DNA of 64,000 nt from Candidatus Cloacimonetes bacterium HGW-Cloacimonetes-3 (GTDB lineage: Bacteria > Cloacimonadota > Cloacimonadia > Cloacimonadales > Cloacimonadaceae). The position numbers and the translations under genes were made by a program. The stretch spans positions 1 through 64,000 of the forward strand of contig PHBO01000014.1 in NCBI GenBank assembly GCA_002840645.1. Direction: 5' to 3'. Below, piece after piece: positions 1-64,000 of the stretch. Below the pieces are notes generated by a model. It ran no database searches. It was not told the DNA's origin and saw nothing but the letters and a program-made list of their open reading frames with translations. The first letter of the stretch is position 1; the number at the start of each line of letters is the position of its first letter.

Positions 1-193
1 AAAAGCGACGAGCACCTTGATTGTGCACGTCGGAGCTTTTGCGGCAGTAGCGTGACAACTATTTCAGGACTTGACACAATTAGAAGGGAATAGGTATGGT
101 ATGTATTCAGCAAGAATTCTCAATTTGCACGGCTGGATTTAAACACCTGTTGAACATAAGTATCACAGATATCCACGAATTGAGTTTAGCAAA

Positions 194-225
194 AATGAAA
201 GAGCTTCAAACGAAGCTCTTTCATT
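194..225 (-). terminator. Rho-independent terminator of the 1304-residue secreted protein gene
   Basis: A perfect 14-bp stem (194-207 with 212-225) closes a 4-nt loop. Read on the minus strand it is followed by five T residues, and it lies 22 nt past the stop codon of the gene that ends at 247. Confidence 0.9.
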
Positions 226-246
226 ATATTGCGTTGTGATCTGATA

Positions 247-3200
247 CTATTTCATCAATACCATTTTAACGTTTTTGATGTATGACCCAGCGTTAATGCG
301 GGCGAAATAGATACCGCTACCAACGCCTTTACCGCTGTTATCTTTGCCATCCCAAACAAGCTGATGATTACCGCCGGGAAGCATTCCTCGATGCAGATTG
401 CGCACTTTTTGTCCCTTGATATTATACAAATCTATACTTACATCAATGCTCTTTGGTGTTGAAAACGCCAAGGTAGTGCTGGGATTAAACGGGTTTGGGT
501 AAACAATAAGTGAACTGATTGGCGTTTGCACAAGATCAGTATTGCTTACTGGATAGTTGTTCACTTTGATATACCCGGTGTGTATGCCGGCAGAAGAGGG
601 GATAAAGGTGAAGCTATAGTCTTGGCTGTAGCTATGTTCTATTTCGCCCATTACTACTCTTAATGAATAGTTAACCGGTATGGATGTACCGTGTAAGGTG
701 ATAGATATCGGCTCCACAGACGAAGTTTCGATAGCGAAATTCCATATCTTCTCTTGCTGTTCACTACCGTTGAAGGCGGAACGAAACTCACTGTGAAGCT
801 TGGAATCAAGAAAGCTGATGTCAGCAGGAGCTTCACGAGTAAGGTAAGTTCGAAGAGAGGGGAATGGTTTTACTGGCGAAGTAGGTATATCCAGCTTGAA
901 ATCATAGCTATCGGTTCCTATTGGGCTTGTGCCCAAAACAAAGCTATCAGTGTCGCTTGTAGTGCTACTCGCTTGCACTTGCAATTGCCAGTTTGGTGTG
1001 GGAGGTTGTATCTCCGGTGCAGAATAGAAGGGATAGAAACTGATGTATCCTGCAACATTGGGATTAGCATAATACTTCACATAGAAGGATTCGAAAGGTA
1101 GAATCTCTGTAGGTATCTGAAACCTACCATCACGATACACATATATTGCACTGGAAACAAGCTTCTGAGAAATCACTTCACTAAAGCGGAAAAGTTGCCC
1201 GTTTACGGTGAAACGAAGGCTTTTTATGGGATAGGTTATTAAGTGTGGATTCGGTATAAAGTTCCATCCCGGTTGCAACGTATAAGTAACCTCAGAAGTG
1301 CTAATAGGTGAGGTAGAACTGTAGGAGGAAGCAGCCGGACTATTTATCCAGTACGATGATCCAAAAAGAAAGTTCTCCTGCTGCAGCCATTGGTTTTCGC
1401 CGATTGAAGTGAAGCCCGTAGCACCGGTACCAAATATTTCCGTAATACCGGGCACCAGGGTTTGCCATGGAGTGCTGCGTGTATGCCATCCGGAATCTAC
1501 ACTGTGGGTATTCAAGGCAGGCAGTAAGGCAAAAGTATAAGGGGATTCGTATGTAGTTACAATACCATCGACAGCATGCACATCTATCATAAACTTGGCA
1601 CCCGGCATATTTACATCTTGGGGTATGATAAGGTTGTGGGATGTGACAGTTCCGGCAAGACCACTTGCTATAAACAGACTATCTGTAGCGTTTTTAATGT
1701 ATATGTCCAGATGGTCTGTCAGGAAGCTATTAGTGATGATCCAGCTAAATGTGGCAGTTGTACCTCCCTGATATAGACGATTGTTTTGGGAGGTGTGAGT
1801 AACCTTAGGCTGTAGATTACCCCAGTATAACGTCATTGTCCTTACGTTTGTGGAGGTAACGGTAAATTGATATGGACCGCTAAACAGGTTGTGCCAAGTA
1901 CCAGTTCCATTGTCATACAGATATAGCTTTTGCGCTCTGTCAAAATCATCTGATGCACTAACAAACAAAGGTTGGTTCAGCTGCGTGGAACGCACACGCA
2001 TAATCCATGATTTTACATCAAGAGATGTATTGTAGCCACCCTTCACTTCACGCGCAAGATGTGTGCCGTTTGAACCCCAATACTGTTGCCAGAAAGCGTT
2101 CCAAACATAGTTGGTATCGGATGGAAGAGATTTGCTAACATCATAATAGTTATCTTGACTATCAGTTGCAAAAGGATTCTGTGCTAAAGAAATAGAATCT
2201 CCAAGAGTGCCAAAAGCATCTCGAACCATGATACTATGAATTGCTTGAGGTGAGGCAGTGGCTGGATAGTTATAAGTGAACTCCATACCATTTAGGTTTG
2301 TGCTGCTAATCATATATGTCCAAGTCTCACCATTTACCAAATTATTATCCCACCATTCAAAGCTGGAAGCACTGGAATTGGACAAAGACAAATTTGTGAG
2401 GTAGGAATCAACCATTACAAACTCTGTTGTAGCACTTTTCCGATAAACCTTGAAGCCCTGGTTAAATGTCTGCCCTGATACAGTCCAATAGAGCCGTACG
2501 CTTGCGTCCATCCCATATGCAGTGAAGTTGGTGATGTTAGCAGGAGCCGGCACGGTGGTAACTTCATTGGACAAACCGGAGTATAAGCCATTCTTGTCCT
2601 TGGCTCGTAGCTTAAAATAATAGCTGCTGGAGTTATCCAAGCCGGTGACCGTGATCATCTCGCAATCGGGTGAAGCGAGGAAGGAAGCGTTGTCTCTGTT
2701 GAAGATAGCGAAGTTAGCCTCCCCGATAGGTTCGTTTGAATACAGAACTTCATAACTGTCAAAATCATAAGAATCGGTTTTTGTCCAGCTAAGAGTTATA
2801 GAATTTAAAGACTGATTCTGGACGTATAATCCTGCCGGAGTAGTAGGTGCTATCATATCGTTCATGAGGAACATGTCGTCCATAACATGGTCCATAGCAT
2901 AAACCCAGTGCATATAAAAGAGGTTAAAATTAGTCATCAGGTTATTGAAATCCCAACGCGATAAGTTCTCATCCCAGCCATAAAACCACTTGTAAGTGTT
3001 CTCCGTTAGCTCATAACAATTTGGCAGCTCATCCATTTCCACGTGGAAAAACGGTTCATAAACATCATAGTCACTGGTCCCGGCTTGAGTATAAATCATT
3101 TGCTGATTATACTGATACGCAGGCAAGTCTATACTTGAATTCACCGCATACTCATTCTCGGCATCAGCAAAAGTGAAATCATGAATTGTGTAATTAACCG

Positions 3201-4161
3201 CATAGTAATCATTCAAATACACGTCACTATGAATGCCGATAGTATTTGCAGGTATCATCAGATTTCTGCCATTATTTATCAAATCGTTCTTCAGGCTTGA
3301 TAAATCTCTAATCGGAAGATTGGGGCAGTTTCTGGGGTTTCCTGCAGATATCTGATTAGCTGCATAGCCTTGATGGATATTCCAATCGTAAGAGTGCATC
3401 TGCGCAGAAAACTCTCGTAACCCATATTCAGCCCTAATAGAATCAGCAAACCTGTAGTAAGCATAGTTAAAAGGATGAGCAGCAACACGAGTAGGATCTG
3501 AAAGTGATTTAGAATTGGTGTAAGTGCCGGATTGAGTCCATTTAACCTCTCTACCGGCTCCGTTTATCAAGAGAAATTTAGCATCCCATAGTTTAAATGC
3601 TTCATAGCCGATATAGGGTGTTGGGAAATCATCACAAGGGTGAGGAACTGTTACAATAGTAGGTCTGGTGCCTCCAGGATTGTAAATGTACAGCCCCCAA
3701 CTATATGCAAATGCACCATTTTCATCATCATAGGTATCTGTTGTATTATTATTGTCAGTGTATTGATAATCAGGCGTTTCCCTTAACATATGGTAGGTTC
3801 TGTTACTGTCAGTATCATGGAAGGTAACCACTTGATAAGGGAATCCTGCTGTTGTGATTGCACCCTGAGCAAGATCAAATTCTCCAGCGAGGAACAAATC
3901 AACAATATTACCCCATGATACAAGCTGTGCAGCAGAGGGTGTGATGAAAGCACCAAAGCCGTTTGTTTGTCTGTCATAGGGAGCATAAGTATTATAATTG
4001 GGATAAGCAATACCTTCTGATAGGTGAGAAACCCAGTTATCATAGGCGGTATTTACTTCAATACCAAAAAGGAAATTCTTCAGTGAAGCCGTCTCTTCTA
4101 TAACCGCAAAAAGCGGGCATAAAAGCAGCAGGATAAGTATGGAAATAATAGTACTCTTCAT
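247..4161 (-). CDS. Large secreted protein with FN3 domains and C-terminal FlgD-like sorting tail; possible zinc hydrolase-like N-terminal part
   Basis: The 1304-residue product starts with a clear signal peptide (hydrophobic residues 4-19). Two fibronectin type III modules lie at about 435-535 and 536-640. The last ~85 residues form a FlgD-like Ig/type-A sorting tail, beginning YPNPFNPST and ending near GIYFARI, as seen on proteins exported by the type IX (Por) pathway; export by that route is inference. The N-terminal ~400 residues are not a family I can name securely. They contain VPHPCDD (~172), QMHSYDW (~251) and HVEMDE (~372), an order of His/Asp, His and Glu that loosely recalls N-formylglutamate amidohydrolase-like zinc enzymes; this is weak. 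Start ATG at 4161. It is followed by a strong terminator and reads as a single-gene unit. Likely acts at the cell surface or outside. Confidence 0.85.
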   Translation of the reverse strand: MKSTIISILILLLLCPLFAVIEETASLKNFLFGIEVNTAYDNWVSHLSEGIAYPNYNTYAPYDRQTNGFGAFITPSAAQLVSWGNIVDLFLAGEFDLAQGAITTAGFPYQVVTFHDTDSNRTYHMLRETPDYQYTDNNNTTDTYDDENGAFAYSWGLYIYNPGGTRPTIVTVPHPCDDFPTPYIGYEAFKLWDAKFLLINGAGREVKWTQSGTYTNSKSLSDPTRVAAHPFNYAYYRFADSIRAEYGLREFSAQMHSYDWNIHQGYAANQISAGNPRNCPNLPIRDLSSLKNDLINNGRNLMIPANTIGIHSDVYLNDYYAVNYTIHDFTFADAENEYAVNSSIDLPAYQYNQQMIYTQAGTSDYDVYEPFFHVEMDELPNCYELTENTYKWFYGWDENLSRWDFNNLMTNFNLFYMHWVYAMDHVMDDMFLMNDMIAPTTPAGLYVQNQSLNSITLSWTKTDSYDFDSYEVLYSNEPIGEANFAIFNRDNASFLASPDCEMITVTGLDNSSSYYFKLRAKDKNGLYSGLSNEVTTVPAPANITNFTAYGMDASVRLYWTVSGQTFNQGFKVYRKSATTEFVMVDSYLTNLSLSNSSASSFEWWDNNLVNGETWTYMISSTNLNGMEFTYNYPATASPQAIHSIMVRDAFGTLGDSISLAQNPFATDSQDNYYDVSKSLPSDTNYVWNAFWQQYWGSNGTHLAREVKGGYNTSLDVKSWIMRVRSTQLNQPLFVSASDDFDRAQKLYLYDNGTGTWHNLFSGPYQFTVTSTNVRTMTLYWGNLQPKVTHTSQNNRLYQGGTTATFSWIITNSFLTDHLDIYIKNATDSLFIASGLAGTVTSHNLIIPQDVNMPGAKFMIDVHAVDGIVTTYESPYTFALLPALNTHSVDSGWHTRSTPWQTLVPGITEIFGTGATGFTSIGENQWLQQENFLFGSSYWINSPAASSYSSTSPISTSEVTYTLQPGWNFIPNPHLITYPIKSLRFTVNGQLFRFSEVISQKLVSSAIYVYRDGRFQIPTEILPFESFYVKYYANPNVAGYISFYPFYSAPEIQPPTPNWQLQVQASSTTSDTDSFVLGTSPIGTDSYDFKLDIPTSPVKPFPSLRTYLTREAPADISFLDSKLHSEFRSAFNGSEQQEKIWNFAIETSSVEPISITLHGTSIPVNYSLRVVMGEIEHSYSQDYSFTFIPSSAGIHTGYIKVNNYPVSNTDLVQTPISSLIVYPNPFNPSTTLAFSTPKSIDVSIDLYNIKGQKVRNLHRGMLPGGNHQLVWDGKDNSGKGVGSGIYFARINAGSYIKNVKMVLMK

Positions 4162-4282
4162 GTTTTCTCCCGATTAAATAATCTAATTTATCTGCGTGCC
4201 ATTTGCTTATCAACTGATGTATAAGTCAAGCAATTTGTGAACCAGTGGTGATTCACAATTTCTAACTTCTTTCATGTAGCTT

Positions 4283-4320
4283 AAAAAAACCGCCTAACTC
4301 CAATTAGAGAAAGGCGGTTT
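4283..4320 (-). terminator. Rho-independent terminator of the subtilisin-like protease gene
   Basis: A 9-bp stem pairs 4287-4295 with 4312-4320. On the minus strand it runs into seven T residues, and it sits about 35 nt after the protease stop codon. Confidence 0.9.
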
Positions 4321-4353
4321 GCTACTATCTGCAAATGTTAAACAGCTATAGTT

Positions 4354-7300
4354 TTAGTTTCCCTTTAAGGGTGTGACAAATACTGCTTTCACTTGGTAGA
4401 AAGCTTTATCCAGCTCGTCATAGTCTTCATAAGAAAGCTCGGTAGTCTCGTTTATTTTTACAAACTGTTCCTCAGGAGTAACAGCACGAAATACCCAATA
4501 TTCATTAGCGTTTGCAACAGCATCCCATTCCAGAAGCACGAAACTTTCTTCTCTATTGATGCTAACTATGGGAGCATCAAGATAGGAAATCACTTGGTTT
4601 ACAGTAACCATCACAGTGTCAAATGCTTCTTCTGAGCCATCACTTACAGTAAAAGTAAGCTCTTCGTCGCCATACCAGTCTTCAAGGGCGGTAAAGGTGA
4701 CATTAAGCCCTTCAATAGCAACATGTATATTAGTGTTACCACTATATTCCAGAATAAGCTCATCTGCATCCACATCATTCACATATGTGCTGAAATCTAC
4801 CATAAGAGATTCGTTCATGTCAAATTGGAAGCTCTCGGGCAAAACAATAGTGGGCGCACTATTTGCAGGGGTTACTTCCAATGAGATTTGAACTGTCTCA
4901 AGGGGATTCACAGGATCATCCGAACTGATAGACAGCAGGGCTTCATAACTACCAATATCCAAGCCTATTGCAGAGAAGGAACCGGTGATATGTTGCTGTC
5001 CGCCTCCCGCGATAGTACCGGAGAGAGGTGACGCACTATACCACGTAATAGGTGGAGTGGAAGGGGGTAGAATAATAGCACCTGTAAGTATATGTGGCTC
5101 AGCTCCATAAACATCGCCATTCAATTGATAATCAAGACTAATAGGAGTGCTGTTACCGGCAGCAATGGTAACGTTTACAGTTGCTACAGCAGATTCATTA
5201 CCTTGAATGAAGCCCCAACCTCCACTCGTTTCTCCATGCCAATTGATGGTTATCCCTGATCCGGTTGTTAAATCCGGAACTAACTCTCCACCAGTTCCAC
5301 CAACGAAATTGCTTACGCTATTTACCACTACTCCAGCGGGAAATGTAAGATACAAATCTTTCAACCACTCTGTATCATCACTTCCATTGTAAACTGTAAA
5401 TATCCAATCTTCAGTTGTTCCCGGAGTGAATTCTGCAACATTCACATCGAAGGTTGAACCGGAAATGCTTTTACCGGAATCTGTTTTCAGCATTCTGGAG
5501 GTTGCTATATTTTTCAAACTCCGCACTTCTGCTATTCCAATAGAATAATTCAAGGACAAACTACCGTTGTTGCTGATTGTGAATGTCTCGGAGCTTTCTG
5601 CTCCTATTATTAGACTTGCAGATTGCAGAGTAGTGCTAACTTCTATCGTGGGTTGGATATATCCATTTCCAGTAACGCCAATATTCACCGTAGCAAAGTT
5701 AACAGCGTCACTACTTATTACTACATTACCATTAAAGCTTCCAACTGAGGGAGGAATAAAGCTTAAATCATAAGTTTTGCTTTGTCCTGCGTTTATATTA
5801 AATGGAAGCACAACCCGGTTGCTGTTTCTTACATTGCTACCAATAATCAGTTCATTCTTGGATGCAGAAAGTGCAACAGAGTAACCAGCCGGTGTGGTTA
5901 TAGACCCAGATAACTCCTCGTCTCCAATGTTCTGAATAGTAAACTGCATTGTACTTGTTGCATTTACTACAACATTACCAAAACTAAGCGATGTAGGATC
6001 TACAGTAATTAGTGGTCCTGCTGCACTCGGCATCAAAGTTAGCTTCACATTAGGTCTGTTTGCAGATGTAGAAGTACCTGCAAATATCGCTGTTTGGTCA
6101 GCGGTGTCCGAACGGGCGTACCTATATCCGTTCGTAAGCGAAGTATATTGTACCGTTCCTGTTGAGGAATAATCACTCACAGGACTGAAAGCAGTATCAA
6201 TTACTATATTATCCGTTCCATTCCAAAGGAAAGGTGTGGATAGAGTTAACATGTCGTAACCACCTGCTGTAGGCATATAGGATGCTGATGTATAGACAGT
6301 GCTCATTCCGGTCGCAGTTTGCCAGCTCGATACATCTGTTGCACTTGTATGCTTCATACGAATCAAGAAATTAGGCAATGCAAGAGTGGGTAATGTTACT
6401 ACGTTGAACCCAATCTGTGTTATGTTGATAGGGCCTGTAACTCCACCTGCAATTAGTTCTGCAGCAGTATAAACTGATTGACCATGCAAGCTCTTGTAAT
6501 AAATGTTTATCGGGCTTGCAGTTGAGGTGCCGGTTACAGAAGTTCCGGTTCCAAGAATCACTTCTGTGGCAACAGCATCAGTTGGAGTAGCATATACAGT
6601 TGCTGTAGCTTCAGATTCGCCCTCGGAATATACAGCCTTAAGGTGATAACTATATGAAGTACCATTTACTACGGCATTGTCGGTATAAGCAAGAGCCATA
6701 ACATTGGTTGAAAATATACTGTTCTTGTATATGTCGTAACCTGTGGGTGTACCTGATGCCGGTGCCTGCCAGGCAAGATTAACAACTGTATTTCCCGGAA
6801 TAGCTGTCAGATTTTGAGGTGGAGCAAAGTAAACTTCATTTGGCGGGAAGATAATATGATCCAGATATGCACAATCACTTCCTCCAGTAGTAGTACTATC
6901 TTTGGAATATGTCCATGTGAACGTACGTACCCCTGATGTAACCGCATAGGTTTGCTGTGTCCAAATCCCACCGCCGGACCACTGTCCCTGTAGATCACCA
7001 TCAATATAGAACTTGAGAAAATCATATCCGGATTCTGAGGAAATCATCTGATAAAAAGAGATGTTTCCAGCACTCGTAACATTCATTGGTAGAGATAGAG
7101 ATGTGCTTGTACTGTTTCCAATAACTCCGGATTTTGCAGCATAAGTACCTGAAAATGTAACAGAAGACTGAACTGTCCAGGGAGAAGCACTAATATTACT
7201 CCAAGCATAAGCACCAAAACCACCGGATTCAAAGCCTTCATCTGCGGGGGCAAGCAGAGTAACAGTTATCGTATTCTGTACTGAGTTACTACTGTTATCC

Positions 7301-8970
7301 GTTGCTATAGCTTTTATAGCGTACGATCCACCACTGTAACCTGTGGTATCCCAGTTCCAAGTATATGGTAAGGAAATATCGGTGTTTTGCAGCACGTCGT
7401 CAATATAGAATTGAACCGAAGATATCGTCCCATCACTATCTGTGGCAGTTACATTTATTGTCACTGTTTCATTCAGGTTAAATATTGTCCCTGCTGCAGG
7501 AGAAGTAATCGTGCAGGTAGGCATTCCGGGTACAAGAGATAGAAGTGCATTGTTTGCATTTATCAATCCATAACCGGTATATCTGTCCCAACCCGCTCCT
7601 CCATCGAAAGTCATGTCTGTGGCTGTGCTTGTCAAAGCAGTTCGTACTTGTGCCTGTGTAAGTGTCGGTTCTTTAGATAATAACAGTGCTGCCACACCGG
7701 CAGCATAGGGAGTTGCACAAGAAGTTCCATTGAACCACATGTAGTAATCGCTCGAAGTATTATAACCATTTCCCGTTCCGGTAATATCGGTGGCGGGAAG
7801 TATCGTTGGAGCCATAATATCCACTGCATCTCTTGCATCCATAGTAGCGGTACCATAGTTTGAACCCCACCAGTACTCTCCATCGGATGAAGTATCACTC
7901 TTTCTCTGTCCTGTTGGGCTTGCAGCACCTACAGATATCACATAAGGATGGTTTGCCGGATATGTAATTGTGGAGCTATTATCATTAGCAGTAGCAGCAA
8001 GCAGTACCACTCCATGAGTGTATGCATAGTTATAAGCAGTATCAGAAGAAGGATAGTCACCATAATCATAGCTTCCTCCGTAACTCATGCTTGCAACATC
8101 AACGTTGTTATCGCCAATATGATATTGTGCATTTTCTATAGCTGTTCCACTAAGAGTACCAGCAGAAGTTGCTATCTTTATCGGCATAACACTGCATCCA
8201 CCGGCAATACCTGTAACTCCCAAGCCGTTGTTTGCTATACCAGCGGTAACACCCGAACAAGCAGTCCCATGCCCGGGATCATCACTGTCATCCATTGGGT
8301 CGGCATCGATATCACCATAGTCATATCCGGTAACTAAGCGCAGATCAGGATGAGCAGTATCCACGCCGGTGTCTATCACAGCAATAATAATCGCAGCAGA
8401 ACCATAGCCCTGAGATTGATCCCAGGCAAGCTGAGCATCCGTATCAAAACCTACTGTTCCCACTCCTGCACCAGAATGGCTACCTCCGCTGTAAACAGGG
8501 AGTTGCGCTGTGTTGTTGTGTCCCCAGTTATTGGCATAGTATGTGTCATTGGGAACAGCAGTAGTGTAGAAATAAGTCTCGGGGCTTGCCCAGTCTATCC
8601 ATTGTTTTTTTTCCTTGCATGCATCAAGGGCACTAAACACATCAATTTTATTCTCGAACTTAACAAGTATCCAGCGATCTACTCCGTGCTTATTTTCAAA
8701 AGCTTTGTCCTTTAGACGAATATGAGCTCTGTAGATTTTTGCTTTACCGTATGATGAGATAATATCATCTATTTCATTGATTCCAAGCTTATCAATAGAA
8801 GCAGTAAGTGTTTCAGGTAAATCAATACTTTTCATTGCTTCTTGTGACAGTTGCAGCTTCAATATATTTTCAGAAAAAAGCGGTTTAATCCCTCGTGGAC
8901 CCGGCACTACATTTGCCAAAATCAACAGAGGAAGCAGCATAAGTATTACGAATAGAGTTAGTCTGTTCAT
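4354..8970 (-). CDS. Secreted subtilisin-like serine peptidase (family S8), 1538 residues, multi-domain
   Basis: An exported endopeptidase. Signal peptide at 1-20, then a prodomain-like stretch to ~150. The S8 triad is intact: Asp200 in AVIDTGVD, His234 in GHGTACSG and Ser417 in NGTSCATP. After the catalytic domain come a bacterial Ig-like domain (~495-575), a jelly-roll or MAM-like module (~580-715), an FN3 module (~720-800), a long beta-rich segment, a choice-of-anchor-D/ASPM-like region (LSFGNVVVN, ~1000-1095) and a cadherin-like module with YGDEELTFTVSDG near the C-terminus. Unlike its downstream neighbour it has no FlgD-type tail; it ends in an FN3-like strand pattern. Start ATG at 8970. 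It has its own terminator. Probable role is extracellular protein breakdown feeding amino-acid fermentation (inference). Confidence 0.95.
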   Translation of the reverse strand: MNRLTLFVILMLLPLLILANVVPGPRGIKPLFSENILKLQLSQEAMKSIDLPETLTASIDKLGINEIDDIISSYGKAKIYRAHIRLKDKAFENKHGVDRWILVKFENKIDVFSALDACKEKKQWIDWASPETYFYTTAVPNDTYYANNWGHNNTAQLPVYSGGSHSGAGVGTVGFDTDAQLAWDQSQGYGSAAIIIAVIDTGVDTAHPDLRLVTGYDYGDIDADPMDDSDDPGHGTACSGVTAGIANNGLGVTGIAGGCSVMPIKIATSAGTLSGTAIENAQYHIGDNNVDVASMSYGGSYDYGDYPSSDTAYNYAYTHGVVLLAATANDNSSTITYPANHPYVISVGAASPTGQRKSDTSSDGEYWWGSNYGTATMDARDAVDIMAPTILPATDITGTGNGYNTSSDYYMWFNGTSCATPYAAGVAALLLSKEPTLTQAQVRTALTSTATDMTFDGGAGWDRYTGYGLINANNALLSLVPGMPTCTITSPAAGTIFNLNETVTINVTATDSDGTISSVQFYIDDVLQNTDISLPYTWNWDTTGYSGGSYAIKAIATDNSSNSVQNTITVTLLAPADEGFESGGFGAYAWSNISASPWTVQSSVTFSGTYAAKSGVIGNSTSTSLSLPMNVTSAGNISFYQMISSESGYDFLKFYIDGDLQGQWSGGGIWTQQTYAVTSGVRTFTWTYSKDSTTTGGSDCAYLDHIIFPPNEVYFAPPQNLTAIPGNTVVNLAWQAPASGTPTGYDIYKNSIFSTNVMALAYTDNAVVNGTSYSYHLKAVYSEGESEATATVYATPTDAVATEVILGTGTSVTGTSTASPINIYYKSLHGQSVYTAAELIAGGVTGPINITQIGFNVVTLPTLALPNFLIRMKHTSATDVSSWQTATGMSTVYTSASYMPTAGGYDMLTLSTPFLWNGTDNIVIDTAFSPVSDYSSTGTVQYTSLTNGYRYARSDTADQTAIFAGTSTSANRPNVKLTLMPSAAGPLITVDPTSLSFGNVVVNATSTMQFTIQNIGDEELSGSITTPAGYSVALSASKNELIIGSNVRNSNRVVLPFNINAGQSKTYDLSFIPPSVGSFNGNVVISSDAVNFATVNIGVTGNGYIQPTIEVSTTLQSASLIIGAESSETFTISNNGSLSLNYSIGIAEVRSLKNIATSRMLKTDSGKSISGSTFDVNVAEFTPGTTEDWIFTVYNGSDDTEWLKDLYLTFPAGVVVNSVSNFVGGTGGELVPDLTTGSGITINWHGETSGGWGFIQGNESAVATVNVTIAAGNSTPISLDYQLNGDVYGAEPHILTGAIILPPSTPPITWYSASPLSGTIAGGGQQHITGSFSAIGLDIGSYEALLSISSDDPVNPLETVQISLEVTPANSAPTIVLPESFQFDMNESLMVDFSTYVNDVDADELILEYSGNTNIHVAIEGLNVTFTALEDWYGDEELTFTVSDGSEEAFDTVMVTVNQVISYLDAPIVSINREESFVLLEWDAVANANEYWVFRAVTPEEQFVKINETTELSYEDYDELDKAFYQVKAVFVTPLKGN

Positions 8971-9321
8971 AATCTCTCCTTTTTAGTTTATATTGTATTT
9001 TCAAACCAATCTTGAGGTTGTTCCCGTGGTGCGATTAACATTTGTTCAATACGCCCAACGGCAAGATTCCCAATTATTGATTGTTGTTGAAATCTGGCAA
9101 GTTATTTATTTTCAAACTCTTCCCATAAGAGAGTGCTATAGCTGCCAAGTCCCCATGTGATTTAACTTTACGCCATACTTACGAGATAGTGATGAGCAGC
9201 AAGCAGGTTTGATTATGGAAAGCTATAGACATCTATAATGCCGAATTGCAATATTTACAACAGATAAAGAAAGAGCGGAAAGCACATGCAATCCGCTCTT
9301 CGTAGCTATTATTAGTACGGC
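8971..9321. other. Intergenic region between porin-like gene and protease gene
   Basis: 351 nt without a credible gene. The left end holds the terminator of the porin-like gene (9271-9300). The right end is the leader of the protease gene, with GGAGAG just upstream of its ATG. I see no repeat or RNA gene here. Confidence 0.6.
9271..9300 (-). terminator. Terminator of the porin-like gene
   Basis: A 9-bp stem pairs 9271-9279 with 9292-9300. On the minus strand a T-rich run follows (interrupted Ts), about 20 nt past the stop codon at 9322. Confidence 0.75.
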
Positions 9322-10419
9322 TTAGAAGTTTAAGACAAGAGAGGTTCCAATGGCATAATTAGTTGGTTTTGCCCCTACTGTGGAAGTCCCGAACGCACCG
9401 TAAGCTGAAACTTTCATTTTATCTTGGGCAAGGTTCATTTCCAACCCACCGTTCACTTCCCAACCCATGTCTGTAAGCATACCGGCAGCACCGAAAGCTG
9501 TAAGATTCTCTTTCACAGGTAAGCGAATCTTGCCAACTGCGCTTACGAAAGCATCAGTATTGTATGAATAGGGGGTTCCCCAATATAGATTCAAGCCATC
9601 ATGGTTGGCACCGATGCCATAAATGTAAAGTCCATTCTGATACCATGGGCTAAGAGATGTAAGTCCGTTCTCTGCGGCTAACAAGACATCTGCGCCAAGC
9701 TGCATTGTACCAAGATCGGCGTCGGCTTTCACGGCTGCACCCATGCCTATCTCGTCATTATCACCGGGGTACATTTGGTAATCAAAGAAGGGAGTTACAT
9801 CAAGGGTGGCAAGTCCGGCTTGCATAGTAACATAAGGCATAATAGTAACATTACCGTTGTTGCTGTCCGCAAGGTAACCGCCCATTGCTAAAACACCGAA
9901 TGGAACGGGGCTTTCGCCCTGTAAGCTTGCCATAAACACATTGTAATCATCTTTAATGAACACAGCGTTTTCTGCTACTTTCATCATCCCAAGTTCTGCT
10001 TTCATACCTGCAAAATCTTCTTTGCACAGAATAACACCGGAGAAATAATCATCCAAAATCAGGCTGCGATGGTCTGCCCAATATTGCTGACCAGCTCTAA
10101 CTCTGGTACCGATGGCTTTGATGAGGTAATCTACGTAGAGTTCGCTGGTTTTAACGTTTACTCCGTTTGTATTAAGCCCGCCACCGGAACCGCCCCATGT
10201 GATATCGCCAATTTCGAAAAAGGCATGAAAGTTCAAACCCTCTTCTATTTCGGAATCCAAACCAATCTGAAAACGATTGTCTATGGAACCTCCATCATCT
10301 TCCGTCATACTGTTGCGGAAAGCGGCTCGGGTACGAAACTGACCCGAAAAGTCAAAATCAACGGCGCTAAGTATGCCAAATAGTAAGGCAAACACGATGA
10401 TGATTGTAAGTTGTTTCAT
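9322..10419 (-). CDS. Outer-membrane porin-like beta-barrel protein
   Basis: The reading frame is open from 10473, but the likely start is the ATG at 10419: an AGGAG sits about 7 nt upstream, and the protein then begins with a signal peptide (MKQLTIIIVFALLFGILSA). The mature ~345 residues alternate polar and hydrophobic residues with many Gly and aromatic positions (FDFSGQFRTRAAF near the start, ending ALGTSLVLNF-like with a terminal Phe). That terminal Phe is typical of barrels inserted by BamA. No specific porin family is recognised. It lies 70 nt downstream of the LDH2-family gene and may be read with it; the substrate is unknown. Confidence 0.8.
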   Translation of the reverse strand: MKQLTIIIVFALLFGILSAVDFDFSGQFRTRAAFRNSMTEDDGGSIDNRFQIGLDSEIEEGLNFHAFFEIGDITWGGSGGGLNTNGVNVKTSELYVDYLIKAIGTRVRAGQQYWADHRSLILDDYFSGVILCKEDFAGMKAELGMMKVAENAVFIKDDYNVFMASLQGESPVPFGVLAMGGYLADSNNGNVTIMPYVTMQAGLATLDVTPFFDYQMYPGDNDEIGMGAAVKADADLGTMQLGADVLLAAENGLTSLSPWYQNGLYIYGIGANHDGLNLYWGTPYSYNTDAFVSAVGKIRLPVKENLTAFGAAGMLTDMGWEVNGGLEMNLAQDKMKVSAYGAFGTSTVGAKPTNYAIGTSLVLNF

Positions 10420-10489
10420 TGTTTCTCCTATGTATTTATTTTGATTTGTGTTATAATAAGCCAATAAGTGCATGCTAACAAGTGATTTC

Positions 10490-11578
10490 TTAGATGTTCA
10501 GCATATTCAGGTTTAGTTCTTTTTGCATTATCTGGATTGCTTTCTCGAGATTGGGGATTATTGGCACACCTTCTGCACGAATTATCTCACCTATCTCATG
10601 TTCTTTCTCACCTGCAACATAGATGCGTGTTTTACCGGGGAAAAGCTGCGAGTTTTGCAGTTCACGGCATATCGCTCCGGTGGTAGTTTTGAAAGTTTCA
10701 ATATCGGTAAAAAAGTCTATATTAATTGCAAGGAATAAGTGCCCTAAGCAATATGGAGCGGGTTTTCCATTTTCATCTTGCCCTAACAGAGCATTCAGAT
10801 AGCTGCCATTTTGTAGTGAGGCACAGAGGATTTCCACCATAGTTCCCAGTCCATAGCCTTTATGGCTGCCGGTAACTTCCTCGGTTCCGCCAATGGGCAG
10901 CATACTGGCTTTTTGCTTCACGAGATCAATCAATAAGCTATTAGTATCGGTATATGGCTTACCTTCAAGATCAATTGCCCAGCCCTCGGGTGTTTCTTTT
11001 TCTTCGCGCGCATATTGTTCCACTTTCCCTCTTTGGGATATAGAAGTGGCAGCGTCGTACAGAAAGGGATAGGGAAGGTCTGTAGGGGCACCGAAGCAAA
11101 TAGGGTTTGTACCCAGTAAAGGTGATACACCATTTGTAGGGCAAATAGACGGGCGGGCATTGGTAAAGGTAAAACCAATCATATTCTGCTTTGTAGCCAT
11201 TTCTGCATAAAAACCACAGATGCCATAATGAGTGGAGTTTCGTACCGCCACACTTCCGATGCCGAATTGCGCTGCTTTATCTATGGCAGTTTGCATGGCT
11301 TTCTTGGCAACTACATGCCCCATACCATGATTGCCATCCCACACCGCAGTGGCATATTTATCGCGGATAACATCAATCTTGGTTATCGGATTCTGAATCC
11401 CGGCTTTGATGCGGTCATAATACATCTTAAGCCGCCCGATACCATGTGATTCAATACCTTTTAAATCACTGGCAATTAGCACTTCCGAGCATATTGCCGC
11501 ATCTTCCGATGGAACACCTATTTTAGTAAAAACAGTAGTCATGAATTCTTGAAGTTCTTTCACTGGTAAGCGTTTCAT
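10490..11578 (-). CDS. Malate/L-lactate/ureidoglycolate dehydrogenase family (LDH2) NAD(P)-dependent oxidoreductase
   Basis: 362 residues, the normal length for the LDH2/MDH2 fold, which is unrelated to classical malate dehydrogenase. Family marks are ESHGIGRL (His45), RNSTHYGICG (catalytic His116) and GSHKGYGLG (~237) in the nucleotide-binding part. It reduces or oxidises a 2-hydroxy/2-oxo acid in the cytoplasm; the sequence does not settle whether the substrate is malate, lactate, sulfolactate or ureidoglycolate. Its ATG overlaps the stop of the upstream decarboxylase by 4 bp, so the two are translationally coupled and probably work on connected amino-acid-derived substrates (inference). 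Confidence 0.9.
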   Translation of the reverse strand: MKRLPVKELQEFMTTVFTKIGVPSEDAAICSEVLIASDLKGIESHGIGRLKMYYDRIKAGIQNPITKIDVIRDKYATAVWDGNHGMGHVVAKKAMQTAIDKAAQFGIGSVAVRNSTHYGICGFYAEMATKQNMIGFTFTNARPSICPTNGVSPLLGTNPICFGAPTDLPYPFLYDAATSISQRGKVEQYAREEKETPEGWAIDLEGKPYTDTNSLLIDLVKQKASMLPIGGTEEVTGSHKGYGLGTMVEILCASLQNGSYLNALLGQDENGKPAPYCLGHLFLAINIDFFTDIETFKTTTGAICRELQNSQLFPGKTRIYVAGEKEHEIGEIIRAEGVPIIPNLEKAIQIMQKELNLNMLNI

Positions 11579-12816
11579 AAGTCATCTCCTTGATTGTCTC
11601 TGTATATCACTGCTTGAAGGGGTGGGAAGCCATTGAAGTTTACCGAAGAATAGCTTTGCGTGTAAGCTCCGGTAGTGAAAATATACACTTTATCGCCGGG
11701 AACCACGCTATCAGGCATATGGTAATGGTAATGTTCATAAAGGATGTCCATACTATCGCAGGTTGGTCCTGCCAGGATAATCTCCTCCGCCATACCTTCT
11801 TTATCGAAGAAGATGGGGAATTTGATGGATTCGTCTATGGTCTCTATCAAGCCTCCGAACTTTCCAATATCAAGAAATACCCATTGATACAGATTGTTTT
11901 TGGATTTGCGGGAGAGGTTAATTACTTCCGAGATTATTATCCCTGCATCGCCAACAAGCGAACGCCCTGGTTCCAGGATAATATCAGGCAAGTTATCGCC
12001 AAAATCCTCCTGAATAAAACGGAGGATTTCTTCCGTGTATTCATTCACGGAAAAGGTCGGGTCAACATAATTTGCTGGAAATCCACCACCGATATTAATC
12101 ATCTGCAGCTCAATTCCCTCTTCTGCCACCGCATCAAATAGGTATTTACACCTTGCCACCGCATCATCCCATTGCCCTATATCACGCTGCTGCGAACCAA
12201 CATGGAAGGATATCCCCCAGGGGTTCAAGCCCATTTCTGCAGATTGCAGAATAAGGTGGTAGATTGTATCCGGGTGCGAGCCAAATTTGCGGGAAAGTGG
12301 CCAGTCTGCGCCAGTACCTTCGGTTAAAATCCTAAAGAATATCTTTGCGCCGGGTGCGTTCTCAGCGATATTCATCAGGTCGTTCTCGCTATCCGTGGCA
12401 AACAAACGCACACCATGGTCATAAAAGTACTTTATATCGCTTTTCTTCTTTATCGTGTTGCCATAGCTAATCCTATTAGGGTCTATGCCCAAACGAAGCA
12501 TCTGATCAAGTTCATAGCGGGAAGCAATATCGAAATTGGAACCCAAATCTGCTAACAAACGAATAACCTCGTCGCGGGGATTGGCTTTTACAGCGTAGAA
12601 TATCTTTGCTACCGGCAAACTACCTTGCAATTCGATATATTTTGTACGGATCAAATCCAAATCTATCACTAAGCAGGGGGTGGGCAAATCTTTGGCAAAT
12701 TCCTTTATCTGCTCGAAGCGGGCAGGATCGATATAGCGACCTATGGTAAAGTGATATGGCTCTTTATACACTGCACTCTCCTTATCTATTAGTATCGGAA
12801 AAACATTTATTTCCAT
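11575..12816 (-). CDS. PLP-dependent ornithine/lysine-type decarboxylase (fold type III)
   Basis: Alanine-racemase-fold decarboxylase of the Orn/DAP/Arg group 2 family. The PLP lysine is Lys77 in KIFYAVKANP. GGGFP and EPGRSL bind the PLP phosphate, and Cys353 in GPTCDSMD is the active-site Cys from the partner subunit in ornithine/lysine decarboxylases, so a diamine product (putrescine or cadaverine) is likely; a diaminopimelate role is less likely because of that Cys motif. The frame stays open to a GTG at 12963, but that extra sequence is translated dispersed repeat, so I place the start at the ATG at 12816 (413 residues, normal for the family). No strong ribosome-binding site is visible there. 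First gene of a unit with the LDH2-family dehydrogenase. Confidence 0.88.
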   Translation of the reverse strand: MEINVFPILIDKESAVYKEPYHFTIGRYIDPARFEQIKEFAKDLPTPCLVIDLDLIRTKYIELQGSLPVAKIFYAVKANPRDEVIRLLADLGSNFDIASRYELDQMLRLGIDPNRISYGNTIKKKSDIKYFYDHGVRLFATDSENDLMNIAENAPGAKIFFRILTEGTGADWPLSRKFGSHPDTIYHLILQSAEMGLNPWGISFHVGSQQRDIGQWDDAVARCKYLFDAVAEEGIELQMINIGGGFPANYVDPTFSVNEYTEEILRFIQEDFGDNLPDIILEPGRSLVGDAGIIISEVINLSRKSKNNLYQWVFLDIGKFGGLIETIDESIKFPIFFDKEGMAEEIILAGPTCDSMDILYEHYHYHMPDSVVPGDKVYIFTTGAYTQSYSSVNFNGFPPLQAVIYRDNQGDDL

Positions 12817-12909
12817 TGGGCTATTTGTGTCAATGTTTTGTTGCTGCGCAAAACCTTTCGCCTCCTTGCTCTGCTGCCGAAAGGCTGTAATCGATGAATT
12901 GATGATAAT

Positions 12910-13019
12910 GATGCTTTGCAAGTGAGAATTGCGTAAGTGAGAGCTTCGCAGGTGAGTACTCACTTGCTTTCAGCACTCACCTAAAGCGCAGCTTTTCTCA
13001 CCTGCCTTTGGCTCTCACT
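12910..13019 (-). repeat. GTGAG-family repeat, left copy bounding the accessory island
   Basis: Read on the minus strand, this ~107-bp block aligns over its length with the block at 19108-19215 on the plus strand, at roughly 80-85% by eye. It contains repeated GTGAG/CTCAC pentamers around small palindromes such as AAGCTGCGCTTTAG. It lies less than 100 nt upstream of the decarboxylase ATG and abuts the end of the broken primase gene. The two copies are therefore inverted relative to each other, about 6.1 kb apart. Confidence 0.85.
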
Positions 13020-13023
13020 CCCT

Positions 13024-14581
13024 TCACACCAACACCGGATTAAGCCTGTAAAACCTCGCCACCCTGTTCTGATAGCCTTTGCGTTCAATGCAGATAACGC
13101 CCTGCCGCTCTATCAGGCTTTCGATGCAACGCCGGAAATCGAACCCCGTCAGCTTGGATGCACTTAGCAGCCTGTGATGCGGTATCTCCTGTAAGCCAAA
13201 CTCACGCAATATCCCTACCACCTTTTTCTCGTTTTCCAGTTTCCCTGCCTCTGCTATTACAGAAATGCCGGGTGCCTGCGTTGTTTATGGCAATTCTATT
13301 CCCGATGCAGGATGCCACCACAGGTAGAAAGGCGGTCAGCTTAGCACCTTCGCTGCTGTCGGTTATCTGGTTTATTATGTCTATGTATTTGCAGAACACT
13401 TCCGGCAGCTTGCTTCTATCCAGCGGCACATCTTTCTTGCTCTCGAACATGCTGATAAGCTCAGGATAATCCTCCAGAGAGTAATATTGGCTCTGTGGCG
13501 CAACTACATTGCGCCAGCCGTAGTTACCTGCAATATAGAACAGAGAGCCTATCTTCACTGCAGGGTACTTCTGCAGGCTGCTCCACAGGTTATCCAGATT
13601 TGCCTGTGTTTCGTTCGGGTAATTGGGGTTATTAAGGAACATATCCCAATACTGCTTTCCCGCTTCACCCAAATGGTTATATAGCGCCATGCCCACCTTT
13701 ATCCAGTCTGCGTGTTGTATCTTCTGCCCGCACAGGTATTCCACCGCCAACCGTACGTAGTACTCGGATGGGTCGTCCACCACTTGCCCGTCGCAGGGTG
13801 TATCTTGTAGGGGTAAACCCCCGTGTTTACCCGTTGATGGGCAGACACAGGGATCTGCCCCTACTGTAGCGCAGGATGCCGATCTTGCGGTAGTTATTGT
13901 TTCAGCAGCATCGGCATGCTGCTCTACATCCACCCATTGATGCCTAAACATCTCCACATCCAGCGGCTCATTATGCGTGCTTATCAGCTCCTTATCCCAG
14001 CTCACAAAACACGCGCGGCACATATCCGCCGTGGCATCCGGCTTTTTCCCCAATAGATTCTCCGCTTCCTGCGACAGCGCATCCCATATTTCCTTATACA
14101 GATTCTTTTCCGTTACTGCCCTGCTGAAAGCCACCAATACCTTCACTCCGTCATTGGGGCTGCGGAACACATACTTCGCTCCCGGTATCTTCTCCGCTGC
14201 CAGTTGCTTGAAGGCTTCTATATCCGCTACGTGGTCAAAATCCAACACTATCCCGTTTGCCTGCACCACGTTCTCCGCCTTGCGGGTGCCTTTGATAACC
14301 GCATACACGAAATAAGGCAGGTTCTTCTTCCACTTGGCTACACTTTCGCTATCGTCTTTGGCACTGAACTCCCGTATCTTCTCGATTGCAGCCCGGTAAT
14401 TGCCATTGCGGATTTTCTTGATAACTTCTGTTAAAGGGACGAGGTTCAGGTTAGGCTGGGCGATGTCGTGCCCCGCGCTTACCGTAGCTACGGACATCTT
14501 GTCTGTAGGCATTATAGCAGACGGGACGTCCGCCACTACGTTGTAGTTTTCATTTTGCTTTGTGTTTTGTGTAGTTGCCAT
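13024..14581 (-). pseudogene. Broken primase-like gene (VirE-N/BT4734-like + PriCT-2 + remnant of DUF3987)
   Basis: Start ATG at 14581 has AGGAGA 7 nt upstream. The first 459 residues hold a BT4734/VirE-N-like domain (~60-215; VLDFDHVAD, YVFRSPNDGVKVLV), then a PriCT-2-like domain (~270-345; DWIKVGMALYNH, ANLDNLWSS), then only the opening of a DUF3987 helicase-like domain (LPEVFCKYIDIINQI). The frame stops at 13202. The C-terminal tail continues in another frame to a TGA at 13024 (KLENEKKVVGILREFG onward). The ~300-residue ATPase core expected between them is missing, so I read an internal deletion plus frameshift around 13250-13310. Genes of this type belong to plasmids, phages and integrative elements. 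A dispersed repeat interrupts the linker between the two N-terminal domains. Confidence 0.82.
13806..13865. repeat. Palindromic dispersed repeat inserted in frame in the primase-like pseudogene
   Basis: Two side-by-side hairpins: GGGTAAAC/GTTTACCC (8 bp) and GGGCAGA/TCTGCCC (7 bp). The whole is flanked by GTAG and CTAC, which close it as a small three-way junction. The two halves are imperfect inverted copies of each other. Translated, it gives the GADPCVCP-type string that I recall seeing in spurious or interrupted ORFs of many bacteria. It falls between the VirE-N-like and PriCT-2-like domains without breaking the frame. Confidence 0.75.
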
Positions 14582-14674
14582 TTTTAATCTCCTGCCGATG
14601 CGGTTTATTGTTTGATGATTGCTTGTGCATCGCTCTGAATACTACAGGCTAACATTTCAAAACACACTTCTCAT

Positions 14675-14761
14675 GGAGTTCAAAGCGGCCGGGCTTGGAG
14701 TTCAAAGCGCCACTGCTAACATCCAACATACGAATATATTACGGGCGCTTTGGACTTCAAG
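14675..14761. repeat. Short inverted repeat with adjacent direct repeat
   Basis: Arm 14694-14711 pairs with 14744-14761 (16 of 18 positions). The phrase GGAGTTCAAAGCG at 14675-14687 repeats directly at 14697-14709. Probably a small dispersed element. Confidence 0.6.
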
Positions 14762-14996
14762 AATCCCGCTATATGCCTTCTCCCGCCGGGGCGGCAGGTA
14801 TTACGTAACATCACACGCCACGTGTGCTAATCTATTGAATCCCACACAGCCCCCCAAAGGTAATTCCACACGCCTCGTGTGGTGTTACAACTGCCCGCTA
14901 ATTGAAGTCCATCCCGGCTGTAAGTTGGGATGCATGTAAGAAATAAATTTCGCCGGCATGAACTCCAATCGCTTAATCTTGATAATCAGCAACAAA

Positions 14997-15286
14997 GCCC
15001 GCAGGGCAACATACCATAGCGAGGGCGTGTAGCGTAGCGAAACCCCTCGTAACGGAGCACCACCAAATAAGCCTTTTAAGGCGACACACCCGCAATTAAC
15101 CATAACACGAAAACCCCCACCACACCTGTGCGGAGGAAGAATTTATAGGCATGGTTGAAGAAACATTGTTCATTCGGCATGGAAGAGGTGTCGCCCATGG
15201 AGGGCTAAAATTGTATCTGTGGAACGGTTCCGAGGGGTTCCGCTACGCTGCACACCCTCGCTATGATATTCCGCCCGCAAGGGGCT
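14997..15286. repeat. Long imperfect inverted repeat (MITE-like)
   Basis: The best arms, 15015-15049 and 15231-15265, match at 32 of 35 positions as reverse complements. Inner arms (around 15069-15087 and 15188-15207) and outer GCCCGC-containing arms extend the symmetry around a ~95-nt unpaired centre. No open reading frame fits inside, so it resembles a non-autonomous mobile element or a large structured repeat. Confidence 0.7.
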
Positions 15287-15405
15287 AAACTGACACCCTG
15301 CCCAAATCAAAAGGGCAAACACAGAGGTTTACCCATACAATAGAATTTTGTTTCTATCCTACAGTACACGGAAAACACGATACTGCCAGAGCATAAATCA
15401 CATAA

Positions 15406-15684
15406 CTATTGCCCGGTAACTATTATCTCCCAAGTTGAAAATAAAACGTACCAAGAAACTCTATAGTCAACAGTAGCTACTTGTGTTATTCCAGCTTTCC
15501 TTGCTGCCACATAAATTCCTGCCCTGTTATCAAAAACCATAGGTGGAAAAAACAGTATTCCTGTTTGGGTAGTCCTTCCAATTTTGGTCATAGGAACATT
15601 TGTAATTAACATTGGTTTGGTAATAGAACATGCCGACAATGCCAGTAATACTATCAAAGTCATAATAATGAACATTGTTCTCAT
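15406..15684 (-). CDS. Small lipoprotein, TRL-like family
   Basis: 92 residues. The start ATG at 15684 has AAGGAGG 5 nt upstream. Residues 1-19 form a lipoprotein signal peptide ending in the lipobox LSAC, so Cys19 should be lipidated. The mature part has the TRL-like pattern, with GRTTQTGILFF, a central Ala/Gly-rich AARKAGITQVATVDYRVSWY and a closing strand ending in VTGQ. TRL-like proteins are small cell-envelope lipoproteins of unknown function. It sits alone between the repeat-rich stretch and the Sel1 gene. Confidence 0.8.
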   Translation of the reverse strand: MRTMFIIMTLIVLLALSACSITKPMLITNVPMTKIGRTTQTGILFFPPMVFDNRAGIYVAARKAGITQVATVDYRVSWYVLFSTWEIIVTGQ

Positions 15685-15783
15685 TTGGACCTCCTTATAA
15701 CTGTCTTGTTAGTGCATTGTAGGATTTTGCTTTTATACAAGGTACACAAAATGTTGTATTAAGGATATTTCATAAAATAGTGA

Positions 15784-16533
15784 TTAGTCATTATGACTAT
15801 CCATCCAAGCTTGTGCTTCTTTTTGTATATTTGCTATTTGTGTTTCATTCAGCTGCTTGGCATATATATCACGGATTTCACTTGCATGCTCATAGATATA
15901 CGAATCACCATTAGTACAAGCAAGAAGACACCAAAAGTAAGCTTGCTCTACATTTTGTGCTACACCTTTCCCCAAACCATACTTAAGCCCAAGGGATAAT
16001 TGTGCCGATGCATATCCTTGTTCTGCAGCCAGTCGATACCACTTAACAGTTTCCCTAATATCATGTAATAACCCATCTTCATTTTCGTATAATTGCCCAA
16101 GCCTGTACTGTGCAATGGGGTCTCCTTGTTTGGCAGCAGAGAGGTACCATTTCTCGGCACAGTAATCATTAGCTTCTTCTTCATACTCGCATCCAAGCAT
16201 AATCTGAGCATCTACATACCCCTGTTCAGCAGATTTAAGGAACAAACTCATGGCATCCATATAGTCATGCTCACTGCTATAGCCATTATAGTACATTAGC
16301 CCAAGATAGAATTGTCCCTCTGCATTACCTTGTTTAGCCGCAAGTTGGTACCATTTTTCTGCTTCTCTATAATCTTGAGGCACTCCCTCACCCTCATAAT
16401 AAAGTCGCCCAAGTTTTACTTGTGTGTTCGCATCACCTTTTTTTGCTATAAATATCGAAACTGGGTTTTCATTTTTGACATTTGCATCCTCAAAACCCAT
16501 TACTCGCCTAATTATTGCCGATAACCAGACCAT
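15784..16533 (-). CDS. Sel1-like repeat protein
   Basis: 249 residues with about five to six Sel1-type TPR repeats between residues ~30 and ~205, each ~36 long with the signature A-x2-LG-x-Y-G and A-x-W-[YF]-x2-AA. Typical phrases are KWYQLAAKQGNAEGQFYLG and KWYRLAAEQGYASAQLSLG. Sel1 proteins act as protein-interaction scaffolds. The first ~25 residues are moderately hydrophobic, but I see no convincing signal peptide. Start ATG at 16533 follows AAGGAGG. It lies in the accessory island; the partner is unknown. Confidence 0.9.
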   Translation of the reverse strand: MVWLSAIIRRVMGFEDANVKNENPVSIFIAKKGDANTQVKLGRLYYEGEGVPQDYREAEKWYQLAAKQGNAEGQFYLGLMYYNGYSSEHDYMDAMSLFLKSAEQGYVDAQIMLGCEYEEEANDYCAEKWYLSAAKQGDPIAQYRLGQLYENEDGLLHDIRETVKWYRLAAEQGYASAQLSLGLKYGLGKGVAQNVEQAYFWCLLACTNGDSYIYEHASEIRDIYAKQLNETQIANIQKEAQAWMDSHND

Positions 16534-16852
16534 GATACCTCCTTACATGCAGATCATACGATTTGCATATACATATTGCTTAGTATTTTCTGTCAAGAAG
16601 AGATTTGCACCATCATTCCATCGTTTCATCATTATTGGCTTACAGGGAAACAGGGGAGAGAAGAGAATATAGGGGATAAGTATAGTAGTATAGTATTATA
16701 TATCATATATATAGATATATCTATTGTCTATTGTGTTATCTCCTTTCTTCTGCCGTGTGGACAGAAAAACGATGAATGATGAAAACGATGCCAAAAAAAA
16801 AGCGGGTTTAAAGCCCGCCGAGGTCTGTTGATTTATTATATGTCTGTGTTTG
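16534..16852. other. AT-rich gene-free stretch between the Sel1 and 444-residue protein genes
   Basis: 319 nt. It contains a TATA-rich run (about 16680-16730) and, next to 16853, the terminator of the 444-residue protein gene. The Sel1 gene leader, with its strong ribosome-binding site, is at the left end. No gene is supported. Confidence 0.6.
16792..16818 (-). terminator. Terminator of the 444-residue orphan gene
   Basis: GC-rich stem GCGGG/CCCGC (16802-16806 with 16814-16818). On the minus strand it is followed directly by nine T residues; it lies ~35 nt past the stop codon. Confidence 0.88.
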
Positions 16853-18187
16853 TTACATTGCTTTTTTACTTTCTAGTTTTTCAAGCAAGTTAAGAAAAAC
16901 CTTTTCATAATGCTTCGTATATATTTCAGCATTCTTTATCTCGGTTCCCATATCTACCAACTCGTCAAATGTCTTTAATCGCAAATCTTTATCTGCATAA
17001 TTTCTATATAACCCAACCCCTTTGCTTATCACAGACTGCAAATCAGGAAGGTGAGATAATATTTTTGCCTCTTTCAGCCCAGAGTCCCATAACCCTTTGT
17101 GCCACATATCCACAAAGAAGTCCCTTAGTGCGTCAACGTCTTCTTCTATTTCTGCGTATGTAACAAAGTTCGCATTTTTAGGTGCAAATAAAAACTCTAC
17201 TGGATAACCGAGTGAGACCTCTAAGATATTGAGATTTGGCTTACTGTTCTTTGTAAGTGAGTCCCGTGCAATCCATACTTCAGGTATACACTCATGTATT
17301 TTTGTTTGGTATTTTTTCTTGAAATCAAGCTTTGCGCCACCACTCATCTGGCTATAAGCATAGTGCCTTTCAAAAATCACTCTCGGGTAAGGTATATGAG
17401 GTATTTGATCTTTAAACAGCCTACCAGTTGCCAACTTAAATCGTGCGAAGGGGGCATTATCAATTTTGTATAAAGTTGCATGCTCTGGGGCTGATAAGTA
17501 GCTGTTGATCTGTTTAATTTCTTCCAGTTCTTTACCTGTAAAGTTGCCGGATTCTACTTTAGTTTTCAATTTTTTTATAGCCTTTATACATTCTACTCTT
17601 GCCTGCTTGTCGATCAGTGGTGGCACGGGGCAGCCCTTTGCGAATGGTGTTACCTCATAGCTGGTTTTTTTTATTATACTTGTGCTGTGTAAACCTGGTT
17701 CATTAAGAGGATCAGGCGCACCTACAAGTATTGATGCAGCAATTGCTTTATCAGGATTGTTAAGTAGTTTTAAGTAGTACTCGAGTCCCTTATATTTGAT
17801 ATAAGGCTTGCATACTAAAGGAATGGTTTCTTTAACCCAAGCCTTATATTCGTCGTCTCTTTTTGACTCTCTTAACAGTTCAGCTATCATAAAACAGAAA
17901 TCCAGCTTATCAAGATCAAAATGAACATCACTCTGACGATAGGATTGGTCATAAAGCTTGCTATATGTGCAAAGTAATTCAACACCAAGGGGTATATCTT
18001 CGCAGTATGCCATACAAACAAGATAGTTCTTTAACCAGGGTTTCAGTTTTGATACGATTCCATTTGGTAAGAGTATATCGTCTTCTACAAATCTTCTGAC
18101 GGTCTTTCTTTGCAATGCCTTAACATCGACATTGGATGCATACCTGCCATGCTTGCTCTCGTGTCTTTCTACTTGCGGATTTCCCAT
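16853..18187 (-). CDS. Hypothetical protein, 444 residues, in the accessory island
   Basis: I do not recognise this family. The product is soluble and Lys-rich, without signal peptide or membrane segments. The N-terminal ~200 residues look largely helical; the central part contains FAKGCPVPPLIDKQ (~205) and KLKTKVESGNFTGKELEE; the C-terminal ~100 residues look helical again. No nuclease, ATPase, methylase or toxin motif is visible. Start ATG at 18187 has GAGG about 10 nt upstream. It has its own terminator and is divergent from the first 147-residue paralog, with 336 nt between them. Codon use looks more AT-rich than the housekeeping genes nearby, consistent with acquisition; a cargo gene (for example defence) is only speculation. 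Confidence 0.75.
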   Translation of the reverse strand: MGNPQVERHESKHGRYASNVDVKALQRKTVRRFVEDDILLPNGIVSKLKPWLKNYLVCMAYCEDIPLGVELLCTYSKLYDQSYRQSDVHFDLDKLDFCFMIAELLRESKRDDEYKAWVKETIPLVCKPYIKYKGLEYYLKLLNNPDKAIAASILVGAPDPLNEPGLHSTSIIKKTSYEVTPFAKGCPVPPLIDKQARVECIKAIKKLKTKVESGNFTGKELEEIKQINSYLSAPEHATLYKIDNAPFARFKLATGRLFKDQIPHIPYPRVIFERHYAYSQMSGGAKLDFKKKYQTKIHECIPEVWIARDSLTKNSKPNLNILEVSLGYPVEFLFAPKNANFVTYAEIEEDVDALRDFFVDMWHKGLWDSGLKEAKILSHLPDLQSVISKGVGLYRNYADKDLRLKTFDELVDMGTEIKNAEIYTKHYEKVFLNLLEKLESKKAM

Positions 18188-18523
18188 CTAAATGTACCTC
18201 ATGTTTTATTTGTTGCTGCCACACTATTATGTATTGCATGTATGTCAACCCACTTTACGGTTTTTGCTGTTGATTCAATTCCACATGTCTATAATGCATT
18301 GATATATTATGTACATACGTATACATGTATGAGTTCTTGTTATTCTCTCATGCAATTGGTATCAATTGCAACCTGATGTAGTTACCGATTCCCCAATTGT
18401 TAGCCCTATATAGGTATAAGGCACATCACAGGCAGCACATACAATCCACACACAATGCTCAACCCAATGCCTGATGATCTGCTGTTAAACTAATGCAAAT
18501 TAATAACTATAAAGAGGTGAACC
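18188..18523. other. Divergent intergenic region with shared upstream box
   Basis: 336 nt between the divergent 444-residue and 147-residue protein genes, so it should hold both promoters. The plus-strand side contains the TTAGCCCTATATA box at 18394-18422 that recurs upstream of the second paralog. An ATACGTAT palindrome lies within TACATACGTATACATGTA near 18310-18330. No ORF is supported. Confidence 0.6.
18394..18422 (+). promoter_or_regulatory. Shared upstream box, copy 1
   Basis: AAxTGTTAGCCCTATATA followed by xGTAxAxGGC is shared with 19294-19322, while the sequence around it differs. Copy 1 lies ~100 nt before the 147-residue protein start. It could be a promoter core or an operator; function is inferred from its placement only. 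Confidence 0.5.
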
Positions 18524-18967
18524 ATGGAAGTGGTATTCAAGAACATGTTACACGCTTACAGCGGGAAATGCGATGGGCTGGTGTATTATTACAACCGCCG
18601 TTTGAACAAGGTGATTGCCCGCAGGCTGCCCGTTACCAAGCCCCATGCGGGTAATGCCAGGCTAAGCGCTATCAGTGCTAACTTAAAAGCCCTGAACCCA
18701 TCCGAGGCATACCGCACGGATATGAAGCTATACACAGAGCTGCTGCGCATGCAGGAAGGCGCAAAGGGCAACAGCTTCTATTCCTGGAGCAATGTGTTCC
18801 GCAAGCTGATGTTTGGCATGGCAAAGAAATACAGCCTGGATTTGGCAACCTTAACCCGCGCGCAGATTTATGACGATAAGCTGCCCTGCAGAAGTGTACA
18901 GGCTGCGGTGGAGGATGGTTTGCTGGTGGGGGTGAAGGGGTGGGAGCGGTTTGCAAGTGAGATGTAA
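18524..18967 (+). CDS. Hypothetical protein, paralog A of a ~150-residue family
   Basis: 147 residues; start ATG at 18524 after GAGGTG. I cannot name the family, but it is clearly related to the product of 19355-19807: both begin M-x-V-x-FK, then YSG-x2-D near residue 13, R-x6-R, a P near 39, an NL near 54, Y-x2-D-x-K-x-Y near 63-69, an F-x-K near 92, L-x-T-x-T near 107 and SV-x2-AVE-x-G-x-L-x2-V near the end. Basic overall, soluble, no signal peptide. GC-rich codon use (many CGC, GGC, CTG) contrasts with the AT-rich gene on its left. It ends next to a tandem-repeat array. Confidence 0.8.
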   Translation: MEVVFKNMLHAYSGKCDGLVYYYNRRLNKVIARRLPVTKPHAGNARLSAISANLKALNPSEAYRTDMKLYTELLRMQEGAKGNSFYSWSNVFRKLMFGMAKKYSLDLATLTRAQIYDDKLPCRSVQAAVEDGLLVGVKGWERFASEM

Positions 18968-18971
18968 AAAG

Positions 18972-19290
18972 GTGAGATGCTTCGCAAGTGAGAAAAGCTA
19001 CGCTTTAGGTGAGAGCCGAAGGCAAGTGAGATTTAAAAATGTGAGAGCCTGTGGCAAGTGAGAAAAGCTACGCTTTAGGGGAGAGCGAAGGCAAGTGAGA
19101 TTTAAAAAAGTGAGAGCCTGTGGCAGGTAAGAAAAGCTTTGCTTTAGGTGAGAGCCGAAGGCAAGTGAGTTACTCACCTGTGAAACTCTCACTTACGCAG
19201 TTCTCACTGCTTCAGCACTCACTTTTTCAATCTCACTTACGCAGTTCTCACCTGTGCGAAGCACTCTCACCTTTTAACTCACCTGCAAAG
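18972..19290. repeat. GTGAG/CTCAC repeat array: tandem 69-bp units followed by inverted units
   Basis: Two complete 69-bp direct units (18972-19040, 19041-19109) and a third of 60 bp (19110-19169) share GTGAGA, an AAAGCTACGCTTTAG palindromic core, GTGAGAGCCGAAGGCAAGTGAG and an A/T-rich tail. From 19172 the orientation flips: CTCACTTACGCAGTTCTCAC occurs twice (about 19188 and 19232) in units of ~45 bp. The segment 19108-19215 matches the left island copy in inverted orientation. Confidence 0.88.
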
Positions 19291-19293
19291 CAC

Positions 19294-19322
19294 CAAATGT
19301 TAGCCCTATATATGTAGAGGCA
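19294..19322 (+). promoter_or_regulatory. Shared upstream box, copy 2
   Basis: Second copy of the TGTTAGCCCTATATA box, ~33 nt before the start of the second paralog, directly after the repeat array. The match to copy 1 covers about 25 of 29 positions. Confidence 0.5.
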
Positions 19323-19354
19323 GAAAGCCTAAACAAAATGACTTGGAGGAAAAA

Positions 19355-19807
19355 ATGAAAGTCATATTCAAGTTCGGAATCAAGACCTACAGCGGCACAG
19401 TGGATGAAATGACCTTTGGCAGCTATCGCAAGCATAGCCTGTGCATCGGTCGCAAGTATGTAACCCCGGTTCTTACCGCCAACAACACCCTTATGGGCAG
19501 TGTTATGAAAAATCTTGCAGAAGTGTACAGAGATTGCAGCGAGCTATACAAGGCAGACCTGAAGACCTACGCCTTGCGTAACAGCGCTAATATCCCCAGC
19601 GGGAAGATACCGCCTACTTCCTTTGCTATCTTCGTGAAGATGCTTTATCTTTTCTCGGAGCTGGATGAAGGGCATATCGAACTGTCAACCGTTACTTACA
19701 GCGATTTGCAGACCCTTGGCGGGGACATTGCAAGCGTGGCGGATGCAGTGGAGAACGGCTATCTGGCGAATGTGGTGGATGCGGACGAACTGACTGCTAA
19801 TATGTAA
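19355..19807 (+). CDS. Hypothetical protein, paralog B of a ~150-residue family
   Basis: 150 residues from the ATG at 19355, which has GGAGG 5 nt upstream; the frame is open from a TTG at 19343 but the ATG fits the ribosome-binding site and the start of paralog A. It shares with paralog A the YSG-x2-D, R-x6-R, NL, Y-x2-D-x-K-x-Y, F-x-K and SV-x2-AVE-x-G-x-L-x2-V positions described for 18524-18967. No signal peptide, membrane span or catalytic motif is visible. A DNA-binding or structural role is possible but nothing in the sequence proves it. Followed by another small inverted repeat. Confidence 0.8.
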   Translation: MKVIFKFGIKTYSGTVDEMTFGSYRKHSLCIGRKYVTPVLTANNTLMGSVMKNLAEVYRDCSELYKADLKTYALRNSANIPSGKIPPTSFAIFVKMLYLFSELDEGHIELSTVTYSDLQTLGGDIASVADAVENGYLANVVDADELTANM

Positions 19808-19905
19808 GGGTTAGGTGACAGGTGTTAGGTTCCAGGTTTCAGGGCTGCGCTTTAGTGTGTAGTGTGAAGCCAGAGTCTAACACCTCTAACCTCTAACGTC
19901 TACTA
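19808..19905. repeat. Imperfect inverted repeat after paralog B
   Basis: GGTGTTAG (19821-19828) pairs with CTAACACC (19877-19884), and flanking TTAGG/CTAAC-rich runs extend the symmetry. The loop contains GCTGCGCTTTAG, the same core seen in the GTGAG repeats, which suggests a related repeat family. Confidence 0.55.
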
Positions 19906-20000
19906 AACGAGCCGGAGCTTAGAATAAAAGAATTGACAAGCCTCCCCAGATGAAAAACAAGGTAACACTAAAGAAAATACTATTGAAGATGGAGTATTTA

Positions 20001-20948
20001 GTGAAAAACATCCTGGTTTTAGGAGCTGTTGGTCAGATTGGATCAGAGCTTGTCCCTTATCTCAGAGACTTATATGGTGATCATGCTGTAGTTGCTTTAG
20101 ACCGCAGCCCAGACTTTCCCGCAGCAATCTTAGAAGGCGGTCCATGCGAAACAATAGACGCTATGGATGCCAATGCACTGTTTGAAGTAGTAAGAAAACA
20201 CAAGATAGATACCATAATAAACCTTGTTGCAGTGCTCTCTGCCAAAGGGGAAGCAAACCCCCAGATGGCGTGGAAGATAAACATGGATTGCCTGATTAAT
20301 TCGCTGGAGATATCCCGCCAGACTAAGGGAGCGGTGTTTACTCCTTCATCCATAGGTGCCTTCGGTCCCAGCACCCCCATGGATAACACACCGCAGGATA
20401 CAGTTATGCGTCCCACCACTATTTATGGCATATCCAAGGTAGCAGCAGAGCTTTTGGGAGATTATTATTATCTAAAACATGGTGTGGATGCACGTGGGCT
20501 TAGGTATCCCGGTATAATATCCAATGTTACCCTTCCCGGTGGCGGAACCACGGATTACGCAGTAGAGATATATTATGAAGCTATAAAGAACCAATGCTTC
20601 ACTTGCAATCTCAGCGCAGGTACTTTCCTGGATATGATGTATATGCCTGATGCTTTGCGCGCTCTTGTGGAGCTAATGGAAGCGGATCCCAAGAATCTGG
20701 TTCACCGCAATTGCTTTAACGTGTCCGCCATGAGCTTTGATCCCGAAATGATAGCTGCGGAAATACGCAAACATATCCCCGAATTCAGGCTGGAATACAA
20801 GATTGATGCTGTGAAGCAATCTATTGCCAATAGCTGGCCGAATTCCATGGATCACAGCGCAGCCCAGGCAGAATGGGGCTGGGAACCTGAATATGATCTG
20901 AAAGCCATGACCGCCGATATGCTTAAAATCCTGGGTAAAAGGTTATAG
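20001..20948 (+). CDS. tdh: L-threonine 3-dehydrogenase, SDR/epimerase type
   Basis: NAD-dependent enzyme of the extended SDR (UDP-galactose-epimerase-like) group that oxidises L-threonine to 2-amino-3-oxobutyrate. Visible marks: NAD-binding GAVGQIG at the N-terminus, catalytic Tyr/Lys in YGISKVAAE, LRYPGIIS followed by PGGGTTDYA, and the C-terminal PNSMDHSAAQ with WGWEPEYDL, all typical of this TDH type rather than the zinc-dependent one. The frame is open from 19950, but no ribosome-binding site precedes that ATG. A GGAG lies ~6 nt before the GTG at 20001, which gives the usual M-K-N-I-L-V-L-G start, so I prefer it (315 residues). First gene of a plus-strand run; fits amino-acid fermentation. 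Confidence 0.9.
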   Translation: MKNILVLGAVGQIGSELVPYLRDLYGDHAVVALDRSPDFPAAILEGGPCETIDAMDANALFEVVRKHKIDTIINLVAVLSAKGEANPQMAWKINMDCLINSLEISRQTKGAVFTPSSIGAFGPSTPMDNTPQDTVMRPTTIYGISKVAAELLGDYYYLKHGVDARGLRYPGIISNVTLPGGGTTDYAVEIYYEAIKNQCFTCNLSAGTFLDMMYMPDALRALVELMEADPKNLVHRNCFNVSAMSFDPEMIAAEIRKHIPEFRLEYKIDAVKQSIANSWPNSMDHSAAQAEWGWEPEYDLKAMTADMLKILGKRL

Positions 20949-20951
20949 CAG

Positions 20952-21944
20952 ATGATTAAGATTGCAGTAGTTGGCGTGGGACATCTTGGGCAACATCATG
21001 CCCGTAAATTCCAGAGCATTGCCGGTGCAGAACTGGTAGGTATATACGATCAAAACAGGGAACGCGCAGTGCAGATATCCACCACCCTTGGTTGCAAGGC
21101 TTTTGAAAGCTATGAAGCGATGCTGGATGCCTGTGATGCCGTGGATATCGCTGCTACTACCACTGCACATTATGCCCTTGCTAAGCCTGCTTTGCTTGCC
21201 GGGAAACACATCTTTCTGGAAAAGCCTATTACCAGCGAACTGGCTCAGGCAGAAGAACTGCTTGAGATTGCAGAAGAAAAGGGCTTAAAGATACAAGTGG
21301 GGCATATAGAACGCTTTAATCCGGTAATCAGAGAAATTGAGCATGAGATTGGTGAGCCAATGTTTATCGAGTCCCACCGCTTATCCACTTTTCACCACAG
21401 GGGAACAGATGTGCCGGTGGTGCTTGATCTGATGATACACGATATAGATCTTATTCTGGATTTTGTCCATAGCCCCGTTACCGAGATTCGTGCCAGCGGA
21501 GTGGGGATACTTACACCCAGTATAGATATTGCCAATGCCCGCATCGAATTTGCCAATGGTGCCATAGCAAACGTGACCTCTTCGCGGGTTTCCATGAAAC
21601 AGGAACGCAAGATACGCTTTTTCCAGAGGGATAGCTATATCAGCATGGACTTTGTGGCAAAGCAGGTGCGGATAATGAAGAAATCTGCCAATATCATGCA
21701 GTTCCTTCCCCAGCTTCTGATGGGTGCCACTGATATCAAGCCGGAGCAATTGGTGGATGTGCAAGCTATAGATGTTAGCGATAGCCCCAAAGATGCTCTC
21801 ACCATGGAACTGGAATCCTTTATAGAGTGCATTGCCAACAACACCAAACCGATTGTGGATGGTGCTGCGGGAACACGTGCTCTGGATATCGCCCTTAAGA
21901 TAATTAAGCAAATCCAGACCAAGAACCAGTCTTTAAAGAAATAG
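20952..21944 (+). CDS. Gfo/Idh/MocA family NAD(P)-dependent oxidoreductase
   Basis: 330 residues. N-terminal Rossmann fold with VGVGHLGQHHARKF; the family EKP motif in GKHIFLEKPITSE (~90-102); then the beta-sheet substrate domain with GHIERFNPV and MIHDIDLI (His/Asp in the usual catalytic region). The fold oxidises or reduces sugars or small cyclic substrates. Substrate is not decided by the sequence; similar genes in bacteria with LPS often serve nucleotide-sugar pathways. It follows the threonine dehydrogenase after 3 nt, so co-transcription is expected, though functional linkage is unclear. Confidence 0.88.
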   Translation: MIKIAVVGVGHLGQHHARKFQSIAGAELVGIYDQNRERAVQISTTLGCKAFESYEAMLDACDAVDIAATTTAHYALAKPALLAGKHIFLEKPITSELAQAEELLEIAEEKGLKIQVGHIERFNPVIREIEHEIGEPMFIESHRLSTFHHRGTDVPVVLDLMIHDIDLILDFVHSPVTEIRASGVGILTPSIDIANARIEFANGAIANVTSSRVSMKQERKIRFFQRDSYISMDFVAKQVRIMKKSANIMQFLPQLLMGATDIKPEQLVDVQAIDVSDSPKDALTMELESFIECIANNTKPIVDGAAGTRALDIALKIIKQIQTKNQSLKK

Positions 21945-21953
21945 GAAAGCACA

Positions 21954-23249
21954 ATGAAACAAGTATTTATCAAAGATATTCATAAGCACCCGGATACCGA
22001 AGTATGCCTAAAAGGCTGGGTGCGCAACATCCGGCAAAGCGGTAAGCTGGTGTTTATCATCCTGCGCGATGGTACGGGTGAGATTCAGGCAATTGCCTTT
22101 AAGCCGGATTTGAGTGAGGAAGTGTTTGAGAAAGCCAAACGTCTAACCTTGGAGTCCTCGGTTATTATCACGGGTACTGCCAAGCCGCACCCCAAGCATG
22201 AAGGTCAGTTTGAACTGGCTATAAGTGGGGTAGAGGTGTTCCAGTTGGCAGAGGAATATCCAATTGGCAAGAAAGAACATGGGCCAGATTTCCTGCTTAC
22301 TAACCGTCATCTTTGGATTCGTTCTTCCAAGCAGTGGGCTATTCTGCGCATCAGGCACACCGTGTATTATGCAATATGCGAATACCTGAACAATAATAGC
22401 TTCTATCGCTTTGATTCGCCTATTTTAACTCCCAATGCCTGCGAAGGAACCACCACATTATTCGATTTGGACTACTTCGATGAAGGCAAGGCATACCTTT
22501 CTCAATCCGGACAATTATACTTAGAGACAGGAATAATGAGCCTGGGCAGAGTGTACGATTTTGGTCCGGTCTTTAGGGCAGAACGCTCCAAAACCCGTAA
22601 ACACCTTACCGAATTCTGGATGATGGATGCCGAAGCTGCTTGGGTGGAGCACGACGAGAACATGCAGATACAGGAAGATCTTATTCGCTTTGTAATTCGC
22701 GCGGTACTGGATAAATGCGATAAAGAACTTGAGATACTGGAGCGTGATAAAGAAGCTCTTAAGGCTGCCGACGCACCATTTAAGCGCATGACTCATTATG
22801 ACACGATAGAATACCTGCGTTCCAAGGGTAGCGAGATTAGCCATGGCAGTGATCTGGGTGCTCAGGACGAAGCAATGTTAACAGAAGATTCACCTGTTCC
22901 CGTATTTATAGAACGCTGGCCTAAAGAGATAAAAGCTTTTTATATGAAGCGTGATCCCCTGAATCCGAACCTCGTACTTGGGAACGATCTTATCGCACCC
23001 GAGGGTTTTGGTGAGATAATTGGAGGCAGTCAGCGTGAAGATGATCACGACCTGCTGCTTTCACGCATGCAAGCAGAAAACATGCCTATTGAAGATTACC
23101 AGTGGTTTCTGGATTTGCGCAAATATGGCTCAGTACCGCACAGTGGCTTTGGTATAGGTCTGGAGAGGTTAGTAACTTGGATGAGCGGGATACATCATAT
23201 CCGTGAAACCATTCCTTTCCCACGCATGATCTATCGTATATATCCGTAA
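21954..23249 (+). CDS. asnS: Asparaginyl-tRNA synthetase
   Basis: 431 residues, a typical length for AsnRS. An N-terminal OB-fold anticodon-binding domain (VCLKGWVRNIRQSGKLVF, residues ~17-100) precedes the class II catalytic core. Motif 2 is FRAERSKTRKHLTEFWMMD; motif 3 is GFGIGLERLVTWMSG. KEHGPDFLL and NACEGTTTLF fit AsnRS rather than AspRS. It charges tRNA-Asn directly, so Asn-tRNA need not come only from transamidation. It starts 9 nt after the Gfo/Idh gene. Confidence 0.95.
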   Translation: MKQVFIKDIHKHPDTEVCLKGWVRNIRQSGKLVFIILRDGTGEIQAIAFKPDLSEEVFEKAKRLTLESSVIITGTAKPHPKHEGQFELAISGVEVFQLAEEYPIGKKEHGPDFLLTNRHLWIRSSKQWAILRIRHTVYYAICEYLNNNSFYRFDSPILTPNACEGTTTLFDLDYFDEGKAYLSQSGQLYLETGIMSLGRVYDFGPVFRAERSKTRKHLTEFWMMDAEAAWVEHDENMQIQEDLIRFVIRAVLDKCDKELEILERDKEALKAADAPFKRMTHYDTIEYLRSKGSEISHGSDLGAQDEAMLTEDSPVPVFIERWPKEIKAFYMKRDPLNPNLVLGNDLIAPEGFGEIIGGSQREDDHDLLLSRMQAENMPIEDYQWFLDLRKYGSVPHSGFGIGLERLVTWMSGIHHIRETIPFPRMIYRIYP

Positions 23250-23288
23250 GTAAGCTGCTAATTGTTTATAAAGTAAGGAGCAATACCA

Positions 23289-24503
23289 ATGATTAAGAAT
23301 TATCTTTCGCACACCACACAGGTGATGAAGTCGTCCCTGATTCGTGAATTAGTAGCTGCCACAAAGAATGTTCCCGGGCTTATCTCCTTCGCAGGAGGTT
23401 TCCCCAGTCCCGCCACTTTCCCTAAGGAAATCTTAAGCAAACTATATGCCGAGGTTTTAACCGATGAGGGACGAGACGTACTGCAATATGGAGCCAGTGA
23501 GGGGGACAGCCAGCTTAAAAGTGAATTGCTGAAATGGGAAGGATATGATTACCTTACTCAGGATAACCTTGTAGCAACAGTTGGTGCTACCAATGCAATA
23601 TATTACATGACGCGTGCTCTTATCGACGAAGGGGATGTGATTCTCTGCGAAGCACCCAGCTTTCTGGGTTCTCTGGTGGTGTTTGATGCCTTACAAGCTG
23701 ATGTGCAGGGCATTCCCATGGATGCTGATGGCATAGACCTAAATCGTATGGTAGAAAAAGTGAAGCAAATACGGGAATCCGGCAAAACTATCAAGTTTCT
23801 TTATACGATACCGGATTTCCAGAACCCTGCCGGTATATCCATGAGCTTAAAGCGTCGCCGAGAATTGCTTAAATACTGCGAAGCGGAAGGCCTACTGGTG
23901 ATGGAAGATAACCCATATTCCCGCTTGCGTTTCAGTGGGGAAGAGCTTCCTACTCTGTTTCGTATAGCCCGTGAAGAAATGAAGAACACCTATCTTGTAA
24001 CTGAAATAATCTCTTTCTCCAAGATACTCGGTCCTGGTATGCGGGTTGCTTATGCCAAGGGTGATGAATCTTTAATTGGTAAGATGGTATCCTGGCAGCA
24101 GAAGGTGAATGTGTCGCCAGATTGTGTAACGGAAAGGGTAGTAGCCAAATTCCTTGCCGGTGGATATATGAACCCCCACATTCAAAGCATTTGTGAATTT
24201 TACAAGCCCTATCTGGCTAAGATGCTGGATACGCTTAGCGCAACTATGCCGGCATATGTACAATGGACAAAGCCTAATGGTGGCATTTTCCTCTGGCTGT
24301 GGTTACCGGAAGATATAAACGCCGATAAACTGTTTTTCCAGGCTAAAGACCATTTGGTTGCCTTTATCCCAGGCAGCAAGTTCTATCCCGAAGGTCAGGA
24401 GAAATTCAACTGTCTGCGCCTGAATTATACTTACTCCACTCTTGAGCAAATCGAGACCGGGATTGGGCGGCTGGCTAATCTGATAAAGACCATCTATGCT
24501 TGA
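23289..24503 (+). CDS. PLP-dependent class I aminotransferase (2-aminoadipate / LysN-like group)
   Basis: 404 residues of fold type I. Family marks: ISFAGGFPSPATFP near the N-terminus, QYGASEGDSQLK, TIPDFQNPAGISMS, the conserved DNPYSRLRF and the PLP-lysine context SFSKILGPGMRVAY (~243-256). This closely resembles the LysN/2-aminoadipate or multi-substrate aminotransferase group that transfers amino groups from branched, aromatic or aminoadipate substrates to 2-oxoglutarate. There is no N-terminal GntR domain, so it is not a MocR regulator. It sits 39 nt after asnS with AAGGAG before the start; role in amino-acid catabolism is likely. Confidence 0.9.
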   Translation: MIKNYLSHTTQVMKSSLIRELVAATKNVPGLISFAGGFPSPATFPKEILSKLYAEVLTDEGRDVLQYGASEGDSQLKSELLKWEGYDYLTQDNLVATVGATNAIYYMTRALIDEGDVILCEAPSFLGSLVVFDALQADVQGIPMDADGIDLNRMVEKVKQIRESGKTIKFLYTIPDFQNPAGISMSLKRRRELLKYCEAEGLLVMEDNPYSRLRFSGEELPTLFRIAREEMKNTYLVTEIISFSKILGPGMRVAYAKGDESLIGKMVSWQQKVNVSPDCVTERVVAKFLAGGYMNPHIQSICEFYKPYLAKMLDTLSATMPAYVQWTKPNGGIFLWLWLPEDINADKLFFQAKDHLVAFIPGSKFYPEGQEKFNCLRLNYTYSTLEQIETGIGRLANLIKTIYA

Positions 24504-24563
24504 CATCGGCACGTTTCTTGCTTATCATATAATATAGTTGACCTCTTGTAAAGGAGATTTACC

Positions 24564-25007
24564 ATGAGAAAACTTATTGTTTGCCTAACATTGATTGTGA
24601 TAATGCTGCCTCTGGTAGCACAAATTGATTTACCCCGCCCCAATCTGAACCCATTCAGGGGTTCAGATAATGCGTTGCTACCTATGGATAGAATCCAGAT
24701 GTCCCACTCAATGGGCTTTCAGGCTGGCACAAGCTCTGCTGGCGATGGCTACTATCTTTCCCGCTATACAAACCATATCAAGTATAAGTTCAATCCAAAG
24801 CTTGAGCTTGATTTAGACTTGAATTTCGTTAATTATGGCAGCATGAATACCTCCAGCAAGTTCAGCATGAATGACGACAATAGCAATAAGCTTATCCCAG
24901 AGTTTTCATTGCGTTACAAGCCTACGGACACCATCCTTATACAGGTGGAAATGAATCAGGGAACTTACTTTAACCAACCCCGCAAAGCCTGGTACGAAAC
25001 CTGGTAA
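24564..25007 (+). CDS. Small secreted hypothetical protein
   Basis: 147 residues with a signal peptide (MRKLIVCLTLIVIMLPLVAQ). AAAGGAG stands 8 nt before the ATG. The mature part starts with a Pro/Asn-rich segment, then alternating strands (YTNHIKYKFNPKLELDLDLNF) that resemble the edge of an outer-membrane beta-barrel or a T9SS-associated envelope protein. No family recognised. It lies between the aminotransferase and prepilin peptidase genes and may belong to the envelope. Confidence 0.75.
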   Translation: MRKLIVCLTLIVIMLPLVAQIDLPRPNLNPFRGSDNALLPMDRIQMSHSMGFQAGTSSAGDGYYLSRYTNHIKYKFNPKLELDLDLNFVNYGSMNTSSKFSMNDDNSNKLIPEFSLRYKPTDTILIQVEMNQGTYFNQPRKAWYETW

Positions 25008-25064
25008 ATATTTCAGCCATTATCAAATAACAGATACCCCTGAGGAGGAATCCTGACTACTGTA

Positions 25065-25814
25065 ATGATCATAATAATAGCTGCCTTTGGTGCGGCTTTG
25101 GGCAGTTTTTTCAATGTACTAATCCACCGTATCCCCAATAAACAGTCGATTATTTTCCCGGCTTCACATTGTGATGGCTGCAAGAAGCATATCCCATTTT
25201 ATCAGAATATCCCCATTATCAGCTACATCATTCTAAAGGGAAAGTGTTCAAAATGCGGAGCTTCCATACATTGGCATCACCTATTAGTTGAAGTAATTAC
25301 CCCGTTATTATTTGTGGGTATATTCTTACGTTATGGGATTAGTGACGTCCTCTTCTTCAAGTATCTGCTGCTTTTCTCCTTTTTGATCCCCATATTCTTT
25401 ATAGACGCCTTTCATAACATCATTCCCCATGTGCTATCTATACCTCTGATAGGTATAGGTATCCTCACTTCAATGCTTCCGGGTAACAACGTAGGCTTGA
25501 TAGAATCCGTATTAACCGCACTTTTCATCTTTTGTTTTTTGTTGTTGCTTGCATGGGCATATCAGAAAGTGCGTGGTGTGGATGGTTTGGGAGGCGGTGA
25601 TATCTGGCTGCTAACCGGTATAGCATCCTTTTTTGGTTTACAGGGTATGCCGTTTATCTTTATCCTGGCAGCCTCCTTGGGCATATTATACTTTCTCATA
25701 TTCATCAGGGACAAAGATAAAGAATTTGCATTTGGTACCTTCATTGCCGCTGCTACCGTATTTTGGGTTTTACTTGGCCAAGAGCTTATATTAGGGTTTT
25801 TTAAACTATACTAA
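25065..25814 (+). CDS. Prepilin peptidase (A24 family), PilD/type IV leader peptidase
   Basis: 249-residue polytopic inner-membrane aspartic protease that cleaves and N-methylates type IV prepilins and pseudopilins. The N-terminal methylase-type domain has FFNVLIHRIP and two CxxC pairs (CDGCKKH, CSKCGAS). The catalytic aspartates lie in FFIDAFHNIIP and GLGGGDIWLL. About eight membrane segments. The only good ribosome-binding site (GAGGAGG) stands ~16 nt before the ATG at 25065, unusually far; a non-ATG start slightly upstream is possible. No pilin genes are in this window. Confidence 0.92.
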   Translation: MIIIIAAFGAALGSFFNVLIHRIPNKQSIIFPASHCDGCKKHIPFYQNIPIISYIILKGKCSKCGASIHWHHLLVEVITPLLFVGIFLRYGISDVLFFKYLLLFSFLIPIFFIDAFHNIIPHVLSIPLIGIGILTSMLPGNNVGLIESVLTALFIFCFLLLLAWAYQKVRGVDGLGGGDIWLLTGIASFFGLQGMPFIFILAASLGILYFLIFIRDKDKEFAFGTFIAAATVFWVLLGQELILGFFKLY

Positions 25815-25897
25815 AACAAACAGGTTCTTGCATAATCTACTAATGTTGTAGCATTCCCACATTGATTCCATTATCATTCTACTTGCTTGCAACAGAT

Positions 25898-25948
25898 AAC
25901 TATCCCATAACCCTCCCATATCCGATACGGGAGGGTTATGGGATAGTT
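25898..25948. terminator. 20-bp perfect hairpin, probable transcription stop after the prepilin peptidase gene
   Basis: Arms 25898-25917 and 25929-25948 are exact reverse complements around an 11-nt loop. No T-tract follows on either strand, so it is either a factor-aided stop or an RNA-protecting structure rather than a textbook terminator. Confidence 0.6.
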
Positions 25949-26125
25949 ACCGGCAGCTTGTATGCTAAGTCTATCTAATCAGTAGCTTTATCCTCAAGGT
26001 AATGCAGCGCTAAAAATAGCAAGAGCATATGTAGCAAATTACTGCATAAAATAATTAGGCAACTTCAATAAATATAGACAATGATGCAAATTGCCCTGTG
26101 TGCTTGATAGAGCTTAAAAAAGGAC

Positions 26126-26154
26126 TTGACGAGATTCCCCCTATTGAAATAAAT
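26126..26154 (+). promoter_or_regulatory. Sigma-70-type promoter of the glucan operon
   Basis: TTGACG and ATAAAT are separated by 17 nt, 34 nt upstream of the first start codon. Five of six positions match the consensus -35; the -10 is looser. Confidence 0.55.
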
Positions 26155-26188
26155 CAACACAAGAGATAATTAGTTTAAAGGGGGTTCG

Positions 26189-28303
26189 ATGAACAACTAT
26201 TTCATGGAAACTCACCATCACGAGTGGATTTTGACTAACAGACTGGGAGCTTATGCACTTGGGACTGGGAATCTGATCAATCAGCGCAAGTATCATGGCT
26301 TGTTGATAGCCAGCGACAGTGCCTTTAACCGCACACATCTTGTGGCGGGAATGGAAGAAAAAGTAGAGTGGCGGGGCGAGGTTATCCATCTGGATAGCAA
26401 TAACTATAGCAATTGCATTTATCCAGAGGGATTTCTGCATTTAGTGAAGCCTTGGTTGCGTCCCTATCCTGCCTTTCTGTATTCGGCATTGCCACATCAG
26501 AATGATATTCTGATTTTGAAAGAGATCATGATGGATGAAAATACAAACACGGTGCTGATTAAGTACACTAATTTTGGGCACCATAAGCTTCATTTCGAAT
26601 TCCATCCTAAGTTCACTTTAACAGCACATCACGAGCTTAACCAATCCGGAAGTTTAGATTTTGCTCAATTCGATACTAAAATAGAGGTTCATAGAAATAA
26701 TCCCGATGCCTCAAATCAGGATGTGCCAAGCTCGAAGGATGTAAAATCGGAATTCAGCAGCAATGGTGAAGGTGACTTTGTTCGCTTTTCCGCATGCAGA
26801 ACCGATAACCGCTTATGTGTGCATGGCGCACTTATGCAAGGAGAAGTAATACCCAATCGTTATGTGTATTACAATGTGTTCTACCCTTGGGAAGTAATGA
26901 GCGGATATTCCGGTATTGGAGATCAGATAAGCCTCTTCCAGCTTGCCTTCGATCTAAAGGTAGGAGAAAGCAATTCCATTCTGTTCAGTGATAATGCCAT
27001 CCACGATGCTGCGGCAGTGATTCAGCGAATTGAAGCTCGTTATGCATCTTTACCCAAACCAAACGATTTACCTGCAAAACCTGATCAGGATGACACGCTG
27101 TTAAACTCCTTGGATTATGATGATAATTTCCTGTTCAAACATGATGAATATATGAAGATATTGGAGTTTGCACTAACGGACTTTTTGGCGAATGATGATA
27201 TCGTGGCTGGATACCCATTCTACGGGGCATGGGGCAGAGATACGATGGTGGTGCTAAATGCAATGCTCCACAAGCCTGATAGCCTCGATATTGTGGAGAG
27301 AATCCTGAACAAATACAGCGGCTATATAAAGAACGGGCTTATTCCCAATATGCTTGCCGAATCCGGCAGAGAAGCGAATTATGATACGGTTGATGCTACA
27401 CTGTGGTACATCATCTTGCTGTGGAAGCTTGGTAAACTGAAGCAGGATACCCGTTATTGGGAAGAAAAGATTACGCTTACAGAGAGCATCCTGACTGCCA
27501 TAGTAAATAACTTCACCTATCCTTTCGATGTAAGAAAGGATGGCTTGATTGAATTGCAGGAAGAATTTGCCCATGGTACTTGGATGGATGTGCGCATTGA
27601 TGGCAAACCTATAACCCCCAGAAGCGGTGCTCCTGTGGAGATAAATGCATTGTGGTATAATGCTTTGTGTAGCTATGATGCCATGTGTATCGCCCTGGGT
27701 AATGCTACAGGTAAAAAAAGCCCGGCTCTTGCGCAGATGGTATCTTTAAAAGACCAAGTGCGGGATTCCTTTGGCAAGTTTTGGAATGATGACTTTCTTG
27801 CCGACAGACTGAAGGGTAATGAACCTGTTATTGAGATACGCCCCAATGCTCTTCTTGCCCTTTCTCTGCCCTGGGCAGTGCTAAGTAGGGATAAGATGGA
27901 AAAGGTTCTGGAACGTGCCTTTATGGAGCTATATACCAATTATGGCATACGTACTCTTAGTCCCAGAGACATGCGTTTTCGCAAGAAATACTATGGCACA
28001 CAGCGGGAACGTGATATGTCCTACCATAACGGCAGCGTGTGGGCTTGGCTATTGGGTGCTTTCAGTGGTTTGTATGTGAAAACCTATAGTGGTATTCGTA
28101 GTGATGCAGAAATAGCAGAAACGCTCAGTTCCTTCGTGCAAACCTTCCGTCAGAGCTTTATGCGTGGGCATATTGCCTCCGTAGCAGAGATATGGGATGG
28201 CGATGCACCGCATTTCCCGAAAGGCGCACCTGCGCAGGCATGGAGCGTGGCAGCACTGTACAATATTGAAAGCTATATTGTCAAACTGGGGGAACAGAAA
28301 TGA
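26189..28303 (+). CDS. Glycogen debranching enzyme family protein (amylo-alpha-1,6-glucosidase)
   Basis: 704 residues: an N-terminal GDE_N beta-domain (GAYALGTGNLINQRKYHGLL near residues 20-40) and a C-terminal (alpha/alpha)6 GH133/GDE_C barrel with YPFYGAWGRDTMVVL (~345), TVDATLWYI (~405), FAHGTWMDVRIDG (~470) and NGSVWAWLLGAF (~615). It hydrolyses alpha-1,6 branch stubs in glycogen-like glucans in the cytoplasm. GGGGG before the ATG is the likely ribosome-binding site. First gene of a six-gene operon; it overlaps the glycosyltransferase by 4 bp. Confidence 0.92.
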   Translation: MNNYFMETHHHEWILTNRLGAYALGTGNLINQRKYHGLLIASDSAFNRTHLVAGMEEKVEWRGEVIHLDSNNYSNCIYPEGFLHLVKPWLRPYPAFLYSALPHQNDILILKEIMMDENTNTVLIKYTNFGHHKLHFEFHPKFTLTAHHELNQSGSLDFAQFDTKIEVHRNNPDASNQDVPSSKDVKSEFSSNGEGDFVRFSACRTDNRLCVHGALMQGEVIPNRYVYYNVFYPWEVMSGYSGIGDQISLFQLAFDLKVGESNSILFSDNAIHDAAAVIQRIEARYASLPKPNDLPAKPDQDDTLLNSLDYDDNFLFKHDEYMKILEFALTDFLANDDIVAGYPFYGAWGRDTMVVLNAMLHKPDSLDIVERILNKYSGYIKNGLIPNMLAESGREANYDTVDATLWYIILLWKLGKLKQDTRYWEEKITLTESILTAIVNNFTYPFDVRKDGLIELQEEFAHGTWMDVRIDGKPITPRSGAPVEINALWYNALCSYDAMCIALGNATGKKSPALAQMVSLKDQVRDSFGKFWNDDFLADRLKGNEPVIEIRPNALLALSLPWAVLSRDKMEKVLERAFMELYTNYGIRTLSPRDMRFRKKYYGTQRERDMSYHNGSVWAWLLGAFSGLYVKTYSGIRSDAEIAETLSSFVQTFRQSFMRGHIASVAEIWDGDAPHFPKGAPAQAWSVAALYNIESYIVKLGEQK

Positions 28304-29643
28304 AGATATTAATGTTCACCTGGGAGTTCCCTCCCCTGATTTCTGGTGGATTGGGCATGGCGTGTTACGGAATGGTGAAAGCCTTGCTGGCACAAGGAAT
28401 TAAGATAGACTTGGTATTGCCTACCAAGGAACTGGTGTATTTCCCCATGCGCGAAGAAAGTGATGTAGATACTTTACCGGTAATATTCCTTGATCCCTTG
28501 ATGCACAAAGAGTACAGCAGGCACAAGTTTGAGACAATAAACGAACGTCTGGAGTATATAGGTATTACATCTCAGCCGCAATCCTACTTCAGCCTTAAAG
28601 AGATCAGGCAGTATGCTGCTTCGGTTAAGAAGCACTATTGGCTTAGTGAAGTAGTTACTGATGAAGAACAAGACCTTTGGGATGAAATGACCACTAACCT
28701 GATTGGCGATGAAGACCTTATCCGTAAGGTGCAGGAATATACGCTGCGAGCTGATCGTTTTGCCAGAACACTGGATTATGATCTTATCCATTCTCACGAT
28801 TGGTTAACCTATCCCAGCGGCATGCTTGCTAAACAGATTAGCAAAAAACCTCTGGTGGTTCATATTCATGCCACAGAATTTGATCGGGCTGGTGGACCCG
28901 GAGACGAGCGGGTTCATAAAATAGAACATGCAGGTATGACCTATGCAGATAAAGTAATTGCTGTGTCCAAATACACCGCACAAATGATCATGAGCCGTTA
29001 TAGAATAGATACAGGTAAAATCCGCATCATTCATAATGCCTTTTCTTTACCTGTGGATACGGTGCTAACCCAGGAGAGGATATTTAAAGGACCTACGGTG
29101 CTTTTCCTGGGACGAGTTACCTTGCAGAAAGGACCTGATTATTTCCTTGATGTGGCAGACCGGGTGTTAAAAGTGCATCCTGAAGCAAGGTTTATCATTG
29201 CCGGTACAGGTGATATGTCCCGCCATCTTTTACGTAAGTCTGCGGCAATGAGGCTGAAAAACCGTTTCCTGTTTACCGGGTTCTTAAACCGCAAGCAAGT
29301 TGAGAGTATTCTGAGAGCAGCGGATATCTATGTGCTGCCCTCTGTATCAGAGCCTTTTGGTATATCACCCCTGGAAGCTATGGCTTTTGGAATAACCTCA
29401 ATAATTTCAAAACAATCCGGTGTTGCCGAGGTTGTAAATCATGCTTTTAAGATAGACTATTGGGATATAGACCTCTGGGCTGAGACCATAAATCACCTTA
29501 TAGAGAACCCTGAGAAGCGTATCAAAATGGGAATCGAGGGTATGCAAGAAGTGAACCGCATCCAATGGGATGAGGCTGCAGAAAAGATCAGGCATCTTTA
29601 TTCCACTATGTTAGCGGAGTATATCCGCAGACCGAAGAATTAG
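28300..29643 (+). CDS. Glycosyltransferase family 4/5-type protein, probable glucan (glycogen) synthase
   Basis: 447 residues with two Rossmann domains (GT-B). The N-terminus MFTWEFPPLISGGLGMACYG is the acceptor-side loop typical of glycogen synthase-like enzymes. HSHDWLTYPSGMLA and VVHIHATEFDR (~165-190) lie in the active cleft, LFLGRVTLQKGPDYF (~267) begins the nucleotide-sugar domain, and SVSEPFGISPLEAMAFG (~348) holds the E-x7-E donor-binding glutamates. Between a debranching enzyme and a GH57 enzyme, it most likely extends an alpha-glucan from a nucleotide sugar. A trehalose- or sucrose-related role is the main alternative. Confidence 0.9.
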   Translation: MKILMFTWEFPPLISGGLGMACYGMVKALLAQGIKIDLVLPTKELVYFPMREESDVDTLPVIFLDPLMHKEYSRHKFETINERLEYIGITSQPQSYFSLKEIRQYAASVKKHYWLSEVVTDEEQDLWDEMTTNLIGDEDLIRKVQEYTLRADRFARTLDYDLIHSHDWLTYPSGMLAKQISKKPLVVHIHATEFDRAGGPGDERVHKIEHAGMTYADKVIAVSKYTAQMIMSRYRIDTGKIRIIHNAFSLPVDTVLTQERIFKGPTVLFLGRVTLQKGPDYFLDVADRVLKVHPEARFIIAGTGDMSRHLLRKSAAMRLKNRFLFTGFLNRKQVESILRAADIYVLPSVSEPFGISPLEAMAFGITSIISKQSGVAEVVNHAFKIDYWDIDLWAETINHLIENPEKRIKMGIEGMQEVNRIQWDEAAEKIRHLYSTMLAEYIRRPKN

Positions 29644-29651
29644 GAGCAACA

Positions 29652-30851
29652 ATGCTGAATATCATCTTCTACTTCCAAGTTCATCAGCCCTACCGGCTGG
29701 ATCACTTCAATGTGCTGGACATCGGCAAAAACAGAAACCTCTTCGACGATAAACTAAATGGATTAGTGATGCGTAAAGTGGCAGAGAAATGCTACCTGCC
29801 AACCAATAAATTGTTACTGGAGCTTATCCAGCAAAGCGAGGGACGCTTCAAGATAGCTTTCTCGATAACGGGGACAGCAATAGAGCAATTCAAGTTGTAT
29901 TCCCCCGAGACACTGGATTCGTTTAAAAGACTGGTGGATACCGGCTGTGTGGAACTGCTGGGCGAAACATACTTTCACTCGCTGGCATTTCTGTATGATA
30001 CCAATGAGTTTCTGGATCAGGTTGCAATGCATCGTGATCTGATGCAAAAGGAATTTGGCTATTATACCACTACTTTCCGTAATACTGAGCTTATCTATCA
30101 GGATAGGCTTTCGGATCTCATCTATGAAGTGGAAGGCTTTAAGACAATTGTTACCGAGGGTGTTGATCGTATCCTGCAATGGCGCACTCCCTTGTATGCA
30201 TATAAGAATTATTCCAAGGATATCAATCTGTTACTGAAATACTACCAGTTGGCTGATGATATTGCTTTCAGATTCTCAAACCGTGATTGGCCGGAGTACC
30301 CGCTTACGGTGGAGAAGTTCGTTTCATGGATAGATCACCTAACCTTGGGAGAAACAAGTGGCAAGAACCTATTCCTTAACCTGTTTATGGATTATGAGAC
30401 CTTTGGAGAGCATCAATGGGCTTCGTCCGGTATCTTTGAATTCATGAGGCACTTCCCTTCAGAAGTTCTTAAGCGTCCGCATCTTGGCTTTGCCAACCCA
30501 AAAGATACTACGCATCTGGCTAACTACCAGCAGGAGTCCTTATCCTTCCCCGAAGCAGTGTCTTGGGCAGATGAACAACGTGATCTGTCTGCATGGCTGG
30601 AAAACGGCATGCAAAAGAACGCCATCGAAACTCTCTATGAGCTGTTCTCGCGGATTAAACAGAAAGGCGATCCGGAGTTGCTTAGAATAGCAAGGTTGCT
30701 AAGCACCTCCGACCATTTCTACTATATGTGTTCCAAATACTTCCAAGATGGAGATGTGCATAAATACTTCTCGCCTTATGATTCCCCAGATCAGGCATAC
30801 ACCTACTTCATCACAGCCTTGGCAGAACTTGAAGAACGGATAATGGGTTAA
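29652..30851 (+). CDS. Glycoside hydrolase family 57 (alpha-amylase / 4-alpha-glucanotransferase type)
   Basis: 399 residues. The GH57 conserved regions appear in order: HQPYR (I, ~11), LLGETYFHS (II, ~108), FRNTELIYQ (III, carrying the nucleophile Glu, ~138), MDYETFGEHQ (IV, with the acid/base Asp, ~258) and a C-terminal helical region. The length fits intracellular GH57 alpha-amylases, shorter than branching enzymes. It starts 8 nt after the glycosyltransferase, so glucan synthesis and breakdown genes are coupled here. Confidence 0.93.
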   Translation: MLNIIFYFQVHQPYRLDHFNVLDIGKNRNLFDDKLNGLVMRKVAEKCYLPTNKLLLELIQQSEGRFKIAFSITGTAIEQFKLYSPETLDSFKRLVDTGCVELLGETYFHSLAFLYDTNEFLDQVAMHRDLMQKEFGYYTTTFRNTELIYQDRLSDLIYEVEGFKTIVTEGVDRILQWRTPLYAYKNYSKDINLLLKYYQLADDIAFRFSNRDWPEYPLTVEKFVSWIDHLTLGETSGKNLFLNLFMDYETFGEHQWASSGIFEFMRHFPSEVLKRPHLGFANPKDTTHLANYQQESLSFPEAVSWADEQRDLSAWLENGMQKNAIETLYELFSRIKQKGDPELLRIARLLSTSDHFYYMCSKYFQDGDVHKYFSPYDSPDQAYTYFITALAELEERIMG

Positions 30852-30853
30852 CT

Positions 30854-32269
30854 ATGAAAGGAAAAGTACTAATTCTTGAAGATGATGTAGTTCTTGCCGA
30901 ACAGATTGGCAAGGTGATGAAGCGTTATGAATATGAAGTGTTAATTACTACCAATAGCGATATGTTCTTTGATGAGCTTAGGGTATTCCAGCCTGATGTG
31001 ATTCTGCTTGATGTGTTTCTTGTAGGCTCCAGATTAAATGGCATTCAAGTACTGAAGCACCTTAAAACCAACATGGACTTAAATTACAAGGTCATCGTTA
31101 TATCCGGTGAGGTTAGCACTGCTCAGATTTCCGAGATTCGCGAGCTGGGTGCCTACCACTTTACGGAAAAGGGTTCAGCATTCAGCACGAACCAATTGCT
31201 TCTGCATATAGAGAATGCCATCACGCTGAAAAAACAGGAAGAAGAGCATATTGGTTTGCAGATAGAGTATATTAACCTAAAGAAGCAGTTTACCCGCAGT
31301 TTCCCCTTCATCGGTGAGTGCCCGGCGATACAGCGTGTACGGGAACAAGTCTCGCGTCTTGCTTCGGTGGATGAAGACTTGTTCATTATAGGTGAAACCG
31401 GCACCGGAAAAGAGGTTGCAGCAAATTACTACTATATTAACACAAAGCGTTTTGGGAAGCCCTTTCATACGGTTAATTGCAGTGCTTTAACCGAGAGTCT
31501 GATAGAATCCGAACTGTTTGGGCATCTAAAAGGCTCTTACACCAATGCAGACCGTAGTAGAACCGGCTTTTTCGAGGAATGCACTAATGGCTTACTATTC
31601 TTAGATGAAGTTACCAATCTATCGTTAATAGCACAATCCAAAATACTACGCGCCATAGAAAATAAAGAAATTCAGGTAGTAGGTGGCAACCTCAAAAAGG
31701 TGGACACCCGTTTGATTTTTGCCTCTAATGCAGGTCTGGAAAAGCTCTCTGACCCCAATCAGTTTCGTAAGGATTTGTTTTACCGCATCGAAGGCAATAT
31801 AGTAGAGCTACCTCCTCTACGGGAAAGGGATGACGATATCTTGCTGCTTATGAGCTATTTCTTCACAAGTTTCTCCTCTCAATACAGCACCATAGACGAG
31901 CTTGATCTTCCTGCGATGAAAGAAGACTTGTTACACTACAGTTGGCCCGGGAACATTAGAGAACTGCGAAACTTCTGTAAGTTTATCATGATAAATGAGA
32001 GAAAGCTAAGCAACAACATAATATTGAAGCATTTGAAACAAAAAGCAGTACTTCAATCCGGTAACAATGACCAAGATGTGGAGAAATACATCAATATCCC
32101 ATGTTTGAAAGATAGTGTTGCCGCTTTTGAAAGAGATTACCTCTTGCACCATCTTGCAGTGAATTCGTGGCGTGTTTCGCAGACTGCCAAGAACATCGGC
32201 ATTGAACGTACAACTCTCTACAAGAAAATGAAGTCACTGGAAATAAACCCACTTCCAGAGGAAGAGTAG
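30854..32269 (+). CDS. NtrC-type response regulator with altered sigma-54 contact loop
   Basis: 471 residues: receiver domain (1-120; acidic pocket LEDD, phospho-acceptor Asp in VILLDVF), a linker helix, an AAA+ domain (~150-385; Walker A GETGTGKE, Walker B GLLFLDEV) and a C-terminal Fis-type helix-turn-helix (SQTAKNIGIERTTLYKKM). The loop that normally reads GAFTGA and touches sigma-54 reads GSYTNA here (in HLKGSYTNAD), so sigma-54 activation in the usual way is doubtful. It follows the GH57 gene by 2 nt and precedes the YbbR gene by 1 nt; no histidine kinase is adjacent. Control of glucan use is inferred from position only. Confidence 0.92.
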   Translation: MKGKVLILEDDVVLAEQIGKVMKRYEYEVLITTNSDMFFDELRVFQPDVILLDVFLVGSRLNGIQVLKHLKTNMDLNYKVIVISGEVSTAQISEIRELGAYHFTEKGSAFSTNQLLLHIENAITLKKQEEEHIGLQIEYINLKKQFTRSFPFIGECPAIQRVREQVSRLASVDEDLFIIGETGTGKEVAANYYYINTKRFGKPFHTVNCSALTESLIESELFGHLKGSYTNADRSRTGFFEECTNGLLFLDEVTNLSLIAQSKILRAIENKEIQVVGGNLKKVDTRLIFASNAGLEKLSDPNQFRKDLFYRIEGNIVELPPLRERDDDILLLMSYFFTSFSSQYSTIDELDLPAMKEDLLHYSWPGNIRELRNFCKFIMINERKLSNNIILKHLKQKAVLQSGNNDQDVEKYINIPCLKDSVAAFERDYLLHHLAVNSWRVSQTAKNIGIERTTLYKKMKSLEINPLPEEE

Positions 32270-32270
32270 C

Positions 32271-33146
32271 TTGTTCAGAGAAAACCTTGGTATAAGGATA
32301 TTCTCCTTAGTGCTGGCGGTCTTTGTCTGGGTGCAATCCCAGTTAACTACCGAGCATCGTACTGTGGTAGGCTTACCTGTAAACCTGAAATCTGTTCCTA
32401 AGAACATAACTCTGGAGCGCTTGCCACAAAGTATTCCCTTCCAGGTAAAAGGGAAGGGATTGGACATCATAAAACTCAAGCTATCCCACACAAAAGTATC
32501 TATAGATGCCAGTAAAATCCAGCCCGGGGTGGACATCATATCTCTAACAGACTACACTATAGACCTTCCTGAAAACATAAATATAACCCTCCTTGGTCCT
32601 GCTGATCAGCAAGAAATTGCCGTACATGCAGATGTTTTCCACCAGAAGAAAGTGCCGGTCCAGCTTAGTTATGCAGATACATTTACCAGACAGCGTTTTG
32701 CCAGCCTGAAGTTCGAATTAGTGCCTGATCGCGTGATAGTTTTTGGACCCAAGAACAAAGTGCAGGCAATCGATTTTGCCTATACAGAAGCTATTACAAG
32801 GGAAATGGCTTCAGAGCGTGATTTTATTCTCAAACTAAATGCTACTGGTGATGATGTTTCTTTCTCTGAAACCCAGGTACGGGTGCGGGTATCCAATTCA
32901 TACAATACCAGCAAGGTATTAGATAATCTAAAAATTATCTCAGAAGCGGGGAAGAGCTGTTTCCCAAGCCATGCTACCGTAAAAATAGCCGGAGATTCCG
33001 AGCTACTTAAGCAATTCGATCCTGTAAATGTTAAGATCACTATATCCCCGGAAGCAGATACCCAAGGCTTACATAGCTTGAAAGTAGAGCTACCCTTGGG
33101 TATAGAGCTCGTTGCCATCACTCCTGACAAGGTGCGCATTAAATAA
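32271..33146 (+). CDS. YbbR-domain protein (CdaR-like)
   Basis: 291 residues beginning at TTG 32271, one nt after the regulator stop. An N-terminal membrane anchor (IRIFSLVLAVFVWV) is followed by about three YbbR repeats (~35-290; VGLPVNLKSVPKN, VPVQLSYADTF, and LKVELPLGIELVAITPDKV at the end). In Firmicutes YbbR/CdaR modulates a diadenylate cyclase; no cyclase gene is in this window, so that link is only family knowledge. Probably an inner-membrane protein facing outward. Its stop abuts the tsaD start with no gap. Confidence 0.85.
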   Translation: MFRENLGIRIFSLVLAVFVWVQSQLTTEHRTVVGLPVNLKSVPKNITLERLPQSIPFQVKGKGLDIIKLKLSHTKVSIDASKIQPGVDIISLTDYTIDLPENINITLLGPADQQEIAVHADVFHQKKVPVQLSYADTFTRQRFASLKFELVPDRVIVFGPKNKVQAIDFAYTEAITREMASERDFILKLNATGDDVSFSETQVRVRVSNSYNTSKVLDNLKIISEAGKSCFPSHATVKIAGDSELLKQFDPVNVKITISPEADTQGLHSLKVELPLGIELVAITPDKVRIK

Positions 33147-34163
33147 ATGAACAAATCCATTATCCTTGCCTTCGAATCGTCCTGCGATGATACTTCTGTT
33201 GCCATTATGGACACAGATTACCATGTTTTGGTAAATCTTGTATCCACCCAACCGGAGCATCTTGCCTTTGGTGGCGTATTACCCGAATTAGCCTCCAGAC
33301 TGCATCTTAAGAACATTCTTCTGTTAACTCAAAATGCTCTGGATCGTGCGGGCTTAAAGCTTTCAGATATAAACGCCATAGCTGTTTCTGTGAACCCTGG
33401 TTTGATCGGGTCATTACTTGTGGGACTCTCCTTTGCAAAAAGTTTAGCCTGGAGCTTATCCTTGCCGCTGATAACTGTGAACCACATGCTTGCCCACATT
33501 TTTGCCAATTTCATTGATCACCACGAGATAAGCACACCTTTTCTGGCATTGGTGGTATCGGGCGGGCATACCGAGATGGTACATTTTAAAAGCCTTACGG
33601 AGTTCGAAGTGATTGGTAAAACCCTGGATGATGCTTCCGGTGAAAGCTTTGATAAAGCTGCCAAGCTACTTGGCTTAGGCTTCCCCGGTGGTCCCATTAT
33701 TGATAAGCTCGCTGTAACTGGCAATCCGGAATTTTTGAAGTTCCCACGGGCACTTCCTCCAAAGGATAACTTCAATTTCAGCTATAGTGGACTTAAAACA
33801 TCGATCAGAACGTGGTTAGCCAATCAGGAAGCTTCTGATATTCAAGCCAACTTGCCTAACATTGCAGCTTCCGTGCAGCAAGCTATTATCGACCCCCTTA
33901 TCAACAAATCCGTCATTTGGGCTAAACAGCACAATATCCCCAATATCCTTATTGCCGGCGGAGTGGCAGCCAATTCTCAGCTAAGGAAACAGCTTAGTGA
34001 AAAGGCAGCTAAGGCAGGAATTAAGGTATTTTATCCCTCTCTTGCTCTTTGCATGGATAATGCAGCAATGGTGGCTTCCGCAGCCATCCCGAAATATCTG
34101 GCTGGGATTCATGCTCCCCTTACTTCCAATGCTTTTTCCCTGAAAGGAACTAAAGAACTGTAA
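33147..34163 (+). CDS. tsaD: tRNA N6-threonylcarbamoyladenosine synthase catalytic subunit
   Basis: 338 residues, normal for TsaD (YgjD/Kae1). It transfers threonylcarbamoyl to A37 of ANN-reading tRNAs with TsaB and TsaE. ASKHA-fold marks: ILAFESSCDDTS at the start, GGVLPELASRLH (~42-53), metal-site His113 and His117 in VNHMLAH, VSGGHTEM (~138), IAGGVAANSQLR (~270) and the C-terminal CMDNAAMVA with its metal-ligand Asp. Last gene of the glucan operon, an unusual setting for a tRNA-modification gene. Confidence 0.95.
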   Translation: MNKSIILAFESSCDDTSVAIMDTDYHVLVNLVSTQPEHLAFGGVLPELASRLHLKNILLLTQNALDRAGLKLSDINAIAVSVNPGLIGSLLVGLSFAKSLAWSLSLPLITVNHMLAHIFANFIDHHEISTPFLALVVSGGHTEMVHFKSLTEFEVIGKTLDDASGESFDKAAKLLGLGFPGGPIIDKLAVTGNPEFLKFPRALPPKDNFNFSYSGLKTSIRTWLANQEASDIQANLPNIAASVQQAIIDPLINKSVIWAKQHNIPNILIAGGVAANSQLRKQLSEKAAKAGIKVFYPSLALCMDNAAMVASAAIPKYLAGIHAPLTSNAFSLKGTKEL

Positions 34164-34234
34164 TCCCACAGCATTATCATCAGACCAATTTCTTCGCTTC
34201 GAGCGGATACTGGTAACAGCAATTGTTATAGAAT

Positions 34235-34268
34235 TACGGATGAAATACGCATCCCATCCGTATTTCAT
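34235..34268. terminator. Overlapping hairpins between convergent genes
   Basis: ATGAAATACG/CGTATTTCAT (34240-34249 with 34259-34268, 10 bp) and the alternative TACGGAT/ATCCGTA (34235-34241 with 34256-34262) share bases, so only one can form at a time. It lies between the end of tsaD and the end of the PHP gene and lacks a T-tract. Confidence 0.5.
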
Positions 34269-34338
34269 AAGTAATGCATAAGCAATTCAGGCAAGGAAGT
34301 TGCACCCAGAATTCTTTTAAGCTTCTTCAGATTACATG

Positions 34339-35118
34339 TTAGCTATATATAATAGGCTTGAGGCTGTTTTTGGAAATCGCAAAATCGGTAGCTAAGTTTC
34401 TATACAATTCCGGGATACAATGCATGTAATCATCAAAATCAGCTAAGCGATGGGCATCGCTACCAATAGAGAACATATTACCGCCCATGGCTCGATACAG
34501 CTCCAGGTGTTCCGGTTCCGGGTGATAGTATTTGTAGCCTCTACGCAGAGGTCCGAAGTTTATCTCCAAGGCAATACCGCGCTTAATCATGGTAGCGAAT
34601 ATCTCCCTGATTAGCGGTAAGAACATGGTTTCATCCGGTATAGACTTGTAATAGCGCTTATATACACCCAAATGCCCAAGAACATCTATATCGCAAGTAC
34701 TTACAAGCTCAAGGTTGAATTCATAATACTCTTTCACCTGCGCTTCCGACAAGGGATTAAGCAGGGGCATAGCAACATTGGTGTGATCAGAGAGAAAATG
34801 AACCGAACCAATAATAATATCGAAATCCAGCCCCTCTATCAGACCCGCTGCATAGTCTTTAACTCTATGGTAATCGCCTATCTCAATGCCACAAAGTATT
34901 CTTAGCTGCGGGTAAATGTGCTGCAAAGCCCGGATGCGTGAGTGATATTTGCTAAGAGACATCAAGCCGTTCGTTCTTAGTTCTTCCGGAAGCAGATCGA
35001 GATGCTCGGTGATGGCTATTTCATCATAACCAAGCTCTATAGCTCTTTGTACAAGCTCTTCCGCTTTTATCTTGCTGTCAAAACTGTCTTCCGTGTGTAG
35101 GTGATAATCGTATTTCAT
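34339..35118 (-). CDS. PHP-domain phosphoesterase, histidinol-phosphatase-like
   Basis: 259 residues. The trinuclear-metal PHP fold is shown by DYHLHTEDSFDSK (His6, His8), ITEHLD (~37-42), IGSVHFL (~110), GHLGVYKR (~153) and IGSDAHR (~222). This is the histidinol-phosphatase (HisK/HisJ) arrangement, though PHP proteins of this size also hydrolyse other phosphates. No other histidine-pathway genes are nearby. Its start overlaps the stop of the dehydratase-activator gene by 4 bp. Confidence 0.85.
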   Translation of the reverse strand: MKYDYHLHTEDSFDSKIKAEELVQRAIELGYDEIAITEHLDLLPEELRTNGLMSLSKYHSRIRALQHIYPQLRILCGIEIGDYHRVKDYAAGLIEGLDFDIIIGSVHFLSDHTNVAMPLLNPLSEAQVKEYYEFNLELVSTCDIDVLGHLGVYKRYYKSIPDETMFLPLIREIFATMIKRGIALEINFGPLRRGYKYYHPEPEHLELYRAMGGNMFSIGSDAHRLADFDDYMHCIPELYRNLATDFAISKNSLKPIIYS

Positions 35119-35888
35119 GCTTTCCTTGCTAATATGGCTGCTCCCAGAGCACCTGTGATTTCGGGTTCGGGGGTTCGCAGCGTGGTGCTGCCAAGTTCTT
35201 CACCCATACATAATGCTAAGTCGTTGTTCATTGCTACACCACCTGTAAACACAATTGGTGCTTCCCAGGCAAGAGATGCCATTTGAGCGGCTATCCTGCG
35301 AACAATGCTGTGATGTACTGCTCGGGCAATATCTTCAGGCGAGATAGCTGTCGCCATCATGCCAATGATTTCAGATTCGGCAAAAACCACGCAGGTGGAA
35401 TTAAGTTTCAAGCGTAGGTTGCTGTGTCCGGCAAGTGCAGCAAGTGCATCTACCTCACAGCCAAGACGCAATGCGGTCATTTCCAGAAAGCGTCCTGTTC
35501 CGGCAGCGCATTTGTCGTTCATTACAAAATCTGCCACTTTACCCGTAGTATCAATGCTAATGATTTTAGAATCTTGCCCACCAATATCTATCACACAGCG
35601 TGCTTGGGGGTAATAGTGCTTACAGCCGGCAGCATGGCAGGTAATTTCTGATAACACGGAATCTGCCTTAGGGTAAAGTTTGCGTCCATAGCCGGTTACA
35701 CCAATGCAAGCAATGCTATCACCGCCAATGTTCAAGGCACTATAAGCCTCTTTGATAAGCATATTTACACTGTTTAATACCGAGATATCCGTGCTTTGGT
35801 AAGCATAGTGGCAGATGCTGAAACTAACATCGTCATACACTACAATCTTTGTATTGCGGGAACCAATATCGATGCCAAGCTTAAGCAT
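35115..35888 (-). CDS. 2-hydroxyacyl-CoA dehydratase activator ATPase (BadF/BcrA/HgdC family)
   Basis: 257 residues with the HgdC-type ASKHA fold: DIGSRNTKIVVYDD at the start, VIDIGGQDSK, MNDKCAAGTGRFLE (first cluster cysteine) and STCVVFAESEIIG (second), the two cysteines that hold a [4Fe-4S] cluster shared across a dimer. Such proteins pass electrons to 2-hydroxyacyl-CoA dehydratases or related enzymes in amino-acid fermentation, powered by ATP. No dehydratase subunits lie in this window, so its partner is elsewhere. It overlaps the PHP gene by 4 bp and follows the M16 peptidase gene after 3 nt. Confidence 0.93.
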   Translation of the reverse strand: MLKLGIDIGSRNTKIVVYDDVSFSICHYAYQSTDISVLNSVNMLIKEAYSALNIGGDSIACIGVTGYGRKLYPKADSVLSEITCHAAGCKHYYPQARCVIDIGGQDSKIISIDTTGKVADFVMNDKCAAGTGRFLEMTALRLGCEVDALAALAGHSNLRLKLNSTCVVFAESEIIGMMATAISPEDIARAVHHSIVRRIAAQMASLAWEAPIVFTGGVAMNNDLALCMGEELGSTTLRTPEPEITGALGAAILARKA

Positions 35889-35891
35889 ACT

Positions 35892-38573
35892 CTACACCAG
35901 AATGTGCAAAAATTGGTTAGACGGGATAAACCACTTCTCTGCAATGCGGTTTATAGTATCTATATCCACTTTATTTAGCCTGGCTTCTCTATCTATGTAG
36001 AACTGTGGCTCGTAGCCCAAAGCTGCCAGATTGGACATAGAAGATGCAGTGTAAGAGACACTTTCATAATCAAAACGGTTCATGCCGATAAGGTACTTCT
36101 TTGCACTAAGCAATTCCTCTTCTGTAACACCGTTAGTTTGTACATCAGCCATAATATCCTGCATCAGGCTGCTGCATTTTTTATAATCCTTGGGATCGCA
36201 AAAAGCATAAGCATTCCAGAAACCAAGTTCACTGATAGAACTGAAATCAAAGCCGGTTTGATAGGCAAAGCCATATTGTTCCCGCAAGATATCAAAGAAA
36301 CGGGATGAGATGTCACCACCAAGAATGTGCGAAAGCACATGGAATGCCGCATTTTCTTCACGTTTGTTTGCTTGTGATGCAAAGCCACCCATATGGATAA
36401 TAGCCTGATCTGTCTCACGATGCTGTTTCAACATTCTATTCTCAGTACTTTTATAAATCACCTGATGAATAAATGATGGGGAAGATTGCTGCTTATTCCC
36501 AAACAGTCGCTCGCAAAGCTCTGACACTTCTTTGGGAGTATGAGCACCAACAATACTAATGCTAAAATCACGGCTTGTATCCCATTTTTCATACCAGGAG
36601 ATAATGTCTTTCAACCTGATTTTCCTGATGTCTCCCGGGTTACCGGTGCTACGGTAGAGATTGCTTTGGTCTCCCACAAGCATTTTGAACCATTTCTGAT
36701 AACCATATGATACCGGATAGTCGTTATCGCGCCTGATGCCATCTAAGGCAGCAGAAAGCAGCAAACTTAAGTGTCCCTTATCAAAGCGAGGACGGTAGAG
36801 TATTTCCGCAAGCATGGAAAGGGATTTTTCTAAGTAAGCTGGCTGGCATTTACCCCTATAAGTTGTGCTATCTAAATGATGGATAACCCGAATGTTGAAG
36901 CCATACTCCCGTGAAATACGCATCAGTTGATCATGCGTATGCAGCTCTGTACCGTATAGAAGCAAAGTGGAACAAAAGAAATTAACTCCTCTTTGCTCCG
37001 GTGATTCGCAAAGCTGGCTGATGTGTGTGGATAAAGCAAACCCGCTCACACTCTTGGCAGCAAGCTGTTTAAACAACACGTTCATGCCGTTGGATAGAGT
37101 TATCTGATAGTGGTTATCGTTTATCTGATTAATAGTTGCTGAGCATGAGGTGATGCTTTCAGGTACAACTTTGTCTGCAATGGCTTTAGTATAAGCAGTT
37201 GCTTTGCTTTTACGGGGCTTTATACTTGGCACCTCTAATCCCATCAAGCTAAACTCGGAAAATCCTTTGGTAGGTTTGGAACCTTCATGATAAAAAGAGA
37301 TTAAACTTGGCTGCCAATACTTCGCCATAGCGCAAAATACGTCATCCATGCCGAGGCTTCGAATTCTATCCCCATATTGGTGTAAAAATTCAAGATTGCC
37401 GATAAACTCTTCCGCTGCTACAAGGTTAGCCGTGTTTTCGACACCTTCGAAGCTATATAACCAGCTGTGTATAATATCTTGTTTAACCAGAAACAATTCG
37501 TGTTGGGGAATCCCATGCTGCATCAGTGCAAGATATTCTTCTCTAAACACTTCCAGAATGCGGGGGATATTCTTGCGTCCAATAGGGCAGATGAGGATTA
37601 CGGATGCACCTGAAAGTATTCCGCCCAGAGAGTTCACTTTAACGGATGAGCATAGCTTATCCTCTTCCACCAAACGCTTGAATAAGCGAGAGGATTTACC
37701 TATGGCTAAATAGCGTATGGCAATTAGCATGGAATCGGACATTGGGTGCGCTTCACAAAGCTCCGGCATTACAACAGCTAAGAATTCCTCACCCTTATTA
37801 CGTTTGCGGAACACCTGCTTTGCTAATGTCAATTCCGGTTCCATAGAAATCGGTTGGGGCAGTGGTGAAACAGCATTATTTGTCCATGTGCCAAAATGCT
37901 TGTTTATAGATGCTTTCATAGAGTCTTCATTAAAATCACCACAAACTACTAAGAATGCGTTCTCTGGAACGTAGTTCTTTGTATAAAAAGCTTTGAGGGA
38001 GCGGTATGTGGCTTTCTGAACTGAATCCACCGTGCCTAAGACAGGGCGTTTCAAGGGGCTTTTGATAAAGTGATTGCACTGGATGTATTCTATAAAGTCC
38101 GGTTCAGGATCGTTCTCATACTGTTTTATCTCTTCCAGAATTATATCCTTCTCCATGTTTGCATCTTGCATAGTAAAGGTAGTGTATCTAACAAGCTGGC
38201 TAAGGATATGCAGCCCTGAACAGTATTCTTCGCGCGGCAACAGCAAATAATAACAGGTGCAATCATAATCTGTGAAGGCATTAAGCATGCCCCCCAGATT
38301 GGAAGCAAATCTGGATATGCTGTTACCCGGAAAATCACGGGTGGATTTGAAGCACAGGTGCTCGATAAAGTGGGAAAAGCCATGTTGCCCATGTTTCTCT
38401 TTAACAGAGCCTGTCCTGATGTATAACTGCAAACACAGAACCGGATTAGAGCTGTCTTTCATATAGATGGTTTTCAGTTGGTTGGCTAATAGCTCACACT
38501 TCACTTTAGGCAGGGTAGTAGCAGCATGGAGCGGATTGAGGTTGTTAAGGTCTGTAGTATTGGAAGATATCAT
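35892..38573 (-). CDS. M16 family (insulinase-like) zinc metallopeptidase, two-domain fusion
   Basis: 893 residues containing four M16 lobes: an N-terminal active half (~25-440) and a C-terminal half (~470-893). The inverted zinc motif HxxEH is SHFIEHLCF (~84-88), with the second ligand Glu ~70 residues later in DIILEEIKQYE. The second half lacks HxxEH and is the inactive partner, as in long M16 proteins such as pitrilysin; PqqL- or mitochondrial-type processing peptidases carry the halves as separate chains. No signal peptide, so cytoplasmic. Starts 15 nt after folE2. Confidence 0.92.
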   Translation of the reverse strand: MISSNTTDLNNLNPLHAATTLPKVKCELLANQLKTIYMKDSSNPVLCLQLYIRTGSVKEKHGQHGFSHFIEHLCFKSTRDFPGNSISRFASNLGGMLNAFTDYDCTCYYLLLPREEYCSGLHILSQLVRYTTFTMQDANMEKDIILEEIKQYENDPEPDFIEYIQCNHFIKSPLKRPVLGTVDSVQKATYRSLKAFYTKNYVPENAFLVVCGDFNEDSMKASINKHFGTWTNNAVSPLPQPISMEPELTLAKQVFRKRNKGEEFLAVVMPELCEAHPMSDSMLIAIRYLAIGKSSRLFKRLVEEDKLCSSVKVNSLGGILSGASVILICPIGRKNIPRILEVFREEYLALMQHGIPQHELFLVKQDIIHSWLYSFEGVENTANLVAAEEFIGNLEFLHQYGDRIRSLGMDDVFCAMAKYWQPSLISFYHEGSKPTKGFSEFSLMGLEVPSIKPRKSKATAYTKAIADKVVPESITSCSATINQINDNHYQITLSNGMNVLFKQLAAKSVSGFALSTHISQLCESPEQRGVNFFCSTLLLYGTELHTHDQLMRISREYGFNIRVIHHLDSTTYRGKCQPAYLEKSLSMLAEILYRPRFDKGHLSLLLSAALDGIRRDNDYPVSYGYQKWFKMLVGDQSNLYRSTGNPGDIRKIRLKDIISWYEKWDTSRDFSISIVGAHTPKEVSELCERLFGNKQQSSPSFIHQVIYKSTENRMLKQHRETDQAIIHMGGFASQANKREENAAFHVLSHILGGDISSRFFDILREQYGFAYQTGFDFSSISELGFWNAYAFCDPKDYKKCSSLMQDIMADVQTNGVTEEELLSAKKYLIGMNRFDYESVSYTASSMSNLAALGYEPQFYIDREARLNKVDIDTINRIAEKWFIPSNQFLHILV

Positions 38574-38588
38574 CTATGGCTATAATAT

Positions 38589-39359
38589 CTAAGTGCTGCT
38601 AATCATGGCATAAGCATTATGGTTGTGGATGGATTCGAAGTTTTCGGATTCCACATGAAAAGCAGTTATACGCTTATCTACTTGCAGTTCCTCAGTTATC
38701 CCTCGCACTATATCCTCCACAAACTTTGGGTTATTAAAGGCTTTCTCTGTAACGTACTTCTCATCAGTGCGCTTGAGTAAAGGATATATCTCGCAGCTGG
38801 CATGCCTTTCAGCAAGTGAAATCAGCTCTTCCAGCCACACAAATTCATGATAACATACCCTGATAGTGATAGCAGATCGTTGATTATGAGCACCGTATTC
38901 GCTGATCTCTTTGGAACAGGGGCAAAGTGTGGTTACCGGAACCACAACGCCGATCCACAGCTTGAAGCTATCTTTCAGTGAGGCATTGAAGATGCAATCA
39001 TAACTTAGCAGTGAGGCAATTTTTGATACAGGTGCATGCTTTTTTATAAAGTATGGGAAGCTGATATCTACATAAGCTGCTTCTGCCTTCATGGTATTCT
39101 TCAGCTCTGTCAGGAACACATCCAGCTTACTTATGAAGGCTTCCTTGTGATAGCGGTTCAATATCTCGATAAAGCGGCTCATATGGGTGCCGCGGGTATG
39201 ATGCGGCAGCTCCACATAGATATTCAGATCCGCCACGCTATGCTGCTCACCACTGCTTCTGTCCTCCACCACGATTGGGTAGCGGATTCCCTTTACTCCT
39301 ACCTTGTCGATAGTAATATTGCGGCTATCTGCCTGGTTTTGGATATCGGGTATGCTCAT
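38589..39359 (-). CDS. folE2: GTP cyclohydrolase I type IB
   Basis: 256 residues, matching FolE2, the metal-flexible GTP cyclohydrolase that makes 7,8-dihydroneopterin triphosphate for folate or queuosine precursors. Marks: VGVKGIRYPI near the N-terminus, ELPHHTRGTHMSRF (~50-63), CPCSKEISEYGAHNQRS (~146-162; zinc-binding Cys) and ESIHNHNAYA at the end. Overlaps apbE by 4 bp (ATGA). Confidence 0.93.
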   Translation of the reverse strand: MSIPDIQNQADSRNITIDKVGVKGIRYPIVVEDRSSGEQHSVADLNIYVELPHHTRGTHMSRFIEILNRYHKEAFISKLDVFLTELKNTMKAEAAYVDISFPYFIKKHAPVSKIASLLSYDCIFNASLKDSFKLWIGVVVPVTTLCPCSKEISEYGAHNQRSAITIRVCYHEFVWLEELISLAERHASCEIYPLLKRTDEKYVTEKAFNNPKFVEDIVRGITEELQVDKRITAFHVESENFESIHNHNAYAMISST

Positions 39360-40357
39360 ATTTTCTCGGTTAGGGAACTGTCCAATATGCCTAATGTCTT
39401 AAGGGAAACTATGCTTCCATCCTTGGTGTAATAGATTATTGCATTGCAATCGGGGATGCGTTTAACAGCTTCTATTGCCGCTTCAGGCTGCATCAGGAAT
39501 AATGCTGTGGAAAGCCCGTCTGCCCATGCAGCGGAGTGGTTCAGAACCGTAACGGAATGTACTGCTTCCACAGGATACCCCGTAAAGGGATTTATAATAT
39601 GGTGATACCGCTTGCCGTTAATCTCAAAGAATTGCTGATAGTCGCCGGATGTTCCTACACTATTATTCAGAATTTTGAAGCTGGCTATATAGTCATCAGT
39701 TTTGCGTGGGTGCTGTACATAAACTACCTGAGGGATGGGGTTACCAAAGAATGTCATGGAACTGCGACAGCTAATATAACCGTTATCCAGCCCAATGCTA
39801 AACATATATGCTCTTGCTTTATCCAGAATATAACCCTTGGCAATAGCACCAAGTGCAATCTGCATCTCGACAGGTTTAACAAGCTTTTTCTTATCAAACT
39901 GTATCCTGTTGAACCCCACTTTCTTAAGCTCTTCTTTTATCTCTAAGGAGTCCGGGATAGTGGGAGATTCAGAATTAAACCCCCACATATCCCATACGGG
40001 CTTAATAGTGGGATCAAAAGCTCCGCCGGTCATCTTGTACAAGCTATCTGCAATCACCAGCATCTCATATATATCATCATCCATAGGGAAGCTTGTTTCC
40101 ATGCTGTTGTTCACTTTGCTTAGCCAGCTATCAGGCTGGAATTCATTTAGCTTAGCTTCCAGATTCTTGATGAACACAAACACAGAATCTATCTGCTTAC
40201 TGATAGTTTTGCTCTTCGATGTGGAAGAAATCTCCACCACGGTATCCATCAGATATTGGCTCTTGGTTTCGGTAAAGGCACGTGTCTGGTACTTATATGT
40301 GGCAAATGATAATACGCCAACCAGGATAAGCAGGGAGATTATTTCTTTCTTTGTCAT
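39356..40357 (-). CDS. apbE: FAD:protein FMN transferase (ApbE family)
   Basis: 333 residues with an N-terminal membrane segment (ISLLILVGVLSFATYKY), so it acts outside the inner membrane. It attaches FMN to Thr of RnfG/NqrC-type flavoproteins. Marks: MDTVVEIS (~38), GGAFDPTIKPVWDMWGF (~116), ALGAIAKGYILDKA (~174; FAD binding), GDYQQFFEINGKRYHHI (~242; HHI metal/base region), ADGLSTALFLM (~295). The next gene upstream is the zinc-ribbon membrane protein gene; apbE shares 4 bp with folE2. Confidence 0.93.
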   Translation of the reverse strand: MTKKEIISLLILVGVLSFATYKYQTRAFTETKSQYLMDTVVEISSTSKSKTISKQIDSVFVFIKNLEAKLNEFQPDSWLSKVNNSMETSFPMDDDIYEMLVIADSLYKMTGGAFDPTIKPVWDMWGFNSESPTIPDSLEIKEELKKVGFNRIQFDKKKLVKPVEMQIALGAIAKGYILDKARAYMFSIGLDNGYISCRSSMTFFGNPIPQVVYVQHPRKTDDYIASFKILNNSVGTSGDYQQFFEINGKRYHHIINPFTGYPVEAVHSVTVLNHSAAWADGLSTALFLMQPEAAIEAVKRIPDCNAIIYYTKDGSIVSLKTLGILDSSLTEKI

Positions 40358-40368
40358 TATCTTCGCCT

Positions 40369-41157
40369 TTATCTGCGGTAATCCAGCAATTCATATTCTA
40401 CCAGAAGCCGTGTATAATCCCTTATCGCAAACATAGAAAGGGGCAAGGTGAAGATCAGGGGTACAAACAACAACAGCAGAGCCACAAGATTGATGATGCC
40501 AAGCACTAAAGCCAGATAGTAAATGTTCCAGCGCAGGTCATGGAAGTGCCGGTAAGATTTTTTGATAGCCTGCCAGGGACTTAAAGAGAACTGCTCCATC
40601 AAAACTACTGCGGGCAGCACAATCGCCACCCAGTAATTCACCAGCACTATCCACACTAAACGTAAGATGGGTAGAGAAGCAAAACTGGGGAATCCAAAGC
40701 CGATGATATAGATAATGGAGAAAAATAGGGCAGAGATCAGCGCATAACCCAAATACCGGGGATAGGACTTTAAAGAGCTCATCATTGAGGAAAAGCTTAG
40801 CTGGTAATTTGTGTGGCTGCACATCGCATTAAAGGCAGATAATATTATAGGGATAAATACACTTATGGCGATAGACTTAATACCCAGGTTCATAAGCATC
40901 TGCATAGCAGTACCGCTTTCCAATGAGATATACTTGTTAAACACCCATAAAAGCACAAGAATTGGCAGAACACCGGCAATCAGCATAAATGCGGTTCCGG
41001 GGATTGCCAAAGCCTTTTCCGGTAAAAATGCCTTATATGTTTTTTTCAAGCTTTTCATGGCTGAAAGCTCGGTCTTAACTACATCACTTTGTCTTCCGCA
41101 TTCCACACACCAGATGTCATGGTTTGCCAAACGGGCATTACAATGTTTACAACGCAT
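40369..41157 (-). CDS. Membrane protein with N-terminal zinc ribbon
   Basis: 262 residues. CKHC-x-NARLANHDIW-CVEC at residues 3-20 is a short zinc ribbon, then about six membrane segments (~50-250), rich in Leu/Ile/Phe. AGGAG stands 7 nt before the ATG. This arrangement resembles zinc-ribbon plus DUF4013/UPF-type polytopic proteins; function unknown. First gene of a run with apbE, folE2, the M16 peptidase, the dehydratase activator and the PHP phosphatase. Confidence 0.8.
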   Translation of the reverse strand: MRCKHCNARLANHDIWCVECGRQSDVVKTELSAMKSLKKTYKAFLPEKALAIPGTAFMLIAGVLPILVLLWVFNKYISLESGTAMQMLMNLGIKSIAISVFIPIILSAFNAMCSHTNYQLSFSSMMSSLKSYPRYLGYALISALFFSIIYIIGFGFPSFASLPILRLVWIVLVNYWVAIVLPAVVLMEQFSLSPWQAIKKSYRHFHDLRWNIYYLALVLGIINLVALLLLFVPLIFTLPLSMFAIRDYTRLLVEYELLDYRR

Positions 41158-41549
41158 TTATACTCCTAAGGGTGATAAAATAATCTTTAAGCTATCATAG
41201 CTATTCTGTAGGGCAGAAAATCTAAAGCGCAGGTTTTGTCAAGGAAGCTGTTCTCACAAGCAATGAAGAAGTTGATCAATACCTCACACCATACATCTCT
41301 CTTACTTAGTATCTGCTGTATATCTTTACACCCTCTCAAGCACATCCCCAACTAAGTTTGGGTTGTGCTTGAGAAAGTTTGCAGTGACTCTCGTGAGAGT
41401 GAGTAAGGAAGAAGAAAGCGAAGGAATTGGAGTGCAACTCGAAAAACTCGTACTTCATGGCTTAATACATGGCTCTGTTCAGCATGCATAGATTTATCCA
41501 ATATGATACAAGTAACCGTCCCGTAAGGATGACAGGTATTAATGACGGG
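41158..41549. other. Intergenic region between nrdJ and the zinc-ribbon membrane protein gene
   Basis: 392 nt without a gene. It contains a hairpin at 41335-41373, a second ACTCTC/GAGAGT hairpin (41387-41392 with 41395-41400) and the leader of the membrane protein gene. I see no cobalamin-riboswitch-like motif. Confidence 0.6.
41335..41373. terminator. Hairpin downstream of nrdJ
   Basis: CTCAAGCACA (41335-41344) pairs exactly with TGTGCTTGAG (41364-41373), and an inner CCCAA/TTGGG extends the stem. It lies ~180 nt past the nrdJ stop and has no T-tract, so its terminator role is tentative. Confidence 0.5.
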
Positions 41550-43805
41550 TTAGCACTTACTCCATCCACAAGAAGGACATTTGAGGCAGCCTTCCACATG
41601 CTCTATGGTAGTGGAGCAATCCGGGCAAAGAGCTGCGCTTCTTCTTGTTGGAGTATCATTATCGGCAAGTGAAGTATCAATCTGGAAGTTGATGGATTTG
41701 AAGTCACCGGAACGATGTAAGCTAAGAAAGTTCTCCAAAGCCTGACCCACTGCATCACCGCAGGAAGTGATCATCTTGCCTTTGTTCCACATGGGGGATT
41801 GGCAGCGAATCCCTTTCAGCTGGCGGATGATGGCATCTATCTTAATTTGAGAGCGTAAAGCAAGCGAAGAAAGCCTGGCTATAGCTTCCAATTGCGCTGA
41901 AGCACAACCTCCTACTTTGCCCATCTGCACAAATATCTCACAAGCACCCTGTTCATCGGTGTTTATGGTTACGTACATATGTCCGCAGCCTGTCTCCAGA
42001 CGTTGGGTTACACCATGTGTAATTTCCGGGCGCATTCTTGGAGCGACTCTCCTATCAGAAACAACACCTGATGGTGTTGATGTTCCTACCGAAAGAACCT
42101 GGTTTTCTCTGCTACCGTCACGATAGACGGTTACACCTTTACAGCCAAGCTGATAAGCAAGTTCGTAGGCACTGCGGATGTCTTCCACAGTAGCATCATG
42201 GGGGAAGTTTATAGTTTTGCTAACAGCATTGTCTGTATAAGCTTGGAAGGCAGCCTGCATTCTGATGTGCCATTCGGGGCTGATGTCGTGAGCAGTTTGA
42301 AATATATCCTTCATATCCTGCGGAATCTCGTCCAAATGGGTGATAGAGCCACGTTGAGACACTTTCTCTAACAATTCGGGAGTTAATAAGCCCCGCTCTG
42401 ATAAAGCAGCCTCGAAGTGCTTATTCACGTAGATGAGCTTTTCTCCATCCATCACGGTCTTAACAAAAGCAAGGGAGAATTGAGGCTCTACACCGCTGGA
42501 AGTGTCGGCAATCATGGATATTGTACCCGTTGGGGCTATGGTAGTAAGCGTGGCATTGCGAATCCCGTGCTTCTGAATGTTAACCAGCAATTCATCCCAA
42601 TTATGCTCAATGGATTGGCGTTCGATATCACCTTTGGCATAGATGCTAAGAGGAAAATTCGGGAATGAGCCTTTTTGCATGGCAAGTTCCATGGATCGTT
42701 GTTTAGCTGCAAAATCTACTGCTTCCATTATCTTGGCAGCAAGCTCCACTGCGGCATCACTGGCATAAGGTATGTTTAACTGAAAAAGCAAATCTGCCCA
42801 GCCCATCACACCCAGCCCAATCTTGCGGTTGGAGCGTGCCATTTCATCTATTTGTGGCAAAGGGAATTGGGATTGTTCTATCACTGCATCCAGGAAATCT
42901 ACGCTGTCACGCACAACTTCACGTAGTTTGTCAAAATCTATACTATCACCATCTACAAGTAAAGAAAGGTTGATAGAGCCGAGATTACAGGCTTCATTGG
43001 GTAGCAAGGGCTGTTCACCGCATGGATTGGTGGATTCTATCCTGCCGACCGCCGGTGTGGGATTGGCTTGGTTTATCCTGTCCAGAAACACGATTCCCGG
43101 TTCGCCATTCTTGTGTGCCATATCCACGATGAGGCTAAATACTTCTCTGGCATTCTGCTTGCCAACCCGTTTACCTGTGTGGGGAGAGACAAGATCATAA
43201 TTCTCATCCTGCGAAACAGCTTGCATAAAGGCTTCGGTGATGCCTATACTAAGGTTAAAGTTTGTGAGTTCCCGGGTGTCGGCTTTACAAACAATGAAAT
43301 CCATTATGTCGGGATGATCAACATTTAAGATAGCCATATTAGCCCCGCGACGTGTTCCGCCCTGCTTTACGGCATCTGTGGCTGCATTGAACACTTTTAG
43401 AAAGGATATAGGGCCACTGGATACGCCGTTGGTGGAGCGTACCCGTGAGTTGGCTTCGCGTAGGCGGTTGAAGGAAAAACCTGTTCCGCCCCCGCTCTTG
43501 TGAATAAGGGCTGCATTCTTTACTGCCTCGAAGATGCTATCCATGCTGTCATCGATAGGCAGTACGAAACATGCAGAGAGCTGTTGAAGATCGACACCGG
43601 CGTTCATCAGAGTGGGGGAGTTGGGCAAAAAATAGCCTGAATCCAACAGGGAGTAGAACTTCATGCCCTGCTCCATATCTCCACCTGCAATGTTCTCTGC
43701 CACACGGGTTATCATCTTATGCCAGTCTTCCAGAAGATTGCCACTTTCATCTTTGCGATAGTAGCGTTTGTTCAGTACTTTAACGGCATTTTCAGTTAAT
43801 AACAT
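41550..43805 (-). CDS. nrdJ: Adenosylcobalamin-dependent (class II) ribonucleoside-diphosphate reductase
   Basis: 751 residues of the B12-dependent NrdJ type, with no NrdA/NrdB-style radical partner. Marks: PNSPTLMNAG and LSACFVLPIDDSM (substrate-side Cys, ~62-85), HKSGGGTGFSF (~102), GGTRRGANMAIL (~148), NPCGEQPLLPNEACNLGS (~262-279; catalytic Cys and Glu) and the cysteine-rich C-terminal tail CPDCSTTIEHVEG-CLKCPSCGW, which resembles a zinc ribbon carrying the redox-active Cys. It makes deoxynucleotides with or without oxygen. It follows kce after 8 nt. Confidence 0.95.
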   Translation of the reverse strand: MLLTENAVKVLNKRYYRKDESGNLLEDWHKMITRVAENIAGGDMEQGMKFYSLLDSGYFLPNSPTLMNAGVDLQQLSACFVLPIDDSMDSIFEAVKNAALIHKSGGGTGFSFNRLREANSRVRSTNGVSSGPISFLKVFNAATDAVKQGGTRRGANMAILNVDHPDIMDFIVCKADTRELTNFNLSIGITEAFMQAVSQDENYDLVSPHTGKRVGKQNAREVFSLIVDMAHKNGEPGIVFLDRINQANPTPAVGRIESTNPCGEQPLLPNEACNLGSINLSLLVDGDSIDFDKLREVVRDSVDFLDAVIEQSQFPLPQIDEMARSNRKIGLGVMGWADLLFQLNIPYASDAAVELAAKIMEAVDFAAKQRSMELAMQKGSFPNFPLSIYAKGDIERQSIEHNWDELLVNIQKHGIRNATLTTIAPTGTISMIADTSSGVEPQFSLAFVKTVMDGEKLIYVNKHFEAALSERGLLTPELLEKVSQRGSITHLDEIPQDMKDIFQTAHDISPEWHIRMQAAFQAYTDNAVSKTINFPHDATVEDIRSAYELAYQLGCKGVTVYRDGSRENQVLSVGTSTPSGVVSDRRVAPRMRPEITHGVTQRLETGCGHMYVTINTDEQGACEIFVQMGKVGGCASAQLEAIARLSSLALRSQIKIDAIIRQLKGIRCQSPMWNKGKMITSCGDAVGQALENFLSLHRSGDFKSINFQIDTSLADNDTPTRRSAALCPDCSTTIEHVEGCLKCPSCGWSKC

Positions 43806-43813
43806 CTATCTGC

Positions 43814-44665
<852 letters not shown>

Positions 44666-44690
44666 TTAATAATATACTTTAGCTGTCATG

Positions 44691-45494
44691 TTAGTCTTGA
44701 AACCAGCTTTCAAACAAGCGGACTCTGGATAGGGTGCCAAACTGATCAGTAAGGATTTGTTGCGAGATGCGGGCAAATTTATCTTCATTATCGCTCACAA
44801 AGAAGCTGTCTTTCCCGCTTACCCCGTCGCTGTCTGCGGGAATAAGACAAGCCAAGTAAGCAGTGATAGCATCTGCGCTATCCACTAAAGTTACGGAGGA
44901 GCCCATAACATCCTGAATCACTTTTCTTAACAAGGGGTAGTGAGTGCAGCCCAACACCAGGGTATCGATATCAAGTTTTTTCAGAGGGCTTAAGTACTCC
45001 TCTGCAATACTATAGGCAATGGCATGATCCTGCCAGCCTTCCTCTACAAGGGAAACAAAGAGCGGGCAAGCCTCAGAAAACACCAGGGCATCGGGAATCA
45101 GCTTCTGAATAGCCGTGGTATATGCTCCGCTACGTACGGTTCCTTCGGTTCCAATGATACCTATGCGCTTGTTAATTGTATTGCGTGCGGCTTGTTCGGC
45201 ACCCGGATCGATAACCCCGATGATGGGGATGTCTGTTAGCTGTTGTAATGCCGGTATAGCTACCGCAGAGGAAGTATTGCATGCTACGATGAGAGTCTTT
45301 ATTCCTTGCTGCAACAAGAAGCGGGAATTCTGAATGGAATATTCAATAATCGTATTGTGGGATTTGGGACCATAGGGAACTCTGGCAGTATCGCCGAAAT
45401 AGATGAGGTCTTCTTCCGGGAAAGCAGCTCTTATCGCTTTATAAACGGTTAAACCACCAACTCCCGAATCAAATATCCCAATAGCTTTCTTCAT
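44691..45494 (-). CDS. murI: Glutamate racemase
   Basis: 267 residues, normal for MurI, which supplies D-glutamate for peptidoglycan. Both catalytic cysteine contexts are intact: VACNTSSA (~73) and LGCTHYPLL (~183). The start GIFDSGVGGLTV and DTARVPYGPKS fit the family. Its ATG overlaps the RNase R stop by 4 bp. Confidence 0.95.
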   Translation of the reverse strand: MKKAIGIFDSGVGGLTVYKAIRAAFPEEDLIYFGDTARVPYGPKSHNTIIEYSIQNSRFLLQQGIKTLIVACNTSSAVAIPALQQLTDIPIIGVIDPGAEQAARNTINKRIGIIGTEGTVRSGAYTTAIQKLIPDALVFSEACPLFVSLVEEGWQDHAIAYSIAEEYLSPLKKLDIDTLVLGCTHYPLLRKVIQDVMGSSVTLVDSADAITAYLACLIPADSDGVSGKDSFFVSDNEDKFARISQQILTDQFGTLSRVRLFESWFQD

Positions 45495-47806
45495 TTTTTC
45501 CTCTTAATGTGTTTAGTTGCGTTGCCGGACCTGCGGTCATGTTTTTTATGCTGGCTTTTTGCGTCAATTGCTTTCGCTCTGTTATGGAATCCTGGCTTCC
45601 CTGTGGGAGCAACTGCGGAAGGCTTATATTTATCTCTGTCAAACACATGCTCGTGTGCGTCGTTACCTTTTTGTGGTTCCAGATACACATCATCATCTAC
45701 GGCAATGATCTTTACTTTCAGGCAATCCATCAATTGATAGTAAACACCGCTGCTTCGGTTTACATAGCGCATCTCTTTATCAAAATAATCCCATGTACCG
45801 GTACCGAACTCACCATGCTTCATCATCGCAGTAACAGGAATTTCATTTAATCTCACCAATACACCGCTGGATGATGTACCTACCACAATCCCGGTGAAGT
45901 TCTCGCCTATTTTATCCTTCATAAAGGTCTTGCTGTAAACACGCTCGATGTCGCGCTCTGCCTGATCTGCCTGTATCTCCTGATCCGAGGCTATTTGTGC
46001 ATACAGTTTTACTTGTTCGTGGCTGAATTTCTGTTTACTGGTCTTGGTTAAATACATTTTGCAGAGATGATGCACCACCAAATCGCAAAGACGGCGAATG
46101 GGGCTGGTGAAGTGAGTGTAGTTTTGAAGTGCCAAGCCAAAATGACTGATATGCTCGATGCTGTAGCGTGCCTTTTTCATGCTGCGTAATACAATGCGAT
46201 CAAAAACCTTATGGTATTCCGGGCTGGGGAAAGAAGATAGCAGATACTGTAAGGATTTGTTTAAGTTCTCGTGCATAACACAAGACAATCCATAGAAAGA
46301 TATAGTTTCTATCAAACGTTCCAGTTTGTTAAAATCAGGATCCTCGTGAATGCGATACATGCTGGTGGGGGAGAGCAGTGAGAGTTTTTCGGCGGTGAAT
46401 TCGTTAGCAATCAGCATGAAGTTTTCTATCAGTTTATGGCTTTCTGTTTCTTCCGCCAGAGTAAGACGGTGCACAAAACCCTCTGTATCGTATTGGTACT
46501 CTATCTCAGGAAGGTCGAAAAAGATGTATCCCGCTGCCATGCGTCTGGCAGTAAGTAATCGGGATAGTTCTCTCGATTCATATAAAGCAGTAACCAAAGC
46601 AGGGGAGAAATCACTTTTTACCTGCTGTGCGGTTTGGGAAGAAGCGAAAAGTTCGTCCACTTCTTCGTAAGCAAGCCGGAAATCACTGCATATCACACTT
46701 TCATAAATGCGCTGGGACAACGTCCTACCCTTGCGGTTAAACTCGGTTTCAACCGTCATACAGAGCTTATCTTCCATGGGTCTGAGGCTGCAAATATGGT
46801 TAGACAACCGCTCAGGCAGCATTGGGATTACTTTCTTGGGAAAATAGAAGCTGTTGCCACGTTTGGCAGCCTCCGTGAAGATGGTGCCTCCCACGGGGAG
46901 ATAATGCGCCACATCAGCTATATGGACGTATAATCGCCAACCCTGAGGGGTTACCTCAATGGAAATAGCATCATCGAAATCCTTGGCTGACGCAGGGTCT
47001 ATAGTAAAAGTGAACAGTGAGCGTAAATCATGGCGGTTTTTGATTTCAGTTTCAGGGATTACTTCTGAAAGCTGATTGGCAGCATCAGTAACATCAGATG
47101 GGAATTCTAAAGGCAAGTTATACTGGCGGATCACCGCTAACAGCTCTACCTGAGGATCGCCTGATTTGCCCAATATCTCGGTAATCTTACCGACAGGAAG
47201 CTTACCCAGTAATGGGCTTCCCCAATTTGTTACGGTAAGAATAACCTTCTCACCCTCTTTAGCTCCAGCAATATCGGATACTTCGAACCAGTTATGTATC
47301 TTAGGATTGCTACACACAAATGTCCATTTGTTTTTTACTTTTAGTATATCCCCGGCTAACTGCTCAGAACTTCTCTTTATGATCTTGCGAATGACTCCAT
47401 ACTCTTGTTTTCCCCTGCGAAGCTTTGCTTCAAGCGCAACTACATCATTGTGATAGGCATTAAATGTGTCTTCTGCACCCACAAAATAGTCTTTATCCGG
47501 AGTGCGAACGAAGGCATAGGAAAAGTTGCGGGATAGGGGAGTAGCATCGAAAATGCCTTCTATAAGTTTCGAACTCATAGGAATAGGGGAGGGGAGGGAG
47601 CTTTTTGGTGCTTTGGTAAGACGATACTTCTTTCTTTCCTTACTTAGCATGTTGCTTTGTAACATGGTTGAAAGAGTATCGCTTAAGAGTATTTTCTCTT
47701 TCTTTGATAGCTGTAAGGCGTTGTTTATCTCGTTATAGGATAAAGGGATATTGGAATTCTGTGCGAAAAGGTCTAATAGTCTTTGGCTTATAGTGTTGTT
47801 TTTCAT
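45491..47806 (-). CDS. rnr: Ribonuclease R
   Basis: The open frame runs up to a TTG at 47833, but the ATG at 47806, preceded by AAAGAGAA, gives the usual start (771 residues). Order of domains: winged helix (~1-65), cold-shock OB folds (~75-235), RNB catalytic domain (~250-575; FTIDPASAKDFDDAISIE with the metal-binding Asp cluster, and THFTSPIRRLCDLVVHH), S1 domain (~610-690) and a basic Lys-rich tail (KKHDRRSGNATKHIKRKK) seen in RNase R. It degrades structured RNA 3' to 5' in the cytoplasm. Coupled to murI. Confidence 0.94.
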   Translation of the reverse strand: MKNNTISQRLLDLFAQNSNIPLSYNEINNALQLSKKEKILLSDTLSTMLQSNMLSKERKKYRLTKAPKSSLPSPIPMSSKLIEGIFDATPLSRNFSYAFVRTPDKDYFVGAEDTFNAYHNDVVALEAKLRRGKQEYGVIRKIIKRSSEQLAGDILKVKNKWTFVCSNPKIHNWFEVSDIAGAKEGEKVILTVTNWGSPLLGKLPVGKITEILGKSGDPQVELLAVIRQYNLPLEFPSDVTDAANQLSEVIPETEIKNRHDLRSLFTFTIDPASAKDFDDAISIEVTPQGWRLYVHIADVAHYLPVGGTIFTEAAKRGNSFYFPKKVIPMLPERLSNHICSLRPMEDKLCMTVETEFNRKGRTLSQRIYESVICSDFRLAYEEVDELFASSQTAQQVKSDFSPALVTALYESRELSRLLTARRMAAGYIFFDLPEIEYQYDTEGFVHRLTLAEETESHKLIENFMLIANEFTAEKLSLLSPTSMYRIHEDPDFNKLERLIETISFYGLSCVMHENLNKSLQYLLSSFPSPEYHKVFDRIVLRSMKKARYSIEHISHFGLALQNYTHFTSPIRRLCDLVVHHLCKMYLTKTSKQKFSHEQVKLYAQIASDQEIQADQAERDIERVYSKTFMKDKIGENFTGIVVGTSSSGVLVRLNEIPVTAMMKHGEFGTGTWDYFDKEMRYVNRSSGVYYQLMDCLKVKIIAVDDDVYLEPQKGNDAHEHVFDRDKYKPSAVAPTGKPGFHNRAKAIDAKSQHKKHDRRSGNATKHIKRKK

Positions 47807-47816
47807 TGTTTTCTCT

Positions 47817-48254
47817 TTAGTACTTCTTACCAATTTTGGTGGTAAGAAACTGCACCAATTCTTCTTGTTCTGAACGGGTTTTGGAAAAACGGAGGGATTG
47901 TCCCCTAAAGGTATCCAGGCGTCTTGGCATTTTAAAAGTGCTAAGCATTATGCCGTGTTTGTCCTGATAGAAGCAGCCAAAATCGCTGTATGGTCTGCTT
48001 ACCTTTACAAATAGGTAGTAAATTATGTATTTATCGTCATAAAGTTTGTAGTCTGTAGGGATGAAGTAAGGTATCAGGTTCAATAGCACAAGTGACATGC
48101 CAATCACATAATACAGAGGTTGAGCCCATGAAAACACGGTGATTTGATATAACAACACTGCCAAAAGAATAAGAAAGGAGAGCAAAAAAAACGATGTATA
48201 AGGACGCTCTACGAAGGGCCATGACTTCCAGTTTATGATTGGTTCAGGCGACAT
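47817..48254 (-). CDS. Small membrane protein of unknown function
   Basis: 145 residues with two membrane segments (about 21-40 and 45-65; LLSFLILLAVLLYQITVF and YYVIGMSLVLLNLIPYF), then a soluble tail with YKLYDDKYIIYYLFVKVSRPYSDF resembling a bacterial PH-like or DUF-type domain. No name is supported. The gene overlaps yicC by 11 nt and precedes rnr, so it is co-transcribed with RNA-handling genes. Confidence 0.78.
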   Translation of the reverse strand: MSPEPIINWKSWPFVERPYTSFFLLSFLILLAVLLYQITVFSWAQPLYYVIGMSLVLLNLIPYFIPTDYKLYDDKYIIYYLFVKVSRPYSDFGCFYQDKHGIMLSTFKMPRRLDTFRGQSLRFSKTRSEQEELVQFLTTKIGKKY

Positions 48255-49119
48255 TTTGGATTATCTCCCTGCACTTTTCAATTTCTTCTTTAATAATCAA
48301 AACCAGAGGGAAGCTTTTAGATGTAGAGAACTTAGACCCAAGCGTATTGGCTTCACGCTGCATTTCTTGGATGATGAAATTCAGAGTCTTGCCATTATCA
48401 CCTTTCTCTTGTAACGTAAGCTTAAAAGTCTCGATATGGCTGTTCAGGCGGCTAAGCTCTTCCCCAATATCATACTTATCTACATATATGGCAAGCTCTT
48501 GTACGATGCGTTGCTCAATGTTTTCCAGCTTGTATGTTCCCACTATTTCCTCTACCCTCCTAAGCATGTTCTGATATAGCTCTTGTTTAAAGGGTGCGCA
48601 CAATTCTTGTACTTTTTCTATGGCTTTGGAAATATTCAGGATTGCGCTCTTTAGAACATCTTTCATCTGTAGTGCCTCCACTTCCATAGAGCTTTTTGCT
48701 TTAAGCAGGGCACTATCTAAAGCTTCAATTAGTATGTCAGATAGTAATGCATCTTCGTTTAGGCTATTTATGTTATCAATTACTCCCGGTTCTTGAAGCA
48801 GAAACTCGATAGACACATCAGATTTTATGTCTAACAGCTCTGCCGCAGAGTTCGCTAACTCCCTGTATTTTAGTAGCTTATTCTTGTCTAACTGAAGTTT
48901 TGGTTCACGGTGATCGCCGAAGTTTAGCCTTACTTCAACTGCGCCCCTGCTAAGCATCTGGGGAAGACGTTTTCGTATCACGGCTTCGAAGAAGTTTAAG
49001 TCACGAGGAAGGTAGAGCCTTAAATCCAGATATCTGGAGTTTACAGACTTAATCTCGAATTCCACATCTATACCATTTTTACTAATTCTGGAACTGCCAT
49101 AACCGGTCATGCTTTTCAT
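48244..49119 (-). CDS. yicC: YicC family endoribonuclease
   Basis: 291 residues, normal for YicC. N-terminal SMTGYGSSR and EIKSVNSRYLDLRLYLPRDL, then the C-terminal DUF1732-type region with GDNGKTLNFIIQEMQREANTLGSK, all typical. YicC proteins are endoribonucleases acting on RNA. AAACA before the ATG gives a weak ribosome-binding site. First gene of a run through rnr, murI, kce and nrdJ. Confidence 0.93.
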   Translation of the reverse strand: MKSMTGYGSSRISKNGIDVEFEIKSVNSRYLDLRLYLPRDLNFFEAVIRKRLPQMLSRGAVEVRLNFGDHREPKLQLDKNKLLKYRELANSAAELLDIKSDVSIEFLLQEPGVIDNINSLNEDALLSDILIEALDSALLKAKSSMEVEALQMKDVLKSAILNISKAIEKVQELCAPFKQELYQNMLRRVEEIVGTYKLENIEQRIVQELAIYVDKYDIGEELSRLNSHIETFKLTLQEKGDNGKTLNFIIQEMQREANTLGSKFSTSKSFPLVLIIKEEIEKCREIIQNVA

Positions 49120-49256
49120 TGTTTCTCCATTCTCATTCTGTTTTTAACCTATCAGGTGATGTGAGAGGCGGGGGACAGTAGGCTGAACCCCAGCATGTTA
49201 AAGCCCATATTAGGAAGTTTACATAACATGCGTTAACCAAACACCGAGATATTCTG

Positions 49257-50540
49257 CTACTCGCATATTAGTGTTCCCGCTGTGGCGTCAATCACGGTCG
49301 CTTTCTTCAACGTTCCTATATCAGATTCCGTACCGCTTAGCACAGCAATTTTATAATCTCTGGTTTTACCTGAAACAAAACTATCACTTTTCTTGCTGAA
49401 GCTCTCTACATATACTTCAACACATTTTCCTATCTGAGATCTAAACTTCGTGTAAGTAATCTTACGCTGAAGCTCGATCATTTGTTGCAATCTGCTAAGG
49501 CGTATCTCTTCGGGAACCTGGTTAATCATACCAGCAGCATCAGTGCCTTCACGAGGGCTGTATTTGAAACAAAATGCATAGTCAAAACTTAGCTCTTGCA
49601 TAACCGATAATGTATCTTCAAACTCTGCATCCGTTTCTGAGGGAAAGCCGGCGATAATATCAGTAGTGACAGCAATGCCCGGAATTGCATGTTTAAGCTT
49701 GTTAACCCGTGAAAGGTAATGTTCTATTGTGTAGTTTCGGTTCATTTCATGAAGGATGCGATTGTTACCGCTTTGCATAGGTAAATGTATGTGCTCGCAT
49801 ATCTTATCAGATGAAGACATTACTTCAATCAAAGAATCTGATAAGTCTTTGGGATGTGAGGTAATAAAGCGAAGACGACTGATCTCATCAATAGAATTCA
49901 GGTATTTAAGCAATTTTGGGAAGTCAATATCTCCATCATGATAGGAGTTAACATTTTGTCCCAAAAGAGTAATGTCCTTCAATCCTTGCTCGCCAGCCCT
50001 TTTAACATCTGCGTACACTTCTTTCCATGGCCTGCTGCGTTCTCTACCTCTTACATGAGGAACAATACAATAGCTGCAGAAATTATTGCACCCGCGCATT
50101 ATAGTCACAAAGCCACAAGTATTGCTTTGATGTACCGGCATTAGGTCATGATAAACTTGCTTACTGTCGAAATCTAGTAATACAGGAAAATCCCCATCTG
50201 AGGTAATCATTGCAGGCAGCATATTATACTGGTCTACTCCAGCCACTATATCTATACCAATATTACTTTCCAGCAGCTTCTCCCCTATTCTCTGAGCCAT
50301 GCAGCCCAATAGGCCGATTTTAATATTAGGGTTGGTTTTCTTTCGGTGTTGTTCATTAGATATACGACCCAGAACACGTTCTTCTGCATGAGCTCTAACA
50401 GAACAGGTGTTAAAAAGTATCAGCTCTGCCTGATCCATATTTTGGACTAACTGGTGCCCTGCAGAGATGAGAATTGATGTTATCAATTCACTATCAGCTA
50501 CGTTCATCTGACAACCATAGGTTTCAATGTAAAAGTTCAC
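49257..50540 (-). CDS. miaB: tRNA-2-methylthio-N6-dimethylallyladenosine synthase
   Basis: 427 residues. The N-terminal MTTase domain has the auxiliary-cluster cysteines in YGCQMN, NTCSVR and LGCMAQ. The radical SAM motif is GCNNFCSYCIVP (CxxxCxxC), and a C-terminal TRAM domain (~365-427) binds RNA. It adds the methylthio group to i6A37 of tRNA. It starts 45 nt downstream of the GT-Ppx fusion gene. Confidence 0.95.
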   Translation of the reverse strand: MNFYIETYGCQMNVADSELITSILISAGHQLVQNMDQAELILFNTCSVRAHAEERVLGRISNEQHRKKTNPNIKIGLLGCMAQRIGEKLLESNIGIDIVAGVDQYNMLPAMITSDGDFPVLLDFDSKQVYHDLMPVHQSNTCGFVTIMRGCNNFCSYCIVPHVRGRERSRPWKEVYADVKRAGEQGLKDITLLGQNVNSYHDGDIDFPKLLKYLNSIDEISRLRFITSHPKDLSDSLIEVMSSSDKICEHIHLPMQSGNNRILHEMNRNYTIEHYLSRVNKLKHAIPGIAVTTDIIAGFPSETDAEFEDTLSVMQELSFDYAFCFKYSPREGTDAAGMINQVPEEIRLSRLQQMIELQRKITYTKFRSQIGKCVEVYVESFSKKSDSFVSGKTRDYKIAVLSGTESDIGTLKKATVIDATAGTLICE

Positions 50541-50585
50541 TAAATCAATGCCTCAAAATTATTATTGTTATTAAGCTGGAACAAA

Positions 50586-52556
50586 TCAAATCAGCTTCCT
50601 GGAGGGATTAGTTAGTCTCCACTTAGCATAGCCAATCGAAATACCATCAGCGCAGACTAATATTTCAGACATAGCGAATTTGTCCAGAAGAGATATTGAG
50701 AATGCAATACTAAGTGATAGTATCGGAAGATAGCCTTCATCCAGCAAGTAGGGCAGGTATTGATTCTGTTCTTGATTCATGATTTCAGTCTTTAGCTTAA
50801 GCAGCGTAGCTTTTTTGATAGCTTTGCCATGGTGTTCATTAATGTTGTTACTGTCAGTCTTGAATAAGACAGATGCAAGGTATGTAAATGTGAGCCCTAC
50901 TCCAATAATTATAGTGGGTTTTACATCCGTCAAATCATTTATATAAGTGTCCCAAATGCCCTTCGTTTCAGTCCAAGCGTCAGCTTGGCTATTGTGTATT
51001 GTAAGCAAACCAACAGGGACGCTTGTACAATTGTACTTTCCGTATTTACCATAAATAACAAACTCGGTGCTTGCACCTCCAACATCAATTGCCAGGGTAC
51101 CCTCTTCCCCACCTGCTAAATCTTTGGCAGCATGATAAACATAGCGTGTTTCTTCTTTCTCTGAGATCACTTTAGCATTGATGCTATATTTATCTTTTGC
51201 CCATGTTAGCATTTTCGTGCTGTTAGAGGCGATTCTTGAAACTCCTGTAGCGAGTAGTACTTTCTCTGAAGATATGCTCTTGTCTATATTTAGAATTGGA
51301 GACATTGCGCTTTTAGCGAAGCATATGTTTGTGGTGGATAGCTTGTTCTTAGAAAAGCCCCTTCCGAGATGGGTGGTACAGTGCGCCGAGTGTATCACCT
51401 TGCCATCCTTAAGGTCAAACAGTGCATAATTCAAGCTGTTTGATCCCAAATCAAATATACTTAGTAATTTAGCATGAGGGTGCTTGGTTTCCAAGTATCG
51501 CTTCAACATGAGTGCTGCAATATGTGTGTTTTTATTCCTGAACTTTGGCGCAATCACTTTTCGCGAGCTAACCCTCGATAATATCTGTTTCCAACTAATA
51601 ATATCATTATTCAGGCTATCCAGTTCTATGCAGTTCGGATAGCCCTTTAATCCATCTACTAAAGCGATTTCTTCCGGATAAGCACCCCGGGGGCAGTATA
51701 TGATATATTTGCCGAATTGAACCGCTTCCGCAAATGTGCTATATCCTGGTTTGCACAGGATCACATCTGCATTGAAGATCAATTCCATATAGTCATCACT
51801 GAAGCTTACTTTGAAATGATTTGAAGCATTTACTCCCTCACAGTTGGAGATAACAATTCCGTCATAAGCTTCGCACAAAGCTTCATAATCTAATTCCATG
51901 CCACCTTCTCCGCCAAACATCACCAGCAGAATCTGTGTGTCAGCACGCCATCCATGCTTTTTGCGAAGGTTTGTATAGCTCTTTTTACTTCTTGCCAGTA
52001 GCCCACAATCATCAATGTTTGGCAAAGCAGATACAGATTCTTTGGTGCTGAAGGGCAAACGAAAACTGCGATCCGTATTTCGGTACATAGACCAGATTGT
52101 ATTTAGTACCGGTTTAAACATAGCATCGTTCTTAAACAGGTCACAGTAGATATAGTACCAGTCGAAATTAGTAATTGTAAATACCGGGATATCAGCATAT
52201 TGTGCAATTATGGATACTATGTAAGGAGCATCTGAGATAATCAGATTTATTTCTTCTTTACGGATAAACTCCAGTTCCTCTGCTAATATCCTGTTCCTAT
52301 TACCCATAATGCTTATGATGCCGTTTCTTGTGGCTTGCATATCAACAACCAGGTTCTGTCCATGCTTAACCCCGCTGTCAACAGAACGGAAATGCTGAGT
52401 AAAATACAAGTTATCCAGATTTGAGTACAAAAATGCTGGTTTCTCGCTGATAATATGGCAGTAAACTCCATAGCTTATAAGCTGCTCTGCCAAAGCACTG
52501 ATCCGGGAGGCATGACCGAAGCCATGATTAGACACATAGAGGGCAAATCTAAGCAT
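50586..52556 (-). CDS. Fusion: glycosyltransferase (GT-B, MurG-like) and Ppx/GppA phosphatase domain
   Basis: 656 residues without internal stops. Residues ~1-355 are a GT-B glycosyltransferase-like part: SNHGFGHASRISALAEQL at the N-terminus, FGGEGGMELDYEAL (~220) and CKPGYSTFAEAVQFGKYII (~270), the pattern of MurG/UDP-sugar transferases. Residues ~365-640 are an ASKHA-fold Ppx/GppA domain: SIFDLGSNSLNYALFDL (phosphate 1), SEKEETRYVYHAA with the Ppx catalytic Glu, AIDVGGASTEFVI (phosphate 2) and a CADGISIGYA closing segment. Ppx/GppA degrade polyphosphate or pppGpp. I do not recall this fusion being described. Start ATG 52556, 8 nt after the NusG-II-domain gene. Confidence 0.9.
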   Translation of the reverse strand: MLRFALYVSNHGFGHASRISALAEQLISYGVYCHIISEKPAFLYSNLDNLYFTQHFRSVDSGVKHGQNLVVDMQATRNGIISIMGNRNRILAEELEFIRKEEINLIISDAPYIVSIIAQYADIPVFTITNFDWYYIYCDLFKNDAMFKPVLNTIWSMYRNTDRSFRLPFSTKESVSALPNIDDCGLLARSKKSYTNLRKKHGWRADTQILLVMFGGEGGMELDYEALCEAYDGIVISNCEGVNASNHFKVSFSDDYMELIFNADVILCKPGYSTFAEAVQFGKYIIYCPRGAYPEEIALVDGLKGYPNCIELDSLNNDIISWKQILSRVSSRKVIAPKFRNKNTHIAALMLKRYLETKHPHAKLLSIFDLGSNSLNYALFDLKDGKVIHSAHCTTHLGRGFSKNKLSTTNICFAKSAMSPILNIDKSISSEKVLLATGVSRIASNSTKMLTWAKDKYSINAKVISEKEETRYVYHAAKDLAGGEEGTLAIDVGGASTEFVIYGKYGKYNCTSVPVGLLTIHNSQADAWTETKGIWDTYINDLTDVKPTIIIGVGLTFTYLASVLFKTDSNNINEHHGKAIKKATLLKLKTEIMNQEQNQYLPYLLDEGYLPILSLSIAFSISLLDKFAMSEILVCADGISIGYAKWRLTNPSRKLI

Positions 52557-52564
52557 ATAAATCC

Positions 52565-52933
52565 CTACTGAAGGATAAGCATCTTATCTGCTTCATTTTC
52601 TTTTATCTCAATAAGTATTTGGTTAGGCAGACATATTATTGGAAGTGAGTTGCTAAAGCCCTGCTTAACACATCGCTTATCGGGACAATCCGCTTTAATC
52701 ATTCTCACTTTCTCATCTTTTATCTCTATTGCGTTGTGCTCATCAATCACGATAATGGCATCAATGTTTATTGGGTATTCGCCTTGAAGATAGTTATTCT
52801 TGCTTACGAAAACAGTTTTATCTTTCTTGTTGTTAGAGAAGTGAAAGGCGCTGAACGCAATGCACATAAGAATCAGAAGTATCAGCAGTACATCAGAAAT
52901 GCTTAACACTCTCCAGAAAAGTTTTCCCCACAT
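52565..52933 (-). CDS. NusG domain II-containing membrane-anchored protein
   Basis: 122 residues: a membrane segment at ~14-31 (ISDVLLILLILMCIAFSA), then a NusG-II (DUF1312-like) beta-domain with ADCPDKRCVKQG (~80) and IICLPNQILIEI (~98). This is the small stand-alone domain seen in many anaerobes, unrelated in role to NusG itself; function unknown. Its start overlaps the radical SAM gene stop by 1 nt. Confidence 0.88.
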   Translation of the reverse strand: MWGKLFWRVLSISDVLLILLILMCIAFSAFHFSNNKKDKTVFVSKNNYLQGEYPINIDAIIVIDEHNAIEIKDEKVRMIKADCPDKRCVKQGFSNSLPIICLPNQILIEIKENEADKMLILQ

Positions 52934-53802
52934 TAACGAGAACCTCTTGAATATCTGGGGATAAATACATTACCTGCATATACTCTCTGCAAATACTGAG
53001 ATACGATATCACACGCTTCTTCCACCTCATCTGCGCGGGTAGCTCTGATGTTTAGCTTGAAACTTGGATGATAGCCAGAAATATGAAAAGGTATGGCATC
53101 ATCAATAGAAGCAACATACAGCGCTAATTCCTTCAGCTCAGAAGGGCTGTCATTCAAACCCGGGATAAGCAGATTAGTGATTTCCAGATGTACTCCGGCT
53201 TCATAAGCACTACGGATGTTGTTTTTCACTATCTCAATATCTCCTCCGCATGTTTGCACATAAAACTCACTTCGGATAGATTTCAAATCTATATTCATAG
53301 CCGCCACATGAGGAAGCATAGCTCTGAATGGAACCTCGTTAATATACGCATTTGTTACCAGCACTATTTCCACATCCGGAGCTATTAACGCAAAATCCAG
53401 GATATACTCGTACCACATCAGCGGCTCTGTGTATGTAAAAGCTACCTGCGTGGGATTATGGGATGCAACGATGCCAAGTAATTCCTGTACAGAAACATCT
53501 CTGGTGCTGCATATTTCCTGGCTTATCTCCCAGTTTTGGCAGAAAGCACAGCTTAGATTGCATGAATTAGGTCCCAAGGATACAATCCTTGAGCCGGGAT
53601 GAAAGTGGAAAAGTGGTTTCTTTTCAATTGGGTCTACAGAAACTGAAACGCATTTAGCATAGTTAACTGCCATCAGTTTTCCCTCAATAACTTGCCTGCC
53701 TCTGCAAAATCCTGTTTGCCCTTCTTCAAGCAGACACAATCGAGGACAAAGGGTGCACCGCACCTGTTCATCTTCATGCACATAAAACAGTGCTTCTCTC
53801 AT
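52933..53802 (-). CDS. amrS: AmmeMemoRadiSam-type radical SAM protein
   Basis: 289 residues. A Cys-rich N-terminus (CTLCPRLCLLEEGQTGFC) precedes the radical SAM motif SCNLSCAFCQNWEIS (CxxxCxxC at ~80-87), and the family phrases FHFHPGSR and TNAYINEVPF follow. In the AmmeMemoRadiSam system it works with AMMECR1 and Memo; neither is in this window. Its start overlaps the waaA stop by 4 bp. Confidence 0.9.
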   Translation of the reverse strand: MREALFYVHEDEQVRCTLCPRLCLLEEGQTGFCRGRQVIEGKLMAVNYAKCVSVSVDPIEKKPLFHFHPGSRIVSLGPNSCNLSCAFCQNWEISQEICSTRDVSVQELLGIVASHNPTQVAFTYTEPLMWYEYILDFALIAPDVEIVLVTNAYINEVPFRAMLPHVAAMNIDLKSIRSEFYVQTCGGDIEIVKNNIRSAYEAGVHLEITNLLIPGLNDSPSELKELALYVASIDDAIPFHISGYHPSFKLNIRATRADEVEEACDIVSQYLQRVYAGNVFIPRYSRGSR

Positions 53803-55034
53803 CTGAGACAGCCTTCAATGGCATGAAGCTGTTTTTCTAAAGCCAGAGAGTTATTAAGCAACACTTGCTTGGCATTCTTTCCTAAAGAAATACGCAAATC
53901 AGCATTCTGCACCAGTAACAGTATATCTTGTTCGAGCTTAATGTTATCCGAAACCACTATACCTTTTCCAAGCAATAGCCTCTTCACTGAGTCCCTGCAA
54001 GACTGGTAGTATCCACCCATAATAATAGCTTTTGCATAATACGCTGGTTCCAGAGGGTTGTGTCCTCCAAAATCAAAGAATGAACCACCTACTATGGCAA
54101 GATCACAGATTGCATAAGCTTGTTCTAAAACGCCAAGACAATCAACCACCAACACTATTTCCTCATATGCATGATCACTAACCATAGAGGAGTAAAGTCT
54201 ATATGGAACTTGGTTGAACAAACCCAATATTTCATTGGTTCTTTGCGGGTGCCTTATCGCAATAATTAACTTAAGGTTTGGAATCAGCTTAAGAAGATGC
54301 GGCAGTATTGAAAGGACTAATGCTTCCTCTCCAGGGCGGGATGAACCCCAACATAGGATAAAGTCATCTGTTACAAAACCCCATTCTTTACGCTTCTTTA
54401 CTTGGTCATAATTATTAAGTTTTAATGCATACTTAAGATTACCACTATTATAGACAGGTTTACGGAATACCTTTTCAAATCTCTTGGCATCATCCTCGCT
54501 TTGTACGTGAATCTCAACTATGGATTTGCTTAACGACCTTAGCAGATTAGCAAGTTTGATATACTTCCCAAAGGACTTGGCGGACATTCGTGCGTTTAAG
54601 AATAGCACAGGAACATTGTGCAATGAAGCCCAGAAAAGCAGATTTAGCCATATCTCAGTTTCAATTATGCAGATCAATCCCGGGTTAATCATACTCAACT
54701 GCTTTTTGCGTAGATGTGGTACATCCAAAACAGAAAGGCATGCACTTATCCGCGGAGATATCCCTTTCGCCAGTTTCAAACCGGTAATTGTACTTGTAGT
54801 GATGCAGATAGATGTGTCAGGATGCTTTTCTAATAGTGCCAATACCAAAGGTCTTATGGAATTAACTTCACCCATTGAAGCGGCATGAAACAGTATTCCC
54901 TTGTTCGTGTCTTTTCCCTCTGCTTTTATAGCTGGAAGGTAATTTCTTAGTCTTAAAATGAAGTAAACAATAGGATAGAAGAGGATGAATAAAGCCTCAA
55001 GGAGCGCATTGAAGAGGATAAAAATAGCTTTCAT
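53799..55034 (-). CDS. waaA: 3-deoxy-D-manno-octulosonic acid (Kdo) transferase
   Basis: The frame is open to 55049, but the ATG at 55034 has AGGAA ~5 nt upstream, giving 411 residues. An N-terminal membrane segment is followed by a GT-B transferase. FHAASMGEVNSIRPL (~50) holds the catalytic Glu of WaaA, and GGSFFDFGGHNPLEPA (~312) is the family signature. It attaches Kdo to lipid A, which shows an LPS-bearing outer membrane. It lies after the tRNA-Asp terminator and before amrS. Confidence 0.93.
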   Translation of the reverse strand: MKAIFILFNALLEALFILFYPIVYFILRLRNYLPAIKAEGKDTNKGILFHAASMGEVNSIRPLVLALLEKHPDTSICITTSTITGLKLAKGISPRISACLSVLDVPHLRKKQLSMINPGLICIIETEIWLNLLFWASLHNVPVLFLNARMSAKSFGKYIKLANLLRSLSKSIVEIHVQSEDDAKRFEKVFRKPVYNSGNLKYALKLNNYDQVKKRKEWGFVTDDFILCWGSSRPGEEALVLSILPHLLKLIPNLKLIIAIRHPQRTNEILGLFNQVPYRLYSSMVSDHAYEEIVLVVDCLGVLEQAYAICDLAIVGGSFFDFGGHNPLEPAYYAKAIIMGGYYQSCRDSVKRLLLGKGIVVSDNIKLEQDILLLVQNADLRISLGKNAKQVLLNNSLALEKQLHAIEGCLR

Positions 55035-55050
55035 GATATTCCTGTCCATG

Positions 55051-55073
55051 AAAAAAGACGCCCTGAGGCGTCT
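55051..55073 (-). terminator. Terminator of tRNA-Asp
   Basis: Stem AGACGCC/GGCGTCT (55056-55062 with 55067-55073) closes a 4-nt loop. On the minus strand six T residues follow. It ends the tRNA transcript just before waaA. Confidence 0.9.
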
Positions 55074-55082
55074 ATTATTAAA

Positions 55083-55160
55083 TGGCGGGAGCGACGAGAC
55101 TCGAACTCGCGGCCTTCTGCGTGACAGGCAGACGTTCTAACCAAACTGAACTACGCCCCC
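55083..55160 (-). tRNA. tRNA-Asp (anticodon GTC), CCA encoded
   Basis: Folds as a full cloverleaf: acceptor GGGGGCG with CGCTCCC (one G-T), anticodon arm with GTC, T arm GTTCGAGTC and discriminator G followed by CCA. A 6-T terminator follows it. Confidence 0.97.
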
Positions 55161-55245
55161 CCTTTTTCTGTCAAGATAAATATGGGGTGAAAATCTGCTA
55201 ATCCCTTCTAATAGACTATCTATCATATCACTATGTTTTTTCATA

Positions 55246-56781
55246 TTATTCCCATTCTATCGTAGCCGGGGGTTTAGAGCTAATATCAAACACCACTCTG
55301 CTGATGCCTTTTACTTCGTTGCTGATGCGGTTAGACACCTTTTTCAAGAACCAATGGGGTAGTTCTGTCCAATCTGCTGTCATGCCATCCACACTATTCA
55401 CCGCTCGCAAAGCGCACACCTGATCATATGTCCTTTCATCTCCCATCACCCCGACGCTATGTACCGGCAATAAAACTGCAAAGGCTTGCCAGGTGCTGTT
55501 ATACAAACTTGAATCATAAAGCTCGCTGATGAAGATTTCATCTGCAAGTTGCAGCAGGTTAACTTTGTCTTTGTCCACTGCACCGATAATTCTTACTGCC
55601 AAGCCCGGTCCGGGAAAGGGGTGTCTTTGCACCAGGTTTTCCGGTAAGCCCAAACATTTGCCTACTTCTCGAACCTCGTCCTTGAAAAGTTCCCGTAATG
55701 GTTCAATCAGCCTCAGTTTCATTATCTCCGGCAAACCTCCCACATTGTGATGACTTTTTATTGTTGCAGAGGGACCGGCAAAGGATACGCTTTCTATTAC
55801 ATCAGGATATAATGTACCCTGTGCGAGGAATTCCGCATCGGAGAACTCGGCGGCAACTTCTTCAAATACATCGATGAAAGCAGCTCCAATTATCTTTCGT
55901 TTTTGCTCTGGATCGCTTACTCCCTTAAGTTTTGCAAAGAAAGTATCGCCAGCATCCACAAAGCGTATGTTCAAATCCGGATAAGGTGCGAACAGCTCTT
56001 TCACTCTCCGGGCTTCAGCGTAACGCATCAGACCGGTATCCACAAATATAGGGATTAGCTGCTTCCCAATCGCTTTGTATAACAACATAGCCGCTACTGA
56101 GGAATCTACGCCTCCGCTAAGCCCAAGTATAACCCTCTTCTCCCCTACCTTATCTTTAATCTTCTGGATACTTTCGGTAACAAAAGAACCCGCAGTCCAA
56201 TCTGCATTAAGCCCTGCTACTGCAAACAGGAAATTGGCTAACATAGCCTTACCCCCGGGGCTGTGAACCACCTCGGGATGAAATTGAAGGGCATATATCG
56301 GGAGAGTTTTGTGCTTGAATGCAGCGTGAGGTGAGTTTGCTGTCTTTGCCAGGATTGTAAAACACTCTGGTAACACAGACAGTGCATCTCCGTGGCTCAT
56401 CCATACTTGTTCACAATTGTCCAGACCCCCGAAAAGTACATCATCGCCGCTAATAGTAAGTTCAGCACAGCCGTATTCTCTTTTTTCTGCACGCTGCACC
56501 ATTCCTCCCCAATGAGAAGAAACCAGTTGCATGCCATAGCATATCCCCAGAATGGGTATTCCTAATGTCCAGATACCTGTATCAGGATAGGGCGCTAGAG
56601 GATTTGAAATACTGAAAGGGCTACCAGAAAGGATTATCGCGCGCGGTGAAAAGTGCTTTATCTCATCCATACTCATACTATAGGGATGGATTTCACAGTA
56701 AACATGATGTCCACGCACCACTCTGGCTATAAGCTGTGTGTATTGAGAGCCAAAATCTAAAATCAGAACTTTGCTATGCAT
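55246..56781 (-). CDS. guaA: GMP synthase (glutamine-hydrolysing)
   Basis: 511 residues, normal for GuaA; it makes GMP from XMP. Glutamine amidotransferase domain (~5-190): catalytic Cys in LGICYGMQ and QFHPEVVH (His, Glu). ATP-pyrophosphatase domain (~200-380): PP-loop LGLSGGVDSSVAAML. C-terminal dimerisation domain ends RISNEVKGISRVVFDIS-x-KPPATIEWE. Starts 12 nt after the metallo-beta-lactamase-fold gene. Confidence 0.96.
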   Translation of the reverse strand: MHSKVLILDFGSQYTQLIARVVRGHHVYCEIHPYSMSMDEIKHFSPRAIILSGSPFSISNPLAPYPDTGIWTLGIPILGICYGMQLVSSHWGGMVQRAEKREYGCAELTISGDDVLFGGLDNCEQVWMSHGDALSVLPECFTILAKTANSPHAAFKHKTLPIYALQFHPEVVHSPGGKAMLANFLFAVAGLNADWTAGSFVTESIQKIKDKVGEKRVILGLSGGVDSSVAAMLLYKAIGKQLIPIFVDTGLMRYAEARRVKELFAPYPDLNIRFVDAGDTFFAKLKGVSDPEQKRKIIGAAFIDVFEEVAAEFSDAEFLAQGTLYPDVIESVSFAGPSATIKSHHNVGGLPEIMKLRLIEPLRELFKDEVREVGKCLGLPENLVQRHPFPGPGLAVRIIGAVDKDKVNLLQLADEIFISELYDSSLYNSTWQAFAVLLPVHSVGVMGDERTYDQVCALRAVNSVDGMTADWTELPHWFLKKVSNRISNEVKGISRVVFDISSKPPATIEWE

Positions 56782-56793
56782 CCGTTTTATCTC

Positions 56794-57420
56794 CTAACGC
56801 ACAAAGGGGTTATTTGCTTTTTCCAAGCCTATGGAAGTAGCAGGTCCATGCCCGGGAAACACAAGCACATCATCATCCAGAGTAAACAGCTTCTCCTTAA
56901 TAGACTTCAGGATTGTGGGGCTACTACCACCGGGGAGATCTGTTCGCCCAATGCTTTGTTCAAAAAGAGTATCTCCGCTGATAAGGTATTTATCCGCCAA
57001 TAAGCAAATACCACCTAAGGTGTGTCCTGGCGTATGGATAACTTTCACCTGTCTATTTCCAAGCAAGATTATCTCTCCATCGTAGAGCATATGCTGTGCA
57101 GCATCAAGAGCCAGCGGATAACCCATCAAGCCGCTAAGGTTCTTGCTATTGTTAATCAGCATGTCTGCATCCAATGTGTGAATCGCAACTGGGCATCCAA
57201 GTGCTTCCGAAAAGAATCTGTTGCCTCCAATATGGTCGCCATGCCCATGTGTATTCACAACCAGTTTTACTTTCAGATGCAAATTGCGGATATGTTCCAA
57301 AGCTTTTTCCGATGGCGCACCCGGATCAATCAGCAGTGCTTCCAGGCTTTCTGTATCCCAAAGCAGCCATGTGTTTATCTGATATTCTTGTAACAAAATG
57401 AAGGATTCTAACTTTATCAT
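56794..57420 (-). CDS. Metallo-beta-lactamase-fold hydrolase (glyoxalase II-like)
   Basis: 208 residues. Dinuclear-metal motif THGHGDHIGG (~57-66), HTPGHTLGGICLL (~128) and the Asp in LISGDTLFEQ (~148), then PGHGPATSIGLE at the end. This is the small glyoxalase II-like type common in anaerobes; substrate unknown, and rubredoxin-type fusion partners are absent. It lies between guaA and the PP-loop gene. Confidence 0.9.
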   Translation of the reverse strand: MIKLESFILLQEYQINTWLLWDTESLEALLIDPGAPSEKALEHIRNLHLKVKLVVNTHGHGDHIGGNRFFSEALGCPVAIHTLDADMLINNSKNLSGLMGYPLALDAAQHMLYDGEIILLGNRQVKVIHTPGHTLGGICLLADKYLISGDTLFEQSIGRTDLPGGSSPTILKSIKEKLFTLDDDVLVFPGHGPATSIGLEKANNPFVR

Positions 57421-57435
57421 CTACCAGCCCCTTGT

Positions 57436-58437
57436 TTAATCGTATGATATGCGAAATTGCCTTGCAGTTTCGGCACTCGCTTTAGCAGCAGAGCACTCTA
57501 CTGCCACACCAATTTGTTCACCATTCTTGTATCGGGAAACTTCAAAAGTTGTAATTTCTTTGGCTTTGGGGTGGTAATATAAAAAGATGCTTAGTGCTAT
57601 TTGTAGTTCGCTTGCACCCAATTCATCAGCAATAATCAATCCCAGAGGCCCCATCATATCTTTTGCCAGCAGCTTAAAGCCATCTGTAAAATTAACTTCC
57701 AAAGCGTCATTATCCGGCTCATCCCTACCCACGATAAGCTTAACCTTCTCCCCTATTCTGAAATGTCTGCCATTGGACAAAAGTTCGAGATTATAACTGT
57801 TCACTTCACTCCGATCCATCAAGTCCTGCAAGCGAAGGCAGTAGTTCCTGTCCGTTAGTAAGCAACCACCTGCAGGATGGGGATAATCTTTCACACCCAG
57901 CGAATGTGCCAGATTCATTTGTGCAGATCGTCCGCGTCCATGGAAATCAAGTAAGTCGCTCTTGTCCACCCAGCCTTCCCTGATCGGCAGAGTATCAGGC
58001 AAGTGAAGCTGACAAAGAGGACGGACTATCAGATCTCTTGCTCCGCTAAGCTTAGAAACGCTGTCTAATGCATCCCTGCGTTGAGACATGGGACGCTGCC
58101 CCAATACTTCCCCGCTTATTAGGAAATCAGCATCTTTTTCTACTAACAATTCTGCTGCTTTTCTAAACATGAAGCCGTGACAATCGATGCAGGGATTAAG
58201 TCGTTTGCCAAAACCGTACGCAGGATTGTCTAACAATACTAAATGCTCTTCCGTAACGTCTATTACTTCCAGTTCTATATCATTTTGTGTTGCAGAAAGA
58301 AGGGCTCTATCTTCTTTCAAATACGGTGCGCGAAAGAAGATTGGATAAACAGTGTAACCTCTGCTTTGCATCCATTTTACAGCTAAAATACTATCTAAGC
58401 CCCCGGAGAATAAGGCTATTGCTCTATGCTTTTTCAT
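57436..58437 (-). CDS. PP-loop ATPase related to tRNA thiolation enzymes, with C-terminal RNA-binding-like domain
   Basis: 333 residues. N-terminal PP-loop FSGGLDSILAVKWM (~10-23) and NPCIDCHGFMF (~82) resemble MnmA/ThiI-type enzymes that adenylate and thiolate tRNA. YPHPAGGCLLTDRNYCLRLQDL (~187) and the last ~130 residues resemble an NFACT-R/DUF814-type domain. Many annotated relatives are called tRNA thiouridylases, but sulfur chemistry of this subgroup is uncertain: only the CxxC and one further Cys are seen, and no rhodanese domain. Co-directional with the hydrolase and GT9 genes. Confidence 0.8.
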   Translation of the reverse strand: MKKHRAIALFSGGLDSILAVKWMQSRGYTVYPIFFRAPYLKEDRALLSATQNDIELEVIDVTEEHLVLLDNPAYGFGKRLNPCIDCHGFMFRKAAELLVEKDADFLISGEVLGQRPMSQRRDALDSVSKLSGARDLIVRPLCQLHLPDTLPIREGWVDKSDLLDFHGRGRSAQMNLAHSLGVKDYPHPAGGCLLTDRNYCLRLQDLMDRSEVNSYNLELLSNGRHFRIGEKVKLIVGRDEPDNDALEVNFTDGFKLLAKDMMGPLGLIIADELGASELQIALSIFLYYHPKAKEITTFEVSRYKNGEQIGVAVECSAAKASAETARQFRISYD

Positions 58438-58498
58438 AAATCAAGGGCAAATACATGCTACTTTCTGTCAAGAGGGATTTGTGAGCCCAAGTAGTTCT

Positions 58499-59443
58499 TT
58501 ATGTGCTTAGAACTTCATATATAGCTGATGAAAGTAGCTCCGGGGTGAGCATCTTCATGCATTTGAAATGACCCAGAGGACAGGTTTTATCGCCATGCAA
58601 AGAACATGGCTGGCAGGGCAGATCCACATAAACTACTTTTGCTTTATCATTCAATGGTCTGAATCCCAAACGCGGATGAGTACCTCCAAATATTGCTATC
58701 TGAGGCAGGTTCAGAGCTGCTGCAAGATGCATGGGACCGGTGTCTCCACTAATAACAAGCTTGCAGGTTTGTAGTGAATTTAACAAATCTTCATAGCCAA
58801 ACATCCCTGCAAAACTGGTGCATTGTGAAGCGCATGCTGATGCAATTGCATTGCAAGCTTCTATATCATATGCAGAGCCAAAAAGAGAGAACTGAGTCTG
58901 AGGATTCAGTTTAATAAGCTGTATCCATGATTCTATGGGATAACGCTTTGTGAAATGAGTTGCTCCAGGAAAGATAGCAATGGAACCTGTATCGAACACC
59001 TTAGCTTCAACCTTTAATCGCGGGTATTTATAACTATTGTCAATGCCCAGTTTTTGCAAGCTGCTCATATATAGCTGTACGGTAGAATCAATGGCTTTCT
59101 GATGGTCGCCCTTCACGATTGCTTTCCGTAATGAACGCTGTTTATTATAGCCTACTTTCTTCTTGCTTTTAAGCACTATACAAAGAATGATAGATGCCAG
59201 CTTCCCATGCAGATCAATAACAAGATCATACTTTGTTTCCCGAAGCATGCGATGAAAGCCAAAGCTTCTGTCATAAGGTATTACATGCACAGGAGTGGCA
59301 AACAAAGCAGGCAAATCCGCAAATGCAGGTTTGCATATATAATGTATCTCAGCATCAGGATACGCACTATGTAGCACAGCACATATTGGCTCGGTAAGGA
59401 CTATATCCCCCAATGAACTGAGACGGATGATGAGTATCTTCAT
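58499..59443 (-). CDS. Glycosyltransferase family 9 (heptosyltransferase-like)
   Basis: 314 residues. IRLSSLGDIVLTEP at the N-terminus and SGDTGPMHLAAALNLPQIAIFGG (~232) are GT9 marks. Such enzymes add ADP-heptose or similar sugars to the LPS core. Together with the Kdo transferase it supports an LPS-like surface. Its ATG directly follows the alaS stop with no gap. Confidence 0.92.
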   Translation of the reverse strand: MKILIIRLSSLGDIVLTEPICAVLHSAYPDAEIHYICKPAFADLPALFATPVHVIPYDRSFGFHRMLRETKYDLVIDLHGKLASIILCIVLKSKKKVGYNKQRSLRKAIVKGDHQKAIDSTVQLYMSSLQKLGIDNSYKYPRLKVEAKVFDTGSIAIFPGATHFTKRYPIESWIQLIKLNPQTQFSLFGSAYDIEACNAIASACASQCTSFAGMFGYEDLLNSLQTCKLVISGDTGPMHLAAALNLPQIAIFGGTHPRLGFRPLNDKAKVVYVDLPCQPCSLHGDKTCPLGHFKCMKMLTPELLSSAIYEVLST

Positions 59444-62056
59444 CTACTGGGACTTCAGCATATCCGGAATAGCTTGCATAACTTCAGGTATTTTTTCCAG
59501 TGCCTTGCCGCCCGCCATAGCGGAATCAGGCCTTCCCCCACCTTTGCCATCAAGCATTTCTGCCAGTTTTGCCACCAGCTTGCCGGCATGATATCCGGGA
59601 ATCAGATCGGCACTAACCACACATGCTATGTTTAGCTTATCTTCCCAGGTATTGAACAGAAACGCAATACAGTTTTTACATTGCGATTTAAGACTATCGG
59701 TTATCTGTTTAAACTCTTCCAAATTGGGAAAGTTCGTTTCTTTGATGAGAAGATTAATCTCTCCGAAAGCTATAGTGCTAAGCAAGAGCTGTTGCACAAA
59801 TGCATCTCCAGCCTTTGCCTGTATGGCTTTTAGCTGAGCTTCAAGCTGGTTGAAAGAGGCAATATATGCATCAAGTTTAGTATCCAGTGAGGCTGGTGAA
59901 CAATGAAGTTTCTCCGCAAGCCGGGTTGCAGTTGCTTGCATTTCGTCTATATAAGCCAAAGCACTTTTACCAGTATATGCTTCAATACGTCTGATTCCTG
60001 CTGCTGAAGAGCTTTCGGAGATAATTTTAAATAAGCCTATCTCCCCGGTTGCATTTACATGCGTCCCACCGCAAAGTTCTTTGGAGAATCCTTCCACGTT
60101 TACCACGCGGACTTCGTCACTATACTTCTCTCCAAACAATGCCATTGCTCCATCGCTTTTCGCACTCTCTATACTCTGTATGGTGGTGTTTAGGGTGAGG
60201 TTATCAAGAATAGCAATATTTACGCTTTGCTCCACGGCTTTTAACTCATCATGACTGAGACCCTTGAAATGAGTAAAATCCAGCCGTAAATAATCACTAT
60301 TTACCAGAGAGCCTTTCTGCTGTACATGAGTCCCCAGAACATTGCGTAATGCCTTATGCAAAAGATGAGTAGCTGTATGGTTGCGAGCAACATCCTTTCG
60401 ATGAGCAACGTCTATTTCCATTGTAACGGGCTTAGCAGAGATTAGCCCACGGGTAAGCTTACCATAATGGATAATGTTATCATCTTGTTTCTTCACATCG
60501 TGGATGCTTAGCTCAAAATCCTCATTACGTATAATGCCTTTGTCAGCTATCTGCCCGCCTGATTCAGCATAGAACGGAGTATTATCCACCTGCAACAGAA
60601 CCGTTGCATCTTCATCAATTCGGTAGCGCTGAATGTGAGCGGTTGTCTCGAACTGAGTATATCCCACAAAACCTGTGGGAGTAGGGTTGGATAGCTCTAT
60701 CCAATCTGCATCAAAGCTCTGGGTGGCAAATTTACTTGCACTGCGGGCACGGTTTCTTTGAAGCTCCATCTCGGCATTAAAGCCAACAATATCCACGCTT
60801 AAGCCTCTCTCTTCCGCCAAGATCATGGTAAGATCAAGCGGGAAGCCATAGGTGTCGTACAAGGTAAATGCATCCAGCCCGGATATCTTCTTATCAGGGG
60901 AGTTTGCACTTAGCTCGTTTAGCCTCTCAAGCCCTGTATCAAGCGTTTTGTTAAAGCGTTCTTCCTCTGCTTTGATAACCATCTTGATAAATTCTTCCTT
61001 ACCTGCAAGCTCTGTAAAGTGATGCCCCATAACGCTTACGACGGTATCTACCAAGGTATGCAGGAATGGCTCTGCAAAGCCAAGTAGGCGGCCATGCCTG
61101 GCAGCACGGCGCAAGATACGCCGGAGAACATAGCCCCTGCCTTCATTGGAGGGGAAGCCCCCATCGGCAAGTGCAAAGCATAAACAGCGTACGTGATCGG
61201 CAATCACACGGTGGGAAGTGCCATTTTCCTGAGTATAGACAACTCCGGAGATCGCAGCCAGTTTTTCTATAATGGGCATAAACAAATCAGTTTCGTAGTT
61301 ACTGCTTTTTTCCTGTAACACCTGGGTTATACGCTCCAAGCCGGCACCGGTATCAATAAACCTGTGTTGTAAGGGTGTTAGCTCTCGGTTTGTTTCCCGG
61401 TTGTACTGGATGAAAACCAGATTCCAAAGCTCAATATAGCGGGCACAATCACCATTTACCCTGCAGATATGTCCTTCTATTCCCTGCTTGTCACAAGCGG
61501 AAGCACCCCTGTCTATGTGTATCTCGGAGCAAGGTCCGCAGGGACCGGTCTCCCCCATTTCCCAGAAGTTATCCTTATCTCCATGATAGCTGATATGGCT
61601 GTGGTCTATATCTGTCTTGCTTTTCCACAGTTCAAATGCTTCGTGGTCGCTGGTATGAACTGTAGCATACATTAGCTGCTTGGGGAGCTTCCAAACCTCT
61701 GTAAGTAGTTCCCAAGCCCAAAGGATAGCTTCTTCTTTATAATAATCTCCAAAGCTCCAGTTGCCAAGCATCTCAAAGAAAGTGTGGTGATAACCATCTT
61801 TGCCCACTTCCTCCAGGTCATTATGCTTACCTCCGGCACGGATACACTTCTGGCTATTTACCGCACGTGTGATAGATATATCCTTTTGTCCCAGAAAGAT
61901 GTTCTTGAACTGGTTCATCCCGGCATTGGCAAATAGCAGGGTGGGATCATCAGCAGGGACAACCGGAGAAGAGTGAACAAAACTGTGTTCCTTCTCCACG
62001 AAGAAGCTAATGAATTGCCGGCGTATCTCTTTGCTTGTAAATATCTTGCTGCTCAT
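59444..62056 (-). CDS. alaS: Alanyl-tRNA synthetase
   Basis: The frame is open to 62104, but the ATG at 62056 gives the usual MSSKIFTSKEIRRQFISFF start, with GGAAGA upstream (870 residues, normal). Class II aminoacylation core (FANAGMNQFKNIFLG), editing domain with metal-binding His/Cys (ARNHTATHLLH, CGGTHVNATGEIG), and C-terminal DHHA1 domain (KGGGRPDSAMAGGKA). The gene starts 1 nt after the trxB stop. Confidence 0.95.
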   Translation of the reverse strand: MSSKIFTSKEIRRQFISFFVEKEHSFVHSSPVVPADDPTLLFANAGMNQFKNIFLGQKDISITRAVNSQKCIRAGGKHNDLEEVGKDGYHHTFFEMLGNWSFGDYYKEEAILWAWELLTEVWKLPKQLMYATVHTSDHEAFELWKSKTDIDHSHISYHGDKDNFWEMGETGPCGPCSEIHIDRGASACDKQGIEGHICRVNGDCARYIELWNLVFIQYNRETNRELTPLQHRFIDTGAGLERITQVLQEKSSNYETDLFMPIIEKLAAISGVVYTQENGTSHRVIADHVRCLCFALADGGFPSNEGRGYVLRRILRRAARHGRLLGFAEPFLHTLVDTVVSVMGHHFTELAGKEEFIKMVIKAEEERFNKTLDTGLERLNELSANSPDKKISGLDAFTLYDTYGFPLDLTMILAEERGLSVDIVGFNAEMELQRNRARSASKFATQSFDADWIELSNPTPTGFVGYTQFETTAHIQRYRIDEDATVLLQVDNTPFYAESGGQIADKGIIRNEDFELSIHDVKKQDDNIIHYGKLTRGLISAKPVTMEIDVAHRKDVARNHTATHLLHKALRNVLGTHVQQKGSLVNSDYLRLDFTHFKGLSHDELKAVEQSVNIAILDNLTLNTTIQSIESAKSDGAMALFGEKYSDEVRVVNVEGFSKELCGGTHVNATGEIGLFKIISESSSAAGIRRIEAYTGKSALAYIDEMQATATRLAEKLHCSPASLDTKLDAYIASFNQLEAQLKAIQAKAGDAFVQQLLLSTIAFGEINLLIKETNFPNLEEFKQITDSLKSQCKNCIAFLFNTWEDKLNIACVVSADLIPGYHAGKLVAKLAEMLDGKGGGRPDSAMAGGKALEKIPEVMQAIPDMLKSQ

Positions 62057-62057
62057 T

Positions 62058-62990
62058 TCAGTCTTCCAGGGAATCATAGTTTTCAATAATCCACTTCTCG
62101 GCACTCCATGCAGCTACGGCACCATCGCTGGTGGCTGTAACAACTTGCCTGAGAACGGTATGTCGTATATCCCCGGCTGCATATATGCCCGGGACATTGG
62201 TGTGCATGGTTTCATCCGTTAGTACAAAACCGGCACTATCCAGCTCGATACGAGATTCCAGCAATTCATTGTTAGGAAGAATTCCCACATATATAAATAT
62301 GCCATCGACGGGTAGATGTGTTATCTGCTTAGTCTTACGGTTAAATATCTCCAGCTCTTTCACTCTGGTATCTCCTACAATTTCCTGAACCACAGTATCC
62401 CAAATGAATTCCATCTTGGGGTTCTTAAGGGCACGTTCCTGAATTATCTTCTGTGCCCGTAAGCTATCACGCCGGTGGATTACATACACTTTCTTAGCGA
62501 AGCGGGTAAGGAACAGCCCTTCCTCTATGGCAGAATCCCCGCCGCCAACCACTGCTACCACCTTATCACGGTACAAAGCACCATCGCATGTGGCACAATA
62601 GGATACTCCCCTTCCCGTAAGCGGCTCTTCTCCGGGTACATTCAGGCGTCTGGGATGTGCTCCGGTGCAAATGATAACGGATTTTGCCCTATAGGTATTT
62701 TCTTTTGTTTGGATAATCTTGCACAAACCTTCCAAGCCTATGGCGGTGATCTCTTCATCGTGAAACACAGTACCAAAGCGCTCTGCCTGTTTTCGCATTT
62801 TATCGGTTAAATCAAAGCCCGATAGCGGCTCTTCAAAGCCGGGATAGTTCTCCACTTCGTCCGTAACGGTAATCTGCCCGCCAACGAAGGCTTTCTCAAA
62901 AACGGCAGTTTTTAATCCACCTCTGGCACTGTAAATTGCTGCGCTCAGCCCGGCAGGTCCGGCTCCAATAATTATTATGTCGTATCTCAT
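62058..62990 (-). CDS. trxB: Thioredoxin reductase
   Basis: 310 residues, a standard TrxB. IIGAGPAGLSAAIYSARGG binds FAD, the redox-active CATCD lies at ~135, VVAVVGGGDSAIEEGLFL binds NADPH and GIYAAGDIRHTVLRQV closes the FAD site. It reduces thioredoxin with NADPH. AGGAT upstream of the ATG is the likely ribosome-binding site. First gene of the run with alaS and GT9. Confidence 0.95.
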   Translation of the reverse strand: MRYDIIIIGAGPAGLSAAIYSARGGLKTAVFEKAFVGGQITVTDEVENYPGFEEPLSGFDLTDKMRKQAERFGTVFHDEEITAIGLEGLCKIIQTKENTYRAKSVIICTGAHPRRLNVPGEEPLTGRGVSYCATCDGALYRDKVVAVVGGGDSAIEEGLFLTRFAKKVYVIHRRDSLRAQKIIQERALKNPKMEFIWDTVVQEIVGDTRVKELEIFNRKTKQITHLPVDGIFIYVGILPNNELLESRIELDSAGFVLTDETMHTNVPGIYAAGDIRHTVLRQVVTATSDGAVAAWSAEKWIIENYDSLED

Positions 62991-63323
62991 ATCTCATCCT
63001 TATTCAGTAGCTTATGTAGATATTCACATCTTTGCGAAAGCTATGTTTAGTCAAGTGAAAATCGTATCCTACTCAATAGTAGCCACCTCTCAAACCCATT
63101 CTCAATTCTCCATTTTCAATTGTCATTTTCAGCTTCAATGCATAACAACAATGCGGGAATGTAATCTGCATTGGATTTTGGCATTAGCTGTCGGATATCC
63201 TTAAGATAGATTCCTGATACATCCTTTGTAAGGTATTTGTTTTTTTAATCTCACAAAAAAAAAGAAGCCCCACATAAGCGGGGCTTCAATATACTGTAGT
63301 AGCGTTTCAAGAAACGTTAATAA
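62991..63323. other. Intergenic region before trxB
   Basis: 333 nt without a supported gene. The left side is the trxB leader; the right side holds the terminator of the FlgD-tail gene (63264-63287). No RNA gene or repeat family is recognised. Confidence 0.6.
63255..63287 (-). terminator. Terminator of the right-edge FlgD-tail gene
   Basis: Stem GAAGCCCC/GGGGCTTC (63264-63271 with 63280-63287). On the minus strand a run of nine T residues follows. Confidence 0.92.
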
Positions 63324-64000
63324 TTATTTCACTAATGTCATCTTGTAAAAGGAATTAACACTTCCTGCCTGCATTCTGGCGAAATAGATACCGCTGGCAC
63401 AGTGTTTGCCATTGCTGTCTTTGCCATCCCAGCCGATCTGATAAATGCCGCTTTCTTTAGAGCTATGTAACAACGAACGGATTAGCTGTCCTTTCTGGTT
63501 GTAGATTCCTATGGTAACGTTTGCTGTGTCTCTTAGTTTATAAGCAATTTCCGTGCTGGGGCGGAAGGGATTGGGATAGACATTTACTATTCCCGTCTCG
63601 TATTCAACCGTAGAAGGAACCACTTCACCCTCATTACCGGTAAACACACTAACGGGACCATAGAAATTGTTGCTGTTGTTCATTTCAGCAGATTCCACCC
63701 AATAGTAATAGGTAGCACCTGGCTCAAACTCACTATCTGAGTAGTTGTAGGTGTGTTGAATTGAGCTGTTTGTTCCTTCAATGAAACCCGCGTTAAGCTT
63801 GACGGCATTGGCTATATCGGCATCATCGGAGCGATAAACATTGAAACCAAGGATGTTAGATTCCGATTCTGTTGTCCACTGCAATCTCACAAGTGTTTGG
63901 GAAGTAGCAGTTGCAGTGAAGGAAGACATTGTTACAGGAAGTGTTTCAGCTGGTTGGATTATAACTACAGGTATTGAACCTTTGGCTCCAAAGGGAACGT
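63324..64000 (-). CDS. Secreted protein with FN3 domain and C-terminal FlgD-like sorting tail (5' end beyond the window)
   Basis: The frame stays open to the window edge, so this is the 3' end of a larger gene; the ATG at 63929 is internal. Visible: a Gly/Pro-poor linker, an FN3 module (LVRLQWTTESESNILGFNVY at the start, then YYYWVES), then a tail beginning YPNPFRPST and ending GIYFARMQAGS, the same design as in the 1304-residue protein at 247-4161. Likely exported by the same route (inference). Confidence 0.88.
   Translation of the reverse strand, partial: VPFGAKGSIPVVIIQPAETLPVTMSSFTATATSQTLVRLQWTTESESNILGFNVYRSDDADIANAVKLNAGFIEGTNSSIQHTYNYSDSEFEPGATYYYWVESAEMNNSNNFYGPVSVFTGNEGEVVPSTVEYETGIVNVYPNPFRPSTEIAYKLRDTANVTIGIYNQKGQLIRSLLHSSKESGIYQIGWDGKDSNGKHCASGIYFARMQAGSVNSFYKMTLVK

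Follow-up and report, generated by a model that had tools for sequence, protein, structure and literature searches.

A GT-B glycosyltransferase joined to a short Ppx/GppA module in Cloacimonadota

Introduction

The labels exopolyphosphatase and pppGpp hydrolase are assigned as a matter of routine to proteins of the Ppx/GppA family. In the window, by which we mean the whole 64,000-nucleotide stretch of DNA from Candidatus Cloacimonetes bacterium HGW-Cloacimonetes-3 that was analysed (the genome is 2.68 Mb in size and 97.5% complete), a Ppx/GppA domain forms the C-terminal half of a protein that begins as a glycosyltransferase (GT). The question raised by this locus is what a phosphatase-like module does in such a protein, and why the two are joined.

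Architecture of the fusion protein

The protein is encoded by a single unbroken open reading frame with an ATG start on the minus strand of the window, with bounds exactly at 50586-52556:

50586..52556, minus strand: fusion gene, GT-B glycosyltransferase plus short Ppx/GppA module, 656 aa
51507..52556, minus strand: GT half, residues 1-350, GT-B fold (Pfam/NCBIfam, model)
50607..51479, minus strand: Ppx/GppA half, residues 360-650, domains I and II only (Pfam/NCBIfam, model)

The first-pass annotation had described one protein joining a GT-B glycosyltransferase to a Ppx/GppA domain, and this description stands, as both domains are detected in the one reading frame and the models match both folds. 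The model of the full chain has low confidence (pLDDT 70); its best structural match is the Aquifex Ppx/GppA structure 1t6c (TM 0.75 by target), and it also matches UDP-glycosyltransferases. The protein is a GT-B glycosyltransferase (residues about 1-350) followed by a Ppx/GppA module (residues about 360-650), a new domain architecture that is built from two known families and is seen, within the reach of the search, in Cloacimonadota alone.

The alignment comprises 41 full-length fusion ORFs, 33 from the window's own family (f1) and 8 from other families, among which identity to the window protein ranges from 23 to 100%. The linker between the domains is short and steady, measuring 57-65 residues in 40 of the 41 fusions. 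In close pairs, unsaturated ones among them, dN/dS is 0.05-0.22 in both halves, and as judged from these comparisons both halves are under purifying selection. An assembly artefact, the outcome that the earlier reading had named as its own refutation, is ruled out, as is an annotation artefact, because many independent genomes carry the fusion (41 aligned ORFs in eight Cloacimonadota families). Inspection by eye found no obvious candidate near codon 350 for an internal start from which a separate Ppx product could be made.

The glycosyltransferase half

The AlphaFold2 model of residues 1-350, computed with four sequences as input, has a pLDDT of 85 and a pTM of 0.84, and a Foldseek search with this model returns UDP-dependent GT-B enzymes with E values of 1e-13 to 1e-10. 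The predicted structure has the two Rossmann-like domains and the C-terminal donor site of a GT-B enzyme. Two conserved patterns, HGxGHxxR close to the N-terminal end and, in the C-terminal domain, KPGYSxxxE, are invariant or nearly so and sit where GT-B enzymes bind donor and acceptor:

52503..52526, minus strand: GT N-terminal motif HGFGHASR, residues 11-18 (alignment)
51723..51752, minus strand: GT C-terminal donor motif KPGYSTFAEA, residues 269-278 (alignment)

Within the first motif, G12, H15, and R18 are invariant or nearly so across the aligned fusions. In the second, the aligned counterpart of E277 in Escherichia coli MurG is the Glu of its GALTVSE motif, the donor motif being the sole part that hhalign aligns with that enzyme.

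In terms of family assignment, Glyco_tran_28_C (PF04101) matches residues 247-291 with 22.1 bits, marginally above its cut-off of 22, whereas Glyco_trans_1_3 (PF13528) matches residues 8-132 with 19.7 bits, below its gathering cut-off of 25, and TIGR00661 (the MJ1255/VC2487 family) scores 36.6 bits against a curated cut-off of 195.9. Weak TIGR00661 matches recur in 19 of 20 GT halves. By sequence, the GT half is a distant relative of MJ1255/VC2487 and of the GT28/GT1 enzymes rather than a member of the MJ1255/VC2487 family. With scores under the cut-offs for TIGR00661 and PF13528 and marginal for PF04101, any donor or acceptor named for it is a guess. Beyond the phylum, no match to the GT half was found among plasmids or viral contigs; a scan of genome contigs, which reaches close relatives only, gave matches in Cloacimonadota alone.

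The Ppx/GppA half

PF02541 (Ppx-GppA) matches residues 387-599 with an E value of 2e-15 and 57.4 bits, well above the gathering cut-off of 27, and a TIGR03706-like match that falls under the TIGR03706 cut-off spans residues 365-643. The motifs and positions that characterize this half are as follows:

51435..51452, minus strand: Ppx phosphate-1 motif DLGSNS, residues 369-374 (alignment)
51150..51152, minus strand: E469, corresponding to E. coli PPX E121 and unchanged in every Ppx row of the alignment
51063..51086, minus strand: Ppx phosphate-2 motif DVGGASTE, residues 491-498 (alignment)
50889..50897, minus strand: GLT in place of the domain-II GGT, residues 554-556 (window protein)
50730..50732, minus strand: Y609, at the E. 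coli R267 position in domain II, where Arg is lost in 33/33 f1 fusions

In the residue map to the E. coli enzyme, R441 corresponds to R93, D491 to D143, G493 to G145, S496 to S148, and E498 to E150. Residues D369, N373, R441, E469, D491, G493, G494, and S496 are invariant across all 41 fusions. The E. coli enzyme is severely impaired when E121, D143, or E150 is mutated (PMC5417653). Judged by its residues, the active site of domain I is intact.

Domain II is altered. The Arg and the GGT motif that are common across the Ppx/GppA family are both missing from the window protein, and Arg at the R267 position is found in 0/33 f1 fusions as compared with 6/8 other fusions, 11/13 unfused orthologues, and 13/13 paralogues. 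The Ppx half also evolves faster in f1. The earlier view that both halves look intact, which came with a proposal to check the conservation of both active sites, therefore holds in part: the key residues of the GT half and those of Ppx domain I are kept, but domain II is altered in f1. Going by these alignments, the Ppx half of the window's family is not fully canonical, although its membership in the Ppx/GppA fold family stands.

A second, unfused Ppx/GppA paralogue is encoded elsewhere in the window's genome (G000:C4:5252-6142; L049:2229-3164), beside glyA and an rpiB-like gene.

Distribution and gene neighbourhood

The fusion is retained in much of Cloacimonadota, an uncultured bacterial phylum. 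Among the 98 genomes of the order, full-length matches occur in most of f1 and in families f2, f3, f4, f5, f7, f8, and f11; a profile of the GT half matches 51 of 125 genomes of the phylum. Fragmentary matches, which appear to sit at contig ends, were set aside. The gene is missing from one f1 genus (g5, three genomes) and so is not universal. With the fragments set aside, the GT occurs without the Ppx half in one genome only (G009, locus L033), where miaB follows directly. The converse, an unfused Ppx without a GT, is found in families f9 and f10, and the GT has decayed in f11 (L041). In family f6, L043:3240-4550 encodes a 437-aa protein in which an intact Ppx domain follows a degenerate GT N-terminal remnant of ~130 residues. 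Since the halves are also found apart, an obligatory coupling of two chemistries is not indicated.

The following genes flank the fusion in the window:

52565..52933, minus strand: NusG domain II protein, directly upstream of the fusion, a neighbour kept throughout the family
52933..53802, minus strand: AmmeMemoRadiSam-type radical SAM protein (TIGR04337), a conserved neighbour
53799..55049, minus strand: waaA/kdtA, Kdo transferase, in the same operon as the fusion
49257..50540, minus strand: miaB, directly downstream of the fusion, a neighbour kept within the family

Where contigs extend far enough, the order in f1 is waaA, radical SAM, NusG_II, fusion, miaB, yicC, rnr, murI. The glycan role suggested in the first-pass annotation is supported for the window's own family by a glycan/LPS gene context, with waaA in the same operon. 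This context is confined to that family; elsewhere the gene adjoins DAHP synthase or other genes. A 145-aa protein with no Pfam match (47817-48254) is conserved in the family, where its gene separates yicC from rnr, and likewise in f7 (L042:507-962). Elsewhere in the window, inspection by eye picked out an ApbE-like gene (39356-40357) and, at 26189-30851, three genes in a row whose products resemble a glycogen-debranching enzyme, a GT4 glycosyltransferase, and a protein of the GH57 type.

DAHP synthase lies next to 17 fusions. It comes after the fusion gene in two genera of f1 and, outside f1, in six of the seven families that have the fusion. The unfused Ppx genes of f9 and f10 show a conserved pairing with it, lying beside DAHP synthase in 13/13 loci (L050-L053, L085-L093). 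The order is NYN-domain gene, Ppx, DAHP synthase in f9 and NYN, GT-Ppx, DAHP synthase in f7, where the GT is fused ahead of the Ppx; in f6 the GT remnant occupies this place. In the tree, the unfused f9 and f10 genes are interspersed with the fusions, and the other paralogue is separated from them (100/99), which indicates that unfused and fused genes represent one locus. Loss of the GT in f9, f10, and f6 is the simpler reading; with forks that are weakly resolved, separate gain is also possible.

Coupling to DAHP synthase was considered as a general explanation of the gene and is weakened by the window's genome, which keeps the fusion but lacks DAHP synthase, the only match being KdsA-like, at 29%. 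A link to DAHP synthase cannot explain the gene there.

Polyphosphate and alarmone enzymes

A link to (poly)phosphate or alarmone chemistry had been proposed for the fusion, and the enzyme inventory of the relatives speaks against it. Of the canonical polyphosphate synthases, PPK1 was found above the cut-off in 0/98 relatives of the order, with control genomes positive, and PPK2 in 0/61 relatives; both are absent from the window's genome. That genome has no RelA/SpoT, the (p)ppGpp synthase, either, and nor do 48/50 genomes of its family; the matches in the other two are weaker and in shorter ORFs. Full-length RelA/SpoT (RSH) is present in several other families, and families f2, f3, f5, and f8 of the order hold it together with the fusion. 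The consistent lack of PPK1 and PPK2 and the near-lack of RelA/SpoT in the window's family make polyphosphate or alarmone chemistry unlikely, and the phosphatase-like half probably handles something else. Two Ppx paralogues are nevertheless retained in the window's genome, which implies that in this family the fold has another job.

Discussion

Our preferred reading, held tentatively and at somewhat under an even chance, is that the protein is an envelope UDP-sugar transferase carrying a nucleotide- or phosphate-binding module of the Ppx fold, which would act as a regulator or as a slow nucleotide hydrolase. The GT half would move a sugar from a UDP-sugar onto an envelope acceptor, which the waaA operon of this family suggests is most likely an LPS-core or lipid-linked glycan. 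The Ppx half would bind a Mg-nucleotide or another phosphoanhydride in the cleft of domain I and may either regulate the GT or work as a slow nucleotide phosphatase that, for example, clears UDP; it would act neither as a polyphosphatase nor as a pppGpp hydrolase. The reason for the join would then be regulation or by-product hydrolysis. As for origin, tree and gene order suggest that the Ppx part goes back to an ancient gene, present across the phylum and paired with DAHP synthase. A GT would have been added at its front, and in several families this GT would afterwards have disappeared or degenerated.

The independent loss of the halves keeps a serious rival in play, namely that two independent enzymes, a UDP-sugar transferase and a Ppx_b phosphatase, share one chain for the sake of co-expression only, the ancestral role of Ppx_b being tied to the pathway of the neighbouring DAHP synthase. 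The lone GT of L033, the lone Ppx genes of f9 and f10, the remnant in f6, and the decayed gene in f11 are all in keeping with such an arrangement, as is the DAHP synthase that adjoins every unfused f9 or f10 gene examined and, likewise, 17 fusions. However, the fusion is retained in the window's genome, which offers no DAHP synthase as a partner, and the length of the linker is tightly held; we regard this rival as doubtful.

A more specific proposal is that, in a lineage lacking known polyphosphate synthases and for the most part (p)ppGpp synthases, the Ppx/GppA fold has taken on a new use as an integral sensor of nucleotide or phosphate that gates a glycosyltransferase of envelope biogenesis, which would constitute a new regulatory architecture. 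We consider this rather unlikely, and since the halves are separable, neither need regulate the other. Whatever the role of the Ppx half, a fusion that is under selection names a candidate partner, the GT-B enzyme, and makes that role testable with one purified protein.

It is improbable that in the window's family the Ppx half is without catalysis and serves as a scaffold or for dimerisation. The missing domain-II Arg and GGT motif, the faster evolution in f1, and the dispensability of the Ppx half in the one genome with L033 could be explained in this way, but the equivalents of E121, D143, R93, and S148 are invariant in 33/33 family members and dN/dS is low, and such exact retention of ligand-contacting residues is not expected of a dead module. 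Least probable of all is a dual function in which one enzyme combines surface-glycan synthesis with the sensing or degradation of polyphosphate or (p)ppGpp. In its favour one can cite the domain-I catalytic residues shared with exopolyphosphatases, the waaA operon, and the families holding both fusion and RSH. Against it stand the missing PPK and RSH enzymes, the lost domain-II Arg, and the absence from the fusion of the C-terminal region of long PPX proteins, to which E. coli PPX mainly owes its polyphosphate binding (PMC3411833).

Comparison with known systems

No description of a GT-B plus Ppx/GppA fusion was found in the literature searched, which included the GT family, in agreement with the earlier statement that no characterised fusion of this kind was known. 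The Ppx/GppA protein of Aquifex aeolicus (PDB 1t6c, 2j4r) shares the two-domain length, the fold, and the domain-I site including the catalytic Glu; it has no GT domain, and the window protein differs from it in the domain-II Arg and GGT motif. MJ1255/VC2487 (TIGR00661) and the GT28/MurG-like enzymes share the GT-B fold, the N-terminal G/H loop, and the Glu of the C-terminal donor motif, whereas the window protein adds a C-terminal Ppx module.

The N-terminal motifs of the plant L-arabinokinase ARA1 are, we presume, similar to those of the fusion's GT half. ARA1 likewise joins an N-terminal GT-like domain to a phosphate-handling C-terminal enzyme (PMC12281597), but it is eukaryotic, and the partner at its C terminus is a sugar kinase rather than a phosphatase of the ASKHA fold. 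An L-arabinokinase-like protein would carry a C-terminal sugar (GHMP) kinase, and the C-terminal half of the fusion is instead PF02541.

Yeast Rtg2p shares the Ppx/GppA-fold domain, but it lacks a GT domain and belongs to eukaryotic retrograde signalling; its Ppx/GppA-fold domain has been proposed to be an ATP-binding signalling module (PMC5417653). Mycobacterium tuberculosis Rv1026 is an ATPase that hydrolyses neither polyphosphate nor pppGpp (PMC3411833). Rtg2p and Rv1026 thus show that proteins of the Ppx fold can have roles other than polyphosphate degradation, and they favour the reading of the window protein as an envelope UDP-sugar transferase with a nucleotide- or phosphate-binding Ppx-fold module.
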